A stretch of 64,000 nucleotides of DNA from Candidatus Tumulicola sp. (GCA_036490475.1 DASXDT010000002.1:186001-250000), one strand, 5' to 3'; shown: positions 1 through 64,000, counted from the first letter of the stretch. Program-made: numbers and translations. Notes: generated by a model from the letters alone, not told the origin.

Positions 1-2
1 TC

Positions 3-701
3 ATCATGAACTTTCCGGCGTTCGCGGATGCGACGCCGACCTCGCCGTATTACGAAAACGCCGTCAAACTGCGCGGCGTGGATGCCCTCCTCTCGGACAT
101 TCGAACTGCCAACTTGCCCCAAGTGACGTGGATCGTGCCGCCCTACGAGCTGTGCGAACATCCCGATATGCTGCCGGCTGCCGGTGAGAACTACGTCCGT
201 CAAATCTTGGAAGCGTTTTGGTCGAATCCACGGTTGTGGTCGCGCACCGCATTCGTTATGGTGTACGACGAGAATGACGGGCTATTCGATCACGTCGTCC
301 CGCCGACGCCGCCGCCTGGAACGGCCGGCGAATACGTGCACGGCGCGCCGATCGGGCTCGGTTTTCGCGTGCCCTGCCTGGTGATCTCACCGTTTTCGCG
401 CGGCGGGTTCGCGTATGGCGGAACGCTCGATCACACATCCTGCCTCCGTCTCATCGAAGCGCGCTTCGGTGTCGAAGTTCCCAACCTCAGCCGCTGGCGC
501 CGAGAAACGACCGGCGACCTCACGAAGGCATTCGGATTTGGGACGCCTTCGGACGTCTCGGTTCCCAATCTCCCGGCGACAGCTGCGGCGTTGGCCACCG
601 TCGAGCGGCAAGTCGCGCTGTTGCCTCGCCCGGCCGTTCCGAAGGTGCAGACGATGCCCCGCCAGGAAACGGCGGCATTCTTCCGTCGCCGTCGCGCCTA
701 G
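3..701 (+). CDS. Phospholipase C-type phosphoesterase, C-terminal part (5' end outside window)
   Basis: The open frame continues to the left edge, so this is the C-terminal part of a longer gene; the first visible ATG (position 6) is probably internal. The motif VYDENDGLFDHVVPP, about 85 residues in, is the metal/phosphate-site signature of the phosphoesterase family PF04185 (non-haemolytic phospholipase C and acid phosphatase). It is followed by GFRVPCLVISPFSRGG and LDHTSCLRLIEARFG, both conserved near the C-terminus of that family. These enzymes are usually exported and cleave phosphodiester or phosphomonoester bonds of phospholipids. The end is Arg-rich (FFRRRRA). A second member of the same family lies at 2540-3697 on the other strand. 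The family assignment is firm; the substrate is not known. Confidence 0.9.
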   Translation: MMNFPAFADATPTSPYYENAVKLRGVDALLSDIRTANLPQVTWIVPPYELCEHPDMLPAAGENYVRQILEAFWSNPRLWSRTAFVMVYDENDGLFDHVVPPTPPPGTAGEYVHGAPIGLGFRVPCLVISPFSRGGFAYGGTLDHTSCLRLIEARFGVEVPNLSRWRRETTGDLTKAFGFGTPSDVSVPNLPATAAALATVERQVALLPRPAVPKVQTMPRQETAAFFRRRRA

Positions 702-740
702 TCCCAGGACAATCGTCGTAGCCGCGCGCAACGCACCACG

Positions 741-869
741 ATGGAAAGCGATCTTCCCACGCAGTTTCCCGATACTCCCGACGAGATCGACGAGAACGGT
801 GACGACCGCGACGCGCTCGATGACGAAGGCGACGACGGCGATCCAGTCTCGGACGAACGCATCCACTAA
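741..869 (+). CDS. Possible 42-aa highly acidic microprotein
   Basis: A short ATG-to-TAA frame fills the gap between the phosphoesterase and the YCII gene. Of 42 residues, 18 are Asp or Glu, with stretches such as DENGDDRDALDDEGDDGD, and there is no Cys or Trp. No good Shine-Dalgarno sequence precedes the ATG. I do not recognise a family. It could be a real acidic small protein or a chance frame in GA(C/T)-rich DNA; conservation would decide. Confidence 0.3.
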   Translation: MESDLPTQFPDTPDEIDENGDDRDALDDEGDDGDPVSDERIH

Positions 870-882
870 CATTTTCACCGCT

Positions 883-909
883 TGTCCGTTTCGCTCGTAC
901 TCGAACGTC
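883..909 (+). promoter_or_regulatory. Putative ECF-type promoter ahead of the YCII/ECF42 pair
   Basis: TGTCCG (883-888) and CGTC (906-909) are separated by 17 bp and lie 35 bp before the YCII start codon. This resembles the TGTC...CGTC/CGAC layout used by several ECF sigma factors and would allow autoregulation by the downstream sigma gene. It is a pattern match only. Confidence 0.3.
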
Positions 910-944
910 TCTTAGGTATCTCAACCAAATGGAGGCTCTACAAC

Positions 945-1286
945 ATGAGCGAATATCTGTTCCTATATCGCGGCGGTAGACAACCCGAGGATCCCGCCGA
1001 AGGTCAAAAAGTGATGCAAGCCTGGGTTGCCTGGATGAAGTCCCTGACGGACGCAGGCAAGCTCAAGGATCCCGGACAGCCGCTCGAGCCGCAAGGCAAA
1101 GTCGTTCGGAACGCATCCGGTACCGTGACCGACGGACCGTACGCCGAAGCCAAGGATCTGGTGGGCGGCTTCACGCTGGTCGACGCACAAAGCCTCGACG
1201 AAGCGTGCAAATTAGCATCCGGCTGTCCGATCTTCGACGCGGGCGGCACGATCGAAGTTCGCCCGATTCTCAACATGGGCATGTGA
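945..1286 (+). CDS. YCII-related (DGPF) domain protein
   Basis: This 113-aa protein carries the YCII/DGPF signature: it starts MSEYLFLYRGG and contains VTDGPYAEAKDLVGGF near residue 65, with the DGP motif that names the family. The ATG at 945 is preceded by GGAGG at 931-935, so this start is preferred over an upstream in-frame ATG without a ribosome site. YCII proteins are small cytoplasmic ferredoxin-fold proteins of uncertain catalytic role. The sigma factor gene starts one base after this stop. DGPF proteins are the characteristic partners of ECF41/ECF42-group sigma factors, so the two very probably form one regulatory unit. Confidence 0.92.
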   Translation: MSEYLFLYRGGRQPEDPAEGQKVMQAWVAWMKSLTDAGKLKDPGQPLEPQGKVVRNASGTVTDGPYAEAKDLVGGFTLVDAQSLDEACKLASGCPIFDAGGTIEVRPILNMGM

Positions 1287-1287
1287 C

Positions 1288-2553
1288 GTGAACTCCGGCG
1301 ACCTAACGTACCGCAACGAAGCGGGACGCATGGTCGCCGCTCTCACGCGCGTGTTCGGAATACACAATCTCGAGTTGGCAGAAGACGTCGTGCAAGACGC
1401 CTTCTGCCGCGCGCTCGAAACGTGGAAGTATCGCGGGGTCCCAAACGATCCCGCGGCCTGGCTCATGCGCGTCGCGCGCAACCGCGCGCTCGACGTCGTA
1501 CGCCGCGAACGCACCGCACGAACGTTTGCGCCCGATCTCGGCCGTTTGCTCGCGACCGAGTGGACGGTCTCCGGCGTGGTCGCCGAACTGTTCGACGAAA
1601 CCGCGATCGCCGACGATCAACTGCGCATGATGTTCTCGTGTTGTCATCCGAAACTACCGCAATCGACGCAGGCGATGCTCGTCTTGCAGTTGCTCTGCGG
1701 GTTCGGAGCGCGCGAGATTGCAGCCGGCTTCGTCACCGAACGTTCCGCAGTCGAACGACGGCTGTCGCGTGCCAAGCGAACCCTCACGAACGGCGGCCCC
1801 CTATTCGATATTGCCGATCGCAACGATTTCGAGCGGCGGCTTCCCGCCGTGCTCGATGCCATCTACCTGTTGTTCAACGAAGGTTATCACGGATCGTCGC
1901 AACACGCCGTTCGCAGTGAATTGTGCGCCGAAGCACTGCGGCTAGCGCGCCTCATCGCGCAACATCCGATAGGAAGTTCGCCCACGACGCACGCCTTTTG
2001 TGCCTCGATGTGTTTGCACGCAGCGCGATTACCCGAACGAGTCGACGACGGCGGTAACTTGCGTTCGCTCCGCGATCACGACCGTTCGCGCTGGAACTCT
2101 GGCCTCATCAACGAAGGCCGCGCGTGGCTGGAACGCTCGGCGAGCGGCGACGGCATTACTCGCTATCATCTCGAGGCCGCAATCGCCTGGCAGCACGCCG
2201 CGTCTGCGCGTTTTGACGACACCGACTGGAGCGCTATTGCCGGTTTATACGATGCGCTGCTACGAATCGTGCCGTCACCGGTCGTGGCCCTCAATCGCGC
2301 GATCGCGATCGGCCAACGGGACGGTCCCGTCGCAGGTGTAACAGCCGTCGCTGCGCTGGAGGGCGACGCCCGGCTCGAACGCTACCCCTTCTTCCACGCC
2401 GCTCTCGGTGAGTTTCTCTTCGACGAAGGGCGTGCGGACGAGGCACTCGCGCGATTCGAGCGCGCATTATCGCTCGCTAGAAATGTTGACGAGCAAAATT
2501 ATCTGCGGCGGCGTCGCAACGCCTTAGCGTCGTCGCCGGTTAGCGCGCCGTGA
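1288..2553 (+). CDS. ECF42-type RNA polymerase sigma factor with C-terminal extension
   Basis: The 421-aa protein has sigma-70 region 2 in its first ~80 residues (VVQDAFCRALETWK, then WLMRVARNRALDVVRRE) and region 4 around 110-165 (LQLLCGFGAREIAAGF, SAVERRLSRAKRTL). A helical TPR-like extension of more than 200 residues follows, including the family-typical SPVVALNRAIAIGQRDGP. That long extension, together with the adjacent YCII gene, is the hallmark of group ECF42. In such factors the extension, not an anti-sigma protein, controls activity. Start is GTG, one base after the YCII stop. The gene overlaps the convergent phosphoesterase by 14 bp at its 3' end. The inducing signal cannot be told from sequence. 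Confidence 0.93.
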   Translation: MNSGDLTYRNEAGRMVAALTRVFGIHNLELAEDVVQDAFCRALETWKYRGVPNDPAAWLMRVARNRALDVVRRERTARTFAPDLGRLLATEWTVSGVVAELFDETAIADDQLRMMFSCCHPKLPQSTQAMLVLQLLCGFGAREIAAGFVTERSAVERRLSRAKRTLTNGGPLFDIADRNDFERRLPAVLDAIYLLFNEGYHGSSQHAVRSELCAEALRLARLIAQHPIGSSPTTHAFCASMCLHAARLPERVDDGGNLRSLRDHDRSRWNSGLINEGRAWLERSASGDGITRYHLEAAIAWQHAASARFDDTDWSAIAGLYDALLRIVPSPVVALNRAIAIGQRDGPVAGVTAVAALEGDARLERYPFFHAALGEFLFDEGRADEALARFERALSLARNVDEQNYLRRRRNALASSPVSAP

Positions 2554-3697
2554 ACACGTCCGTTCCGAACGGCGCGATCTCCGGTTGCCCGGCATAACCC
2601 AGCGGCGATAATCCAAAGATCGTCTCGATCGTCCGTAGCAGCGAATAGTGGTTGTACGGTATCGATGACACCGTGCCGGGCTTGATAAATGGCGAAAGCG
2701 CAACCGCTCCGATGTAACCGCCACCCGGACCTAGGATGCCGGCATGCTCCACGTTCGGCGCACGTTCGTTACAGCACGCACTGGAGTCGCCGCTGGCGCC
2801 TCGAGTAGTGGGTTCGTCGGGGTCGGTACGCGAGACGATTTCGCTCTCATCGAACGTGATTACGAGCAATCCGTCCTTTTTGAAGGCGGGAGATGCTTGA
2901 ATCAGCGGAACCCAATGTTTCAAAAAAAGGTCAGCCGAAATTAGTCCGCCGGGTTTTCCGTCAGCGCACGGCGCGTCGTGTCCGTCGTTGCACAGGTTGG
3001 GAACGATGTAGGTCAGGTTCGGCGTCGTATCGATCGATTGCAGGTCGGCGCCGAGATGAGCGAGGGTTACGACTTTCGCGTCGCATGCCGCCGCATCGTC
3101 GACGATCGAATGAAAATAGACGAACGGGTCGTGGCGCGATGCGTACGCGTCTCCGTTTGGAACGCGATCGTTCGGCGCCTCGGCACGCTGCGTATGATCT
3201 GGCTGCCCCAGTTGCGGACGGCCGCAGGTTGCGGTCTCGCGCTGCGGATCGTTACCCATGTCTTCCATGTAGCCTTTCCAGGTGAGGTGCGCGTCGTCCA
3301 ATTGATCTGCGACGGTTTTCACGCTGGGTGGAAATACGCAACCCGATCCGAGTAGTTGATCGTACTCACCGACCTGGTTGCCGGTGAAGTTCGAGTACGT
3401 TTGACAATCGTATTGTGTATCGTGGTTCGGCGCCTGACCGCTAATCATCGAAAGATAATTATCGTTGCTCAAATGCCCGGTACCGAAGTACTGCAACAGA
3501 ATCGCGCCTTGTTTCGGCAACGCCAACGACAAATACGGCGAGGGCGAGTTCTGACCGAACGTCGTCGCTACGCCTTCATTTTCCAAAACGATGACGAACA
3601 CGTGTCGGACCGGCGGCAGTGGAGCGGCCGACGAGGGCGCCGCCGCGATCATCATACATGCGGCAAGCGACGCCGCAGCAATATGCGCTAACTTCAT
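2540..3697 (-). CDS. Secreted phospholipase C-type phosphoesterase
   Basis: 385 aa, family PF04185. The chosen ATG (3697) begins a clear signal peptide (MKLAHIAAASLAACMMIAAA, cleavage near SSAAP) and has GAAGGCGAG just upstream; a longer frame exists but would bury the signal. Family motifs: VFVIVLENEG (residues ~33-42, first metal site), GHLSNDNYLSMISGQAPNH (~74-92), and LLVITFDESE (~277-286, second metal site). Several cysteines fit an exported, disulfide-stabilised enzyme. It probably hydrolyses phospholipid head groups or other phosphoesters outside the cytoplasm. It is convergent with the sigma factor gene and a distant paralogue of the gene at the left edge. Confidence 0.92.
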   Translation of the reverse strand: MKLAHIAAASLAACMMIAAAPSSAAPLPPVRHVFVIVLENEGVATTFGQNSPSPYLSLALPKQGAILLQYFGTGHLSNDNYLSMISGQAPNHDTQYDCQTYSNFTGNQVGEYDQLLGSGCVFPPSVKTVADQLDDAHLTWKGYMEDMGNDPQRETATCGRPQLGQPDHTQRAEAPNDRVPNGDAYASRHDPFVYFHSIVDDAAACDAKVVTLAHLGADLQSIDTTPNLTYIVPNLCNDGHDAPCADGKPGGLISADLFLKHWVPLIQASPAFKKDGLLVITFDESEIVSRTDPDEPTTRGASGDSSACCNERAPNVEHAGILGPGGGYIGAVALSPFIKPGTVSSIPYNHYSLLRTIETIFGLSPLGYAGQPEIAPFGTDVFTAR

Positions 3698-3874
3698 AGG
3701 CTCGCCTTCGGCGCTCGCGCCTGGCGCTACCTTGCTGGAAGCTTCCGCAAAGGCGCAGCGGTCGTGCGCCTTGGGACGCACGTGATACACGCGTACGACC
3801 AAGAGACGACCGCCACAACCCCGCCGGCGCCAACCCTCCGGTTACAACTAACCTACCGGAACCGCTGCCGTCGG

Positions 3875-3916
3875 ATCGACCTGCGCAATGAAAGGGAGAC
3901 CATTACGCAGGTCGAT
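3875..3916. other. Strong 16-bp inverted repeat (hairpin) in a divergent intergenic region
   Basis: Arms 3875-3890 and 3901-3916 are reverse complements with one mismatch (ATCGACCTGCGcAATG against CATTaCGCAGGTCGAT) around a 10-nt loop AAAGGGAGAC. It lies 23 bp before the terminator-like palindrome at 3939-3962. No protein-coding frame is supported here. It may be the 5' domain of a small RNA or a regulatory operator. Confidence 0.5.
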
Positions 3917-3938
3917 TTCCAAGAGATCCTCGACCCAT

Positions 3939-3963
3939 AAAAGATGACCTAGGTCATCTTTTT
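3939..3963 (+). terminator. Terminator-like 24-bp perfect palindrome followed by T tract
   Basis: AAAAGATGACCT meets its exact reverse complement AGGTCATCTTTT, giving a 10-bp stem with CTAG loop, and the plus strand continues as five Ts. It has the form of a factor-independent terminator on the plus strand (and, with its A tract, possibly both strands). No annotated gene ends here; the neighbours are transcribed away from it. The rest of the 474-bp gap (3698-4171) shows no other gene I can support. Confidence 0.55.
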
Positions 3964-4171
3964 CTTCCCGGCGAGGTTAGGGCTTGCTGACGATTTTCCT
4001 TGCGGAGCTGGGGGGCACGGCAATCGTCCACTATCCTCCCACCTCCGTACTCTCGGCCGTCGCGCTTTCCCGCATAATCGTCCAGCCGACGCCGGCCACC
4101 GTATGAGAAGCGCGGCTACAGGAAACGGTTTGCCCTCGTCGTAGCCGCACGCCAACGCAAGGAGATTTACG

Positions 4172-4726
4172 ATGCGTAATTTTTGTCTTTCCCTTTGGCT
4201 GTCGCTAATGGCGCTGGCCACCCCGCTTTCCGCCGGCGCACAGGTTGAAACGACGCCGATTCCCGCAGCGGTAAAGCCGAATTTCTCGTCGATGAACTTT
4301 TTGGTTGGAACGTGGCGCTGCAGCACGAAAAGCTCGCGACGTCCATTAGCGTACATAACGACGTCGACCTACGTGCGCGACGCTTCCGGCTATTGGTTGG
4401 AAGAGACGACGATCGTCAAGCCGCCGGCGTGGGAACCCACGGCGCTTCGCACCTACGACAAGATTACATACGATGCCGACAGTAAGCGTTGGATCGACGT
4501 TAGTTACGGCGATCAGGGTGCGTACGGATTCACGACGTCGCCGGGCTGGAACGGAAGTTCGATCGTGTGGCACGACGCCGCGTTCGTACCCGGGGCGTCG
4601 ATGAGTTCGAGCAGCGACACGACACTGACCAAAGAGTCGCCGTCCAAGTTCACCACGTCGTCGTCGTTCGTCGAAACCGGCAGCGGGCGCACCATCACCG
4701 TGAACGGTATCTGCACGAAGCGGTGA
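4172..4726 (+). CDS. Secreted DUF1579-like protein
   Basis: 184 aa with a clear signal peptide (MRNFCLSLWLSLMALATPLS, cleavage around AGAQ). The mature part begins with the pattern NFLVGTWRC, typical of DUF1579/lipocalin-like proteins that measure out a small beta-barrel. Many Ser/Thr residues follow, and the chain ends with GICTKR. AAGGAGAT at 4159-4166 is a strong ribosome site. The downstream hydrolase starts only 4 bp after this stop, so the two are probably co-transcribed and co-translated. Function is unknown; ligand binding in the periplasm is a guess from fold class only. Confidence 0.8.
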   Translation: MRNFCLSLWLSLMALATPLSAGAQVETTPIPAAVKPNFSSMNFLVGTWRCSTKSSRRPLAYITTSTYVRDASGYWLEETTIVKPPAWEPTALRTYDKITYDADSKRWIDVSYGDQGAYGFTTSPGWNGSSIVWHDAAFVPGASMSSSSDTTLTKESPSKFTTSSSFVETGSGRTITVNGICTKR

Positions 4727-4730
4727 CGCC

Positions 4731-6983
4731 GTGACGGAACGCTCGCCGCTGGATCGGCGAACGTTTCTGAGCGTAACCGCAGGCGGACTGCTCGCCGGTC
4801 CGCTGTTGCCGAATGCTGCATCGGCGTTCGATTGCGACGCCGGCGTGCGCCTGTTACACGTACCACTCGAGGTCGTTCCACAACCCGAAGCCATCTCGTT
4901 TCGCGTCGCATATCCCGGTAAGGCCCCGATCGAACTTCGCGGACATTTCTGGTATAACGCGCCCGCCCGCCACGCCGGCCGGCGCCTGCCGGCGATCGTC
5001 GAACTCAATCCGTATCGGCGTCGCGACGGCATGTTGTACGTCGATAGCATGATGTATCCGTGGTTCGCATTCAAGGAATATTTGTGCTTCCGAATCGACT
5101 TACAAGGGTCGGGCGATTCGGACGGCTTGTTGTACGACGAATATTCCGACGAAGAGCTCGCCTACTGCGTGCAAGTAGTCGAGCAGATCGCACGGCTTCC
5201 GCTATGCGACGGCAACGTCGCGATGATGGGCAAATCGTGGAGCGCGATCAACGCGCTGATGGTCGCCGCGCGCGACGACGTGCCGAAAGCGTTGCGCACC
5301 GTCCTCTTTTGTTGCGGTACCGACGATCGGTTTAACGACGACGTACATTATAAGGGCGGCACTATGATGTACGACAACGTTAGTTGGGCCGAATCGATGT
5401 GGGGATGGATGCCGATGCCGCCGGATCCCGCCGTCGTCGGCGATCGTTGGCAATCGATGTGGCGCGATCGAATCGACGCGTCAAACTTTTGGTTCGACCG
5501 TTGGGCGCAGCATCAGACGCGCGATGCGTATTGGCGCGCTACGAGCGTCCGCGATCGCATGTCGAATGTCCACATACCAGTATACGTGCTTTCCGGCTGG
5601 CAAGACGGTTATAAAAACCCCGCCGTCCGCATCGTGACGGCGCTCGGCGAGCGCGGCGTTCCTGTCGAAGGCACGATCGGACCGTGGGGTCATAAATACC
5701 CCTTCGACGGTTTTCCCGGACCGCGAATCGAATGGTTGGACTACATCGTCACGCATTGGTGGGACCGTTGGCTCAAAGGGCGCACGCCGGAAGCGACGAC
5801 GCAACGCCCGCAGTTGTTGATTTGGATGGGCGAGTCGCGCGGACCACGGCGCACTCCGGATTATCGCGAGCGCGGCCGATGGGTGGCCGAAGATTGGCGT
5901 TGGCAGCAACGCATTCTTCCGCTCGAACTCGCGCTGCTTTCCGGCGCGCGCCTGACGGTACGATCGACGGTTCCGCCGCGATCCGAAGAGCGTTGGTTGC
6001 AGGCGTCATCCCAAACGCTCGTAGGGACCGACGTTCTCGAAACGAGCTCGTGGGGCGAGTGCAGCAACCCCGACCTTCCCGGCGACCAGCGCGCGAACGA
6101 TCGCGCGTCCCTCACCTTCGACACGCCCGCCTTGGCGACCGACGTTGCATGTTTTGGACGTCCGTTGGTGCGACTCGTGATGCGATGTACGAGACCCCTC
6201 GGGTCGATCGCCGTCCGCTTGTGTGAAATCGAGCCATTGACCGGGCGCTCGCATATGATCACCTGGAATCTATGGAATCTCGCGTACCGCAACGGCGAGC
6301 TCCAACCGCCGGCCGACGTGCCGGTCGGCACGCCCTTTTCGGTAGAGCTGCCGCTCGACGTCATCGGGCACGTTTTTCTGCGCGGATGGCGGATTCGTCT
6401 TGCGATCTCGCCCGCATTTACGCCGGCGATGTGGGCCGATGCGCGGCCGTTCGAGATCGGCGTTCTGGCCGGCGCGAATGCAAGCGCTTTGGTGCTGCCG
6501 TTGCGAGAGGCACGCGCCGCCGACGCAGCGATCGCGAAGCGCTTTGCAGCTTCCGAAACATCTTACGTCGATCCGGCGACGTACGCTCCGATTCTCAAGA
6601 CCGTACGCGAAGAATCCAACATACGGACGGCGCACACCGCCGGCAGCGGCGCCACAGCACGGGTCGTGGTGCACAAACTGCTCGACTCCGGCAGCTACGT
6701 GTACGGCGGCCTTCTCGACGGATTGCTGGTCGACGAACGCGCCGAAGAAGGCTTCACGATAACTAGGGGCAACCCGCTCAGCGCAGTTGCTACGTCGCGT
6801 TACGATTCGCGACTGCAGCGCGGTTCGTGGGATGTCCGCGCGGTCACGGCCACCGAAGTGCGTGCGGCGGGAACGCCGTCGCACCCCGAGTTTCGGTATC
6901 GCGCCACCATCGATGCCTATTCCGGCGGTGAACCCTTCGCGCACCGCGAGATCGAAGGGCGCATTCCTCGCCGATGGATTTGA
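4731..6983 (+). CDS. CocE/NonD-family hydrolase (X-Pro dipeptidyl-peptidase S15 type), Tat-like signal
   Basis: 750-aa serine hydrolase. The N-terminus DRRTFLSVTAGGLLAG is a twin-arginine-like export signal ending near PNAASA. Family landmarks: nucleophile Ser169 in MGKSWSAINAL, acid Asp292 in SGWQDGYKNP, base His321 in GPWGHKYPF. The C-terminal half (~430-560) matches the jelly-roll domain of CocE/S15 enzymes. Such enzymes cleave esters or N-terminal X-Pro dipeptides; the substrate cannot be predicted. Start is GTG, 4 bp after the DUF1579-like gene. Its 3' end is only 8 bp from the convergent hutF-like gene. A long C-terminal extension after ~620 may be an additional domain. Confidence 0.88.
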   Translation: MTERSPLDRRTFLSVTAGGLLAGPLLPNAASAFDCDAGVRLLHVPLEVVPQPEAISFRVAYPGKAPIELRGHFWYNAPARHAGRRLPAIVELNPYRRRDGMLYVDSMMYPWFAFKEYLCFRIDLQGSGDSDGLLYDEYSDEELAYCVQVVEQIARLPLCDGNVAMMGKSWSAINALMVAARDDVPKALRTVLFCCGTDDRFNDDVHYKGGTMMYDNVSWAESMWGWMPMPPDPAVVGDRWQSMWRDRIDASNFWFDRWAQHQTRDAYWRATSVRDRMSNVHIPVYVLSGWQDGYKNPAVRIVTALGERGVPVEGTIGPWGHKYPFDGFPGPRIEWLDYIVTHWWDRWLKGRTPEATTQRPQLLIWMGESRGPRRTPDYRERGRWVAEDWRWQQRILPLELALLSGARLTVRSTVPPRSEERWLQASSQTLVGTDVLETSSWGECSNPDLPGDQRANDRASLTFDTPALATDVACFGRPLVRLVMRCTRPLGSIAVRLCEIEPLTGRSHMITWNLWNLAYRNGELQPPADVPVGTPFSVELPLDVIGHVFLRGWRIRLAISPAFTPAMWADARPFEIGVLAGANASALVLPLREARAADAAIAKRFAASETSYVDPATYAPILKTVREESNIRTAHTAGSGATARVVVHKLLDSGSYVYGGLLDGLLVDERAEEGFTITRGNPLSAVATSRYDSRLQRGSWDVRAVTATEVRAAGTPSHPEFRYRATIDAYSGGEPFAHREIEGRIPRRWI

Positions 6984-6991
6984 GAGCTCTT

Positions 6992-8287
6992 CTACTGTAA
7001 TAAGCGATGGGTGATCGCGCGTACGCGCTGCCAAGCTCCCCGAGCGAACTCCGACTGATCGCCGGCGTACACGCGTCTTCCATCGACGAACGCCGCTTGA
7101 ATCCATCGATCTTCGGATCGATACACTAACGCATTGGTCGCCGGCGACCACGGATCGATGCGCGTCGCGTCGAGCACGATATAGTCTGCCCGGTTACCCG
7201 CCGTTAAGTCGCCGCTCGCGACTCGTAATACGTTAGCACCTTCGCGCGTAGCCATTGCGAACGACGCGGATGCACCGAGCGCGCTCCCATCGGTGTACAA
7301 AATCTTCTGCAGCAGCGACGCAGAACGCATCTCGTCGATCAGCGATGGTTTGACATCGGCATCCGTGCCGAGCGCGATCGGAACGCCACGCGCGCGCAAT
7401 CCAACGACGTCACAGATTCCGTCGCCGAGATATTGGTTCGTCATCGGGTTGTGCACGACGCGCGCTCGTCGCCGTGCGAGCAGATCCTTTTCTTCATCGC
7501 TGATGTAAATTGCATGCACCGCAACCGTTCTTTCGTCGAGGGCGCCGAGCCGATCGAGGAGCATCACCGGCGTCGCACCGTGTTCGGCGATCGTGCGCTC
7601 GCCCTCATATGATGCTTCGGCAACGTGCACGTGAAGCATACAATCGCGCTCCCGCGCGAACGTGGCTGCCGCGCGAATCATCGCCGGCGATGCCGCGTGC
7701 AGCGAGTGCGGCGCGACGCACACGTTCGCATCCGGAAAATGGGCAGCCAGTTCGGCCGTGCGCGCCGCCGCGTCGTCGATCGATTCGCGAAACTGGGGTG
7801 GCGCCGACGGAGCGTCCATCCACGTGCGGGCGAAAACGAGCCGGATTCCGGCGTCAGCGGCGGCGCGGATCGCCGCTTCGGCACGCTCGTTCCCCTCACC
7901 GTTGAGGTAAAAGAATTCGGCAACCGTCGTTATTCCGGCGGACAACATCTCCGAAAACGCGGCCACGAACGTCCAATAGACGTCGTCGGGCGTCAGCTGT
8001 GGAACGACGCGATACAGCGCCTCGCTCCGCCAGCGTTCGAAGGTCCAATCATCGGCCCAACCGCGCAAGAGAATCTGGTACGCATGGCTGTGTCCGTTGA
8101 CGAATCCGGGAACGACCAAACGATCGGCCGGAAACGATCGAGTCGGAAGGTCGCCGGCGGTATCGCGGAGGTCGCGAAAGTTTCCGGCGTCGACGATCGC
8201 GCCGTCGCGCACCGCAAAGCCGTAATCGTCGCGCGTTTCGCCGCCGACCAGCGCCCGGGCGCACTGCACCAACTCGCTTACGCTCAC
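6992..8287 (-). CDS. hutF: Formimidoylglutamate deiminase-like amidohydrolase
   Basis: 431-aa metal-dependent amidohydrolase. The HxH metal motif is at 66-68 in VNGHSHAYQILLRG; APHSLHAASP in mid-protein and LGTDADVKPS, with its catalytic Asp, follow the HutF/guanine-deaminase pattern. HutF converts N-formimino-L-glutamate to N-formyl-L-glutamate, the fourth step of histidine degradation by the five-step route. The GTG start overlaps the hutI stop by 4 bp (GTGA), so it is translationally coupled to the hut genes. No hutG (formylglutamate deformylase) is in the window. By sequence alone a related deaminase (e.g. MTA/SAH type) is possible; context favours HutF. Confidence 0.8.
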   Translation of the reverse strand: MSVSELVQCARALVGGETRDDYGFAVRDGAIVDAGNFRDLRDTAGDLPTRSFPADRLVVPGFVNGHSHAYQILLRGWADDWTFERWRSEALYRVVPQLTPDDVYWTFVAAFSEMLSAGITTVAEFFYLNGEGNERAEAAIRAAADAGIRLVFARTWMDAPSAPPQFRESIDDAAARTAELAAHFPDANVCVAPHSLHAASPAMIRAAATFARERDCMLHVHVAEASYEGERTIAEHGATPVMLLDRLGALDERTVAVHAIYISDEEKDLLARRRARVVHNPMTNQYLGDGICDVVGLRARGVPIALGTDADVKPSLIDEMRSASLLQKILYTDGSALGASASFAMATREGANVLRVASGDLTAGNRADYIVLDATRIDPWSPATNALVYRSEDRWIQAAFVDGRRVYAGDQSEFARGAWQRVRAITHRLLQ

Positions 8288-9513
8288 GGGCCGCTCACGA
8301 TCGCACCGTTCTTGACGACGCAGGCTGCGAGATTTCCACCGAACTGCCAGCCGAACTCATCGGGCGATCCGATCTGCAACGCAACGAGATCGGCTACGCT
8401 TCCGGGACGAATCGTTCCGGCATCTTCGCGCAACGAGGTGGCCGCTGCACGTGTGACGCCGTACAGCGCTTCAGCTGCCGACAGTCCGAAGAGCTTACGG
8501 CCAAAATATGCGACCGTTTGAATGTTGAAGCACGGCGACGTCCCGGGATTATAGTCGCTCGCCAGCGCGACGCTGCCGCCCCCATCTAACAACGCACGCA
8601 CCGGCGCGCGCCGCGGAAGATCGAGGTACGCAATCGTCGCCGGACAGGCGACGGTGACGATGCCGCGGCCGGCGATCGACGCGACGTCACCGTCGGTGAT
8701 GAAGTTGCAATGGTCGACGGCATCGACCCCGCACTCTACGGCCATCGCCGCGGCGCCGCCGTAGGACATTTCGTCGCAGTGAACCCGCAGGCGCAAACCG
8801 TTTTCGCGCGCGGCCTGCAAATATCGACGCGTCTGCTCTGGCGAAAAGAAACCGGGCTCGCAGAACGCATCCGCATATTTAGCACCGTGCCCGGCCGCGA
8901 CCGGGAGTAACTGATCGATCAGATAGTCGATGAACGCATCGTTCCCTTCGCGTTCGAACTCCGGCGGGAGCGCGTGGGCGCCAAGCACGGTCGACACCAA
9001 CGACGGGACGCCGACATCGGCGCGATGCTGGTCGATCAAGTCGAGCAGCGCCGCTTCGCCTGGTTTGTGCAACGCGTAGCCGCTCTTTACTTCGAGCGTC
9101 GTCGTTCCGTGCAGCAACATGGTGTGCAAGCGTGGGCCGAGCAACTCGCGATAGAAGCGCTGCGGATCGAGCAACGCCTCGCGCGTGCGCTCGACCGTGT
9201 ACGCCATTCCAAGCGGTGCCGGCAATCCGGATACTCGCGCGGCAAAGTCAGGTTCGCGGTCGCCGCTAAAAAATGGATGGGCGTGCGCGTCGACCATGCC
9301 CGGCACCACCACGCTCCGGCCCAAATCGAGTACATCGACCGAGCGCCGGTCGCGCGTAATCTCGACGGCCGGACCGACGGCCACGACGCGTCCGTTCTCG
9401 ATCGCGATCGCACCGTCGTCGATCGTGCCCAACCCGTCGAAGTCGATGCGCGATTGCGGCGCGTCGGTATCGCATGTAACGATCGTCCGCGCACGGACGA
9501 TCAGAGCCGCCAA
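8284..9513 (-). CDS. hutI: Imidazolonepropionase
   Basis: 409 aa counted from a TTG at 9513, which has an AAAGG ribosome site 9 bases upstream and gives the usual family length; a longer frame back to 9591 would overlap hutU deeply with Arg-rich sequence. HutI features: metal site [18 protein letters not shown] (HAH at ~77-79), [28 protein letters not shown], and [12 protein letters not shown] with its catalytic Asp. It opens the imidazolone ring of 4-imidazolone-5-propanoate to give N-formiminoglutamate. It overlaps the hutU stop by 13 bp and hutF by 4 bp, so hutU-hutI-hutF is one operon. Confidence 0.95.
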
Positions 9514-11159
9514 TCGATGCCTTTTGCGTCTGCGGTCACGATGGCTTCTTCGTATCCGGCGTCCGCATGGCGCACGACGCCCATACCGCAATCCGTCGTC
9601 AACACGCAGCCCAGACGCTCGCGCGTTTCATCCGTCCCATCGGCGACCACCACCATGCCGGCGTGCAGGCTATATCCGATACCGACGCCGCCGCCATGGT
9701 GGAAACTCACCCAGTGTGCGCCGGCGGCGGTATTCAACAGCGCGTTGAGTATCGGCCAATCGGCGATGGCATCGCTACCGTCTTTCATCGCTTCGGTTTC
9801 GCGATATGGAGAGGCGACGCTACCGGTGTCCAAGTGATCGCGACCGATGACGATCGGTGCTTTGACGGCGCCGGTACGAACCAGCTCGTTGAACGCAAGC
9901 CCGGCTTTGGCGCGATCGCCGAAAGCCAACCAGCAAATACGCGCCGGTAAACCCTGAAACGCGATACGTTCCTGAGCGAGACCAATCCAACGCGCCAGCG
10001 ACTCGTCGTCTGGAAACAAGCGTAGCAACTCTTCGTCGCAGCGCGCGATATCGTCGGGATCGCCGGAGAGCGCCGCGAACCGAAACGGACCGGATCCGCG
10101 ACAGAATAACGGCCGGACGAAGGCCGGCACGAATCCGGGAAACGCGAACGCTCGCTCGAAGCCGCCGCGCTGCGCTTGCGCGCGAATGTTGTTGCCGTAG
10201 TCGAACGTGACCGAACCGTTGTCTTGAAAACGAACCATCGCTTCGACGTGTGCGACGCAACTTTCCAACGCGCGCCGTTCGTATTCCACCGGATCGGCGG
10301 TCCGCAGGGCAGCGGCTTCGTCTAACGTCAGACCGGCCGGAACGTAGCCATTCAGCAGGTCGTGCGCCGACGTCTGATCGGTCACCGCGTCTGGGCGCAA
10401 TCCGGCGTCGAACAGTGCAGAAAACTCGACCGCCGCATTGCCTTCGTAACCAATCGAAATTGCTTGTCCTGCATTTCGAGCAACCAGCGCTTCTCGAAGC
10501 GCTTCGTCGCGCGACGCGACCACGCGATCGAGGTAGCGCAACTCGCGACGGCGCTCGAGACGGCTGCGGTCGACATCGACCACGAGTGCGACGCCTCCGT
10601 TCATCGTGATCGCTAACGGTTGCGCGCCGCCCATACCGCCAACGCCGGCCGTCAGCGCGATACGCCCGCGCAAGGTTCCGTCAAAGTGCTGGCGGGCGAG
10701 CTCGGCAAACGTCTCGTAGGTTCCTTGCACGATGCCTTGCGTGCCGATATAGATCCACGAACCCGCAGTCATTTGCCCGTACATCGTCAGGCCTTGTGCC
10801 TCGAGTTCGCGAAACGTCTTCCAGTTGGCCCAGTTAGGAACGAGATTCGAGTTGGCGATGATGACGCGGGGTGCGCGTGCGTGCGTCTTCCACACCGCGA
10901 CGGGCTTGCCGCTTTGCACCACGAGCGTTTCGTCGGATTCCAAACGGCGCAGCGTGCGAACGATCGCGTCGAACGCCTCCCACGAACGCGCCGCCCGGCC
11001 GTTGCCGCCGTACACGACGAGATCGTCGGGGCGTTCTGCCACTTCCGGATCCAGATTATTTTCGAGCATTCGCAACGCGGCTTCTTGCGGCCAGCCTTTA
11101 CACCGTAATTCCGTACCGCGCGCTGCGCGAACTCGACGCGAGTTTACCGTGGTCGCCAT
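9501..11159 (-). CDS. hutU: Urocanate hydratase
   Basis: 552 aa, normal for the family. Diagnostic blocks: [35 protein letters not shown], the NAD+-contacting [12 protein letters not shown], and C-terminal [15 protein letters not shown]. It hydrates urocanate to imidazolonepropionate with tightly bound NAD+, in the cytoplasm. I chose ATG 11159 ([15 protein letters not shown]); ATG 11177 (adding MERSPI) is possible, and neither has a strong ribosome site. The gene is divergent from the TonB receptor with about 50 bp between starts, so both share a short control region. Confidence 0.96.
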
Positions 11160-11213
11160 AATAGGCGAGCGTTCCATCAGGGGATGGTCGATGCCTTGAG
11201 CGAAGGCTCGCCG
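11160..11213. promoter_or_regulatory. Short shared control region of hutU and the TonB receptor with inverted repeats
   Basis: The 54 bp between the divergent starts hold GGCGAGC (11164-11170) and its complement GCTCGCC (11206-11212), plus CCATC (11174-11178) and GATGG (11183-11187). Such inverted repeats could be an operator for both genes. No clear -35/-10 pair is visible. No HutC-type repressor gene is in the window. Confidence 0.35.
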
Positions 11214-14200
11214 ATGAACATCCGCGTCATTGTTTTTCTGAGCGCAGCCATCGTTTTTTTCGGCCGCACATGCGTCTTCGCCGGAACGACCGGATCCATA
11301 ACCGGCATCGTCACCACCCCCACCGGCGCAGCGGTCGGCGCCGTACGCGTGACCGCCGTTAGCCCTTCGCAGAGCAGCAGCGTTACGACCGATGCATCCG
11401 GTCACTTTACGATGCTCTCACTCGCTCCGGATACGTACACCATTACGATCGTCAAAGCCGGATTCCAAACCGTCACGACGACCGGTATTTCGGTCTTCGC
11501 CGATCAATCACAAGCGTTGCGCTTGAGCATACAGACCGCGCTCAAGACAATTGCGACGGTCACCACGCGCTCGTCGATGGACGTCGTTAAACCCGGAACC
11601 ACCAGCGATGTGTATTCCGTGAACTCCGCCGTTAGCCAAGCGGTACAAGGCGTCGGCGGCGGCGGTAATTTGAACAACGCCTATTCGGCCATCGCGACGG
11701 TCCCCGGCGCGTTCGTTCCGCCGAACCAGCAAGGCTGGGATCAAGTGGTGTATATTCGCGGCGGAAGTTACGACCAGATTGGCTACGAGTTCGACGGCGT
11801 ACCCGTCAACCGATCGTTCGACAACTATCCGGGCGGCACAGCCGGCACCCTCGGACAGCAAGAGCTGCAGGTGTACGCCGGCGGGGGCACGGCCGGAGAA
11901 AGTGCCAGCGGCCTGGCCGGCTTTATCAACCAAGTCATCAAGACCGGAACGTTTCCCGGTTACGCCAACGTGAGCGCCGGCATCGGCTCGCCGACGTTCT
12001 ACCACGATGTAGAAATCGAAGCCGGCGGAGCAACGCCCGACCGCCTATTCTCCTATTACGTCGGCATCGGCGGCTACAATCAGGATTACCGCTATCTCGA
12101 TCAGTTCAACGGTTCGAATTTAGGCGATGTTTGGGGCTATTCGATTATCGCCGACAACACGGCCCACTTGTATTTTGGCGGCGTGTTCCCAACGTGCGGA
12201 TACACCGCGCCGCAAGATTCGGGCTATTATCAGGGCCCGAACGAATCGCCGGTGTACAATCCGTTCGATCTGCGTCAGGGACAGCGCGGATACGTCGGAA
12301 AGCCCCAGGGTATCTCTGAAAATCCCGGCTGCTATCAAACGGTCACCCCGGCGTACGCTAGCTACAACTGGATCGCCGATCGCGAAAACGTTGCAAATTT
12401 CCACATCGGCATTCCGCATAAGCGTGACGCCGGCCGCGACGACGTCCAGATCCTCTACAACGTCACCGCGATGCAGAGCTCGTTCTACAGTTCTCAGAAC
12501 GACTTGGGGCCGCACCTCGTGCAGCAGTTGAACGAAGTCGTCTACGGTCGCAACATTCCGCAAGTATGGGGCGACTTTTTGACGTGGCCCACCGGCACGT
12601 ACTTCGGCGAGAGCCCCGGCAAGGTGTCGCCGACCGCCTACTACATGCCCAGTTCGCCCAGCGGCCGCTGCGCGAACATTACGCCGTATCGAGTCCCCGG
12701 ACGTGCGCCGGCGATTCCGAGCGCGTGCGCCGGCGGTGACTACTCGGCGGTTCCAAACGACGCACAGGATGCGTTTTGGAACAACGCCTCTATCTTCAAG
12801 CTGCAATACCAGCACAATATCGGTTCGAACGCGTATCTGCGCCTGTACGGCTACTCGTTTTACTCCGACTGGTTGCAGACTAGTCCGCTCAGTTATGCGT
12901 CCGAACTCTACGGCTTCGGTGTAACAAGCTACGACTACGAACTAGAATCGCACACCCGCGGCATCGCCATGGAGTTCGCCGACCAGATCGACCCGAAATC
13001 GCTGCTAACCTTTAACGCCAACTTTACGACCGCGAGCACCAACCGGTATAACAACACCAACTTCAATAATCTCTTGGGTACCGACGCGACGAACCTCACC
13101 AACGGTACAGAGTGTTTCAGCAAAATAACGGGCAACGTGAGGCCGTGTAATAGCCCGAGGACGAGCGGCACCTTCGGTAATCCGGAGCCGACACCAGCAA
13201 TTCCCGGCGCGCAATGGGAAATCACGAATACGGGCGACTCCGGTTTCGTCAATAACGTTACACCCAGCTTCACTGCCATCGCCCTGCAAGACGAATGGAG
13301 CCCGACCGACAAACTCATCGTCAATCTGGGCTTGCGCGACGAAATATACGCGTACGATCTCGCAAACACGTCGAGCAACGGCCAAAACTTCTGGTTCCTC
13401 GCCGGGCAGCGCGAGTTTTGTTATAACCCGGTCACCCTGCAACCGTATCTTCATGCCGTGCCGCCCGCCAGTGGACGCCCGAACAATCCATTCATTACCT
13501 TCAATTGCCCGGTCGATGATTCGATCCCGGCCCATCCCGTGCAGACCGTTCACCCCGACGGCAAAGACGGGCATCTGCTGCTGAGCAATCAATACGATCC
13601 GCACGTTTCCGACAACGCCTTTACACCGCAGTTGGGAGCGACGTACACCATCAACAACGACACCGTGCTACGCCTTTCGGCCGGCCGCTTCGCTCAAGAG
13701 CCGGAGACCTATCAAGTGCAATATAACGCCAAGGACAGTAACCTCGCGTACGACTTGTTCCAAGCGTTTTGGCAATATGGCTACACGACACCACGGCACG
13801 ATCCGGCCGTGCAGTATTCGAACAACTTCGACGCATCGCTCGAGAAGCGACTCAAGGGCACAGATATGTCGTTCAAGCTCTCGCCGTTTTATCGCTACGC
13901 GACCAACCAAGTCTATAGCGTTTCTCTACCGTTCGGTCTGAGCGGTGGCCTCAACAGTGGCATCGAGCGAGTCGACGGCGTCGAGTTCGAATTTACGAAA
14001 GGCGATTTCAATAAAGACGGGCTCGCGTTTATCCTCTCCTACACGTATACGAACGCGGCAGAAAAATGGGCCAACTATCCGGGCACATCCATCAACCCGA
14101 TCGACCCGTACAATCAAGACATCGCGAACTTCAACGGCCTGACGAAGGGCGGCGGCGGTTCGCGTTGCTACGAAAACGATAAGCACGGAAACGTCTATCC

Positions 14201-14972
14201 CGATCCGAGTTGCGCGCAGCTCAAGCCCGGATACAATCCGGCGATTCTCAACCCGTATTACGGGATGAAGCAGCAACCGCTTCTCGACCGCAACGGATGG
14301 TATCCGGTCGGACTCGACTACGGCTATCTCTCTCCGAGCGTGCTGAGCGCGGTGGTCAATTATAAACACCATAAGTTTTCGATCACGCCGGCACTCACGT
14401 TCAACGAGGGCCAGCCCTACGGAAATCCCGCCGATACGATGGGCATCGATCCCCGCACGTGCACGGCCAACTCATCGAAAATCGTCGACTCTCCCATCCA
14501 TAGCAGCAACCCGCTACAGGCGGATTATACGAGCTGCGGACTTGCTGCAACGCAAAACGGCACGTCCGCCGGCGTTCTCTACATTCCCAATCCGCAGACC
14601 GCAAAGTTCGATTCGTTCGGTGCGTTCCGGCAGCCGTCGCAGTTGAACCTGAGCATGTCGATGGGATATCAGATCACGCCGAGGATCAAGGCCAACTTGC
14701 TACTGGCAAACCTTGCGAACGCGTGTTTCGGCGGTTCGTCGGAACCGTGGACCAAACAGTTTCCGCCCAACTCATACACGTGTGGATACATTTCAAACTA
14801 TTATTACGTGTCGAACTTCTACAACGGTACGTCGCCCAACGACCGGGGCGCGAACGGCGTGGCGCTCAATCCCGCGTTTTCGCAATCGTATATTCCGGCG
14901 TATGCGGACGCGAATTCCTTCGTACTGCCCGGACCCTTCAACGCCTATTTGACGGTGGATATCAAGATCTAG
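11214..14972 (+). CDS. TonB-dependent receptor with N-terminal carboxypeptidase-regulatory-like domain
   Basis: 1252-aa outer-membrane receptor. A signal peptide ([18 protein letters not shown]...FAG) from ATG 11214, with GAAGG upstream, leads into a CarboxypepD_reg/Cna-B-like beta domain ([20 protein letters not shown] through ~110). A plug domain follows ([20 protein letters not shown], ~180-260) and then a long aromatic-rich beta-barrel, ending in LTVDIKI as expected for barrel insertion. It lies between hutH and hutU on the opposite strand, sharing a control region with hutU, so uptake of histidine, urocanate, imidazole compounds or peptides is a reasonable guess. Its stop overlaps the hutH stop by 4 bp (CTAG). 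Confidence 0.93.
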
Positions 14973-16510
14973 GCGGGTTCGACCGACGATGTTAAGGCGC
15001 AGCCGCTGGCTGAAACGGCCGCTGCTACCAGCGATCCAGAAGCGATAAGCCGGCGCGCAGATACGATATCGGGCGCCGGCGAACGGTCCTCGGTCCACGG
15101 TGCGATCGTCTGTCGCGCGACGTCGTAGGCGGCCTGCGTTCCCGCGCCCGATTTCAGCGGCCGGCGGAAATCGGTCGCCGTCACCGCACCGAGCAACTCG
15201 CACGCCAGCGCGCCTTCGACGTTGTCGAGCACGCGAATCAAATTGTTTGCCGACGTCATGCCCATGCTGACGTGGTCTTCCTGACCGGCCGATGTGGGTA
15301 TCGAATCGACACTGGACGGCCACGCTAGCCCTTTGTTGTCGTTGACGAGCGCCGCGGCCGCGTACTGCACGATCATCAGGCCCGACTGCAATCCCGAACG
15401 ACCGGTCAGGAACAACGGAAGGTCGCGGTCCTCGGCATTAAGCAGCAGATACAGACGGCGCTCGGCGATCGACGCGATCTCGGAAATCGCCATCTTCAGG
15501 TAATCGAGTGTGAGCGCGACCGGCTCGCCGTGAAAGTTGCCGCCGGATATGAACACGCCGTCTTCCGGAAAAACCAACGGATTGTCGGTAACCGAGTTCG
15601 CCTCAATATAGGTGACGTTTCGTGCGTGTGCGATCGCATCGCGCACGGCGCCATGCACCACCGGAATGCAGCGGAACGAGTACGGGTCCTGAACCCGTCC
15701 GCACTCGGCATGCGACTGCACGATCTGCGAGCCGGCCAGTAGCGCTCGTAGGTTGCGTGCGACGGCGAGTTGGCCCGGATGGGGACGCAACGCGTTCAAG
15801 CGCCGGTCGAAGACGCGTTCCGTTCCGAGATAGGCTTCGAGCGACATCGCAGAAATCACGTCGGCGGCGGCAGCGAGACGCTCGGCCCGCAAGACGCCTA
15901 AGGCCGCGACCGCGGTCATGACTTGGGTGCCGTTGATGAGCGCTAGGCCCTCTTTAGGACCGAGCGTCACCGGGCTCAGACCGGCGCGCTCGAGTGCGAC
16001 CACGCTCGGCAATCGCTCGCCTTCGAAATACGCTTCGCCTTCGCCGATCAGCACCAACGCCATGTGTGCCAGTGGTGCCAAATCACCGCTAGCGCCGACG
16101 GAGCCCTGACATGGAACGACCGCGGTGACGTCGCGATTCAACGACTCGACGATCAAGTCCAGCGTCGCGGGCGCGACACCCGAATAACCGGCCGATAACG
16201 AGTTCGCGCGTAGCGCGCTGGCCGCGCGAACGATGCGGGGATCGAGCGGCGCTCCGGTGCCAGCGGCGTGGCTTCGAACCAGGTTCAGCTGGAGCTGAGC
16301 GGCATCGCTGGGGGCGACCGGAACGTGCGCCAGCCGGCCGAAGCCGGTCGTGACACCGTAAATCGCTTCTCCACTGGCAAATCGCTCGTCGACGAACTCG
16401 CGCGCACGAAGGACAGCCGCCCGCGCCGGTTCGGAGATTCGGACGAGCGACCCATCGGCAATGGCTTCAATCGACTCGAGCGAACAGTTCCGGCCGTTGA
16501 GTTCGACCAT
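14969..16510 (-). CDS. hutH: Histidine ammonia-lyase
   Basis: 513 aa from ATG 16510 (GGAG just upstream); a GTG 24 bases further up (16534) would lie only 3 bp after the preceding stop. The self-forming MIO cofactor triad Ala-Ser-Gly is at ~140-142 in GSVGASGDLAPLAH. Other family blocks: YGVTTGFG, NGTQVMTA, DPYSFRCIPVVHG, SGGNFHGEPVA, TSAGQEDHVSMG. It removes ammonia from L-histidine to give trans-urocanate, the first step of the pathway. It is separated from hutU-I-F by the oppositely oriented TonB receptor but keeps their strand, so it is transcribed separately, probably with the 159-aa gene upstream. Confidence 0.97.
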   Translation of the reverse strand: MVELNGRNCSLESIEAIADGSLVRISEPARAAVLRAREFVDERFASGEAIYGVTTGFGRLAHVPVAPSDAAQLQLNLVRSHAAGTGAPLDPRIVRAASALRANSLSAGYSGVAPATLDLIVESLNRDVTAVVPCQGSVGASGDLAPLAHMALVLIGEGEAYFEGERLPSVVALERAGLSPVTLGPKEGLALINGTQVMTAVAALGVLRAERLAAAADVISAMSLEAYLGTERVFDRRLNALRPHPGQLAVARNLRALLAGSQIVQSHAECGRVQDPYSFRCIPVVHGAVRDAIAHARNVTYIEANSVTDNPLVFPEDGVFISGGNFHGEPVALTLDYLKMAISEIASIAERRLYLLLNAEDRDLPLFLTGRSGLQSGLMIVQYAAAALVNDNKGLAWPSSVDSIPTSAGQEDHVSMGMTSANNLIRVLDNVEGALACELLGAVTATDFRRPLKSGAGTQAAYDVARQTIAPWTEDRSPAPDIVSARRLIASGSLVAAAVSASGCALTSSVEPA

Positions 16511-16537
16511 TCCACTCCGGCGCGCGACGCTCACGTG

Positions 16538-17017
16538 TTAGAGATTTCTCCAATCGGCCGCGGCCGGTTTGACGAATGGCGGTCCGTTCTGAATGACGAT
16601 GCTCTCGTGGTCGCGCAAAACGATCGTGCGCGGATCGCTGCCATGCCAGCTTTTCCCGTCGACCCAAATCGACAACCGGTTTCCGTGCGGCGCGGTAAGG
16701 CCGGCGGCGCGCGTCCAACTGAGCTCGCGGCCCCAGATATCGAAGAACTGCCCGAGCGTGTAGTTTTTTATCACGGGCGCTTCGATGTGGATATAGCCGT
16801 TGCTATCATGCGTATGGATCCAATAGAGGCAACCCGCCGTCTCGGACATCCCGATACTCGCGGGCACCGTGATCCGCTTTCCGCGATCGTAGAGCTGCAG
16901 TTGCGCGTGCACGTGTTCGGCGACACCTTCGGTTGGGTTGCAATCGACTCCGTCGATCGGCAAACTGCCATAAAAGTTTTGTGCGACGAGCATCGCGACG
17001 ATTCCAAGGATCGGCAT
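16538..17017 (-). CDS. Unknown His-rich protein with N-terminal membrane anchor, first gene of the hutH unit
   Basis: 159 aa. A hydrophobic N-terminus (MPILGIVAMLVAQNFYG) suggests a signal anchor. The body carries conserved-looking His motifs EHVHAQLQLYDRGK, CLYWIHTHDSNGYIHIE and YTLGQFFDIWGRELS, a pattern I recognise from unnamed secreted proteins of soil bacteria. The HVH, HTH and HIE histidines could bind metal. It ends 27 bp before hutH (3 bp if hutH starts at the GTG), so the two are likely co-transcribed. No enzymatic function is assigned. Start choice rests on AAGG about 10 bases upstream of the ATG. Confidence 0.75.
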   Translation of the reverse strand: MPILGIVAMLVAQNFYGSLPIDGVDCNPTEGVAEHVHAQLQLYDRGKRITVPASIGMSETAGCLYWIHTHDSNGYIHIEAPVIKNYTLGQFFDIWGRELSWTRAAGLTAPHGNRLSIWVDGKSWHGSDPRTIVLRDHESIVIQNGPPFVKPAAADWRNL

Positions 17018-17348
17018 GAACGCGGACCTTCGACCTGCATAGTGGATAACCCAACCGGAGCCGGTGCATAAGGCAGAATTCTTGTGGAGAGGCTGTTCAT
17101 TTCCCGAAATCCAGATTGCCGGTCACCATACCGAGTGCTACGATACCTTCACTTCGGATTACGAAGCGCGACACACGTAAAAGTCGCGAGTGTCCGTGCA
17201 TCAAGACGTTGCGCATAGCACGTTGCGGTCGCGGCGCTCGAACCGCCGGCCGGAACGCCTCATCGTTCTCCCACCCGAGAGCGACGGCACCGAACTCGGT
17301 GTGAGGTTACGTCGGAACCCGCCACGACGAACGTTTGGGCGGGTTTCG
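17018..17348. other. Intergenic stretch without a supported gene
   Basis: This 331-bp gap lies between the WYL gene end and the 159-aa gene start, both on the minus strand, so it should contain the promoter of the hutH unit. Open frames here are Arg-rich shadows. The only structure seen is the hairpin at 17316-17345. Confidence 0.5.
17316..17345 (-). terminator. GC-rich hairpin downstream of the WYL regulator
   Basis: AACCCGCC (17316-17323) pairs with GGCGGGTT (17338-17345) around a 14-nt loop, a few bases after the WYL stop. It would end the minus-strand transcript, but only two Ts follow on that strand, so termination is uncertain. Confidence 0.4.
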
Positions 17349-18341
17349 TTATGTCTCGGGGCCCGCTCGGTACTTCTCGGCGATTTCACGGCTCAACGCC
17401 GCCGTGCGTTCGCGCGCCGCAGGCGGATCGAGCACTTCGGCTTGCGCGCCCCAACCGAGGACCCATCGCACGAACTCGTCGACGTCGCTCACGCGGTACA
17501 CGATTTCCACTCCGCCGTCCTCGCGGCGCTCGACGTGCCGATCGGGCAGTACGCGCGCCGCGATCGCGGCTTTCGCGATGCGGGGCGCGAACGCGACGCG
17601 CACATCCAGGACGGGTCCGCCGGCGAAAACGCCGCTGATCGAGCGGGCTGCGAACTCCTCGATTCGAAAATCGGCGGGTCGCACGAACGTCGACGCAAGC
17701 ACGTCTACGTCACCCATGCTGTCGATTGCGAAGGTTCGCGTATCCCGCCGACCGCGGTCGTGACCGACGCAATACACGCGTCCGCCGTTCACGACGAATC
17801 CGTACGGGTCGATGGTGCGAACGCTGGCCTTACCGTCTTTGTCTCGATATGAAAATCGCACCGCCCGCGAGGCTCGCTCGGCAAACGACAAGAACGCGAA
17901 AAAGCGATCGAGGCGCTCGTCGAGTTCGATCGCGGGAAGGCGAAACGCCACCGGCGACTGCGTGGCGACGTGCGCTTCGGCAGTGCGTCCGGCCGTACCG
18001 ACGAGTTTATCGGTGGCCTCATCGATCGACGAACCAATCGTTCCGCCGATGCTCGCACCCAGCGAGCGCAGCGCGACCAAGCCGAAGAGTTCGCCGCTCG
18101 AGAGATCCATTCGTTTGAGGCTGTAGCCGCCGGCAAATCGGTAGGCGTTCGCCGATCGATCGAAATACCAAGGGAACCCGGCGTCCGACAAGATGGAGAG
18201 GTAGCGTCGCAGACTGCGCGTGCTTGGAGCGCGAGCTCCCTCGGCGACGCGCTCTTTGAGCGCCTCAAACGAATGACGCCCTTCGTCGATTGCGTTGAGC
18301 AATCGAACGAGTAAGACGATTTTCGATTCGGCGGCTTCCAC
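17349..18341 (-). CDS. WYL-domain transcriptional regulator
   Basis: 330 aa. The N-terminal ~75 residues look like a DeoR-type winged helix (APSTRSLRRYLSILSDAGFPWYFDR). The centre (~160-215) fits a WYL domain: SRAVRFSYRDKDGKASVRTIDPYGFVVNGGRVYCVGHDR. A WCX-like C-terminal domain follows (VSDVDEFVRWVLGWGAQAEVLDP). WYL regulators sense nucleic acid or nucleotide ligands and control stress, defence or metabolic genes; no defence system is nearby. It starts 6 bp after the stop of the secreted hypothetical gene, so it is probably in an operon with it. Confidence 0.9.
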   Translation of the reverse strand: MEAAESKIVLLVRLLNAIDEGRHSFEALKERVAEGARAPSTRSLRRYLSILSDAGFPWYFDRSANAYRFAGGYSLKRMDLSSGELFGLVALRSLGASIGGTIGSSIDEATDKLVGTAGRTAEAHVATQSPVAFRLPAIELDERLDRFFAFLSFAERASRAVRFSYRDKDGKASVRTIDPYGFVVNGGRVYCVGHDRGRRDTRTFAIDSMGDVDVLASTFVRPADFRIEEFAARSISGVFAGGPVLDVRVAFAPRIAKAAIAARVLPDRHVERREDGGVEIVYRVSDVDEFVRWVLGWGAQAEVLDPPAARERTAALSREIAEKYRAGPET

Positions 18342-18347
18342 GCGTCG

Positions 18348-19922
18348 TTATTGCGGCTTCGGAAAGCAGCCGTCGGGAGCGTTAATCGGCGGGGCCTGCG
18401 GTATCGGCGGCGTCGCCGTGACGCCGATCTCGACCGGAAAAAACGAACCGCCGTCCGTCATAGTGAGCACCGTCGACGTCGTCTGCGCGTTGGGCGCTAA
18501 CGCAATCGCCGCGACGAGATACGGAACCGGGCGTCGTACGCAACCTAGCTCCACCAGATTGCCATCGACCAAAAAACTCGCGCGATCGATCCCGACAATC
18601 GGCCGGAAATACACGTACGCCGTTGCCGGCTGGGCCGCCGGATTGGACAGCCCGATATCGATGCGATGTAGCACGCCGTAATCGCCGTAATCGCGACCGT
18701 CGGCCGCCGGGTCGACGTTTTGCGGCGCAGGTTCGCGATCGCCGATTGTGACCGTCGCGTCGGGTCCGCCGGCAGCATATTGCAACGTCGAGTTTCCGTA
18801 CGTGCCGAGCACGAAGGTACCGCTGCGGTGATGTCCGTCGCGCGGCAACGGCGCGAGCGATAGGGCGCTGCGCGCGTCGTCGACCGGCCCGATCGAAGCG
18901 ACCGTTACGGTTACCGGGCCGCCGGAAATGACGTTGAAATCGATGCTGCCCGCGACGCCTTGCCTGGCCGTCAGTGACTCGTCGCGCAATACGAACGGGC
19001 GGTCGGCCGACACGTCCGCAACGATGCCTTCATTATGCGGCTGAACGTCGAGCACGGTGCGTGAAACCGAGTGGCCCACCGACATGACGTCGATATTGGG
19101 GCCGGCTGCCGCATCGATGATCTGCACGCTGGCCGGGGTTTGCGATGTCGTCGACAGGAGCACGACGATGCGGTGCGGATCGAGCGCGTCGTCGTGGTAG
19201 TAATATAAACGCGTCGGACGTCCGCTTTGGACTTGCCCGGAAAAGAGAACGCCGTTACCGAGCACGTGCTCGGGATCGTCGTCGTAGAATAGCACGTCGG
19301 GCGAGAACGACGGAACGGCGACGTTTTGTACGGCGACTTGTGTGCTGCCCGCAACGTCGAAATAGCGCGGATCGCCGCCGACCGTTACCGGCACCGAATA
19401 CGTCGCTTGCGCACCCGGCTGCATCGATTGTGTTGCGGGTTGCGGGTCACCGACGGCCGTGCGCGCTCCGTATTGCGGGGGCGTCAGCCGTAGCACGACG
19501 GCGCGAATGGTCGACGCCAACCACGCGTCGCCGGCCGGTGTACCGGTTACTTGGAGATTTGTTTGCGACACGATCGTTCCGGCATCGAACGCGACGCGAA
19601 CCGGAACGTCGGCGACGCCGCCACCGGCATCGACAACGTGTACGATATCGCTTCCCGTTGCTTGCGTCGCGGTGACGACGATCGATCCGGTTGCCGGATC
19701 GACCGCAACGGTGACCAGCCGCTGCTCGGCCGTTGCGCTCACCTGCCCGCTCGCGCCGGAAACCTGGAGCGTGCGCTGCTGCGCCGGGTTGAGTCGCAAC
19801 GTCGCGGGCGACACAGAAAGCACGCTTGGGCTGGCCGACGGCGATGGGATCGGTGCCGTTTGGTCAGGTGACGGTGGAACCGGCTGCGCGACCAGGAGTC
19901 CGGCCAGTAGAGCGTGGAGCAT
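18348..19922 (-). CDS. Secreted Ig-like hypothetical protein
   Basis: 524 aa with a short signal-like N-terminus (MLHALLAGLLVAQPVPP) and then a Pro/Ser linker. The first ~120 residues after it (VLSVSPATLRLNPAQQRTLQVSG and following beta pattern) resemble a bacterial Ig (BIG2-type) domain. The rest is beta-rich with an Asp-rich YDDDPEH and a Gly/Pro-rich end (GCFPKPQ). No catalytic motif was recognised. It is divergent from the MaoC gene (32 bp between starts) and followed at 6 bp by the WYL regulator. An extracellular or envelope structural role is inferred only from export and fold style. Confidence 0.75.
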   Translation of the reverse strand: MLHALLAGLLVAQPVPPSPDQTAPIPSPSASPSVLSVSPATLRLNPAQQRTLQVSGASGQVSATAEQRLVTVAVDPATGSIVVTATQATGSDIVHVVDAGGGVADVPVRVAFDAGTIVSQTNLQVTGTPAGDAWLASTIRAVVLRLTPPQYGARTAVGDPQPATQSMQPGAQATYSVPVTVGGDPRYFDVAGSTQVAVQNVAVPSFSPDVLFYDDDPEHVLGNGVLFSGQVQSGRPTRLYYYHDDALDPHRIVVLLSTTSQTPASVQIIDAAAGPNIDVMSVGHSVSRTVLDVQPHNEGIVADVSADRPFVLRDESLTARQGVAGSIDFNVISGGPVTVTVASIGPVDDARSALSLAPLPRDGHHRSGTFVLGTYGNSTLQYAAGGPDATVTIGDREPAPQNVDPAADGRDYGDYGVLHRIDIGLSNPAAQPATAYVYFRPIVGIDRASFLVDGNLVELGCVRRPVPYLVAAIALAPNAQTTSTVLTMTDGGSFFPVEIGVTATPPIPQAPPINAPDGCFPKPQ

Positions 19923-19954
19923 CGCTATCTATCCGCCATCGCCCAAGAGGCCTC

Positions 19955-20436
19955 ATGCAGAAATCGACGCCGGCTCCAAAACGCTTCCTCGAAGACTTCA
20001 CCGTGGGCGAGGTCTTTGAAACCGCGTCGATCGACGTGAACGCTGCCGAAATCCTGGCCTTCGCCGAGTCGTTCGACCCGCAACCGTTTCATCTCGACGA
20101 AGCGGCGGCGCGGGCCGGCTTTTTCGGCGGACTGGTCGCCAGTGGCTGGCACACGGGCGCCCTGACGATGCGCCTCTTTGTTGAGAGCGGCGTTATGCGC
20201 GAGATCGGCGTCATCGGTTTCGGCGTCGACGAACTGCGCTGGCTCGCGCCGGTGACGCCCGGGGACGAGCTGCACCTGCGCGGCGAGGTCGTCGAAGTAC
20301 GCCCGCGACCACATCGTCCCGCCCGTGGAATCGTGCGTATACGCATCGAGACCGTCAATCAACACGGATTGACGGTCATGACGCAGATTCCCAACTTGGT
20401 CGTTCCGGCACGGCCGGAACTCCCCGTAGCGGACGG

Positions 20437-20440
<4 letters not shown>
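19955..20440 (+). CDS. MaoC-family (R)-specific enoyl-CoA hydratase-like protein
   Basis: 161 aa, hot-dog fold. The hydratase motif is clear: [20 protein letters not shown], with catalytic Asp41 and His46, then [15 protein letters not shown] 19955 has AGAGG a few bases upstream; the open frame begins earlier, but that part is Arg/Pro-rich and lies on the neighbour's promoter. MaoC proteins hydrate enoyl-CoA thioesters in fatty-acid or PHA-type metabolism. Its stop overlaps the convergent clpC stop by 4 bp. Confidence 0.9.
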
Positions 20441-22935
<2,495 letters not shown>

Positions 22936-22966
22936 CGACTCTGGTTTTCCTTTCGGGGCGTCGACA

Positions 22967-22992
22967 AATATAACTCAGAAGCGCGCTTGCAA
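22967..22992 (-). promoter_or_regulatory. Possible clpC promoter
   Basis: On the minus strand TTGCAA (22992-22987) is followed after a short 14-bp spacer by TATATT (22972-22967), about 30 bp before the clpC start. The spacer is shorter than ideal. No CIRCE or CtsR-type heat-shock operator was seen. Confidence 0.3.
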
Positions 22993-23059
22993 GTTTCGCC
23001 GCCTCCTACCTATGCCGCATCTAAGGGGTTTACCCTTCGGTCGAGGGAATCCGACATAC

Positions 23060-23371
23060 ATGCCTACCGTCGAGCAAGTACGCGAAGCGCTATCCCACGT
23101 CAACGACCCCGAACTGAACCTTGGAGTTCTCGACCTCGGGCTGATCTACGACATCAGCGTCGAGGGCGAAAGCGGCGAACACGTCAACGTCGTCATGACG
23201 CTGACGTCGCCGATGTGCCCGGTCGGGCCGATGTTCAAAAAGTCGGTCGAAGATCACGCGCTCGCGGTCGAGGGCGTCAAGACCGCGAATGTGGATATCA
23301 CCTTCACCCCGCCTTGGGATCCGAAAACGATGGCATCCGAAGACGTGAAGGTGTTACTCGGTATCTGGTAA
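23060..23371 (+). CDS. DUF59/MIP18-type metal-sulfur cluster assembly factor
   Basis: 103 aa. It has the DUF59 pattern VNDPELNLGVLDLGLIYD near residue 15 and the conserved Cys53 in LTSPMCPVGP. The family includes SufT and PaaD-like proteins that help load Fe-S clusters or, in PaaD, an oxygenase. No suf or paa genes are adjacent, so general Fe-S maturation is most likely. ATG 23060 starts at the domain boundary; an upstream in-frame extension is basic and shared with the clpC promoter. The exporter frame opens right after this stop. Confidence 0.9.
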   Translation: MPTVEQVREALSHVNDPELNLGVLDLGLIYDISVEGESGEHVNVVMTLTSPMCPVGPMFKKSVEDHALAVEGVKTANVDITFTPPWDPKTMASEDVKVLLGIW

Positions 23372-23453
23372 GCTGACCGCCTCCGCAGCACAACCAGGCG
23401 ACGGGGGACTCGTCGAATACGGCACCCGCCGTTGGCTCATCGTCGTCGGCGTC

Positions 23454-24926
23454 ATGGGCGCGACGCTGCTGCAAGTGCTCGACGCGACGATCGTCAACGT
23501 CGCGCTGCCCACCATCCAAGGTAACGTCGGAGCCAATTTCGACGAGGGCGCATGGATCGTCACCGGCTATATCATCGCCGCCGTCATCGTTATTCCACTA
23601 ACACCGTGGCTGCAACAGCTGATGGGACGCCGTCAGTATTATGTGGCGGCCATCATCGGATTTACGGTCGCGTCTGCACTGTGCGGCATTTCGACCTCGC
23701 TCGGTGAGCTCGTCACGTTCCGCGTGCTGCAAGGCTTGTGCGGTGGCGGCCTCATCGCGACCGGTCAAGCAATCATGCGGGATACCTTCCCGGCGAAACA
23801 ACTCGGACTCAGCCAGGCGCTTACTTCTATTGGTGCGATTATCGGCCCATCGATCGGCCCCACCCTCGGCGGCGTGCTGACCGACCAGTTGTCGTGGAAC
23901 TGGGTTTTCTATATCAACATCGTGCCTGGAATCGTGGCGGCCGTCCTGTGCGCGACGCTGTTGCGCAACCCGAAGCGTACGGGCCGCCCCAGCGTCGACG
24001 GCGTCGGCTTAGCGCTGATGGCGACCGGCCTTGCGTCACTGCAATACGTCCTCGACGAAGGCGAGCGGTACGACTGGTTCGGCGACCGCAACATCCTAGC
24101 CACGGCGGTGCTCTCGGTTTCGTCGCTCGTCGCGTTCGCGTGGTGGGAACTGCGCGCGGTGCGAAATCCGATCGTGGACTTGCGCATTTTGATTCGCAAT
24201 CGGACGGTGACGGTGGGATGCGTGCTCGCAATGACGTTAGCGTTCGCCCTTTTCGGCGGCGTGATCTTGGCCCCGCAATTCCAGCAATCGCTGCTCAACT
24301 TCACGGCGACGCTGTCCGGCGAGTCGATCCTGGTTCGCGCTGCCGCGATTATGGTGATGACGCCGATTACGCTGTTCTTGCTCGGGCGTCTGCACGTTAA
24401 AGCGACGATCTTATTAGGCATCGGCTACCTGATCGTGGCGCTGGCGAATTTCGGCACGGCAAACGTCCTGACGACGGGCAGCGACTTTGGTACCTTCGTC
24501 TTCCCGCTGCTACTAGGCGGCATCGGATTCGGGATGATTTTCGTTCCGCTGTCGGTCACGGTTTTGAGCAGCGTCACAGGCGCGGACACGCAAAAAGCGA
24601 CGTCTCTCATGAACGTATGCCAGCAACTCGGTGGATCGATTTCGACGGCTACGTTGGTGACGATATTGGATCGGCGGACGGCATTTCACTTCGATCATTT
24701 AGCAGCGAGCGTTACGCTCGGACGTCCTGCCGTTACGCAGGCGCTTCAACGCGGCGCCAGCCACGTCGCGATCGGCGAACTCATTCGTCAGCAAGCGTCG
24801 TCGATGGCCTTCGCCGACGCTTTTTTCGGTCTTGGTGTGGTAACGCTGGTGCTTACGCCCTTCGTGCTGTTGCTCCGGCAAGCAAAGGCGCCCGCCGGAG
24901 CACACCACGCAGTAGCGTTAGAGTGA
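23454..24926 (+). CDS. DHA2-family (EmrB/QacA-type) MFS exporter
   Basis: 490 aa from the first ATG. Membrane segments and DHA2 motifs are clear: LDATIVNVALPTIQG, WIVTGYIIAAVIVIPL, RVLQGLCGGGLIATGQAI, and motif C-like GAIIGPSIGPTLGGVL; about 14 helices are expected. The ATG at 23454 sits inside helix 1: the frame upstream encodes GTRRWLIVVGV, and no ATG, GTG or TTG lies upstream, only CTG at 23373, one base after the DUF59 stop. The true protein probably starts there. It exports drugs or metabolites by proton antiport. It overlaps the convergent peptidase gene by 9 bp. Confidence 0.9.
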   Translation: MGATLLQVLDATIVNVALPTIQGNVGANFDEGAWIVTGYIIAAVIVIPLTPWLQQLMGRRQYYVAAIIGFTVASALCGISTSLGELVTFRVLQGLCGGGLIATGQAIMRDTFPAKQLGLSQALTSIGAIIGPSIGPTLGGVLTDQLSWNWVFYINIVPGIVAAVLCATLLRNPKRTGRPSVDGVGLALMATGLASLQYVLDEGERYDWFGDRNILATAVLSVSSLVAFAWWELRAVRNPIVDLRILIRNRTVTVGCVLAMTLAFALFGGVILAPQFQQSLLNFTATLSGESILVRAAAIMVMTPITLFLLGRLHVKATILLGIGYLIVALANFGTANVLTTGSDFGTFVFPLLLGGIGFGMIFVPLSVTVLSSVTGADTQKATSLMNVCQQLGGSISTATLVTILDRRTAFHFDHLAASVTLGRPAVTQALQRGASHVAIGELIRQQASSMAFADAFFGLGVVTLVLTPFVLLLRQAKAPAGAHHAVALE

Positions 24927-27158
24927 CGCCGCCTTCTGCGGTACGATTTTCTTCGGAATACCCTTGAACGCCGGATCGCCCAGCTGCCAGAGTAAGAACG
25001 AATACTCGTCGGTAAGCAGCTGTTCGCTCTGGTTACGCGACGAAGCCATGAAACCGTGGCCGGCATCGTAATCGACGCGCAGTAGAATTGGACGGCCGCT
25101 CGTCGAGGCTTGCTGCAAACGCGCCGCAAACTTGCCGAGTTCCCACGACGAAACGCGCGGATCGTTGTAGCCGGTGATCAACATCACGCCCGGGTACGCA
25201 GTACCGTCGACCACGTGCTGATAGGCGTCCATCGCGTGCAGCGCGTGGAAGCCCGCTTCGTTCGTTACCGTGCCGAACTCAGGAATGTTGGGCGGCCCGT
25301 TGGGCGTGAACTCGGAACGCATCGCGTTGCTGACGCCCACCACGTCGAGCGCTGCCGCGAAGAGGTCCGGGCGCGACGTAATCGCGCGGCCGATCGAGAT
25401 GCCGCCGGCACTTGTACCTTGTCCGCCCAGATGCGCTTTTGACGTGAACTTATGCTGGACGAGCCACTCGCCGCACGCTACGAAGTCTTCCCACGTATGG
25501 TTTTTGGTGGCGATCATGCCGGCCCGGTGCCATGCATCGCCGTACCAGCCACCGCCGCGCGAATGACACGTTGCGGCGACGCCGCCGCGTTCGATCCACG
25601 CGATTCCGGTCGCGCTGAAACCCGGATCCTCGGTGATGCCATAGGCGCCGTAGCCTTCGAGATTGACCGGATGCGAGCCGTCGAGCTTGAGGTTCTTCCG
25701 GTACACGATCGACATTGGGACGAGCGTCCCATCGGAGCTACGCGCTTGCACTTCTTGCGACGTATAGGCCGACACATCGATGTTGGCGCGAGGTTTGATG
25801 CCGGTGTTGGCCACTTGGCCGGCGGCGTTCACATGATAGTACAGAAGCGAGTGCAGCCAGCCGGTCAAACCGAACAAGGCGCCCGGCGTCTGCGGATCGG
25901 TGGCCATAACGTTGACCGCCCCGGCGAACGGCAAACGAACGTTGCTGTGCTTTCCTGGGGTTCCGTCGGCTGCCAACGCCAGGCGATCGATCTTCGCGAA
26001 ACCGCCGGTGCGCGAACGAACGTACAGCCCGTCTCCGGCGACGGAAATCTGCAGCACGATCGACTTGCCTGCGGGGACGATCACTTTCGCGCTCGCCACG
26101 TTTGGGGCGTCGAGCGACATCGCGAGCACCTTGTACGTAGGCGCGTTGTGGTGCGTCATCAAGTAGAGCGTCGAGCCTTTGAGATCCGTGGAGACGACGT
26201 CGTCGTCGTCCGACACGATCTTCGTCCACGCGATCGTGCTGTTAAGCGGCGGTGCCGATAGCGACCCCGTCGAGTAGATCGTTTGTTCGTTCTTCACGCC
26301 GTGAACCACGAGGCCAAGCATGTGCCGTGACACCGGCGAGTACACCACGATCGGAAAGTCCGTCTTCTCGAACGGGACGCTCGGATTCACACCATAACCG
26401 AAAATCGGCACGTCTTGGTCGGGATTGCGTCCTAGTACGTGGAGATAGTTCACGGCCCGGGTCTCTTTATCGGTCGCGGGGTCGCCGGGCTTGAGCTCCG
26501 GAAAGCGCACGTAGTAGAACGACTTTCCGTCCGGAAGCCAACTGGTAACGCCGACGAAGTACGCGCGCGAGATTTGATCCGGAAGCGTTTGACCGGTTGC
26601 CGAATCGACGACGTGAATCACCGACGCCTCCGAGCCGCCTTCCGAGATTCCGTACGCTACTTTGCTGCCGTCCAGCGACGGCGCGTAGTAGTTTATGGAA
26701 TAGTGTTTGCCGGTCGTTGCCAACGCAGCCGTATCGACCAATACCCGTTCCGCGCCGCCGCTCGCGTCGCGTACGTACAGCTTCGGCGTGCTCTCGCCCG
26801 GTTTCAACTTTTCGTAAAAGTAGTGCGATCCAGCCACCTGGACGCTCGAAACCGAAGCCACGACGTTGTCGAGCTGCTTGATACGTTGGAACAATCGCTG
26901 CCGCGGCGCGCCGAGCATGTCGAGAACCGAGCGCGTATATGCGTTCTGGGTCTTGAAGAACTCGACCGTCGTCGGATTGTTCATGTCTTCGAAGTACCGG
27001 AACGGGTCGGTCACGTTCGTGCCGAAAAAGTTTTCCGTCACCGGGCTCGACGCCGGCAGCGGGGGTGGGGTTGGAAACACCGTTGCGGTCCGCCCCGGAC
27101 CGCCGACGGCGATCGCCGCCAAGATCAGACTAAGCGACGCGATCAACCAACGCGACAT
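24918..27158 (-). CDS. Secreted prolyl oligopeptidase-family serine peptidase (S9A)
   Basis: 746 aa. A strong ribosome site (GGGAGG) and signal peptide ([20 protein letters not shown]) mark the start. An N-terminal beta-propeller of seven blades follows: [18 protein letters not shown] opens it, as in prolyl oligopeptidases. The C-terminal alpha/beta-hydrolase carries Ser583 in GQGTSAGG, Asp666 in YNDPRV and His701 in DAGHG. It cleaves after proline in peptides too small to be blocked by the propeller, here outside the cytoplasm. The nucleophile elbow reads GTSAGG where many relatives read GGSNGG. With the S53 enzyme at 60 kb it points to peptide scavenging. Confidence 0.93.
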
Positions 27159-27281
27159 GAAAAAACCTCCCGAAAGGCAGTACGGCTCTTATCGCGCCAT
27201 TACGACGTCCCGCCGCCGGGCGCCTCGAAATGTGCTGTGGCGAAAGGCGCTTTCAAGGCTTCGTACAAACGCCGACCGTTG

Positions 27282-28832
27282 ATGAGCCAGCGAGAACGAT
27301 ACGAAGAATTACGGAGAAAGCGCGAACTGGCCGAAGCTCCGGGGGGCGCAACCGCGATCGCCCGCCAGCACGAGCGCGGAAAGCGCACGGCTCGCGAACG
27401 GGTAGCGGCGCTGGTCGACGAAGGGTCGTTCACGGAATTCGACCGGTTCGTAACGCACCGTACCAACGGGTTCGGTCTCGAAGAGAAAGAATTTCTCGGC
27501 GACGGCGTGCTCACCGGATATGCCACCATCGACGGGCGGCCGGTCTTTCTGTTTTCGCAAGATTTTACCGTTCTGGGCGGTTCGTTGGGCGAGGCCTATG
27601 CCGAAAAAATCTGCAAAGTAATGGATCTGGCCGTACGAACCGGCACGCCGATCATCGGCATCAACGATTCGGGCGGCGCGCGCATTCAAGAGGGCGTCGT
27701 TTCGTTAGGCGGTTACGCGGAAATCTTTTGGCGCAACGTCGCGGCCAGCGGCGTCGTTCCGCAAATCAGCTTGATCGCGGGCCCGTGCGCCGGCGGGGCG
27801 GTGTACTCGCCGGCCATCACCGACTTCATCTTGATGACCGATAAGATATCGCAAATGTTCATCACCGGGCCGGAGATCATTAAAACGGTTACCGGCGAAG
27901 ACGTGACGTTCGAAGAGCTCGGCGGTGCGACGACGCATGCTTCGCGAAGCGGCGTGGCGCATTTGGTCGCCGCAGACGAAGACGACTTGACCGATCTCAC
28001 GCGCACGCTGTTATCGTACGTTCCGCAAAACAATCTGGAAGAACCGCCGCGCGTGCCGACCGGCGACGATCCGCACCGGTCGTGCGACTCCCTCGACGGC
28101 GTCATCCCGGACTCTCCGAACAAGCCCTACGATATGCTGGACGTCGTTCGCACGGTACTCGACGACGAGGATTTTTTTGAAATTCAACCGTCGTACGCAC
28201 GCAATATCGTCATCGGTTTCGGCCGCGTTGATGGCCGCACGGTCGGCATCGTCGCAAACCAGCCGAACGTGATGGCCGGGGTGTTGGACATTTCGTCATC
28301 GGTCAAAGCCGCACGGTTCGTGCGCTTTTGTGACGCGTTCAACATTCCGCTCGTCACGTTCGTCGACGTTCCCGGATTTCTGCCGGGGACGAGCCAAGAA
28401 TACGGCGGCATCATCTTGCACGGTGCGAAGCTGTTGTACGCGTTCGCCGAAGCGACGGTTCCGAAGATTACGGTCATCACGCGCAAGGCCTACGGAGGAG
28501 CCTACGACGTCATGGCCAGCAAACACATTCGCGCCGACGTCAACGTCGCGTGGCCGTCCGCCGAAATCGCAGTCATGGGCGCCGAGGGTGCGGTCAAAAC
28601 GATCTTCCGGCGCGAGCTGGCGTCTGCAGATGACAAAGACGCAAGGCTGCGCGAGCTTCTCGATGAGTATACGACGCGTTTTGCCAATCCATACATCGCC
28701 GCGCAGCGCGGCTACGTCGACGACGTCATCGAGGCATCGCAAACCCGGAGCGTGATCGCCACGTCGCTCGAGATGCTGGCCACCAAGCGCGTCGATCGAC
28801 CGAAACGCAAACACGGCAACATCCCGCTCTAG
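27282..28832 (+). CDS. pccB: Acyl-CoA (propionyl-CoA) carboxylase, carboxyltransferase subunit
   Basis: 516 aa, about the normal length. Two crotonase-like halves: N-terminal [18 protein letters not shown] and [18 protein letters not shown]-terminal [25 protein letters not shown] and [16 protein letters not shown], typical of propionyl/methylmalonyl-CoA carboxyltransferases. It moves the carboxyl group from biotin to propionyl-CoA (or acetyl-CoA), giving (S)-methylmalonyl-CoA. The long frame upstream of ATG 27282 is a shadow of the peptidase gene. The biotin carboxylase, mutase and epimerase genes downstream give the full route to succinyl-CoA. Confidence 0.93.
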
Positions 28833-28878
28833 GGCTCGTGCAGAAGGACGCCCGCGCCTCCGATGGTATCTAGCGCAG

Positions 28879-29667
28879 GTGAAGCTTCTCGAAGGTAAGC
28901 GCGCGCTGGTCACGGGCGTCGCCAATCGTTGGTCGATCGCCACCGGCATCGCCCAAAAATTGCATGAGTATGGAGCACAAATCGCGCTCGCGTATCAGGG
29001 AGAGCGCCTGCGCGGATCGGTCGAAAAGGTCGCCGCCGAACTCGAAGGCACCCGTTTGGTCGAATGCGACGTGTCGTCCGACGAATCGCTGGCCGCGGCT
29101 CGCGACGATCTCGCCGCAAACTTTGGCCCGATCGACGTTCTCGTCCATTCGATCGCGTATGCCAACAAAGAAGATTTGAGCGGCAAGGTGTTCGATACGT
29201 CGCGTTCGGGTTTCGGGCTCTCGCTCGACGTATCGGCTTTTTCACTGATCGCGCTGGTCGATGCACTGCGAAATGGGCTGAACGACGGCGCGTCGGTTAT
29301 GGCGCTAACGTACCTCGGTTCGACGCAGATCGTTCCAAATTATAACCTGATGGGCATTTCAAAAGCCGCACTCGAGGCGACCGTTCGCTACTTGGCGTTC
29401 GACCTCGGGGATCGCGGCATCCGCGTCAACGCGATCTCGGCCGGTCCGATCTCGACGGCCAGTTCACGGCAAGTCGGAGGCTTCTCGCGCATTCTCGACG
29501 TGGTGCCGAAGGTCGCGCCGTTGCGCCGCAACGTCACGCCCGGCGACATCGGTGACGTCGCCGTCTACTTGGCATCGCCGCTTTCGTCGGCGATTACTGC
29601 CGACGTGCATTTCGTCGACGCCGGCTACCACGCCATGGGTATGTATCCGCCGGACTTCGGCGGTTGA
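28879..29667 (+). CDS. fabI: Enoyl-[acyl-carrier-protein] reductase (NADH)
   Basis: 262-aa short-chain dehydrogenase of the FabI subtype. It starts at GTG with KLLEGKRALVTGVANRWSIA, the FabI variant of the nucleotide-binding site. Active-site residues fit: Tyr145 (MALTYLGS), Tyr155 and Lys162 in YNLMGISK (Tyr-6-Lys). It reduces enoyl-ACP in the last step of type II fatty acid elongation. Its position between pccB and pccA is unusual, perhaps tying lipid elongation to acyl-CoA carboxylation. The next small gene starts at a TTG overlapping its stop (TTGA), so the two are translationally coupled. Confidence 0.94.
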   Translation: MKLLEGKRALVTGVANRWSIATGIAQKLHEYGAQIALAYQGERLRGSVEKVAAELEGTRLVECDVSSDESLAAARDDLAANFGPIDVLVHSIAYANKEDLSGKVFDTSRSGFGLSLDVSAFSLIALVDALRNGLNDGASVMALTYLGSTQIVPNYNLMGISKAALEATVRYLAFDLGDRGIRVNAISAGPISTASSRQVGGFSRILDVVPKVAPLRRNVTPGDIGDVAVYLASPLSSAITADVHFVDAGYHAMGMYPPDFGG

Positions 29668-29834
29668 GCGAAGTCGACGGCGCGGTATTGGCGGCAATCG
29701 CCGTCGCATTGTCGGCGGGGCGCGTGGAGTCGCAACCGCCGGTCGAAACACAGCCGGCATGGACGATCGCGATGCGCCGTCCCGAATTATCGCTCGACGA
29801 GATAGCCGCGTTGCGGCGAGGAACGCGCCGCTAA
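29664..29834 (+). CDS. Small 56-aa protein between fabI and pccA (possible carboxylase accessory subunit)
   Basis: The TTG start overlaps the fabI stop by 4 bp and the stop is 2 bp before the pccA ATG, so coding is almost certain on context. The peptide opens SEVDGAVLAAIAVALSAG and ends PAWTIAMRRPELSLDEIAAL. Small proteins of similar size, with an N-terminal Ala-rich helix and a Trp-containing tail, sit beside acyl-CoA carboxylase genes in many bacteria (epsilon-like or accessory subunits). That comparison is from memory of layout, not an alignment. It may help assemble PccA with PccB. Confidence 0.65.
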   Translation: MSEVDGAVLAAIAVALSAGRVESQPPVETQPAWTIAMRRPELSLDEIAALRRGTRR

Positions 29835-29836
29835 CG

Positions 29837-31588
29837 ATGTTCTCCAAAATTGTTATCGCCAACCGCGGCGAGATTGCGGTGCGCGTGATTCGCACGACGC
29901 GCGAAATGGGCATCGCGACCGTCGCGGTGTATTCCGAAGCCGATCGCGACGCGTTACACGTTCGAATGGCCGACGAGGCCTACCTCATCGGTCCGGCATC
30001 GCCATCGCTGAGCTATCTCGACTCCAGCAAACTCATCGACGTCGCGCTGCGCTCCGGCGCGCAAGCGATTCATCCCGGTTACGGCTTCCTTGCCGAAAAT
30101 GCCGCGTTCGCTCGCGCCGTCGTCGCCGCCGGGTTGGTTTGGATCGGGCCGCACGCCGATGCGATCGACGTGATGGGCGACAAAATTCGCGCGCGCCAAG
30201 CGATGCAACGAGCCGGAGTGCCGTTCGTACCGGGGGGTACCGAGCCGATCGAAGATGCACGTGCGGCACGAGAGGCCGCGCTCTCGATCGGTTTGCCATT
30301 GGCACTCAAAGCGTCCGGCGGGGGCGGAGGGAAGGGCCTAAAAGTTGCGTTCACACTCGACCAAGTCGAGTCGGCCTTCACCACCGCTCGGAAAGAAGCC
30401 GAAGCGTACTTCAAAAGCGACGTCATTTATGCCGAACGCTATTTAGCGCACCCGAAACACGTCGAGATTCAAATCCTCGCCGACAAGCACGGAAACGTCG
30501 TTCACGTCGGCGAGCGCGACTGCTCGCTGCAGCGGCGTCACCAGAAAGTCTGGGAAGAAGCGCCGGGCGTGGTTCCGGACCGAGCCCGTCGCGGTATGCG
30601 CGAGGCCGCGGTTCGCGCGGCCACCGCGATCGGATACGATTCGGCCGGCACGATCGAATGTTTGGTCGAAAACGGCGAGTTCTATTTTCTCGAAATGAAC
30701 ACTCGGATTCAAGTCGAGCACACCGTGTCGGAAATGATTTCGGGCCTCGACCTGATTCGCGAGCAGATTCGAGTGGCCGCCGGCGAGCCGTTAGGCTTCA
30801 ACCAAGACGATATTCACTTCAACGGTTGCGCCATCGAAGGCCGCGTTAACGCCGAAGATCCCGCTCGAGAGTTTCGTCCGGCTCCCGGAACGATCTCCGA
30901 ATATCGCGAACCGGGCGGCCCGGGTGTGCGCGTCGACTCCGCTGCATATCCGGGCTGGACGATCCCAACCGATTACGATTCGCTCGTCGCAAAGCTGGTG
31001 GTGTGGGCGCCGACGCGCGATCGTGCCATCGCGCGCTTTCGCCGTGCGATCGACGAATATACCGTGCGCGGCGTTCCGACGACCCTTCCGCTGCTGCGGG
31101 CGTTATGCGACGAGTCGCACGTTCTTGACGGAAGCTACGATACGACCACGCTCGAGACGTTCGCTCGCACGATCGCCGAGCCGCTGGACGGTCCGGTGCA
31201 ATCCCCGGCAACGCCGGAACCGCCGGATCGCAGCATCGTTCGCGTCGAAGTCGACGACCGCTTGTATAGGGTGCGGCTTATCGACCTTCCGATCGCGTCT
31301 GCGCCTGTGGGCGGCGCGCAACCCGCGCGTCGTTCGACGCAACGCCGCACCCGATCGGCTTCTGCCGGGGCCACTGGAAATGACGTCGTTTCTCCGATGC
31401 ACGGCATCGTCGTCGAGCTGCGCCCCTCGCAGGGCGATTCTGTGGAGCAAGGCGATGTGGTCGCGATCGTCGAGGCCATGAAGATGATGAACGAGATTCG
31501 AGCGCACAGAAGCGGGACGGTGACGGCCACCCATGCGCCGGCCGGAACCACCGTCGAAACCGGCAGCTCGCTGCTGACCATCGAATAA
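29837..31588 (+). CDS. pccA: Acyl-CoA carboxylase alpha subunit: biotin carboxylase fused to biotin carrier
   Basis: 583 aa. Biotin carboxylase spans ~1-450: FSKIVIANRGEIAVRVIR, IHPGYGFLAENA, ATP-loop KASGGGGGKGLK, GERDCSLQRRHQKV, EMNTRIQVEH. A Pro/Arg linker follows and a biotinyl domain ends the chain, with the biotin-accepting Lys549 in VEAMKMMNE. It carboxylates its own biotin with ATP and bicarbonate and hands CO2 to PccB. Alpha chains with fused BCCP are typical of propionyl/acetyl-CoA carboxylases of bacteria outside the four-subunit AccABCD type. It begins 2 bp after the small gene and ends 6 bp before the mutase gene. Confidence 0.94.
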   Translation: MFSKIVIANRGEIAVRVIRTTREMGIATVAVYSEADRDALHVRMADEAYLIGPASPSLSYLDSSKLIDVALRSGAQAIHPGYGFLAENAAFARAVVAAGLVWIGPHADAIDVMGDKIRARQAMQRAGVPFVPGGTEPIEDARAAREAALSIGLPLALKASGGGGGKGLKVAFTLDQVESAFTTARKEAEAYFKSDVIYAERYLAHPKHVEIQILADKHGNVVHVGERDCSLQRRHQKVWEEAPGVVPDRARRGMREAAVRAATAIGYDSAGTIECLVENGEFYFLEMNTRIQVEHTVSEMISGLDLIREQIRVAAGEPLGFNQDDIHFNGCAIEGRVNAEDPAREFRPAPGTISEYREPGGPGVRVDSAAYPGWTIPTDYDSLVAKLVVWAPTRDRAIARFRRAIDEYTVRGVPTTLPLLRALCDESHVLDGSYDTTTLETFARTIAEPLDGPVQSPATPEPPDRSIVRVEVDDRLYRVRLIDLPIASAPVGGAQPARRSTQRRTRSASAGATGNDVVSPMHGIVVELRPSQGDSVEQGDVVAIVEAMKMMNEIRAHRSGTVTATHAPAGTTVETGSSLLTIE

Positions 31589-31594
31589 GGCCGC

Positions 31595-33175
31595 ATGGCA
31601 CGCGACTGCACTAGTTCGGGGATTCCGATCCAGACGTCATACGATGCGCCCATCGGCAAAGCGCTAGAGCTGGGCGAACCGGGCGCGTTCCCGTTTGCTC
31701 GCGGGATCTATCCGACGATGTACCGCGGGCGCCTGTGGACGATGCGCCAATACGCAGGTTTCGCAACGGCGGCCGAGTCGAACGCGCGGTATCGCTATCT
31801 GTTAGACCGGGGACAGACCGGTCTATCGGTGGCTTTCGATCTTCCGACGCAACTCGGCTACGACTCCGATGCTCCGCAATCGCGCGGCGAAGTCGGCAAG
31901 GCGGGTGTCGCCATCGATTCGATCGACGATATGGAAACGCTGTTCGACGGCATTCCATTGGATCGCGTTACGGTTTCGATGACGATCAATGCGCCGGCGA
32001 CGATTCTGTTTGCGTTCCTGCTCGCGACCGCGCGACGCCGCGGCATCCCGTTCGACCGTTTGGGTGGAACGATTCAGAACGACGTACTCAAAGAATACGT
32101 CGCCCGTGGCACGTACATCTATCCGCCGGTTCCGTCGATGCGACTGATCACCGACGTCATGGCCTACTGCGCGCGCGAAGTACCGCAATGGAACGCTATT
32201 TCCGTCTCTGGCTATCACATTCGCGAAGCCGGCTCGACCGCTGTCGAAGAAATTGCGTTCGCGCTGTCTAACGGTAAGGCATATCTGCAGGCCGCGCGCG
32301 ACGCCGGCATCGACTTGGATTCGATCGCACCGCGCATCTCGTTCTTTTGGAACGCCCATAACGATTTCTTTGAAGAGATCGCGAAATTTCGCGCCGCCCG
32401 CTTGATCTGGGCGCACGTCACGCGCGACGAGTTCGGTTGTCGCGACCCGCGCTCGCAGGCGCTTCGGTTCCACACGCAGACCGGCGGGTCGACGCTCACC
32501 GCCCAAGAACCCGACAACAACGTCGTGCGGGTGACGCTGCAGGCGCTCGCAGCGGTGCTGGGCGGAACGCAGTCTCTGCATACCAATGGAAAGGACGAAG
32601 CGCTCGCGTTGCCCACCGCAGCCAGCGCAAAGGTCGCGCTGCGTACCCAACAGATCGTCGGGTACGAATCGGGGGTCACCGATGTCGCCGATCCGCTGGC
32701 CGGCTCGTTTTACGTCGAGTCCTTGACGAGCGAAATGGTCGAGCGCACCCGCGCCTTGATGGCGGAGGTCGACGCGCTGGGTGGCAGCATCGCCGCCATC
32801 GAGAGCGGCTGGATGCAGTCGCGCATTGCCGAGTCGGCGTATCGGGCGCAGCAAGCCGTCGAGAGCGGCGATTCGGTCGTCGTCGGCGTGAATACATTCG
32901 TCGAACCCGACCAGTCCGATACGGGTATTCCGCTGCAACGGATCGATGCATCGGTCGAACGCGAACAGGTCGAGCGCGTACGACGGAGCCGCGAGGGACG
33001 CAATGCGGCCGATGTCACGACCCAGCTCGAGCACATTCGGGCGACCGCGTCGGGCAGCGGCAACTTGATGCCGGCCTTTATCGAAGCCGCCGATGCCGGC
33101 GCCACGCTCGGCGAAATTTGCGGTGTGTTGCGCGACGTGTTCGGCGTGTACCGCGCGAAGGAGGTCGTCGCCTGA
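31595..33175 (+). CDS. Methylmalonyl-CoA mutase, large catalytic subunit without B12-binding domain
   Basis: 526 aa TIM-barrel subunit. Blocks typical of methylmalonyl-CoA mutase: [82 protein letters not shown], and [18 protein letters not shown]. The chain stops where fused mutases continue into the cobalamin-binding domain (DxHxxG), so a separate ~140-aa B12 subunit is needed and is not in this window. With PccA/PccB and the epimerase it converts propionyl-CoA to succinyl-CoA. Its stop overlaps the epimerase start by one base (TGATG). Confidence 0.93.
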
Positions 33176-33579
33176 TGCAAATCGACCACATCGGCATCGT
33201 CGTAGCCGATCTCGACGAAGCGGTCCGCCTCTACACGCAGACGCTCGGCTTCGAACAATGCTACCGCGAGACGGTGATCGATCAAGGCGTCGAGGTCGTC
33301 GGTTTATCGGCGGGCGATGCGATCGTGGAACTGTTGCGACCGCTGCAGCCGGATTCGCCGTTGCTGCGCTTTCTCGGACAAGCGCGAACGAAAATTCACC
33401 ACACGGCGTATCGCGTTCCGGACCTGCCGGCGAAACTCGCCGAGCTAAAGGCGCGAGGCGTTGCGTTGATCGACGAAACGCCGCGACGAGGTGCGCACGG
33501 AAACGCGATCGCGTTTCTGCATCCAAAGTCGACAAATGGCGTATTGGTCGAACTCTGTCAGCGCATTTCGCACGACTGA
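33175..33579 (+). CDS. mce: Methylmalonyl-CoA epimerase
   Basis: 134 aa of the glyoxalase/VOC fold: two beta-alpha-beta halves starting QIDHIGIVVADLDEAVRLY and KIHHTAYRVPDLPAKL. The metal ligands expected are His4 (HIG), His in IHHTAYRV, and the C-terminal Glu in VLVELCQ. It interconverts (S)- and (R)-methylmalonyl-CoA, between PccAB and the mutase. The ATG overlaps the mutase stop by one base. It is the last gene of the propionate operon; no obvious terminator follows. Confidence 0.95.
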   Translation: MQIDHIGIVVADLDEAVRLYTQTLGFEQCYRETVIDQGVEVVGLSAGDAIVELLRPLQPDSPLLRFLGQARTKIHHTAYRVPDLPAKLAELKARGVALIDETPRRGAHGNAIAFLHPKSTNGVLVELCQRISHD

Positions 33580-33674
33580 AAGGGCTTTTAACCCCGCTCT
33601 AACGGCGAACTAATCGTATCCCGCGCGTACCTCGACCCATTTTGGGTGACAATATCCGTGAGGTACATGCATCA

Positions 33675-35783
33675 ATGACTAAAAACTGGTTTCTCAGTCT
33701 GCTAGCGGCGTCGATCGGAGTGACGTCGTCCCTCGCAGCGATTCCGGCAAGCGCGCAAGCAGTCTATGCGCCGCCCGGAATTTCTCCGCTCACCCCTGTC
33801 GTGGCGGCAATGGAACCCGCCGGTTGCCCGCTCTACGGCAACGGACAGTGGTCGTTCATCAATAACACGTGGACATGGTGCCCGCCGGTCGCGGTCGCAT
33901 ATGCTCCGCCGGTCGGCCAAGCGGCCTTGTCCGGCTATTATGGCATGGGCACGATCGCACCGCCGAACACCATCGCGGTAGCGGCCCCGCAACCGTTCGC
34001 GTATGCGCCGTACTACAACCAGCAGCCGATCGGGTATCAAACGCCCTACGGCTATGGTTCGTATAATTCGCCGTACCCGTACGCAGCATACGGGTCCCCG
34101 TACCCCTACGGTACCCCGGTAGCATACGTCCCGCCGGTTATCCCTCAGGGGTATGGTTACGGATCACCCTATCAGTACGGTCAGCCGGCTAGCCCGTATG
34201 CCTATGGCTACGGCACGCCGTACACCTATGGCGCCGGTTACGGATCGCCGTACGGCAATCCGAACCAGTACGGTTACGGCGTCCCCTACGGATACCAGTC
34301 GGCCTACGGCTACGGTTCGCCGTATCAGTACGGCCAGCAATACGGCTACGGCTACGGCACGCAGTACGGCTCCGGTTACGGCAGCCCGTACGGCTACGGC
34401 TCCAGCCCCTACGGCTACGGCTCCAGCCCCTACGGCCAGGTCGGCTACAGCCCGTACGGTTACGGCAGCTCGCTAACCGGCAGCCCGATTCTCGACATGG
34501 TGCTCGGAGTAGCAGCCTCGTCGCTGATCTCGTCGGCCTTCGCACCCTCGTACGGCTACGGCGCCAGCCCCTACGGCTACGGTTACGGCGCAAGCCCGTA
34601 CGGCTACGGCTCAAGCCCTTACGGTCAGGTCGGGTATAGCCCGTACGGTTACGGTGGCTACCAGTCGGGATACGGTTACGGTAGCGGCGGCACGTACTAC
34701 GGCGGTAACACCTATAACATCTACAAGTACTATGGAAACGGTAAAGGCAACGGCAACGGCAACGGTAACGGCAACGGTAACGGCGGCAACAAGAACAACC
34801 AAGTCGTTCACCAGGAACTCCGCAACGAACACCGTTGGATTACCCAAGACCAGAACCGTATCGCTCAGCTGAAAGCCGAAGGTGGCCATCAAGCCGAGAT
34901 CAAGAAACTCAGACAAAACATCCATCGTCAAGAAAACCGTATGGGAAATCAGCGCGGCGGTAAGGACGACGTTCGCCAAGCACCGAGAATGGCGCACACC
35001 AACGCGCAACCGGTCCGCAATGCGATCGCACAACACGTCGCCACTCAGCGCGCGGTAGCACAGCACATGGCCGATCAGAGAATCGCGACGCAGCACGTGG
35101 CCGCTCAGCGTATCGCCACTGCCCAGCATATCGCCGCTCAGCGTATCGCTGCTGCCCAGCATGTCGCCGCTCAGCATATCGCTACACTGCGCCAAGCGAA
35201 CGTGACGCACGTACAAGCTCCGCACGTAGCTACCGCCGCCCGAGCGAATGCTTCGTCTACCTCTTCGATCCGCAACGAACAAGCGGTGCAGACGCAGCGG
35301 AACGCGGTTCAGGCTCGCGCGCCTCAGCAAGAGCAGAACGCCTACCAGACGCGCGCGTATCAACAGCAAAACAACGCGTACCAGACGCGTGCGTACCAAC
35401 AGCAACAGCAGAACAACGCGTACCAGACGCGCGCATATCAACAACAAAACAATGCCTACCAGACGCGCGCGTATCAACAACAAAACAACGCGTACCAGAC
35501 GCGTACGTACCAACAGCAACAGCAGAACAATGCCTACCAGACGCGCGCGAATCAGCAGCAAAACAACGCGTACCAGACGCGCGCGTATCAACAGCAACAA
35601 TATCAGCCCCGGGCATACCCGCAGCAAAACAATCAGCAGCCCCGGGCCCAGCAGAACCAGAACTACCAGGCCCGGCCTCCCGAGCAGCGAGCGGCACCTC
35701 CCGCCAGCCGTTCGGGCGGTAACAACGGTGGTTCGGGTAACGGGAACGGCGGCGGCGGCGACCACCATCACCCGCCGGCCTAA
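33675..35783 (+). CDS. Secreted low-complexity protein rich in Gly/Tyr, Asn/Gly, Ala/His/Gln and Gln/Asn/Tyr repeats
   Basis: 702 aa. Signal peptide [20 protein letters not shown], cleavage near ASAQA. A short conserved-looking segment ([20 protein letters not shown]) precedes ~200 residues of [10 protein letters not shown] repeats. Within these, the block [15 protein letters not shown] occurs twice, bracketing a hydrophobic stretch ([19 protein letters not shown]). Then come an NG repeat (DNA ~34735-34795), a charged coiled-coil ([20 protein letters not shown]), an Ala-Gln-His repeat (~35023-35220), and seven NAYQTR units (~35331-35600), ending Gly/His/Pro-rich. No enzyme domain was seen. 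Such composition suits a surface coat, adhesive or prion-like/phase-separating role; none is proven. An antisense open frame across the repeats is a by-product. Confidence 0.85.
34021..34720 (+). repeat. Gly-Tyr (YGYGSPYG) coding repeat region
   Basis: Tandem degenerate repeats encode YGYG, SPYG and GSSPYG units. A block spelling [15 protein letters not shown] appears near 34410-34470 and again near 34600-34660, showing an internal duplication around the hydrophobic insert. Confidence 0.85.
35331..35615 (+). repeat. Tandem Q/N/Y repeat (seven NAYQTR copies)
   Basis: Units of about 33-39 bp encode [11 protein letters not shown] with one to three extra Gln codons. Seven NAYQTR copies are visible, with single variants TY and AN. 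Codon choices differ between copies (for example AACGCGTAC and AATGCCTAC), so the array is not a very recent expansion. Confidence 0.85.
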
Positions 35784-35828
35784 GCCGAACCAGCAACCTG
35801 CCTTCCAGTTCTCCACCTCCTCTCTGCG

Positions 35829-35850
35829 CCTCCCGGACAAGTCCGGGGGG
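35829..35850 (+). terminator. GC-rich hairpin after the low-complexity gene
   Basis: CTCCCGGA pairs with TCCGGGGG around a CAAG loop about 50 bp after the stop codon. No T tract follows, so it may act as a 3' stabiliser or weak terminator rather than a full intrinsic terminator. Confidence 0.4.
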
Positions 35851-35915
35851 CGCGTCGCTCGTCAGCCCGCTCCAAGCCGGGTCGATTACACTACGCGACG
35901 AAGGAGTGAGCCGCT

Positions 35916-36692
35916 TTGATTTCGGGTCCACGCGAGCGGCGCCGGCGAGAGATTGCCGGCTCGACCATCGCCTCCATTCTGGTGCACGTTCTCGTGCTGG
36001 CGTTGCTGTTTGCGTTCGTAAAATCGATCGTGATGACGCCGGCCGGTAGTGGCGAACGCGTATCCGAAACGACCTCGCTTTCGCTCGAGCATCAGATACG
36101 CCAGAAGACCAAGCCGCACAATAAGGCCCACCCAAAACATCGAATCACGTCGCCGCCCCTACCGGCGTTGCACGAGCTGTCGCGTGAGAATCCGAACGCA
36201 CCCTCGCAACCGCCACCGCAGCACGTCGCCATCAACGTCCCTCGAACGACTGCCGTTTCGAAGCTGCAGCACGATCGCACGGCCTTCGCGGCGGAGGTGG
36301 CACAGCTGAACAAGGGCAACGACCCGCACGCAATTCCGACCATCGATCCCGCGGCGCGCGGATCGGCCACCAAAGACTACGCATTTCAGGCCGGCGCAAG
36401 CCAGGGCTCAGATCACGGAAACGGCATCATCACGCCGGTGCGAAGCTGGCAGGCGGGCGGCAAGGACTGCTATTTCGCGCGCTACGAGTACACGTACCCG
36501 ACCGGCGCAATGGAAGACGGTACGATCGTGTGGCCCATCTGCTACGACCCAGGCTCCGATCCGTTCCATTTACCACCGCATCCGATGGAGTTTCCACTGC
36601 CGATGTTAGGATTCGTCCTCCCGGCCGGTACGGAATTACCGCCGTTGGAGAAAGACGCCTACCAACGGTACGAAGCCCAAGTCGCACATTAA
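35916..36692 (+). CDS. Single-pass membrane protein with TonB-like architecture
   Basis: 258 aa from a TTG with AAGGAG placed well upstream (35901). After a basic start (GPRERRRREIAG) there is one membrane helix (STIASILVHVLVLALLFAFV), then a Lys/Pro/His-rich periplasmic stretch (KTKPHNKAHPKHR, NAPSQPPPQH) and a compact C-terminal part with GKDCYFARYEYTYPTG and PICYDPG. The order helix, proline-rich linker, C-terminal domain is that of TonB energy transducers, but the C-terminal domain lacks a convincing TonB signature, so this is a candidate only. Two cysteines may pair in the periplasm. It overlaps the convergent marC stop by 4 bp. Confidence 0.75.
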   Translation: MISGPRERRRREIAGSTIASILVHVLVLALLFAFVKSIVMTPAGSGERVSETTSLSLEHQIRQKTKPHNKAHPKHRITSPPLPALHELSRENPNAPSQPPPQHVAINVPRTTAVSKLQHDRTAFAAEVAQLNKGNDPHAIPTIDPAARGSATKDYAFQAGASQGSDHGNGIITPVRSWQAGGKDCYFARYEYTYPTGAMEDGTIVWPICYDPGSDPFHLPPHPMEFPLPMLGFVLPAGTELPPLEKDAYQRYEAQVAH

Positions 36693-37333
36693 TGGTGCAC
36701 GAGCGGCGTTTGGGCCAACCCATTGATAACGAACTGCACCGCTAGCGCGGCGAGAATTATTCCGAGTAATCGGCTCGCAACGTGGACACCGGTGGTCGTT
36801 ACCAGCTTCAACAAGAGCGTCGATCCGCGCATGCAAATCCAGGTCACGAACAACGCTGCCGCATAGGCCCCCGCGACGATCGTCAGGTTCGCGCGGTCGC
36901 CATGCGCGAGACTAACAAGAAGCAATACTGTCGCGATCGTTCCGGGGCCGGCGATCATTGGAATGGCCAGTGGGAAAACGGCCGGATTCTCGACCTCGGC
37001 GGCTTCGCGTTCCTCGGCTTCGGTTCGCTTGGCTCCGGTGGGACGGGCAAACAACATATCGATCGCGATCAAGAACAGCAATACACCGCCGGCAATCGTA
37101 AACGCCGGCAACGTGATGCCGAGATAGCCCAAGATTTCTCGACCCACGAAACCCATCAGCGCCATGACGACTGCGGCGACGATGACGGCTTGATCGATGA
37201 TTTGGTTGCGGCGCTTCGCCGGCATGCGCGCGGTCGCGCCCAGCGTCATGGGAATCATGCCGAGGGGATCGATAATCGTAATTGCAGTGGCGAATGCCGT
37301 CGCCGCGAACCGGACGTCCATCGAGTCCATCAT
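36689..37333 (-). CDS. MarC-family integral membrane protein
   Basis: 214 aa with about six membrane helices. MarC/NAAT family features: ITIIDPLGMIPMTLGAT near the start, IAGGVLLFLIAIDMLF in the middle and PLAIPMIAGPGTIATVLLL later. The family name refers to the mar region of E. coli; the substrate is unknown, though an archaeal member was described as an amino acid transporter. It is the last gene of the minus-strand peptidoglycan-recycling series, 27 bp after the DUF4127 stop, and shares a 4-bp stop overlap (TTAA) with the gene on the other strand. Confidence 0.9.
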   Translation of the reverse strand: MMDSMDVRFAATAFATAITIIDPLGMIPMTLGATARMPAKRRNQIIDQAVIVAAVVMALMGFVGREILGYLGITLPAFTIAGGVLLFLIAIDMLFARPTGAKRTEAEEREAAEVENPAVFPLAIPMIAGPGTIATVLLLVSLAHGDRANLTIVAGAYAAALFVTWICMRGSTLLLKLVTTTGVHVASRLLGIILAALAVQFVINGLAQTPLVHH

Positions 37334-37360
37334 ACCAGCGCCGTCACGAACGTGGCAATG

Positions 37361-38878
37361 TCAGAGATTCGGCGCTATGCCGACGTCGACTTCGGTTTCG
37401 AAGGTGCGCCGCCACGGCAACGAGATATCGATCGCCGCGATGTGATATCCGGGATCCAGTTGTTGAAGGATTGCCGCGGCTCTATTCCATAGCAACGCGC
37501 GGTTCCGGCTCGCCACGACGGCGGCATCGGCCGGCGTCAGTAAGGTGTGGTCGGCGATACCCCGTTGGTCGAGCCACGCGTTGAGTTGCGGGCGCACGTC
37601 GTCGTGATAGGCGTAATCGTCGACGAATCGCATGAACGTAAACGTGCGATGCGCGAGCGAGTCGTACGTGTGCATGCGCCGTCCGGCACCGGCGGCAACG
37701 GATTCGGCTAATGCGGTGCCGACGGTGTTGGCATTCGTATTCCAAGAAGCGTACGCGTCGAGTCGAGCGGCCAAACCGCTCGTTAGCACTCGATCGGCGA
37801 AGCCGGCTTGCGAAGCATAGGAGTCGAAAAATCCAAGATCTGCAAGGGCGACGCTGCGTCCGGTCCCAATATCGGCTCGCATCGCGGATGCAAAGGCGTC
37901 GTCCTGCGCGGTACTCGTTTGAGGGACTCGAACGGCCAAGACGATATCCGGATCCCTATCGACCAGCTGCCCACCACATAACGCGATCAAGCCGTCGATG
38001 GCGACCGATATGGGAGCGAATTCCAGCGGATCGACAAATTCATCTCCACCGGGACGCGAGTACCGTACTTGTACGCGAGGTGCCCAACGTGCGTCGCGCG
38101 CGAACGTGCCCGCAAGTAACGCCATTCCCAATTCGTCGGCGCCCGGCTCGATGGCCGGCGCCGGACTGGCCGCAACCGCGGCCGCCTCTTGCTGTAAGAG
38201 CTTTACTTCGGCGACGTGCAAGCCGACCGGACCGGCATCGTCTTGCCCCAGCGCGAGTCGATCGAGCGTTCCGGAAGCGCGCATCGCAATCAAGTGCCGG
38301 TCGACGTCGAGATTACGGCGGCGCGTCGCGAGGTATGCATCGAACGTTGCCGGATTCAACGAGGCGCGCAAGGCGGCCGCGGTCGCTTCTTCATTCGGCA
38401 GCAACGGGTCGTGCAAGTTGGCATACTCTTGCAACGCTTGCCATTCGGGATACGCGGCGAAATACGAGGTTCCGGCCGGGACACCGGTCGGTGCCAGTCG
38501 CATGACCGTTCCGAACGCCACAATCCACGCGTCCGGGCGACGATGACGGACCGTTTGCAATACGGCGAGCCGTTGTAGCGCACCGGCGTACGACGGACCC
38601 GGCACACGGGACGCGACGAGCCCTCCATAGGCCAGCATGTCGGACGAAACGACGTATGCGCCGATAGTCGGATCGTTCGAACGAGCCGTCAACCAATCAA
38701 CGACACCGTCGGCATCGCCGGGCTGCAGATAATTGCCGAGTATCGTGCGCGGCGGCGTCGTTACGGTGACGCCGGCGATGCGTCCGAGAAGCGCCGGAAG
38801 TTGCGCGCTAACCGGGCGATCGTCGAGTGGCACGAACGCGATCGTCGCCAACAACGACAGCGCGTGCAACACGTTCAC
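37361..38878 (-). CDS. DUF4127-family protein in the peptidoglycan-recycling operon
   Basis: 505 aa. The family signature FVPLDDRPVSAQLP lies just after a hydrophobic start (NVLHALSLLATIA), which could be a signal peptide or buried strand. Other blocks: SNDPTIGAYVVSSDMLAYGGLVASR, ASWNTNANTVGTALAESVAAG and FVDDYAYHDDVRPQLN, all typical of DUF4127. Biochemical function is unknown. The GTG start overlaps the murQ stop by 4 bp (GTGA), tying its translation to murQ. A role in muropeptide or amino-sugar salvage is inferred from this coupling. Confidence 0.88.
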   Translation of the reverse strand: MNVLHALSLLATIAFVPLDDRPVSAQLPALLGRIAGVTVTTPPRTILGNYLQPGDADGVVDWLTARSNDPTIGAYVVSSDMLAYGGLVASRVPGPSYAGALQRLAVLQTVRHRRPDAWIVAFGTVMRLAPTGVPAGTSYFAAYPEWQALQEYANLHDPLLPNEEATAAALRASLNPATFDAYLATRRRNLDVDRHLIAMRASGTLDRLALGQDDAGPVGLHVAEVKLLQQEAAAVAASPAPAIEPGADELGMALLAGTFARDARWAPRVQVRYSRPGGDEFVDPLEFAPISVAIDGLIALCGGQLVDRDPDIVLAVRVPQTSTAQDDAFASAMRADIGTGRSVALADLGFFDSYASQAGFADRVLTSGLAARLDAYASWNTNANTVGTALAESVAAGAGRRMHTYDSLAHRTFTFMRFVDDYAYHDDVRPQLNAWLDQRGIADHTLLTPADAAVVASRNRALLWNRAAAILQQLDPGYHIAAIDISLPWRRTFETEVDVGIAPNL

Positions 38879-39759
38879 AGCAGCGGGCGCAACATGCCGC
38901 CGCTGCGTTTCAGCAGTTCCGCAGCGGCGACGGGATCGACGCCCCGGCGTTCGCAAACGATCGCGATCTTCACGCGTCCATCGCTACGGTCGAGCGCCCC
39001 GATCGCTCGTTCGCGGTCGACCTCGGCGATCGATTCCACCAATCGGATCGCGCGCTCGCGCAACTTGCGATTAGCAACGACGACGTCGACCATTTTATTG
39101 CCGAAGACTTTACCGAGCCGCACCATGATGGCGGTCGAGAGTGTGTTCAGCACGATCTTCTGCGACGTTCCAGCTTTTAAGCGCGTCGACCCGGTCAACG
39201 CCTCGGGACCGGTTGCAAGTTCGATCGTCTCGTTCGCGACGTCGGCCAACGGACTGCCTGCAGCGTTAACGATGGCAACGGTATACGCGCCGGCCGCCGT
39301 CGCCGCCGCCACCGCACCGATCACAAACGGCGCCGTGCCGCCGGCAGATATTCCATACACGGCGTCGCCGGCGGTCACGCAATCGCCTACCACTCGTTCG
39401 CCGCCGGCTCGATCGTCTTCGGCTCCTTCGATCGCATGCGTCAGCGCGGCGGTGCCTCCGGCGATATGCGCAGCGACCAGCTCGTCACCGGCGCGAAAGG
39501 TCGGGTATAGTTCGGCTGCGTCGAGAACGCCGAGGCGGCCGCTGGTTCCGGCCCCCACATAATGCAGCCGCCCGCCTTGGCGCAACCGCTGCACGGTGCG
39601 CTCGACGACGCCGGCAATCGTTGCGGCGTGGGCCGCAACGGCGTCGGCGGCGCGCTGTTGATCGGCGACCAACAGCCGAACCAATTCGCCGGTAGAAACG
39701 ACATCGAGTCGAGCGGTTTGCGGGTGTTCGCCCTCGGTCGCCGGCAGGTCGACGCTCAA
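38875..39759 (-). CDS. murQ: N-acetylmuramic acid 6-phosphate etherase
   Basis: 294 aa SIS-domain enzyme. Typical MurQ sequence: LHYVGAGTSGRLGVLDAAE near residue 65, YGISAGGTAPFV, and TGSTRLKAGTSQKIVLN with the conserved GSTRxKAGT block. It cleaves the lactyl ether of MurNAc-6-phosphate to GlcNAc-6-phosphate and D-lactate. The upstream neighbours NagZ, the AmiE-like hydrolase and AnmK would supply MurNAc-6-P. It overlaps both neighbours (4 bp each side), so it sits mid-operon. Confidence 0.95.
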   Translation of the reverse strand: MSVDLPATEGEHPQTARLDVVSTGELVRLLVADQQRAADAVAAHAATIAGVVERTVQRLRQGGRLHYVGAGTSGRLGVLDAAELYPTFRAGDELVAAHIAGGTAALTHAIEGAEDDRAGGERVVGDCVTAGDAVYGISAGGTAPFVIGAVAAATAAGAYTVAIVNAAGSPLADVANETIELATGPEALTGSTRLKAGTSQKIVLNTLSTAIMVRLGKVFGNKMVDVVVANRKLRERAIRLVESIAEVDRERAIGALDRSDGRVKIAIVCERRGVDPVAAAELLKRSGGMLRPLL

Positions 39760-40655
39760 TCGAGCGACATTCCGGCCATACGCAATGCGCCTTCATGCGC
39801 GGAGTGCGCCGCGCGCAACGTGTGCAGTTGCGGGAGTTCGTTGCCTAATCGCGTTTCCAGTAGATACGTCAACGTGCTCGGCGTTCGTAACAAGCCGCCG
39901 TGCAACACCAGCGGCGTCTCGTCGCCGGCATCGATCGCACGGACGACCGCGCGCACCAGGTCGAACAAATCGCGTGCAGCCGCCTGTACGATCGTTAATG
40001 CACTGCGCTCGCCGTCATCGGCGCACCGCAGAATCGCGGGAGCGACGCCGGCGATCGCGGAGACCGGAGACGCATCGCCGTACGCAAACGCAAGAAGTCC
40101 ATCTCGGTCGCTCGCGCCCGTGTATTCGCGAACGGCCGCGACGGTGCGATCCGACGCCCCCCGGCCATCCAACGCGCGCAACGCTAAACGGAGACCGGCA
40201 GAACCGATCGCGTACCCGGACCCCTCATCGCCGATGGCATATCCGCCGCCTCCGCATCGCGAACTGCGGCCGGCATTTTCACCGTACGCGCTCGAACCCG
40301 TCCCTGCGATGAGCACGACTCCCCGCTCTCGCACTTCCGCGGCGTATAACGCCAGTCGCGCGTCGTCGATCACTTGAATGCGCGCGTTAGCGAAGCGATG
40401 TTGCAGCGCATCGCGCAACGCGCCCGCGATCTCGGAGCGTGCGGCGCCGGCGCAGCCGACCACGATCGAGCGCGGTTGCTCGGAGCGGAGCGCCGCGACG
40501 ATCGCGTCGCCGATGGTCGCAGCCGCCGCATCCAGTCCTACCGACGTCGGATTGGCCGCTGCAGTTTCTACTCGATTGCGCGCGTCGCCGATGCCGGCCA
40601 CCGCAATCGTACGGCTGCCGCCCGCGTCGACGCCTACGTCGACCGGCATTCGCAT
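39756..40655 (-). CDS. BadF/BadG-type ATPase, likely N-acetylglucosamine/N-acetylmuramate kinase
   Basis: 299 aa of the ASKHA fold: phosphate-1 motif VDVGVDAGGSRTIA at the start, VLIAGTGSSAYGENAGR in the centre, and YAIGDEGSGYAIGSAGLRLAL, which resembles the GlcNAc kinase (NagK) and MurNAc kinase (MurK) group. Within this operon it would phosphorylate GlcNAc freed by NagZ, or MurNAc freed by the AmiE-like hydrolase, feeding MurQ. Sequence alone does not settle which sugar. It overlaps the anmK end by 22 bp if ATG 40655 is used; a second ATG lies 6 bases in. Confidence 0.88.
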   Translation of the reverse strand: MRMPVDVGVDAGGSRTIAVAGIGDARNRVETAAANPTSVGLDAAAATIGDAIVAALRSEQPRSIVVGCAGAARSEIAGALRDALQHRFANARIQVIDDARLALYAAEVRERGVVLIAGTGSSAYGENAGRSSRCGGGGYAIGDEGSGYAIGSAGLRLALRALDGRGASDRTVAAVREYTGASDRDGLLAFAYGDASPVSAIAGVAPAILRCADDGERSALTIVQAAARDLFDLVRAVVRAIDAGDETPLVLHGGLLRTPSTLTYLLETRLGNELPQLHTLRAAHSAHEGALRMAGMSLD

Positions 40656-41779
40656 TCCATACGCGCCATCAACTCCGATAACCGGTGCGGTGCGATCGCA
40701 CCCAAGACCGTTGCCTCGCGCGCGCCGGTCGCCGCCGGGACGTTGGCCGGCCGGCCCCGCAGCGTTTCATAACCCAAAATCGCAAAGGCGATCGCTTCTT
40801 TAGCATCGCTCGACACCGCATGATCGTCGGACGTATCGACGCGGGCGTGTGGAGCGAAGCGCCGCAAGCGCGCCATCAAATCCGGATTACGCGAGCCACC
40901 GCCGCTGACGATGACGCGCGGAGCCGCGAACGCCGTTGCGGCGATTGCGTCCGCGACCGTCCGGGCGGTCAATTCGGCCAGGGTCGCGGCGCCGTCGGCA
41001 TCGGCGAGTGCCCTCAAGCGCGCGTCGTGCTTCGCCAAGAATCGTTCGGCGAAGTATTCGCGACCGGTGCTCTTGGGTGGAGGTAGCGCGAAATACGCAT
41101 CGGCCGACATCGCGGCGAGCAACTCCCGGTCGACCGTTCCTCGCGCCGCCAGCACCCCATCGCGATCCATCGTGAGTTGGCCATTCGAGCGAGAACGCAC
41201 GAAGGCATCCAGCAGAATGTTTCCCGGGCCGGTGTCGTACGCGCAGGATACCGAGCCACTGCCGCGCGCGAGCACCGTCACGTTTGCGATCCCGCCGATG
41301 TTGATCGCAACGCGATCTTCGAGCGGATGTGAAAATAACAACGCGTCGACGTAGGGCACCAGCGGAGCGCCATGACCTCCGGCGGCGCAGTCGGCACCGC
41401 GAAAATCGAAGCACACTGTAGCGCCGATGCGGTCGCGCACGACGTACGGATCGCCGATTTGCACCGTCGATGCGTTGGCGCCGTCGTGCCAAATGGTCTG
41501 GCCGTGCGACGCGACGAAGTCGATGCGGCCTTCTGCAACCTTCTCCGCAGCATCGGCCAGGGCGTCCCCGAGCCGGCGGTGCAGTGATGCCGCCGTCGAG
41601 ACGTTCGCGACGTTCGGCGGCAAGGCGTCGCGCAATTGCGCGTACAGCTCTTTTCCGAACGGCACGGTTACGAACCGCTTGAGTTCTACGGCGTAGCCCG
41701 GACCGGACGGTACTAGCTCGATCAGCGCGGCATCGATTCCGTCCAACGACGTTCCGCTCATCAATCCGATGACCCTCAC
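40634..41779 (-). CDS. anmK: Anhydro-N-acetylmuramic acid kinase
   Basis: 381 aa. It starts at GTG with RVIGLMSGTSLDGIDAAL, the AnmK family signature, followed by DFVASHGQTIWHDG, VAINIGGIANVTVL and FDTGPGN-like YDTGPGNILLDAF. The longer upstream frame is a shadow of the previous gene; the GTG overlaps that gene's stop by 4 bp (GTGA). AnmK phosphorylates and opens 1,6-anhydroMurNAc to MurNAc-6-P. Anhydro sugars come from lytic transglycosylases, usual in diderm bacteria. Confidence 0.95.
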   Translation of the reverse strand: MRVIGLMSGTSLDGIDAALIELVPSGPGYAVELKRFVTVPFGKELYAQLRDALPPNVANVSTAASLHRRLGDALADAAEKVAEGRIDFVASHGQTIWHDGANASTVQIGDPYVVRDRIGATVCFDFRGADCAAGGHGAPLVPYVDALLFSHPLEDRVAINIGGIANVTVLARGSGSVSCAYDTGPGNILLDAFVRSRSNGQLTMDRDGVLAARGTVDRELLAAMSADAYFALPPPKSTGREYFAERFLAKHDARLRALADADGAATLAELTARTVADAIAATAFAAPRVIVSGGGSRNPDLMARLRRFAPHARVDTSDDHAVSSDAKEAIAFAILGYETLRGRPANVPAATGAREATVLGAIAPHRLSELMARMECECRST

Positions 41780-42816
41780 GCGAGACCCAACGCACGCATG
41801 GCCGCCTCGAAAAATGCCGCTCGCAACGGCCGGGTATCGGAGCGACCAAAATACACGGAGTTCGTGAGGAGTACCGCGGCGACGTCGACGATCGGGTCGG
41901 CCCAGACGCACGTTCCGACGAATCCCGTATGCCCGAAGCTTTCGCGATGCATGAAACGTCCGCACGAATTATCATCCCGCGTCTTGAGGGCCCAACCCAA
42001 TCCCCGCCGCAACACCGGATCGAAAGCCTGCTCGGAGATCGCTTCGCGCGCCAACGCGGCGCTTATTCCGCGCGCTCCCCGATTGTTGCGTGGCGCTAGA
42101 TACATTTCGGCCAGCCCCGCAACGTCCGCAGCGGTTCCGAAAAGACCCGCGTGCCCTACGACGCCGCCCATTAAATGCGCTTTTTCGTCGTGCACCGTTC
42201 CTTGCACGCGGCCGCGCCACGCATCGCTCTCGGTCGCCGGTATTGCCGATCGATCTCTCAACCGCACTCCATAGCGCAACGTCTCGGAATCGAATCGCTC
42301 GCGCATCATCGTCGCTAAGTTGCGGCCCGTGGCGCGCTCTAGAATCGTCCCGAGCGCGATGAATCCTAGGTCGCTATACGTGACCCGTTCGCCCGGCGTA
42401 TCGTCGAGCTCCCGATTCAGGGCGAACCGCTCGACGTTCTCATCGAGGATCGTGCGATAGTCGGCGCCCGAGTGCATCCCCGAATTGTGCGCCAGCAACA
42501 TCCGCAGCGTAATCGTGGCGTGGCCGGTGCCCGACCATTCGGGTACGAGCCTCGTTAACGGTGTGTCGAGCGCCAGAATCGATTCGTCGACCAGCGTGAG
42601 TGCGACCGTCGCGACGAACGGCTTGGTCAAGGACGCCAGATCGAAACGCGAATCGACGCAAACGTCGCGCGCGAGTTCGTCCGCTCGGGTCGTTCCGACG
42701 GCGCGCTCGTACACGGGCCGGCCGCGATGTTCGATGCGTGCGACGGCGCCGGTATATTGCGCGGCGGTCGCGGCATCCAGCACGGCATCGACGCCGGCAA
42801 ACGCGGCGCGCGTCAC
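41776..42816 (-). CDS. Serine hydrolase of the beta-lactamase/DD-peptidase superfamily (AmiE-like candidate)
   Basis: 346 aa. Penicillin-binding active-site triad: SxxK at Ser62-Lys65 (ASLTKPF), Tyr147-Ser-Asp in TYSDLGF, and His296-Thr-Gly in FGHTGFVG. No signal peptide is seen, so it should be cytoplasmic, unlike secreted beta-lactamases. GTG 42816 overlaps the nagZ stop by 4 bp (GTGA). In Bacillus subtilis the nagZ-linked AmiE (YbbE), a member of this superfamily, removes the peptide from MurNAc after NagZ acts. The same gene pair here suggests the same MurNAc-L-Ala amidase step; class C beta-lactamase or esterase activity is the alternative. Confidence 0.85.
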   Translation of the reverse strand: MTRAAFAGVDAVLDAATAAQYTGAVARIEHRGRPVYERAVGTTRADELARDVCVDSRFDLASLTKPFVATVALTLVDESILALDTPLTRLVPEWSGTGHATITLRMLLAHNSGMHSGADYRTILDENVERFALNRELDDTPGERVTYSDLGFIALGTILERATGRNLATMMRERFDSETLRYGVRLRDRSAIPATESDAWRGRVQGTVHDEKAHLMGGVVGHAGLFGTAADVAGLAEMYLAPRNNRGARGISAALAREAISEQAFDPVLRRGLGWALKTRDDNSCGRFMHRESFGHTGFVGTCVWADPIVDVAAVLLTNSVYFGRSDTRPLRAAFFEAAMRALGLA

Positions 42817-44297
42817 CACGACAGATCGACCGGCAAACGGCCCTCCGGCAAGACGTTTGCGAAGAGCACGTCGGCGAGTCCGCCGATCGCCGCAGCGTCG
42901 TCCCCATAACACGCCACCACGTGTCGTGCGTGCGTAAAGAGCGGCACGTCGAACGGCTCGAGCGCCGATACGACGAGCGCATCCGGGTAGCGCGCGACGA
43001 TCGATCCGATGGCGTCGGCCTGGCGGTCGTACAGATGCGCGCGACGCGCGAGCACGATGGGACGGCGACCGGTACGCGCGAGCAGCGCAAACGCTCCGTC
43101 GAGCGCTCCGGGCTGCGGATCGATCGGCAACGCGACATACGCGAGTGCCGGCGCTTCCGCCGACAACGACGGACGGCGCACGTCGTCGGGAACCACGCCG
43201 TCGGCCGTCGTTCCCTCGAACGAGAGCACCGCACAAGTCAGCGGATCGGCGTGTGCCAGCCCACGCACGAGTGTAACGGCGCGGCGCGCGATTTCACGGC
43301 CGACACCAGGATGCGGCGGAAACTCGTGGACTGCTAATGCATCACTCGAGGTCGAGCGCACGCGCACGATCCGTTCGTACGCATCGCTCAGACGTTGGAG
43401 GGTCAGGCGTTCTTCTGCAACGGCCTGCACGATTGCATCGACGGCCGATTCGGCAGCGTCCCACGGCCGGCTTACGATCACTGCATCGGCACCGGCCAGC
43501 AACGCCGACACCGCCGCCTGCGACGAGTCGCCGGCGCCGGCCATCGTCAGACAATCGGTGATTGCGATACCGGTAAAGCCGAGTCCGCGCAGCACGCCGC
43601 CGGCGATCCTTTCGGACGCACTCGCGACGCGGTTTTCGTCCAGCGCTCGCACGACGACGTGCGCGAGCATGATCGCCGGCGCTTCGGCGGCGACCCGTGC
43701 GAACGGAGCGAGATCGCGCCGCTGCAGCGTCTCGGCATCCGCCTCGACCACCGGCACCGTTTCGTGCGAATCTTCGGTCGTGTCGCCGTGACCCGGAAAG
43801 TGTTTGTAGCACGGCACGATACCGCCGCGTTCCAAACCACGCGCGAAGGCGAATGCCAGCTCGCCGACGCGTGCCGGATCCGAGCCGAAAGATCGCGTGC
43901 CGATTGCCGTATTCCGCGCTTGCAACGCAAGATCGAGGACCGGTGCGAAATCCATCGTGCAGCCGGCCCGGCGCAGATCGAACGCCACTTGTTCGCCGGC
44001 TCGCACGGCAAGTTCGAGATCGCCCACCGCTCCGAGTGCCATCATCGACGGCATCGGCTCAACGCCGCGACGCAATCGGACGACGCGTCCGCCTTCTTGA
44101 TCGATCGCGATAACGGGAGGCGGCCCCGGCGCGCACCGCTCTCGAAGCCCGGCGGTCAACTGGTGCACGTCGTCGATCGACGGATCGTCGCGACCGAACA
44201 GCACGTATCCGCCAAACGACGGGACGCTCGAGCTTTCGACGATGCGATCGATTCCGGCGAAGACGACGCCGCGCGCGAGTTCCGCGATGCCGGTCAT
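42813..44297 (-). CDS. nagZ: Beta-N-acetylhexosaminidase, glycoside hydrolase family 3
   Basis: 494 aa. GH3 NagZ motifs: IAIDQEGGRVVRL, the NagZ-specific loop KHFPGHGDTTEDSHE with the catalytic His178-Asp176 pair, and nucleophile Asp248 in ITDCLTM. Lack of a signal peptide makes it cytoplasmic, as for recycling NagZ. It removes GlcNAc from GlcNAc-(anhydro)MurNAc muropeptides. The chain is longer than the ~340-aa proteobacterial NagZ and has a C-terminal alpha/beta domain as in Gram-positive forms. Its ATG overlaps the ABC ATPase stop by 4 bp (ATGA). Confidence 0.94.
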   Translation of the reverse strand: MTGIAELARGVVFAGIDRIVESSSVPSFGGYVLFGRDDPSIDDVHQLTAGLRERCAPGPPPVIAIDQEGGRVVRLRRGVEPMPSMMALGAVGDLELAVRAGEQVAFDLRRAGCTMDFAPVLDLALQARNTAIGTRSFGSDPARVGELAFAFARGLERGGIVPCYKHFPGHGDTTEDSHETVPVVEADAETLQRRDLAPFARVAAEAPAIMLAHVVVRALDENRVASASERIAGGVLRGLGFTGIAITDCLTMAGAGDSSQAAVSALLAGADAVIVSRPWDAAESAVDAIVQAVAEERLTLQRLSDAYERIVRVRSTSSDALAVHEFPPHPGVGREIARRAVTLVRGLAHADPLTCAVLSFEGTTADGVVPDDVRRPSLSAEAPALAYVALPIDPQPGALDGAFALLARTGRRPIVLARRAHLYDRQADAIGSIVARYPDALVVSALEPFDVPLFTHARHVVACYGDDAAAIGGLADVLFANVLPEGRLPVDLSW

Positions 44298-45259
44298 GAT
44301 ATCGCGGCGCCGCTCGCGCGATCGTATCGCACGACAAAACGTTCCGGTAAGTCGACCTCTACCTCGTCGCCTGGAGCGGCGGACGACTCGGACGCAACAC
44401 GCGCAGCGACGATTCCCCGCTGCGTTTGGACCGTCACGTATGCATCCGCTCCGGTGCGTTCGCGCCGTACGACACGTCCGTGTAAGGCACCGCCCGCGCC
44501 CACCACCACGCGCTCCGGACGGATACCGACGATCGGCTCGCCGTCGAGCAAATTCATCGGCCGCGATCCGATCGCGCGCGCCGCTGCGAGGCTGCGCGGC
44601 GCGTCGTACACGCGCTGCGGATCGCCCGAGTCCTCGATGCGCCCGTCGATCAGCACCGCCAGCGAATCCGCAACGGCTAACGCTTCCTCGTGATCGTGCG
44701 TCACGTAGATCAACGGTCCGGCGAAGCGCTGCCGGATACCGATGACTTCATCGCGCACCGAACGTCGCAATACCGGGTCCAAATGCGCGAGAGGTTCGTC
44801 CATCAGCAGAACGACGGGATCCGAAAGCAACGCGCGCGCCATTGAGACGCGCTGGCGTTCGCCGCCCGACAGTTCGCGCGGCTTGCGACGGCGCAGATGT
44901 CCGACGTGCAACGCTTCTGCAACGTCCGCCGTGTCGGTTTCGCTCTTTTTCGAATGCGAACCGAATCGAAGATTCGCTTCGACCGTCATGTGCGCGAACA
45001 ACGCATCTTCTTGAAAAACGACGGCGATGCGGCGACGCTGCGGCGGCACGCCTAGGAGGCTGCGTCCGTCGAGATTGATATCGCCGCTGCGAATCGACAG
45101 CAGGCCGGCGATCGCGCGTAGCAGCGTGGTCTTACCTGCTCCGGATGGTCCGACGATCGCTAAGGTGTGTCCCGACGGGACGGCGGCCGAGACGCGATCG
45201 AGCGCGGCCGGGCGGTTCGCGCCGTAACCGGCGACGACGTGGAGAATACCGAGGGACAC
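44294..45259 (-). CDS. ABC transporter ATP-binding protein, MalK/UgpC/MsmX-like with TOBE domain
   Basis: 321 aa. Walker A GPSGAGKTTLLRAIAG near residue 37, Q-loop FQEDALFAHMTVEANL, signature LSGGERQRVSMARALL, Walker B VVLLMDEPLAHLDP, switch His in VTHDHEEAL. Beyond ~230 a short TOBE-like domain (VGIRPERVVVG) marks it as a carbohydrate or polyamine importer ATPase. No permease or binding-protein gene is in the operon, so it is an orphan that may energise a permease elsewhere, as MsmX does for several sugar importers. Its GTG directly follows the stop of the 95-aa gene and its stop overlaps nagZ. Confidence 0.92.
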   Translation of the reverse strand: MSLGILHVVAGYGANRPAALDRVSAAVPSGHTLAIVGPSGAGKTTLLRAIAGLLSIRSGDINLDGRSLLGVPPQRRRIAVVFQEDALFAHMTVEANLRFGSHSKKSETDTADVAEALHVGHLRRRKPRELSGGERQRVSMARALLSDPVVLLMDEPLAHLDPVLRRSVRDEVIGIRQRFAGPLIYVTHDHEEALAVADSLAVLIDGRIEDSGDPQRVYDAPRSLAAARAIGSRPMNLLDGEPIVGIRPERVVVGAGGALHGRVVRRERTGADAYVTVQTQRGIVAARVASESSAAPGDEVEVDLPERFVVRYDRASGAAIS

Positions 45260-45547
45260 TCAGCCGACGATCGAGGCGTACTCGCGCCTGGCCGACTCGT
45301 CACCGGCATGAATGCGTTGCACGGCGTCGCGAACGGCGGTTACCGCGGCGTCATCGGCCACCTTCCCAGCCAAGACGAGACGCACGGCCATGAGTGCTAA
45401 GTCGGGCGTTCGCTCGCCAAGCAGGCGTATGCCCTCTAAGAAGGGCGCAGCCGGGCCGGAGGGCGGCAGTTTTGCCAATTGTTCGACGACCGATGCCTTC
45501 GCCGGCCGGCCGTCGAGAAGATAGCCGTCGAGCAACTCGAAATCCAT
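45260..45547 (-). CDS. Unknown 95-aa protein, first gene of the peptidoglycan-recycling operon
   Basis: 95 aa, mostly helical by composition (SVVEQLAKLPPSGPAAPFLE; ALMAVRLVLAGKVADDAAVT), no membrane segment and no cysteine. Its stop is immediately followed by the ATPase GTG, so it is in the operon. It matches no family I know. The start ATG lies only 3 bp from the divergent protease start, and no ribosome site is visible; leaderless translation or a different start is possible. Confidence 0.65.
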   Translation of the reverse strand: MDFELLDGYLLDGRPAKASVVEQLAKLPPSGPAAPFLEGIRLLGERTPDLALMAVRLVLAGKVADDAAVTAVRDAVQRIHAGDESARREYASIVG

Positions 45548-45550
45548 GCC

Positions 45551-47011
45551 ATGGGCTTCGTCGTCCGCGCTGCCGTGCTCTGCGTGCTGACTCTAGGAAT
45601 CATTGCCGCCGCTCCATCGAGCGATCTCGGCCGGTTCCTCGATCGCATGCGCTCTGCGGCCGGTCCGGTGTGGAACGCACACTTCGTCTCGGTTTCGCGT
45701 TTGAACCTCGAAGGGCAAAGCACCGTCGTCGCCAGCGAAAGCCGCGGACTGGCGTTCGTATTGCGGCGGTGCAACGGCGAACTGTGTGCCGGGTCGTATT
45801 TCGACGGCGCGCACCTCTACGCGATCAACATCAACGATAGTGCCGTCCGCAGCGGCGACCCCGAGCCGTACCTTCGATCGCTGCGATTGATCGCATCGCT
45901 CAGCTTTCTTTCGCCATCGTTCTCGTCGCAACAAAACGGCCGCATCGTGGATGGCGGGATGGCCGCCTATCGCGGGGTACGATATCGAACGTTTTACATT
46001 ACCGATACGATCGCGATACCGCTGCGGTTATACGTCGACCCGCACGACGCACTGATTCGATACGCTCGCGATCTGAACGGTGACGATACCTTCGAGTATC
46101 GCGACTACCGTCGAGCCGACGGATTCGACGTTCCCTATGAAGTGCTGCACAACGGCGTCGTGCTCGAACGCTACGACGACCGCACTGCCGTCGCGTCGGC
46201 ATTCCACGCTCCGCACGGCTTGCTGCCGCGCTTCGCCGGATCGCCCGCACCGATCAAGACCGATCCCGCACACGTCACGCCGGTCGTCGACTGCACGGTT
46301 GCGGGCGTTCCGATTCACTGCTTGATCGATACGGGCAACTCGGGGATGTCGATCAGCACCGAACTAGCGGCACGCCTCGGCGCCGACGTGTTGGGCACGT
46401 ATAACGTACGCGGGTTGGGCGAGTATGCCACCCAGGTGGTGCGAGCCGGCCCGCTACAGGTCGGAAATGCGACCTTTCCCGAGGCCTATTACGTCGTACT
46501 GAACGACATTTCGCGCTATGGCTACGACGTCGTTCTCGGGGCGGACTTCGTGGGATCCAGCGGCTTGACGATCGACGCTCACGATCACACCGTGTCGCTT
46601 GGAAAGGCGGTTCCAGCCAACTCGATCTCGATACCGTTATCGTTCGAAAATTTCGTGCCGGTCGTGAACGTACGCTTGGGCGACGTCGACGCCCGCCTAG
46701 CGGTCGACACCGGCGATGAGTCAAATATCAACTTGTCGTACGGCTTTTACACGTCGCATTCGACGCTGTTTTCGGTCACCGAACGCAAGCTCGTTAGTGG
46801 CATCGGCGGCGAGAGCGTCGAGCTCATGGGCAATATCCCGCAGGTCACGATCGGCGCGTATCAGACCGGGCGGCAAACGATCGGCACCACGCAGATGCTG
46901 CACGGCACGGCGCTCGGGCATCTAGGCGCGGCGTTCTTGCAGCAATTCACGGTGCAGTTTGATTACGACGCCGGCGAATTGCACTTGCTCCCGAATCCGC
47001 CGCCCGGCTAG
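45551..47011 (+). CDS. Secreted retropepsin-like aspartyl protease with two DTG motifs
   Basis: 486 aa. Signal peptide GFVVRAAVLCVLTLGIIAAA from ATG 45551. The first ~230 residues are beta-rich with no recognised domain. Two retropepsin-like units follow: LIDTGNSG (Asp260) with a downstream VVLGADFVG, and AVDTGDES (Asp386) with ALGHLGAAFL, both fitting the aspartyl-protease family PF13650. Two units in one chain can form a pepsin-like active site with one Asp from each. It should act in the periplasm or outside. Its start abuts the divergent 95-aa gene, and its end is 4 bp from the convergent hydrolase gene. Confidence 0.88.
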   Translation: MGFVVRAAVLCVLTLGIIAAAPSSDLGRFLDRMRSAAGPVWNAHFVSVSRLNLEGQSTVVASESRGLAFVLRRCNGELCAGSYFDGAHLYAININDSAVRSGDPEPYLRSLRLIASLSFLSPSFSSQQNGRIVDGGMAAYRGVRYRTFYITDTIAIPLRLYVDPHDALIRYARDLNGDDTFEYRDYRRADGFDVPYEVLHNGVVLERYDDRTAVASAFHAPHGLLPRFAGSPAPIKTDPAHVTPVVDCTVAGVPIHCLIDTGNSGMSISTELAARLGADVLGTYNVRGLGEYATQVVRAGPLQVGNATFPEAYYVVLNDISRYGYDVVLGADFVGSSGLTIDAHDHTVSLGKAVPANSISIPLSFENFVPVVNVRLGDVDARLAVDTGDESNINLSYGFYTSHSTLFSVTERKLVSGIGGESVELMGNIPQVTIGAYQTGRQTIGTTQMLHGTALGHLGAAFLQQFTVQFDYDAGELHLLPNPPPG

Positions 47012-47015
47012 CGAT

Positions 47016-47792
47016 CTAGGGGCCTCCGGTGCGTTCGACGATCCAATGGGCGATCGTCGCCTCCACAAAAGCGGCTCGGTCCCGGTGCGGCGTGTGCCCG
47101 CATTTTGCGAGGACGAGCGAGTCGGCGCCGCGATGGCGACGAACGATCGCGTCGACCTGGCGCAACGTTCCGTACTCGTCATCGCGCCCTTGCAGCAGGA
47201 GCATAGGGGCCGTTATCCGGTCGACCGCCGGTTCGATGTTCCAACTTGTGAACTCGGGCGAAAGCCAGACGTCGTTCCAACCGTAAAACGTGCTGTCGGC
47301 GTTGGAATGGTGGCGGCCGAGTCGGTCGCGCAGCGGTCCGTATTCGTATTGCGATCGAATCGCCGCGATACTGCGAACCGAAGTTTGTTCAACGAAGACG
47401 TGCGGTGCCTCGAGAACCAGGCCGGCGACGCCGCGCGGATATTCCGCAGCATAGAGCAGCGCGATCGATGCGCCGTCGCTGTGGCCGATCAACACCGTCG
47501 ACTCGATCCGTAACGCGTCGAGCAGCGCTGGTAAAGCCTGCAACGCCTCCTCGTGCATGTACTCCGGGCGGCGCGCTCGGTCGAGCACGGTTGAAAAGCC
47601 GTTGCCGTATCGAGAGTACATCAGCCCTGGGGACTTGGTGCGCGCGCAAACGTTCGACGGAAAGTCGCGCCACGTGGAAATCGACCCGAGGCCCTCGTGG
47701 AGAAATACGAGCGTTGGCTTAGAACGATCGCCGTTTATGAGCGCGTATTCGAGGTCGACGCCGCCGATGCTCGCCGTCGAACGGGGTAGCAT
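47016..47792 (-). CDS. Alpha/beta hydrolase
   Basis: 258 aa. Nucleophile elbow Ser105 in LIGHSDGAS, oxyanion loop FLHEGLGS, acid Asp in LLLQGRDDEYG and base His in AKCGHTPHRDR. The fold and spacing are those of small esterases and lactonases. The ATG at 47792 lies 5 bp after the glycoside hydrolase stop, so the pair is probably co-transcribed; the longer frame upstream is a shadow of that gene. No signal peptide, so likely cytoplasmic. Substrate unknown. Confidence 0.9.
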   Translation of the reverse strand: MLPRSTASIGGVDLEYALINGDRSKPTLVFLHEGLGSISTWRDFPSNVCARTKSPGLMYSRYGNGFSTVLDRARRPEYMHEEALQALPALLDALRIESTVLIGHSDGASIALLYAAEYPRGVAGLVLEAPHVFVEQTSVRSIAAIRSQYEYGPLRDRLGRHHSNADSTFYGWNDVWLSPEFTSWNIEPAVDRITAPMLLLQGRDDEYGTLRQVDAIVRRHRGADSLVLAKCGHTPHRDRAAFVEATIAHWIVERTGGP

Positions 47793-47797
47793 CGCGG

Positions 47798-49309
47798 TTA
47801 TTTCGTGCGGACCGCCATCATGCTCCAGGCCGGAAGCGTGATCGTAAAACTCCCATTCCATGCTGCGAGCACCTTGGTTACCGGCTTTTTCCACACGTTC
47901 TTCTTCGACGCGTCGTACAGCGCTTTGTCGTACAACACCGTCGTGCCACCGGATCCGGAACTCACACCGTCGATCGACACCGGAACTTGAATCGAGGATC
48001 CTTTGTCGAGATTGAAGAGCATGAGAGCATATCCGCCGTCGTAGGTGGAGGCAAAGGCGCGCACGTGCGGAGCCGACGCGATCTTCACTCCGAGCATCCG
48101 TTCGCCGTTGCGAATGAAGTTGGAAGCGACTTGGAACGCGCGCGCGGTCGGAAGCACGGTCCCGCGTGGAACGTCCGTGCCGGAGCAACCCTCTTGCACG
48201 GTGCCGTCCGAAAAGAGCATGTAACCGCCGAAATCTTGCCATCCATACAGGCTCGAATCGAAGTCGCCGCCGCCGCCTTCGGCATTGCAGCCGCCGTAAC
48301 CAAGCCACCACGTCGCGCGGGCAACGCCGTTTTCGAGCAGCTCTCCAATAACCTGTCCGGCGTACAGCGCCTGCGTGATCGACATCGTCTGCTTGCCGGG
48401 CGTCCCGTACGTCGAGCCGATTTCACCCACGTAGATCGGCGTGTTAGCGCGGCCGGCGGCCTTTAGCTCGCTCTTCAAGGCGCCGAGGTATTTGTTAAGG
48501 CCGGGCGCCGCTTTTTCGATAAGAAATTGATCGTCGACCGTCGTCCCTTGCGGATAGTAGTGCAGCTCGACGCAGTCGTACTTTGCATTTGCGAGTACCG
48601 TAGAATCCCAACCCGCCGTTTCGGGATCGACGTCGACGCAGACGTCGATCGGGGATTTCGATGCGGCCTTCATTTGCGGATAGAAATCGCTCGCAACGTT
48701 CTGCGCGTACTGCGATGGATCGTGTGGCTGGGTGTGCAAATCGGTTTCCCACGAACCATATTGTTCGTTGCCTATCGACCACCACTTGATCCCAAGGTTC
48801 TTGGTGTTATTCGCGTACTTCACCCAGCCGGCCGCTTCGCTTGGATCGGCGCCGGCATCGCACGACGGATTCGAGCCGTAGTTGACGGTGATGGCAACGT
48901 CGAGATTCGCCCGGTTGACGATATCGTGCAAGAAGCTATCGAACGTCGTGTTCGGATTGACGTAACCGGAATTGCACGATCCGCTCCCGAGCGAGTTCGT
49001 TTGCCAATGATAGATGTCCGACTCGGATCCGCCAGGCCAGCGCGTGGCCGTCATTCCGGCGGTCTTGAAGCCCGGCGCCAAGTTCGACTGTGTGACATCG
49101 TACCAGGTCGCCATATTGGCGCCCAAAACGAGCGACGACACGACCGCTCCACGATTCGATGGATCGACGGTTATCGCGGCCGATGCTTTCGACGTAAACT
49201 CAACGATCTGTGGCGTGACGGGTAGAGTGCCGTTCACCGCGGCAGTTTTTCCCGAACACGCTGCCAGGCCGGCGACCAACAGCACGGAAACCTTCGCAAG
49301 CATACGCAT
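47798..49309 (-). CDS. Lipoprotein glycoside hydrolase, clan GH-A (arabinofuranosidase/GH39-51-like)
   Basis: 503 aa. Lipoprotein signal with lipobox LAAC (Cys18) from MRMLAKVSVLLVAGLAACSG. The TIM-barrel carries the acid/base Glu182 in WWSIGNEQYG and the nucleophile Glu296 in PIYVGEIGST, the clan GH-A pattern; MTATRWPGGS precedes. A C-terminal beta-sandwich ends AWSMMAVRTK, as in GH30/39/51 enzymes. It would cleave plant or microbial polysaccharide side chains at the cell surface. The exact family needs a profile search. The alpha/beta hydrolase follows at 5 bp and may remove acyl groups from the same substrate. Confidence 0.85.
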   Translation of the reverse strand: MRMLAKVSVLLVAGLAACSGKTAAVNGTLPVTPQIVEFTSKASAAITVDPSNRGAVVSSLVLGANMATWYDVTQSNLAPGFKTAGMTATRWPGGSESDIYHWQTNSLGSGSCNSGYVNPNTTFDSFLHDIVNRANLDVAITVNYGSNPSCDAGADPSEAAGWVKYANNTKNLGIKWWSIGNEQYGSWETDLHTQPHDPSQYAQNVASDFYPQMKAASKSPIDVCVDVDPETAGWDSTVLANAKYDCVELHYYPQGTTVDDQFLIEKAAPGLNKYLGALKSELKAAGRANTPIYVGEIGSTYGTPGKQTMSITQALYAGQVIGELLENGVARATWWLGYGGCNAEGGGGDFDSSLYGWQDFGGYMLFSDGTVQEGCSGTDVPRGTVLPTARAFQVASNFIRNGERMLGVKIASAPHVRAFASTYDGGYALMLFNLDKGSSIQVPVSIDGVSSGSGGTTVLYDKALYDASKKNVWKKPVTKVLAAWNGSFTITLPAWSMMAVRTK

Positions 49310-49392
49310 ATAGTTCTTATACCGCCCGCTCCTCAAATCGTCAATGTAACCAAGCGCTGGGCCGCGCTCATGCTTTCTCGTCCAGGCTGCGA

Positions 49393-49398
49393 TATAAT
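49393..49398 (+). promoter_or_regulatory. Consensus -10 box of the Met/His-rich secreted protein gene
   Basis: A perfect TATAAT sits 17 bp before the ATG at 49416. The -35 region (around TGCTTT, 49371-49376) is weak. The start site would be near 49405, leaving an untranslated leader of about 11 nt with no Shine-Dalgarno sequence. Confidence 0.5.
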
Positions 49399-49415
49399 GC
49401 GGCACAGACGAACGT

Positions 49416-50006
49416 ATGAACTCTTGGCTCGTGTCATTAACGGTAGGCGCCCTCGCCGTGGCGGCGGGCGCCCCGACACGGCCGGTCGCAGACATCGCAC
49501 AAGACGCTCCCGCTACGTACACCTTTCATATGGGAATCCAAATGGCGATGCGCCATTTTCCGTGGTTCCATTTTCATATGGAAGGCACCGGCGACTATAC
49601 GCGTGGCGACCGGTACGTCGTTCATCTGACCCAAACTCCGGCGCTGTTTTCAAAGATGCGCGACATCGATCTGTCGATGATCGACCCGGCAATGTGGCCG
49701 AAGCGATATCGATACGCACGTCAATCCGACACGAGCGGGACCACAGTCTATGCGTTGAGCGCACTCGACGATCCGTCGATGCGCGGCGCCACGGTCGGCT
49801 TGGGACCGAATGGAAGCGCGCGCTGGGTCGACGCGCACTATTCCGACGGCATGCACGTGCACATGTCGCTCACCAACGATAGCGTCGACGGTTACGTCTT
49901 GCCGGTCTCACTCACCGCGGACGTCGACTACCCGCACATGCCGATGTCGGCCAACGCGTCTTTTACGAACTACATCTTTCCGACGGCCCCGCCACCGGCT
50001 CCCTAA
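49416..50006 (+). CDS. Secreted Met/His-rich hypothetical protein
   Basis: 196 aa. Signal peptide NSWLVSLTVGALAVAAGAPT. The mature start is unusually rich in Met, His and Phe (FHMGIQMAMRHFPWFHFHME), and MHVHMSLT plus VDYPHMPMSANAS follow near the C-terminus. These could ligate copper or another soft metal, but no known copper-protein motif is complete. The end is Pro/Ala-rich. It is divergent from the GH lipoprotein gene and ends 16 bp before the convergent zwf. Confidence 0.75.
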   Translation: MNSWLVSLTVGALAVAAGAPTRPVADIAQDAPATYTFHMGIQMAMRHFPWFHFHMEGTGDYTRGDRYVVHLTQTPALFSKMRDIDLSMIDPAMWPKRYRYARQSDTSGTTVYALSALDDPSMRGATVGLGPNGSARWVDAHYSDGMHVHMSLTNDSVDGYVLPVSLTADVDYPHMPMSANASFTNYIFPTAPPPAP

Positions 50007-50022
50007 TCGCTCGGCTACGCGG

Positions 50023-51399
50023 CTACGCTTCGCTCGACGTCACGACTGGGTCGTTCCATCCTCCGGGGGGCGCGAGCGACTGCTCGGCCTCGGGTCCCCA
50101 GGTACCGGGTTTATAGGCATTTACCGCCGTGGCGTCTCCCAGAATCGGGTCGACGATGCGCCACGCTTCTTCCACGTAGTCCTCGCGCGCGAACATCGTC
50201 TGATCGCCGATCATCGCGTCGCCTAAGACGCGCTCGTACGCATCTTCTTCTTCGGCGGTCGGACGGCGGCTGACCATCATCTCCATCGGGCGGGCCGCAT
50301 CGTCGTGCTCCGATAACGCGGTGACGCCCATCGCGAACTGCACGTCCGGGCTCAAGCGCAACCGAACGTAGTTGTAGTCGGCCGCCACCGTAAAGATATG
50401 TGGCGCCTTGCGCAGCCGGATCAAAATTTCCAACGCCGTGACCGGAAGATTCTTGCCGGCGCGGATGTAGAACGGCACGCCGCTCCAACGGAACGTGTTG
50501 ACGAACAGCCGCACCGCGGCGAACGTCTCCGTCGTCGAGTTGTGAGCGACCCCCGGCTCGTGCTGGTAGCCGTCGAACTGGCCTCGGATCACATCTTCGG
50601 GACGCAGTGAGGGGACCGATTCCAGCACTTTGACTTTTTCGTTTCGCACCGACTCGCTGTCGGTTCGCGTCATCGGCTCCATCGCAACGTTGCACAGCAC
50701 TTGAAAGATATGGTTTTGAATGACGTCGCGGATCGTGCCGGTCGCGTCGTAGAACGCGCCGCGTCCCTGGATGCCGAAGTCTTCGGCCATCGTGATCTGC
50801 ACGCTCTCGACGAAGTCGCGGTTCCAGAACGACTCCAGCAACGGATTCGAGAAACGAAAAAAGAGCATGTTGCGAACGGGTCGCTTTTCGAGATAGTGAT
50901 CGATCCGAAAGATCGAATTTTCGTCGAAATAGCGATGCAACACCAGGTTGAGTTGCTGAGCCGACGCTAGGTCGTGTCCGAACGGTTTTTCGACGATGAC
51001 CCGAGCGCCGGTCGAACAACCAGCCTTGGCTAAGCCTTCGGCAACCGTCTCGAACATGGACGGTGGAATCGCGAGATAATGTGCCGGATGCACCGACGAC
51101 CCGAGCTGGCGCTTCAGCTCGGCGAACGTTTCGGAGTCCCCGTAATCGCCGTCGACGTAACGCAGCAATGCGCACAGTTTGGCGAACGCATCGGGATTGA
51201 CGCCGCCGTGCTCTTCGAGACTATCTTTAGCGCGCGCTTTGAGCTGGTCGAGGTTCCAGCCCGCCTTCGCGACGCCGATGACCGGCACGTCGAGCTTGCC
51301 GCGCACGATCATCGCCTGCAGCGACGGAAAGATCTTCTTGTACGCGAGATCTCCCGTTGCGCCGAAGAAGACCAGCGCGTCCGAATGTACTTGACTCAT
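50023..51399 (-). CDS. zwf: Glucose-6-phosphate 1-dehydrogenase
   Basis: 458 aa. NADP site [17 protein letters not shown] at the N-terminus; active-site peptide [15 protein letters not shown] with catalytic His; [26 protein letters not shown] near the end. It oxidises glucose-6-phosphate to 6-phosphogluconolactone. The usual RIDHYLGKE reads RIDHYLEKR here, a change next to the catalytic His worth noting. The ATG overlaps the gnd stop by 4 bp (ATGA), so pgi, gnd and zwf are co-expressed. No lactonase (pgl) gene is present; long upstream frame is a gnd shadow. Confidence 0.95.
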
Positions 51400-52406
51400 T
51401 TCTGTTCCAGGTGCCCGCCGAACTCGAAGCGCATGGCCGACAGCAACTTGTTTTGAAAGTCGGCATCTCCGCGCGAAGAAAATCGTTCGAATAGCGCGGA
51501 CGCCAGGACCGGAACGGGAACCGCTTCGTCGATGGCCGCTTTGATCGTCCAGCGTCCTTCGCCAGAATCCGAGACTCGGCCGCCGAACTTCGAAAGCGCC
51601 GGATCGCCGTGCAGCGCCGAGGCCGTGAGGTCGAGGAGCCACGATGCAATCACGCTTCCGCGCCGCCAAACCTCGGTGATATCCGGCAGATCGAGCTCGT
51701 ATTTATAGAGATCGGGATCGCGCAGCGGCGTCGTCTCGGCGTTAACTTCTTGCTTCTGATTACCGACGTTGGCAGACTTCAATATGCCGAGGCCCTCAGC
51801 GTAGGCTGCCATGATTCCGTATTCGATACCGTTGTGCACCATCTTGACGAAGTGACCGGCGCCGTTCGCGCCGCAGTGCAGATAGCCGAGTTCGGCGCTA
51901 GTCGGCGCACCGTCGCGTCCCGGCGTGCGATCGATCGAGCCAATACCCGGAGCCAGCGTTTTAAAGATCGGATCGAGGCGCTGCACGGCCTTGTCGGGAC
52001 CACCGATCATCATGCAGTATCCGCGATCGAGCCCCCACACGCCGCCGCTCGTTCCGACATCGATGTAATCGATGCCGGCCTCCGCTAATGCTCGCGCACG
52101 CCGGATATCGTCGACATAATATGAGTTTCCACCGTCGATCAACGCGTCGCCGCGCTGCAGTAGCGGCCGCAACTCACCGATCGAGTCGTCGACGACGCCG
52201 GCCGGTACCATGAGCCACACGGAGCGTGGAGCGTCGAGCTGCTTGACGAACGACTCGACCGAGTCGGCGCCTTTAGCGCCATCTTTTGCCAGCGCGGCGA
52301 CGGCATCGGCGTTACGATCGTAGACCACGCAAGTATGTCCGTCGCGCATCAAGCGGCGAACCATGTTAGCACCCATTCGGCCGAGGCCGATCATACCGAG
52401 TTGCAT
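51396..52406 (-). CDS. gnd: 6-Phosphogluconate dehydrogenase, short (NAD-type) class
   Basis: 336 aa, the short form lacking the second C-terminal half of the ~470-aa enzymes. N-terminal [17 protein letters not shown] binds the dinucleotide; the cofactor-selecting loop reads VVYDRNADA, with Asp where NADP enzymes often have Asn-Arg-Thr, so NAD use is likely. Substrate motifs: [24 protein letters not shown] and [20 protein letters not shown]. It converts 6-phosphogluconate to ribulose-5-phosphate and CO2. It starts 1 bp after pgi. Confidence 0.94.
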
Positions 52407-52407
52407 G

Positions 52408-54048
52408 TTACGACTTCTCCTTGAGACGGCGGTACTGCCGGATAAGCGCGTTGGTGGAACTGTCGTGTGTAAGGTTTGGCTCGGTCGCCGCAGTCAGCTC
52501 CGGGATGATGTTTTTCGCTAACACTTTGCCCAGTTCGACGCCCCATTGATCGAATGAGTCGATGTGCCAAATCGCGCCCTGCGTGAAAACGTTGTGCTCG
52601 TACAGAGCCACCAATTTGCCCAATGCTCTCGGATCGAGCCGTTCGAGGAGTAGGGTGTTCGTCGGCCGGTTGCCTTCGAACACGCGATGCGGCACCAGCC
52701 ATTCAGGCGAGCCTTCGGCGCGAACTTCGTCGGGGGTCTTGCCGAATGCCAGCGCCTGTCCTTGCGCGAATACGTTCGACATCAAGATATCGTGATGCTC
52801 GCCGAGCGGGTTGAGGGTCTTTCCGAATCCGATGAGATCGCACGGAATCAGCCGCGTTCCTTGATGGATCAGTTGATAGAACGAGTGCTGTCCGTTCGTT
52901 CCGGGCTCGCCCCAATACACCGGACCGGTGTTGGCATCGACGGGAACGCCTTCGAGGGTCACATGCTTGCCGTTGCTCTCCATTGTGAGCTGTTGCAAGT
53001 ACGCCGGAAAGCGCTTCAAGTATTGCTCGTACGGCAATACCGCGACGGTCTGCGCGTCGAAAAAGTCGTTGTACCAAACCGACAATAGACCCAATAGCAC
53101 CGGTAAATTGCGCTCGAACGGCGCCGTGCGGAAATGTTCGTCGATTTCGTGGAAGCCGGCAAGCATATCCGTAAAGTTGTCGGGGCCGATGGCCAACATG
53201 GTCGTCAGGCCGATCGCCGAGTCCATCGAATAGCGGCCGCCGACCCAGTCCCAAAACTCGAACATGTTAGCGGTGTCGATGCCGAACTGAGCAACGCCGG
53301 GTCCGTTAGTGGACACGGCAACGAAATGTTTGGCGACCGACGACTCGTCGCCCAGCGCTTTAACCGACCAGTCGCGGGCGGTGTGCGCGTTCGTCATCGT
53401 TTCCAGCGTCGTGAACGTCTTCGAGGAGATCACGAAGAGCGTCTCGGCCGGATCGAGATGGCGAACGGCTTCGGCGAAATCGGTGCCATCGACGTTAGAG
53501 ACGAAGCGGAACATCATATCGCGACGGCTATAGTGTTTGAGCGCCTCGTAGGCCATGACGGGTCCGAGATCGGAACCGCCGATGCCGACGTTCACGACGT
53601 TGACGATGCGCTTACCAGTATGGCCGAGCCATTTGCCGTCGCGAATCCGGTTCGAAAAATCGGCCATTTTGTCGAGCACGGCGTGCACGGCGGGAACGAC
53701 GTTTTCGCCATCCGTTAGAATTTGCTCGTCTTTGGGAGCACGCAAGGCGACGTGCAAAACCGCACGCCGCTCGGAAACGTTTATCTTTTCTCCGGCAAAC
53801 ATGGCGTCGATGCGCTCGCGCAAGCCGCACGCCTCGGCCAGTTTCAGGAGCAACGAGATCGTCGTATCGTCGATGCGATTTTTGGAATAATCAAGATAGA
53901 TGCCGGCGGCCTCAAGCGTCAATCGCTCGCCGCGCTGCGGATCGCCGGTGAAAAGCTCGCGTAGATGCTTGCCGGCGATCGCAGCATGGTGATCGCTGAG
54001 CGCGGTCCAAGCCGCGGATTCGGCTTGCGACCGCGTCGACGTGGTCAT
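52408..54048 (-). CDS. pgi: Glucose-6-phosphate isomerase
   Basis: 546 aa, full length. PGI signatures: [39 protein letters not shown] with the SKTFTT loop, [31 protein letters not shown] with catalytic Glu/His, and the C-terminal block [10 protein letters not shown]. It interconverts glucose-6-P and fructose-6-P and lets sugars enter the oxidative pentose route with the two downstream genes. The start is 21 bp after the stop of the aspartyl-protease-like gene, so they may share a transcript. Confidence 0.97.
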
Positions 54049-54069
54049 GATCGTGCCTACCTCTTCTTT

Positions 54070-54927
54070 TTACGTTGCTAGGTACATCGTGCGCTCGGGG
54101 ATATCGAGCGTAAAGACTTTATCGCTCCAAAAATTGTTACCGACGTTGCAGTCGTACACGAGATCTTCGAAGACTACGGTGGGATTGTGTAACACAGCGC
54201 CGGACGCCGCACTCAGAGCGAGCGATGGGATTGTGGTTTCGATCCCGTCGCCGAGCGGCGTTTTGACATGTCGCAGTCCCGGTGCGTTTAGGTTCACACC
54301 CATCTTTTTGGCGAACCGGCGGTCGATAAGAATTTGCGGGAATCCGGTGTTGACGACGCACGTACCGGTTTGCCCGTTGCCGAGATCGAATTGGGCAAAC
54401 AGGCCAAGCGCGATGCCGAGTTCGTCTTGCAACACCAGCGGTACGCGAATCGCCGCTCTGCGCCGTTCCGGAAAACTCATCGCGTCTTCGATCGTAATCT
54501 GGTTGGCATGATAATCGAACGTCGCGGTTACCGTGCGGAACGCGGTCGCCGAAACGATTCCTTGATTGGGACTTCCATCCAGCCCGTCCCAGATGCCGAC
54601 GGTCGGATTGTCGAGCTTATACTCGCCGAGCGCGAGCGATACCACCGTGCCGATCGGCAGGTCGACCCGCTGACCTGTAAGGCTCAAGGTGACGTATTTT
54701 CCGTAGAGGTTGATTTCGCGCGTACCGAGATGGCGAGAGAGCACGTCGACGCCCGCCCCAAGGTCGACCAGCATCGGCGCAGCTTGGTTGTTGACGGTGG
54801 CTTGCACGGTCAACGCGCCCCCCGTCATCGTAAATGGAATGTGCTCGATGGCCCGCGCGGTCCATGGAACCGCGGCAGCCACTGCGCACGCAAAAAAGGC
54901 CGTGAGCCGAAGAACTACCCATCGCAT
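54070..54927 (-). CDS. Secreted retropepsin-like protein with altered active-site motifs
   Basis: 285 aa. Signal peptide RWVVLRLTAFFACAVAAAV, cleavage near TARA. The two-unit retropepsin layout is present, but the first DTG reads DLG (Asp55 in MLVDLGAGVD) and the second reads NTG (Asn193 in CVVNTGFPQIL). Loss of Asp in the second unit would normally abolish pepsin-type catalysis, so it is probably a binding or degenerate member, or it uses a homodimer of the first unit. It is the first gene of a run ending in pgi-gnd-zwf. Confidence 0.82.
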   Translation of the reverse strand: MRWVVLRLTAFFACAVAAAVPWTARAIEHIPFTMTGGALTVQATVNNQAAPMLVDLGAGVDVLSRHLGTREINLYGKYVTLSLTGQRVDLPIGTVVSLALGEYKLDNPTVGIWDGLDGSPNQGIVSATAFRTVTATFDYHANQITIEDAMSFPERRRAAIRVPLVLQDELGIALGLFAQFDLGNGQTGTCVVNTGFPQILIDRRFAKKMGVNLNAPGLRHVKTPLGDGIETTIPSLALSAASGAVLHNPTVVFEDLVYDCNVGNNFWSDKVFTLDIPERTMYLAT

Positions 54928-54976
54928 GGGCGGCTGCTTCGCTTATCGGCCCGACCGCTCCGCCCCAAGATACGCA

Positions 54977-55009
54977 AAGAGAGGCTACCGCATCGCGGTA
55001 ACCTCTCTT
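54977..55009 (-). terminator. Terminator hairpin of the 73-aa gene
   Basis: On the minus strand AAGAGAGGTTACCG pairs with CGGTAGCCTCTCTT around CGATG, a 14-bp stem that is perfect in RNA only in this direction (the one irregular pair is U-G; on the plus strand it is C-A). A short TTT follows. It lies 22 bp after the stop. Confidence 0.7.
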
Positions 55010-55031
55010 CCCCATTCACGCTAGTCTCTCG

Positions 55032-55253
55032 CTAGGTCGCGTCGCGTACATTCCTCTTGGCCTCATCGTAGCTGGCCTGTGTCGATTCCTTCACCTGATT
55101 CGCCACCGAACCGACTTTCTCGCCTGGCGTCATCTGATCGCCTGCAACGTCGCGTTTTACTTGTTCCGCTTCGGCGTTACTCCGATGCGTCGCCTCAGCG
55201 ATCGCGTCCTTAACGTCCTTCACTCCCTTGACGATCTCGTCTTTTAATCCCAT
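55032..55253 (-). CDS. 73-aa CsbD-like charged stress protein
   Basis: 73 aa from ATG 55253, which has AAGGTGG upstream. Highly charged and helical: GLKDEIVKGVKDVKDAIAEA then AEQVKRDVAGDQMTPGEKVG and ESTQASYDEAKRNVRD, with no aromatic core. This resembles CsbD/YjbJ- or LEA-like small hydrophilic proteins induced by general stress. It stands alone with its own terminator. Assignment is by composition only. Confidence 0.75.
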   Translation of the reverse strand: MGLKDEIVKGVKDVKDAIAEATHRSNAEAEQVKRDVAGDQMTPGEKVGSVANQVKESTQASYDEAKRNVRDAT

Positions 55254-55395
55254 TCGTTCCACCTTCCACTCGGCTCGGTCGTACGTTGCCTCAATCGTTG
55301 TGTAACTGTCGTACCCGCCGACCCACGATCTCAACCGTTACGGCGAATGCTGAGGATTAACCGACAATACGTGCTTAACGTTATGGAGTCGCCGA

Positions 55396-55632
55396 TCATC
55401 CGCTCTCCGTAACCGACATCATCAGATTACACTCGCGGCAAACCGGCACGAGCTTATCTTGCGCGCGCCGGACATTCCAATCCATCGGCCCGTCCCACAC
55501 GCCTTCGGTCTCTCCCCACGAGCCGCTTTCGCCCCACGATGGAGCGTCGGCAGTTGAAGAACAATTCTTTTTGCCGGCGTGCGGGGTTGCCTTACAGCCC
55601 GAAACGTCGCATCCGCAGTGTACAGTCGGCAT
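55396..55632 (-). CDS. Small Cys-rich, probably zinc-binding protein
   Basis: 78 aa with an excellent ribosome site (AGGAGG, 7 bases before ATG 55632). Six cysteines: CGC and C13 near the start, Cys24, and CREC near the end, a possible treble-clef or zinc-ribbon set. Between them lies a Ser/Gly/Trp-rich segment (SWGESGSWGETEGVWDGPMD). No family recognised. The strong ribosome site makes coding likely despite the size. Confidence 0.6.
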   Translation of the reverse strand: MPTVHCGCDVSGCKATPHAGKKNCSSTADAPSWGESGSWGETEGVWDGPMDWNVRRAQDKLVPVCRECNLMMSVTESG

Positions 55633-55904
55633 GAAAGCCCTCCTATTTCGACGAGGCACGTTAATGCGGTTTGCGTTCGTCGTCGAACTGCTGTTGCTCT
55701 GCTGGGCGCCGCGGCCCGCAGATCTTCGTTCGTGGATGATGTCCGGCGTTGCCGGTGGCAGGACACCTCCGAGGCCGTCCTACCCGGACGGTTGGCCATT
55801 CAATCGCTGTGACGTAAACGCTGGTAGCAGCAACACTATGGTATGATGGACGTAGCGTATTCATCCTAAACCGAAGTCTCGCTTATAAAGCGAAAGGAGT
55901 CCAC

Positions 55905-56129
55905 GTGCCTCGAGGCCGTCTCAGCAAGAATAATTTTTACGTGGAACGCCGCCCCGGCGGGGATTACACCGCCCGGCGTGGCGGCTCGGAGCGAGCCAGT
56001 TACATCGGCGAAACGCAAGGAGAGGCTGCGCGCAAAGCGCACGCCGGCGACCCGAATGCCGAAGTGTTTGGCTTACGCCTTCGCGCCCGCAACGGCGAAC
56101 CGGCCGGAATATGGCGTAAATTGTTCTGA
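55905..56129 (+). CDS. DUF2188-family small protein
   Basis: 74 aa from a GTG with AAAGGAG upstream. DUF2188 features: NNFYVERRPGGDYTARRGG, then ASYIGETQGEAARKAHA and C-terminal EPAGIWRKLF. These small basic proteins read xxVxxxxxGWxVxxxG(A/S)xRA-like and have no known function. A TATGAT box (55842-55847) about 60 bp upstream may be its -10. It precedes the large regulator by 234 bp. Confidence 0.8.
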   Translation: MPRGRLSKNNFYVERRPGGDYTARRGGSERASYIGETQGEAARKAHAGDPNAEVFGLRLRARNGEPAGIWRKLF

Positions 56130-56363
56130 GCCTACAGCGGCCCGCTTAGCCGCATTCGCAACGCGTGCGTAACGAACCGAGTAGTAGTTTTGGGGCGACG
56201 TCCCTCCCCCTTTAGCGGTTAATCGCCTTCCGAAAGCCAAACAAGCGATCCATGATTGAGCCGCCGATTATGGTGCTCGGTGCTACCCTCGGGGGCATAG
56301 CCGGAGTCGCTGAACCGCTCGCAGGGATTCTCGTCGCAATTAAGGTTTTTTTGTAACCCAATA
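56130..56363. other. Intergenic region upstream of the SARP-type regulator
   Basis: No gene is supported in these 234 bp. A run of seven Ts (GGTTTTTTTGTAAC) lies just before the regulator ATG. No clear ribosome site or promoter hexamers were identified. Confidence 0.4.
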
Positions 56364-59300
56364 ATGGCTAAGCCGCTCGAGCAACCCGCATCGCACGAAA
56401 CGCTGGAAATCCGACTCTTCGGACAGCTCGAGATTCGGCGCGGCGGTGTACCCGTCGTATTTTCGACGCCGCGCAAGTCGCTCGAAGTACTGGCCTATCT
56501 TCTGCTCAACCGCAGCGCGCCTGCCGGCCGAGAATACCTGGCGTTCATGCTCTATCCCGACGACGAGGAGTCATCGGCTCGGGCGAAATTGCGCGCGACG
56601 CTCAACGACATGCCGAAGATTTTGCCCGCACCCTTCGCGCAGTACGTGATCGTCGACAGCGATAAGGTGCGATGGAATCCGGACGCGCCGCTATGGTTGG
56701 ACGTCGATGCATTCGGAGCTGCCGCTGCGGATCCGCAACGCCATGCGGACGCCATCGATCTCTATCGCGGCGACCTCTTACCGCAGATATACGACGAGTG
56801 GATCGAAGCGCCGCGCGAAACGTATCGCAACGCATACGTGCGTTGCCTCGACTCCGCTATTGCGGCGGCCCGATCCAAAGCCGATTTTCCCGCTGCGATC
56901 GAAGCCGCGCGCAAGGCGCTGACCATCGATCCCTGGCGAGAGGATGTCGTGCGCCGAATCGTGTCGATTCGATATCAGAGCGGCGACCGCGCCGGAGCGC
57001 TCACCGAGCACGACGCATTCGTAAAACGTCTACGAACCGAAATGGATGCCGAGCCGATGGCCGAGACGATCGCGCTAGCCGATCGAATTCGCAAGGGCCT
57101 CGAGCCCACGGACGAGCCGGAAACCCTGGCGCCGTCGCCCTCGGCCACGCCCGTATTGCCATTCGTGGGCCGCGAAGACGAGTTCGCCGAGTTGATCGAT
57201 GGTTGGAGCCGCGCGGTACAGCGTCAAGGAAACATCGCCTTCGTCGGCGGTGAAGGCGGGATTGGTAAGTCACGCCTTTCGCTCGAATTTGCACACGCCG
57301 TCGAAGATCGCGGCGGCCGCGTGTTAAGCGGCGCGACGAGTTTCCCAGAAGCGATGCCCTACGAGGCAGTGACCGACGCGCTGCGTTCCGCAATACCGCT
57401 ATTGAGTGCGTTGCCGCAGAACCAAACGTTGGCAACGCTTGCAACGATCGTGCCCGAGTTGCGCCGTCGCTTCACGCTACCCGAGCTTGCGCAGTTGGCA
57501 GCCGATAGCGAACGAATTCGACTCTTCGACGCCGTAGCCCGAGCGCTCACCGACCTCGCCGCGCAACGCCCTTTGCTGTGCATACTCGAGGACCTGCAGT
57601 GGGCGCAGCAAGCCACGTGCGACATGTTGGAATTTCTAACTCGCCGTATCGCCGGAACGCGGATCATGCTCTTGATCACCTATCGAAACGACGAGATGCC
57701 GTCTTCGCATCCGCTGCACAAGGTGCGCGCGGTCGCGCAAAGAGCGGCCGGGATCACCAGCATTACGCTTCGCCGGTTAGACGCAAACGATATCGCGAAA
57801 ATGCATTCCCTGCTCGGCGCCGCTGCGAAGCTCGGCGTCGCCGAACTCGCCGAGGTGTCTGCGGGTCATCCGCACTTTTTGACGCAGCTAATCCTCGAAG
57901 GCCGTGAAGATCCCGGAGCGACGGTTTCCGAGACGATCGAACTCGCGTTAGGACGCCGCCTCGAACGGCTTTCGGACCAAGCACGTACCGCAGCAGAGAT
58001 TGCTGCTTATATGGGCGACTACTTTTCGATCGATGCCGTTCGGGAAGTGAGCGCCTGGGACGATACGACCCTAGGGAACGCGCTCGACGAACTGCTCGAC
58101 CGTCGAATCGTGCGCGAAAACCCGGCACGCAGCCTATTCGATTACGCGTTCGCGCATCACGCAATACAACAAGCGATCGTTAAGGATGTTCCGCCGCAAC
58201 GCGCGGCGACGCGCCGGCGACGAATCGCGCGCGTCCTAGAAAGCCTGTATCTGGAGCACGCACCGGAACTCGTTACGTCGATCGCTCGACAATACGATCT
58301 TGCCGGCGACGCGGAAAACGCCGCTCGACGATATCTCGATGCGGTTCGCTATTTGATCTCGGTCGGCGCCCTCGAGGAGGCGGGGGACCTCGCCGAGCGA
58401 GGCACCGAACTCGCGACCGAGCCGCGCCGATTAGTCGATCTTCGTTTCGAGCGCGTCACGGTCGAGTCGCGCCGAGGCGATCGTGACGCCTGGGAACGAG
58501 CCCTTGATGCTCTCGAAGCAGCGGTCGCCGCCGATGGTGATCCAGAAAAATCGCGGCTCGCACTATTGCGACGCTTCGAATTCGCCGACAACAGCAACGA
58601 CACAGAAACCGAGTCGCGAATCATCGAACGGCTGCGCGCTGCCGTAGACGGATCCGACCCGCATTGGCTGGCGCAGCTGCGGCTCGCCGAGTCGACGGCC
58701 TCGTACGACGCCGGACATTTGGCCGAGGCGGCAACCGCTGCCGAACATAGCCTGGCTGCATGCCGCGAAGCAGGCGACGTGGAGATGGAAACGCGCGTAC
58801 TTCTGCAGCTCGCGGCCGTGCAAGCGGAACGAGGCAATTTTTCCGAGGCCGATCGCGTTCTCGAGCAGACGCGAGCCGTCGTCGAGCGATCGTCAAGTCC
58901 GCAAGTACGGCTCAATGCGTTACGCAGTGAGTGGCCGATCGTGTATCGCCAACGGCGATCGGAGCGCGCCGCCGAAGTCGCTGCCGAGCTGCTCGCACTG
59001 GCCGAACAAATCGGCGATCGACCGACGCAAGGGCGCGCGCACGACCGCCTCGCGGTTTCTTTGACTGCAACGGGTCGCGACGTCGCGTCCGCGCGACGAC
59101 ATTGGGATCAAAGTCGCGAACTGACCGAAGAGAGTGGTCAAATCGCCTTCGCAGCCGGCAGCTTATCGAACGCGGCGGTTCTCGAAACGAAGCTTGGCTT
59201 TTTCGAACGAGGTCTCGAGTTGACCGAACGCTCGCTAGAAGCGTTCGAGAAGGCGGGGTTGCCACGCGGGTTGGCCGTCATTCTCGACAATCTCGTTTTA

Positions 59301-59846
59301 TTGCGTGCGTACACCGGCCGGTTCGACGGAGCGCGTGAAGCCGCACGACGTGCCTCGGAGCTCGCGGACGAACTCGATTTTGCGATGCAGAAAGCTTCGA
59401 TCGTGGAGAACCTGGCGTTTGTGGAGGCGCAAACCGGGGACTTCGAACTGGCGATCGCACTGGCGGAAGAATCGGTCGAGCGTCGCAAGGCGTTTGAACC
59501 GAACGTGTGGTCGTGTAAAACGTTGGCGGACATGGCGATTTGGCAAGCCAACGTTGGAAATCTGCCGGCCGCGCGAGAGGCCATCCGGCTGTTGTACGAG
59601 CACGAAGACGACATCGTTCGTTCGACCGACTTTCCGACGTATTGCTACTGGGCAGCGGCGCAGATATTTCATCTGGACGGGCGCTCCACCGATGAGCGCC
59701 GAGCGCTACAAAAGGGGCGCCAGATCATGCAAACGATGGTTCAGGAGCTCGATGATGTCGATCGCGCGCAATATCTTGGAATTCCTTGGCACGCCGACAT
59801 TATACGCGCGAGCGACTCGAACGAGTGGCCGTCCCCGCCGCGCTGA
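56364..59846 (+). CDS. Large SARP-type regulator: BTAD domain, AAA ATPase and TPR array
   Basis: 1160 aa. Residues ~12-110 form an OmpR-like winged helix (IRLFGQLEIRRGGVPVVF, STPRKSLEVLAYLLLN), then a bacterial transcriptional activation domain with RGDLLPQIYDEWIEAPRETY (~130-250). An AAA/STAND ATPase follows: Walker A GGEGGIGKSR (~294-302), Walker B LLCILEDLQWAQ (~400). The rest (~680-1150) is a tetratricopeptide-like helical array. This is the layout of AfsR/large SARPs, which use ATP and TPR ligands to control transcription. The neighbours give no clear target. It ends 173 bp before a strong shared terminator. Confidence 0.9.
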   Translation: MAKPLEQPASHETLEIRLFGQLEIRRGGVPVVFSTPRKSLEVLAYLLLNRSAPAGREYLAFMLYPDDEESSARAKLRATLNDMPKILPAPFAQYVIVDSDKVRWNPDAPLWLDVDAFGAAAADPQRHADAIDLYRGDLLPQIYDEWIEAPRETYRNAYVRCLDSAIAAARSKADFPAAIEAARKALTIDPWREDVVRRIVSIRYQSGDRAGALTEHDAFVKRLRTEMDAEPMAETIALADRIRKGLEPTDEPETLAPSPSATPVLPFVGREDEFAELIDGWSRAVQRQGNIAFVGGEGGIGKSRLSLEFAHAVEDRGGRVLSGATSFPEAMPYEAVTDALRSAIPLLSALPQNQTLATLATIVPELRRRFTLPELAQLAADSERIRLFDAVARALTDLAAQRPLLCILEDLQWAQQATCDMLEFLTRRIAGTRIMLLITYRNDEMPSSHPLHKVRAVAQRAAGITSITLRRLDANDIAKMHSLLGAAAKLGVAELAEVSAGHPHFLTQLILEGREDPGATVSETIELALGRRLERLSDQARTAAEIAAYMGDYFSIDAVREVSAWDDTTLGNALDELLDRRIVRENPARSLFDYAFAHHAIQQAIVKDVPPQRAATRRRRIARVLESLYLEHAPELVTSIARQYDLAGDAENAARRYLDAVRYLISVGALEEAGDLAERGTELATEPRRLVDLRFERVTVESRRGDRDAWERALDALEAAVAADGDPEKSRLALLRRFEFADNSNDTETESRIIERLRAAVDGSDPHWLAQLRLAESTASYDAGHLAEAATAAEHSLAACREAGDVEMETRVLLQLAAVQAERGNFSEADRVLEQTRAVVERSSSPQVRLNALRSEWPIVYRQRRSERAAEVAAELLALAEQIGDRPTQGRAHDRLAVSLTATGRDVASARRHWDQSRELTEESGQIAFAAGSLSNAAVLETKLGFFERGLELTERSLEAFEKAGLPRGLAVILDNLVLLRAYTGRFDGAREAARRASELADELDFAMQKASIVENLAFVEAQTGDFELAIALAEESVERRKAFEPNVWSCKTLADMAIWQANVGNLPAAREAIRLLYEHEDDIVRSTDFPTYCYWAAAQIFHLDGRSTDERRALQKGRQIMQTMVQELDDVDRAQYLGIPWHADIIRASDSNEWPSPPR

Positions 59847-60018
59847 GAAAGCGGGCGGCTCCCGCCGAAGGCGCAACACGAAACGCTGCTTGCTCGTTCC
59901 GTGCCCTCCGTGCGAGAGCCGACCACATCTTGCCCGCTGCTTCCTACTGGGCCGACGCCAACCGGACGATCCGGGAACGACGAGGGCTGCGATGGCGGCG
60001 TTGGAGCAACGATAGCAA

Positions 60019-60046
60019 ACACGCCGTACGAAAACGTACGGCGTGT
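60019..60046. terminator. Bidirectional terminator hairpin between convergent genes
   Basis: ACACGCCGTACG and CGTACGGCGTGT form a perfect 12-bp stem with AAAA/TTTT loop. CATTTT follows on the plus strand and TTTGC on the minus strand. It lies between the regulator and the S53 peptidase gene and could end both. Confidence 0.75.
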
Positions 60047-60087
60047 CATTTTGGATTGGGTCGCTCGTCCCGAGAAGAGAAAGCGAA

Positions 60088-61347
60088 CTAGAGGGCTTTG
60101 ATCGTCTTAGGCGTCCCCCAGCCGGTCGGCCCCGAATAGGCTCCGAACTGGCCGGTACCGGCCGTGCAGAGATAACTGCCGCCGCAGCTTCCATCGTTGC
60201 CGGTTTTGACGGGATGCAGACGCTTTTTCATCTGCTTTGCCGACATCTGCCAAATGGATTGTCCGGCGTTGAGCTTCGACGCGTTGCCGGCCAAGGCAAC
60301 CACGCCCGCGACCAGCGGCGACGCGGCGCTGGTACCGCACTCATAGAACCATCCACCGTATAGACCCGAGTACATTGCGACGCCCGGCGAGCATCCGGCT
60401 TCGGCCGAGATATCGGCAGCCGTCCTGTACGAGCATCCGGGATCGGATTGCCACGAGGGTTTGGCTACGGCCGTCCCAACCACCGATGCGCTGCCACATC
60501 CCGCGCTCGCGCCGTTCCAGGCGCTTTCGGTAAATTTGTTACCGCTCGCCTCCAACTGCGTGCCACCGACGGCGATGACCGACGAAAGGATTGCGGGGCC
60601 GCCGATTTCACCGTATCCACCATCCCCCGATGCCGCTAAGTATGCGATACCTTTGGTATTGAAATAGTTCGCGAAATTCGGATCGCCGCATGTCGAATCG
60701 CCGTAGCAGCCCCAACTGTTGCTGAGAATCTTCGCACCCAGGGTAACGGCGGTCGCTTCGGCTTTTTCCATGTCGCTAATCGAGCCGTCCGCTTCCATCA
60801 CGTAGATCGTACATTTTGGACAGGTTGCGGAGACCATGTCGAAATCGAGCGCGGTCTCGACGCACCAGCCAAAGTCTTCACAGCTATTTGGATAGTTCGA
60901 CTGCTGGCCGCTGGAGTTATAGCGCTGGATATTCGCGGTACCGAGGCCATATTCTGTACGGTAGGTAGCCACGTCGCTGGCAGCGGCCGAGTAGTCGCCG
61001 TTTTCGATCAGCGCTACAACCGTGTTCGTACCTTTGTTCAGTTTCTTGGTTAAGCCGTATGCTTCTTCGATCTGTTGAGCCGTGAAACCGCACGACGACG
61101 ACGGGTTGCACATTGCCGGGACGTCCAGCACGCGCAACGCAAAACACGACGGCTTACCGACGACTTGCGGGCAGTCGGGCCTCGCCTGATGTTTCACGAG
61201 CCATTCCGGCGGCGCGTGCTTCGCGCTTGTAAAAACGCCTTGCGACGCGGATGTACCCGGCACGTTCGACGACGAACTGCCGGCACTACAAGCGGAGATA
61301 GTTAGCGCCGCTATCAGCGCGGCTCCAATCCTAAACGATACCCTCAT
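60088..61347 (-). CDS. Sedolisin-type (S53) serine-carboxyl peptidase lipoprotein
   Basis: 419 aa. ATG 61347 has AAAGGAG upstream and starts a lipoprotein signal (VSFRIGAALIAALTISAC, lipobox Cys20). The S53 catalytic set is visible: Glu164 and Asp168 in CVETALDFDM, oxyanion Asp242 in AASGDGGYG, and Ser340 in CGTSAASP. A prodomain-like segment is short, and many cysteines (CNPSSSC, CPKC, CYGDSTC) fit an exported, disulfide-bonded enzyme. Sedolisins are active at acid pH, so an acidic habitat is suggested. ALIENGDYSAAASD resembles the start of the S8/S53 core. Confidence 0.9.
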   Translation of the reverse strand: MRVSFRIGAALIAALTISACSAGSSSSNVPGTSASQGVFTSAKHAPPEWLVKHQARPDCPQVVGKPSCFALRVLDVPAMCNPSSSCGFTAQQIEEAYGLTKKLNKGTNTVVALIENGDYSAAASDVATYRTEYGLGTANIQRYNSSGQQSNYPNSCEDFGWCVETALDFDMVSATCPKCTIYVMEADGSISDMEKAEATAVTLGAKILSNSWGCYGDSTCGDPNFANYFNTKGIAYLAASGDGGYGEIGGPAILSSVIAVGGTQLEASGNKFTESAWNGASAGCGSASVVGTAVAKPSWQSDPGCSYRTAADISAEAGCSPGVAMYSGLYGGWFYECGTSAASPLVAGVVALAGNASKLNAGQSIWQMSAKQMKKRLHPVKTGNDGSCGGSYLCTAGTGQFGAYSGPTGWGTPKTIKAL

Positions 61348-61898
61348 TAATTGAACTCCTTTTGAACGTACGATTCGCAAGAAGCTTTCGGTTTACAAAC
61401 CGCCCGGGCAGGCCCTGCCCCGCAAACGACATGCTCAAGCGTTTGCAGCTGCAACTGTCGATTTCAGTGAGCGTGGACTTCGGTCAGCAGTTACCTCGAG
61501 GATGAAACGGCCTCGAGGCTCCGAGCGGCATTCGACTCCCCGGCCGGTATCGCACGAGCCGCAGCGCCGGACGGTCGAAAGGGCTTCGGACGTCGACGGA
61601 CGGGTGATCCGGCGAGTCCATCGTCGCCGTCGTCGGTCACTCTTGGCGGACGGGCCGGGCCAAGGCTCAACCGATCGCGTATGCGACGGAGAATACTCGG
61701 CAAGAATGGCTGCGACGGAACGAGCCGGCTCATACGATGCATTGTACGCCTCATTCGAAAGAAGCTCCAGCTATACGCTCGAACTTTCTTCCGCAGTGCT
61801 CGCCTTTATATCACTTTGAGCCCGGCTCGCCCAGCCACGATGTGGCAACGGGAGCTACGCCGGCAAGCCAATCCGCGATAGTTGAAGGCGGAAACCCG
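61348..61898. other. 551-bp region rich in palindromes, no supported gene
   Basis: Open frames here are short and Arg/Pro-rich on both strands and lack ribosome sites, so I do not call them. Palindromes cluster at 61389-61402 (CGGTTTACAAACCG), 61406-61420 (GGGCAGGCCCTGCCC), 61443-61454 (TTGCAGCTGCAA) and twice CCTCGAGG (61494-61501 and 61511-61518). They lie upstream of the peptidase start and may be operators. Confidence 0.4.
61824..61869 (-). other. Structured RNA-like element after the 83-aa gene
   Basis: On the minus strand GGCTTGCC (61869-61862) pairs with GGCGAGCC (61831-61824) using one G-U pair, enclosing a second hairpin GCCAC/GTGGC (61834-61846). It begins about 30 bp after the stop of the 83-aa gene, so it may be a 3' structure or weak terminator; there is no U tract. 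Confidence 0.3.
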
Positions 61899-62150
61899 TT
61901 ACGAGTGCTGCAACTTCGAAAGGTCGGACGCCACGTCTCGATATAACGTGCGAGTAGCCTGAGCCAACATTTCAAGCACCCGAAAGAGGGCGTCACCAGA
62001 GATCGTAATCGCTTGCCATTCGACCGCCGCGTGGCGATGTACGAGTGCGTAGGTATCGCTGCCCACGTCGAAGATCGCGAATTCGTTCGATTCCGCAATC
62101 AAGGTAGCGCTATCGAGCGTTTTGGCGTCTATGGTATGCACGAGTTTCAT
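61899..62150 (-). CDS. Unknown 83-aa protein
   Basis: 83 aa, starting KLVHTIDAKTLDSATLIAE with DVGSDTYALVHRHAAVEWQ in the centre and a helical end (ALFRVLEMLAQATRTLYRDV). GAGGGG lies about 8 bases before the ATG. No membrane segment, cysteine or known family. It stands between the cytochrome operon and the peptidase. The amino acid make-up is balanced, unlike the shadows nearby, which supports real coding. Confidence 0.55.
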   Translation of the reverse strand: MKLVHTIDAKTLDSATLIAESNEFAIFDVGSDTYALVHRHAAVEWQAITISGDALFRVLEMLAQATRTLYRDVASDLSKLQHS

Positions 62151-62307
62151 GAAGGCACCCCTCTAGATATAAGGCAATGGGTCGAATCGAATCCAAGACG
62201 TCGACGAGTAAATGACAGAGGTTTTGTGAAATGACCTGCGCGACTTCTGCTGCCGTTGCAGTTCCATGCCGAGCGTAGCTAGGGGACGCGGCATCAGCGA
62301 CGTTTTG

Positions 62308-63156
62308 TTAGCGCGCTCTTTTTACGTCGTCGGGCGTAATGGTAGGCGAATGGTTACCCCACGACGTGCGTTCGTGATCGATAATCGCAGCTACGACTTG
62401 ATCGGAAAGCTGCGAAAAGGACGGCATAGCGGATCCGAACGTCTGTCCCGCGATCGTCTTGCCCCGTAACCCTCGAAGGACGATCGCAATATGTTCCTTC
62501 GGGTCGGTTGCGCCGACCACCGGGTCGCCGGCGAGCGATGGGAATGCGCCTGGCACTCCCGCGCCGACCGCTCCATGGCAAGCCGAGCAATTCGTAGCGT
62601 AACCGGACGCACCCGAAGCTTCATAGTCAAATCCGCCCGCCGTGCTCTTTCCGCTGTAGGCGGGCGCCTTCTGCGTCTGATCGCCGGCGGCAGGCTCGCT
62701 TGCGGCGGCAAGGGCGGGATTACTCGCGTACGTTGGCGTTGCCACAAATTCCGCCGGAGTATTAAAAAATTCCAAACCGTACCAACCCGCCCACGCCGTA
62801 ACGATCGCAATCATGACCCAAGTCCAAACCGGAATCGGTCCGTGCGATTCGGCACGCTCGGGATCGAACGGTTCGTCGCCGCCAAAGGAGTTGATTTCGA
62901 TGTCCAGCAGGCCGTGGACCGTTGAGCCCTCGCGCAGTCCGGTTATCGTGATTCCCGGCCCGTTGCGAACCGTAAAGCGAACGATTCGGGTACCCGTCGT
63001 TCCCAGGGCGTCGACGGCGATTAGGCGCAGCCTGTGCTCTCCGTCTTCAATCTTGGTCGTGTCCAGTTGGAACGTCGCCGGCGGGCGGTACGTGGCGAGC
63101 TGCTCCGTATCGTCATCGAGATAGACCGAGATCGATCGGGGACCCGCTGCTTCCAT
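62308..63156 (-). CDS. Mono-haem cytochrome c of the cbb3 oxidase operon (CcoP-like) with N-terminal Ig-like domain
   Basis: 282 aa from ATG 63156 (AAGGA upstream; overlaps the ccoQ stop as TGATG). Residues ~10-105 are beta-rich and Ig-like (TTKIEDGEHRLRLIAVDA; IVRFTVRNGPGITITG). One membrane helix follows (~108-131, PVWTWVMIAIVTAWAGWYG), then an Ala/Pro-rich linker and a single c-haem site C190-S-A-C-H194 with Met244 in GSAMPSFS as axial ligand. Ordinary CcoP has two haem sites and a short N-terminus, so this is an unusual third subunit. With one helix and haem outside, the Ig-like part should face the cytoplasm. Confidence 0.85.
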   Translation of the reverse strand: MEAAGPRSISVYLDDDTEQLATYRPPATFQLDTTKIEDGEHRLRLIAVDALGTTGTRIVRFTVRNGPGITITGLREGSTVHGLLDIEINSFGGDEPFDPERAESHGPIPVWTWVMIAIVTAWAGWYGLEFFNTPAEFVATPTYASNPALAAASEPAAGDQTQKAPAYSGKSTAGGFDYEASGASGYATNCSACHGAVGAGVPGAFPSLAGDPVVGATDPKEHIAIVLRGLRGKTIAGQTFGSAMPSFSQLSDQVVAAIIDHERTSWGNHSPTITPDDVKRAR

Positions 63157-63335
63157 CACCGATCGTCCTTGAGTATCAGTCGTTTGGGATGGTCCGGACC
63201 GGTTTCGGCGGGTGATACCATAGCGCGGACCGCAAAAACGATCGCCCACACGGTCACGACGGTACCGAGGACGGCGATGAGCCAGCCGATCGGATCCGCG
63301 CCGAACGGCTCGACGTTCATCGCCATGCCGTTCAT
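63156..63335 (-). CDS. ccoQ: CcoQ/FixQ-like small membrane subunit of cbb3 oxidase
   Basis: 59 aa: a single membrane helix (DPIGWLIAVLGTVVTVWAIV) and a short charged tail (RLILKDDR). Size, topology and position between ccoO and the ccoP-like gene match CcoQ. Its ATG overlaps the ccoO stop by 4 bp and its TGA overlaps the next ATG by one base. Sequence conservation in CcoQ is low, so the name rests on position and topology. Confidence 0.75.
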   Translation of the reverse strand: MNGMAMNVEPFGADPIGWLIAVLGTVVTVWAIVFAVRAMVSPAETGPDHPKRLILKDDR

Positions 63336-63916
63336 CGCTTGACCGCACCTTTGAGTGGCACTTGTTTGAGCGACTCTAAGTATGCGACCAGAGCTTGGGC
63401 TTCTTGGGTGGCGATGACGACCCGTCCGCTGGGGGCGTAGCCGGGGGGCACCGCGACGACGACGTCGCCTGGATCGGCGTGTTTTTTCACGCGAAAGAAC
63501 CAGGGGTATGCCGGCATGATGGAACTCGAGACGAGCGATCGCGGCTCATACAAGTGAATGTATTGCCACACCTCGCTGGGTTGGCGCGATCCGATGTTGC
63601 TCAAATCCGGCCCATTACGCTCCGACCCGAGAAGCTCTGGTGTAGCATACGCATAGTCGCCGGCAATTGATGGGCGTCCAAAGACGAGGTCCTGCTTGAG
63701 CGGGCGCACCTGCTGTGTGTGGCAGTAGGAGCAACCCTCCGCAACATAGGTCGCACGCCCACGGTCTTGCTGCTCCGTCAGCGGCACGACCCCCGGCGCC
63801 GGAGGCGTTTGCGAAAGAACCCAACCCGGCATTGCCCCCATCAAAATCGCAAGCACTTCGTAAATGAGGAACGGAATGCCAACGAGCAGGACGACGTTAT
63901 TCATTCCGCCCTTCAT
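63332..63916 (-). CDS. ccoO: cbb3-type cytochrome c oxidase subunit II
   Basis: 194 aa. N-terminal membrane anchor (VVLLVGIPFLIYEVLAILMG), then the c-haem site GCSYCHTQQVRP (Cys62-His66) and the CcoO blocks GDYAYATPELLGSERNGPDLSNIG and SIMPAYPWFF with the axial Met. It carries electrons from the donor cytochrome to the catalytic subunit of the high-affinity oxidase. The ATG overlaps the ccoN stop by 4 bp, and its own stop overlaps ccoQ, so the operon order ccoN-O-Q-P is kept. Confidence 0.95.
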   Translation of the reverse strand: MKGGMNNVVLLVGIPFLIYEVLAILMGAMPGWVLSQTPPAPGVVPLTEQQDRGRATYVAEGCSYCHTQQVRPLKQDLVFGRPSIAGDYAYATPELLGSERNGPDLSNIGSRQPSEVWQYIHLYEPRSLVSSSIMPAYPWFFRVKKHADPGDVVVAVPPGYAPSGRVVIATQEAQALVAYLESLKQVPLKGAVKR

Positions 63917-64000
63917 GCGCGCACCGATTCGCTTGCGTTCAGGTTCGGATTGCGCCGCGCAAACGTCATCAGATATACGTTGTAAGCGAACAACAGATGC
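63913..64000 (-). CDS. ccoN: cbb3-type cytochrome c oxidase subunit I, C-terminal end only
   Basis: Only the last ~28 codons are inside the window, reading LLFAYNVYLMTFARRNPNLN and ending ESVRA. A final membrane helix followed by a polar tail, and a stop overlapping ccoO by 4 bp, fit CcoN, the haem b/haem b3-CuB catalytic subunit. The assignment depends mainly on the ccoO neighbour. Confidence 0.7.
   Translation of the reverse strand, partial: HLLFAYNVYLMTFARRNPNLNASESVRA

Follow-up and report, generated by a model that had tools for sequence, protein, structure and literature searches.

E. coli-type recycling of peptidoglycan employs NagZ, AmpD, AnmK, MurQ, NagA, NagB, AmpG and LdcA. In Bacillus subtilis, the recycling cluster is arranged as murQ-murR-murP-amiE-nagZ-ybbC(namZ) (PMC5061867). 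BadF-family MurNAc/GlcNAc kinases have been described as MurK in Clostridium acetobutylicum and Tannerella forsythia, and the T. forsythia protein is a PF01869 enzyme (PMC5790795). Here, we focus on a run of genes in a 64,000-nucleotide stretch of DNA (the window) from the genome of a poorly studied soil bacterium of the Vulcanimicrobiota ("Ca. Eremiobacterota"). The run is a peptidoglycan amino-sugar salvage operon conserved at the level of the order. Our preferred reading, to which we assign a probability of about 0.45, is that its DUF4127 protein is a true member of this operon and likely an enzyme acting on N-acetylhexosamine-containing saccharides that feeds it. DUF4127 occurs widely, is strongly conserved and has no name; the operon sets N-acetyl amino-sugar salvage as its likely field and narrows the candidate substrates.

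Gene layout and protein identities

A sequence-only reading of the window had described nine genes on one strand, and all nine open reading frames are found in the window sequence at 36689-45547 on the minus strand. The first gene (45260..45547) encodes a 95-aa protein that has no Pfam or NCBIfam match and whose homologues occupy the corresponding position in most family loci. It abuts (0 bp) the GTG-initiated gene for an ABC transporter ATPase of the MalK/UgpC type with a TOBE domain (44294..45259; PF00005 1.2e-34, PF08402). The top NCBIfam model for the ATPase, PRK11650, is matched below its cut-off, and no permease or binding-protein gene lies beside it in the operon. The next gene, nagZ (42813..44297), encodes a GH3 beta-N-acetylglucosaminidase that lacks a signal peptide (PF00933 1.2e-57), carries the NagZ-type loop KHFPGHGDT.xDSH and has PDB 6k5j as its best match (1.3e-56). 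It is followed by an S12/beta-lactamase-type serine hydrolase (41776..42816, GTG start; PF00144 5.1e-49) and by anmK (40634..41779, GTG start; PF03702 1.9e-103; PDB 3qbw 6.4e-64), the gene for anhydro-N-acetylmuramic acid kinase. The BadF-family sugar kinase encoded at 39756..40655 (alternative ATG at 40649; PF01869 3.3e-28) is probably a MurNAc/GlcNAc kinase: its nearest PDB sequence is the MurNAc/GlcNAc kinase 8zo3 (4.5e-28), and MurK/NagK is its nearest solved relative. The MurNAc-6-phosphate etherase gene murQ (38875..39759, TTG start) yields a protein above the NF003915 cut-off (3.4e-101; PDB 4s12 3.1e-60). The 505-aa DUF4127 protein (37361..38878; PF13552 1e-104) starts with a GTG within the murQ stop, and a MarC-family membrane protein (36689..37333; PF01914 1.2e-55) completes the run.

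Pfam, NCBIfam and PDB sequence searches firmly identify NagZ, AnmK, a BadF kinase of the MurNAc/GlcNAc type and MurQ, and likewise back the family assignments of DUF4127 and MarC. NagZ, AnmK and MurQ are thus encoded together, which we took as the mark of a recycling operon. For the hydrolase, the sequence supports membership of the S12 family and does not reach as far as AmiE: the PDB entries closest to it are S12 enzymes of a generic kind (1ci8, 1.5e-20), and it is AmiE-like by context only.

The junctions are tight. Overlaps of 4 bp join the ABC ATPase gene to nagZ, nagZ to the hydrolase gene, the hydrolase gene to anmK, the kinase gene to murQ (TTGA) and murQ to the DUF4127 gene (GTGA), the last of these being the proposed coupling. 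The sixth overlap, between anmK and the kinase gene, is 22 bp as first counted, or 16 bp if the second ATG is used. The DUF4127 gene and marC are separated by a gap of 27 bp, which holds the only good promoter-like match of the run; the number of such matches equals chance, so this match is weak. Only in two genera is marC the next gene downstream of DUF4127; a third genus has it at a distance of 1.8-5.3 kb, and it is absent from the remaining DUF4127 neighbourhoods of the family and sister family. Hence, we judge MarC to be adjacent and uncoupled, and no functional member of the operon as had been assumed. At the other end of the run (window 45547-45560), the 95-aa gene and a divergent aspartyl-protease-like gene start ~10 bp apart, and thus there is no space for ordinary promoters between them.

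Genomic context of DUF4127

PF13552 is found in 127 of 149 genomes of the phylum. In the family and its sister family, 41/44 loci from 36 genera have murQ no more than 5 kb upstream of DUF4127 and in the same orientation. The other three loci comprise a paralogue (L037), a copy truncated where its contig ends (L065) and a copy that appears to be unlinked (L062). The murQ/DUF4127 stop-start overlap recurs in at least 17 loci of these genera. Linkage and overlap are therefore repeated well outside the window genome, in support of a salvage operon for muropeptide sugars to which DUF4127 belongs as a recurrent and translationally coupled member. The usual order in the family is 95-aa protein, ABC ATPase, NagZ, S12 hydrolase, AnmK, (kinase), MurQ and DUF4127, with the BadF kinase gene absent in two genera. 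This gene order is beyond chance, as it recurs across the family.

Among 99 genomes of the family, 90 have both DUF4127 and MurQ, and no genome with DUF4127 lacks a strong MurQ. Three genomes have MurQ only, in two cases at a contig end, and the remaining six have neither protein. AnmK is missing as well from four of the six and lies at a contig end in the other two. The four genomes that have lost murQ, anmK and DUF4127 keep namZ in 4/4 and nanE in 3/4 cases. Because the whole operon is gone in these four and the genes run off contig ends in others, the joint loss of murQ and DUF4127 carries reduced weight as independent evidence. Furthermore, a wide flanking block that includes the aspartyl protease, methylmalonyl-CoA mutase and other genes is also syntenic within the family, and thus local gene order is weaker evidence than it appears. 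The methylmalonyl-CoA mutase/epimerase part of this block (window 29351-33579) lies beside the operon on the other strand and is functionally unrelated to it.

At class level, some genomes have a NagZ-S12-AnmK-MurQ cluster without DUF4127, and in others DUF4127 lies next to a branched-chain-type ABC transporter, with 7-14 kb between it and murQ. In deeper lineages and other classes, DUF4127 occurs without AnmK or without amino-sugar neighbours. DUF4127 is therefore neither required by the pathway nor limited to it. One genus carries a DUF4127 paralogue (L037, L157, L163) that reads FVPMYATP in place of FVPLDDRP (D19Y, R21T); having lost part of a conserved motif, it is possibly inactive or altered.

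Outside the phylum, we compared 25 loci picked by DUF4127 alone. The linkage does not extend to these: neither murQ nor anmK lies near DUF4127 in any of the 25. Of the 25 loci, 11 have an AGE or NanE epimerase and 13 have a FAD_oxidored protein; GH20 or NagZ is encoded in several of them. The typical sets are AGE-MFS-DUF4127-SusC-SusD-FAD_oxidored-GH20 in Cytophagales, RpiR-NanE-HAD-DUF4127-PTS in Carnobacterium and Enterococcus, and AXE1-DUF4127-ROK-ManA-PTS-NanE in Priestia; in a Deinococcus, DUF4127 accompanies NagZ and a sugar ABC transporter. Linkage of DUF4127 to the use of N-acetyl amino sugars is thus recurrent, with partners that differ; the Cytophagales loci are related and not independent. 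In three Acidobacteriota loci (L176, L172, L184), a 12-helix transporter-like protein of ~430 aa that has no Pfam match is encoded at or near DUF4127. Among viral structures (BFVD), the 693-aa A0A346TNQ6 is clearly DUF4127-like (TM 0.85, 24% identity), and no phage carrying such a protein was found in the phage collection searched.

The window genome (3.32 Mb, 96% complete) yields no TIGR00901 match for the importer AmpG and no PF02016 match for the L,D-carboxypeptidase LdcA. With these two not found and the S12 hydrolase not shown to be AmiE, the description of the run as a full cytoplasmic salvage line was overstated. Muropeptide import is the largest gap of the pathway, for which the orphan ABC ATPase is a candidate part; an ABC route for muropeptide import is known in Agrobacterium (PMC9790009). 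The sole PF01182 match adjoins zwf and is read as 6-phosphogluconolactonase, and no type-I NagB was found in the genome. A NagA-like gene is present, which weakens the idea of DUF4127 as the missing NagA. A role of DUF4127 as a NamZ equivalent (PF07075) was discarded, given an hhalign probability of 0.3% against a NamZ of the same phylum and a NamZ encoded elsewhere in the genome. Genes for a GlcD-type FAD-linked oxidase and GlcE overlap this namZ (L215:8651-12496; C5, ~729.2-733.0 kb), whose product is an exo-muramidase with a signal sequence. The overlap suggests coupled oxidation of the D-lactate released by MurQ, and the GlcD/GlcE pair would be a likelier D-lactate oxidase than DUF4127. 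At a separate locus (L222:3458-9819; C6), a second BadF kinase gene overlaps nanE, with a FAD_oxidored-like gene (PF12831) 3.4 kb upstream; in other phyla, such nanE and FAD_oxidored parts accompany DUF4127 itself.

Fold, compartment and competing explanations

We found no paper naming DUF4127 or PF13552 and no characterised member. The window protein matches PF13552 with 351 bits (curated cut-off 27) over positions 1-488 of 489 and has all conserved residues of the family. The AlphaFold2 model is confident (pLDDT 94.3, pTM 0.93; domain 1 modelled alone, pLDDT 93.7) and predicts two alpha/beta domains followed by C-terminal strands. The structure prediction called for earlier thus gives a well-defined two-domain model but no convincing match in the PDB: phmmer and profile searches found no solved relative there, and Foldseek and VIA, run with the full model and with domain 1, returned PDB fold matches that are weak or tied. 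Response regulators, pyridoxal kinases, sugar-binding proteins, SGNH hydrolases and UPF0261 tie weakly, and hence the reaction cannot be read from the fold. The 29 residues examined are nearly all kept in 57 sequences from six phyla, among them D80, R91, R127, R186, D214, D248, E249, E286, D347, N380, N384, D421 and R429. About 25 residues are nearly invariant and mostly charged, polar or glycine, which together with the confident two-domain fold suggests that DUF4127 is probably an enzyme.

Signal peptides were assigned by a home-made strict Sec-type rule and not by SignalP. By this rule, 16/40 DUF4127 copies in the operon carry one, compared with 0/40 for MurQ, 0/37 for AnmK, 0/34 for the kinase, 0/34 for NagZ and 1/35 for the AmiE-like hydrolase (1/180 for these neighbouring-gene controls pooled). 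In a set drawn mostly from Bacteroidota, Acidobacteriota and Verrucomicrobiota, 16/19 copies have a signal peptide. At least the 16 signal-bearing copies of the operon are thus exported. The window protein has no recognisable signal peptide but a hydrophobic stub of 12-14 residues ahead of the first strand, and some homologues from Firmicutes and deep Vulcanimicrobiota begin directly at this strand. That exported and non-exported forms share one conserved core points to an enzyme whose chemistry is of a single type.

The sequence-only reading had proposed DUF4127 as a new salvage component, for example a cytoplasmic enzyme for D-lactate, peptides or GlcNAc-6-P. A recurrent member and probable enzyme it remains, but a step in the cytoplasm that follows or accompanies MurQ and acts on any of these substrates now seems unlikely. 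Translational coupling to murQ, the lack of a clear signal peptide in the window copy and the homologues that start at the first strand would fit such a step. Signal peptides in many homologues, including those in the operon and nearly all Bacteroidota copies, argue against a cytoplasmic phosphosugar step. Moreover, outside the phylum DUF4127 shows no linkage to murQ, the MurQ pathway occurs without DUF4127 in some relatives, NagA exists and GlcD/GlcE beside namZ fits D-lactate. That DUF4127 is a mere passenger, placed after murQ by general family synteny and not by function, is rather unlikely. The unrelated flanking genes are indeed syntenic across the family and MarC exemplifies a lineage-bound adjacency, but most of the flanking genes run in the other direction and show no coupling, whereas in many genera an overlap couples DUF4127, which also has independent amino-sugar neighbourhoods in other phyla.

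Two further explanations concern the ligand. DUF4127 could be a sugar-binding or sensing protein with a type-I binding-protein-like fold that serves the operon's ABC ATPase or a regulator, given its two alpha/beta domains, the several periplasmic sugar-binding proteins among the VIA matches and the missing permease and binding protein of the ATPase. These matches tie with unrelated folds, however, cytosolic-looking copies beside PTS genes need no binding protein, and charged residues that are invariant in both domains across six phyla look more enzyme-like, which makes this role quite improbable. Alternatively, DUF4127 could free ManNAc (or ManNAc-6-P) from a glycan, from which AGE or NanE then makes GlcNAc or GlcNAc-6-P. 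The adjoining epimerases are non-homologous, namely AGE in Cytophagales and NanE in Bacilli and one Acidobacteriota genome, and in the window genome nanE overlaps the second BadF kinase gene near the FAD_oxidored-like gene. A phylum-wide test gave no support for a tie between DUF4127 and NanE, though: NanE does not follow DUF4127 into loss in most operon-loss genomes and is missing from class-level relatives that have DUF4127. ManNAc is not known to occur in peptidoglycan of this kind, and we regard the release of ManNAc as very unlikely.

Proposed route and relation to described systems

We thus return to the reading of DUF4127 as a true operon member that acts on an N-acetylhexosamine-containing saccharide. 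In the proposed route, (anhydro)muropeptides would enter the cell by a route other than AmpG, NagZ would take off GlcNAc and the S12 hydrolase would possibly cleave off the peptide. AnmK and the BadF kinase would phosphorylate anhydroMurNAc and GlcNAc/MurNAc, and MurQ would yield GlcNAc-6-P and D-lactate. NagA, encoded elsewhere, would deacetylate GlcNAc-6-P, and the resulting GlcN-6-P is probably returned to UDP-GlcNAc since type-I NagB was not found. Judging from the model and from the Asp, Glu, Arg and Asn residues conserved as one set in its two alpha/beta domains, DUF4127 is most likely an enzyme. It would process the saccharide by hydrolysis or lysis and feed the salvage line, in many relatives from outside the cytoplasm; its enzymatic nature, substrate class and place in the route are what we infer from these data. 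More broadly, DUF4127 may represent a new enzyme family for amino-sugar glycans, with two alpha/beta domains in an unusual architecture. Depending on the phylum, its members would be exported or cytosolic, and they would serve cell-wall salvage in Vulcanimicrobiota and the use of GlcNAc/ManNAc glycans in Bacteroidota, Bacillota, Acidobacteriota and Deinococcota. We offer this wider view tentatively, as somewhat less than an even bet. If the enzyme is new, it would add a step to cell-wall turnover and a carbohydrate-active family.

In a phylum of which few members have been cultivated, the operon represents a recycling layout that does without AmpG or LdcA. As in E. coli, the window genome encodes cytoplasmic NagZ, AnmK and MurQ and a NagA-like protein. 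In contrast to E. coli, the recycling steps are encoded in one operon, DUF4127 is present and AmpG, LdcA and type-I NagB are not detectable in the genome. The window kinase is likened to MurK by sequence (best PDB match and PF01869) and is absent in several related operons. For DUF4127 (PF13552), linkage to murQ is seen in this order only, and loosely in the class. Compared with the B. subtilis cluster, the window operon has AnmK and the BadF kinase in place of the PTS, contains neither MurR nor MurP and has DUF4127 as an extra member; its NagZ and hydrolase lack signal peptides, and NamZ is encoded elsewhere with GlcD/GlcE. Common to both is that NagZ, an S12/AmiE-like hydrolase and MurQ stand together for the recovery of MurNAc.
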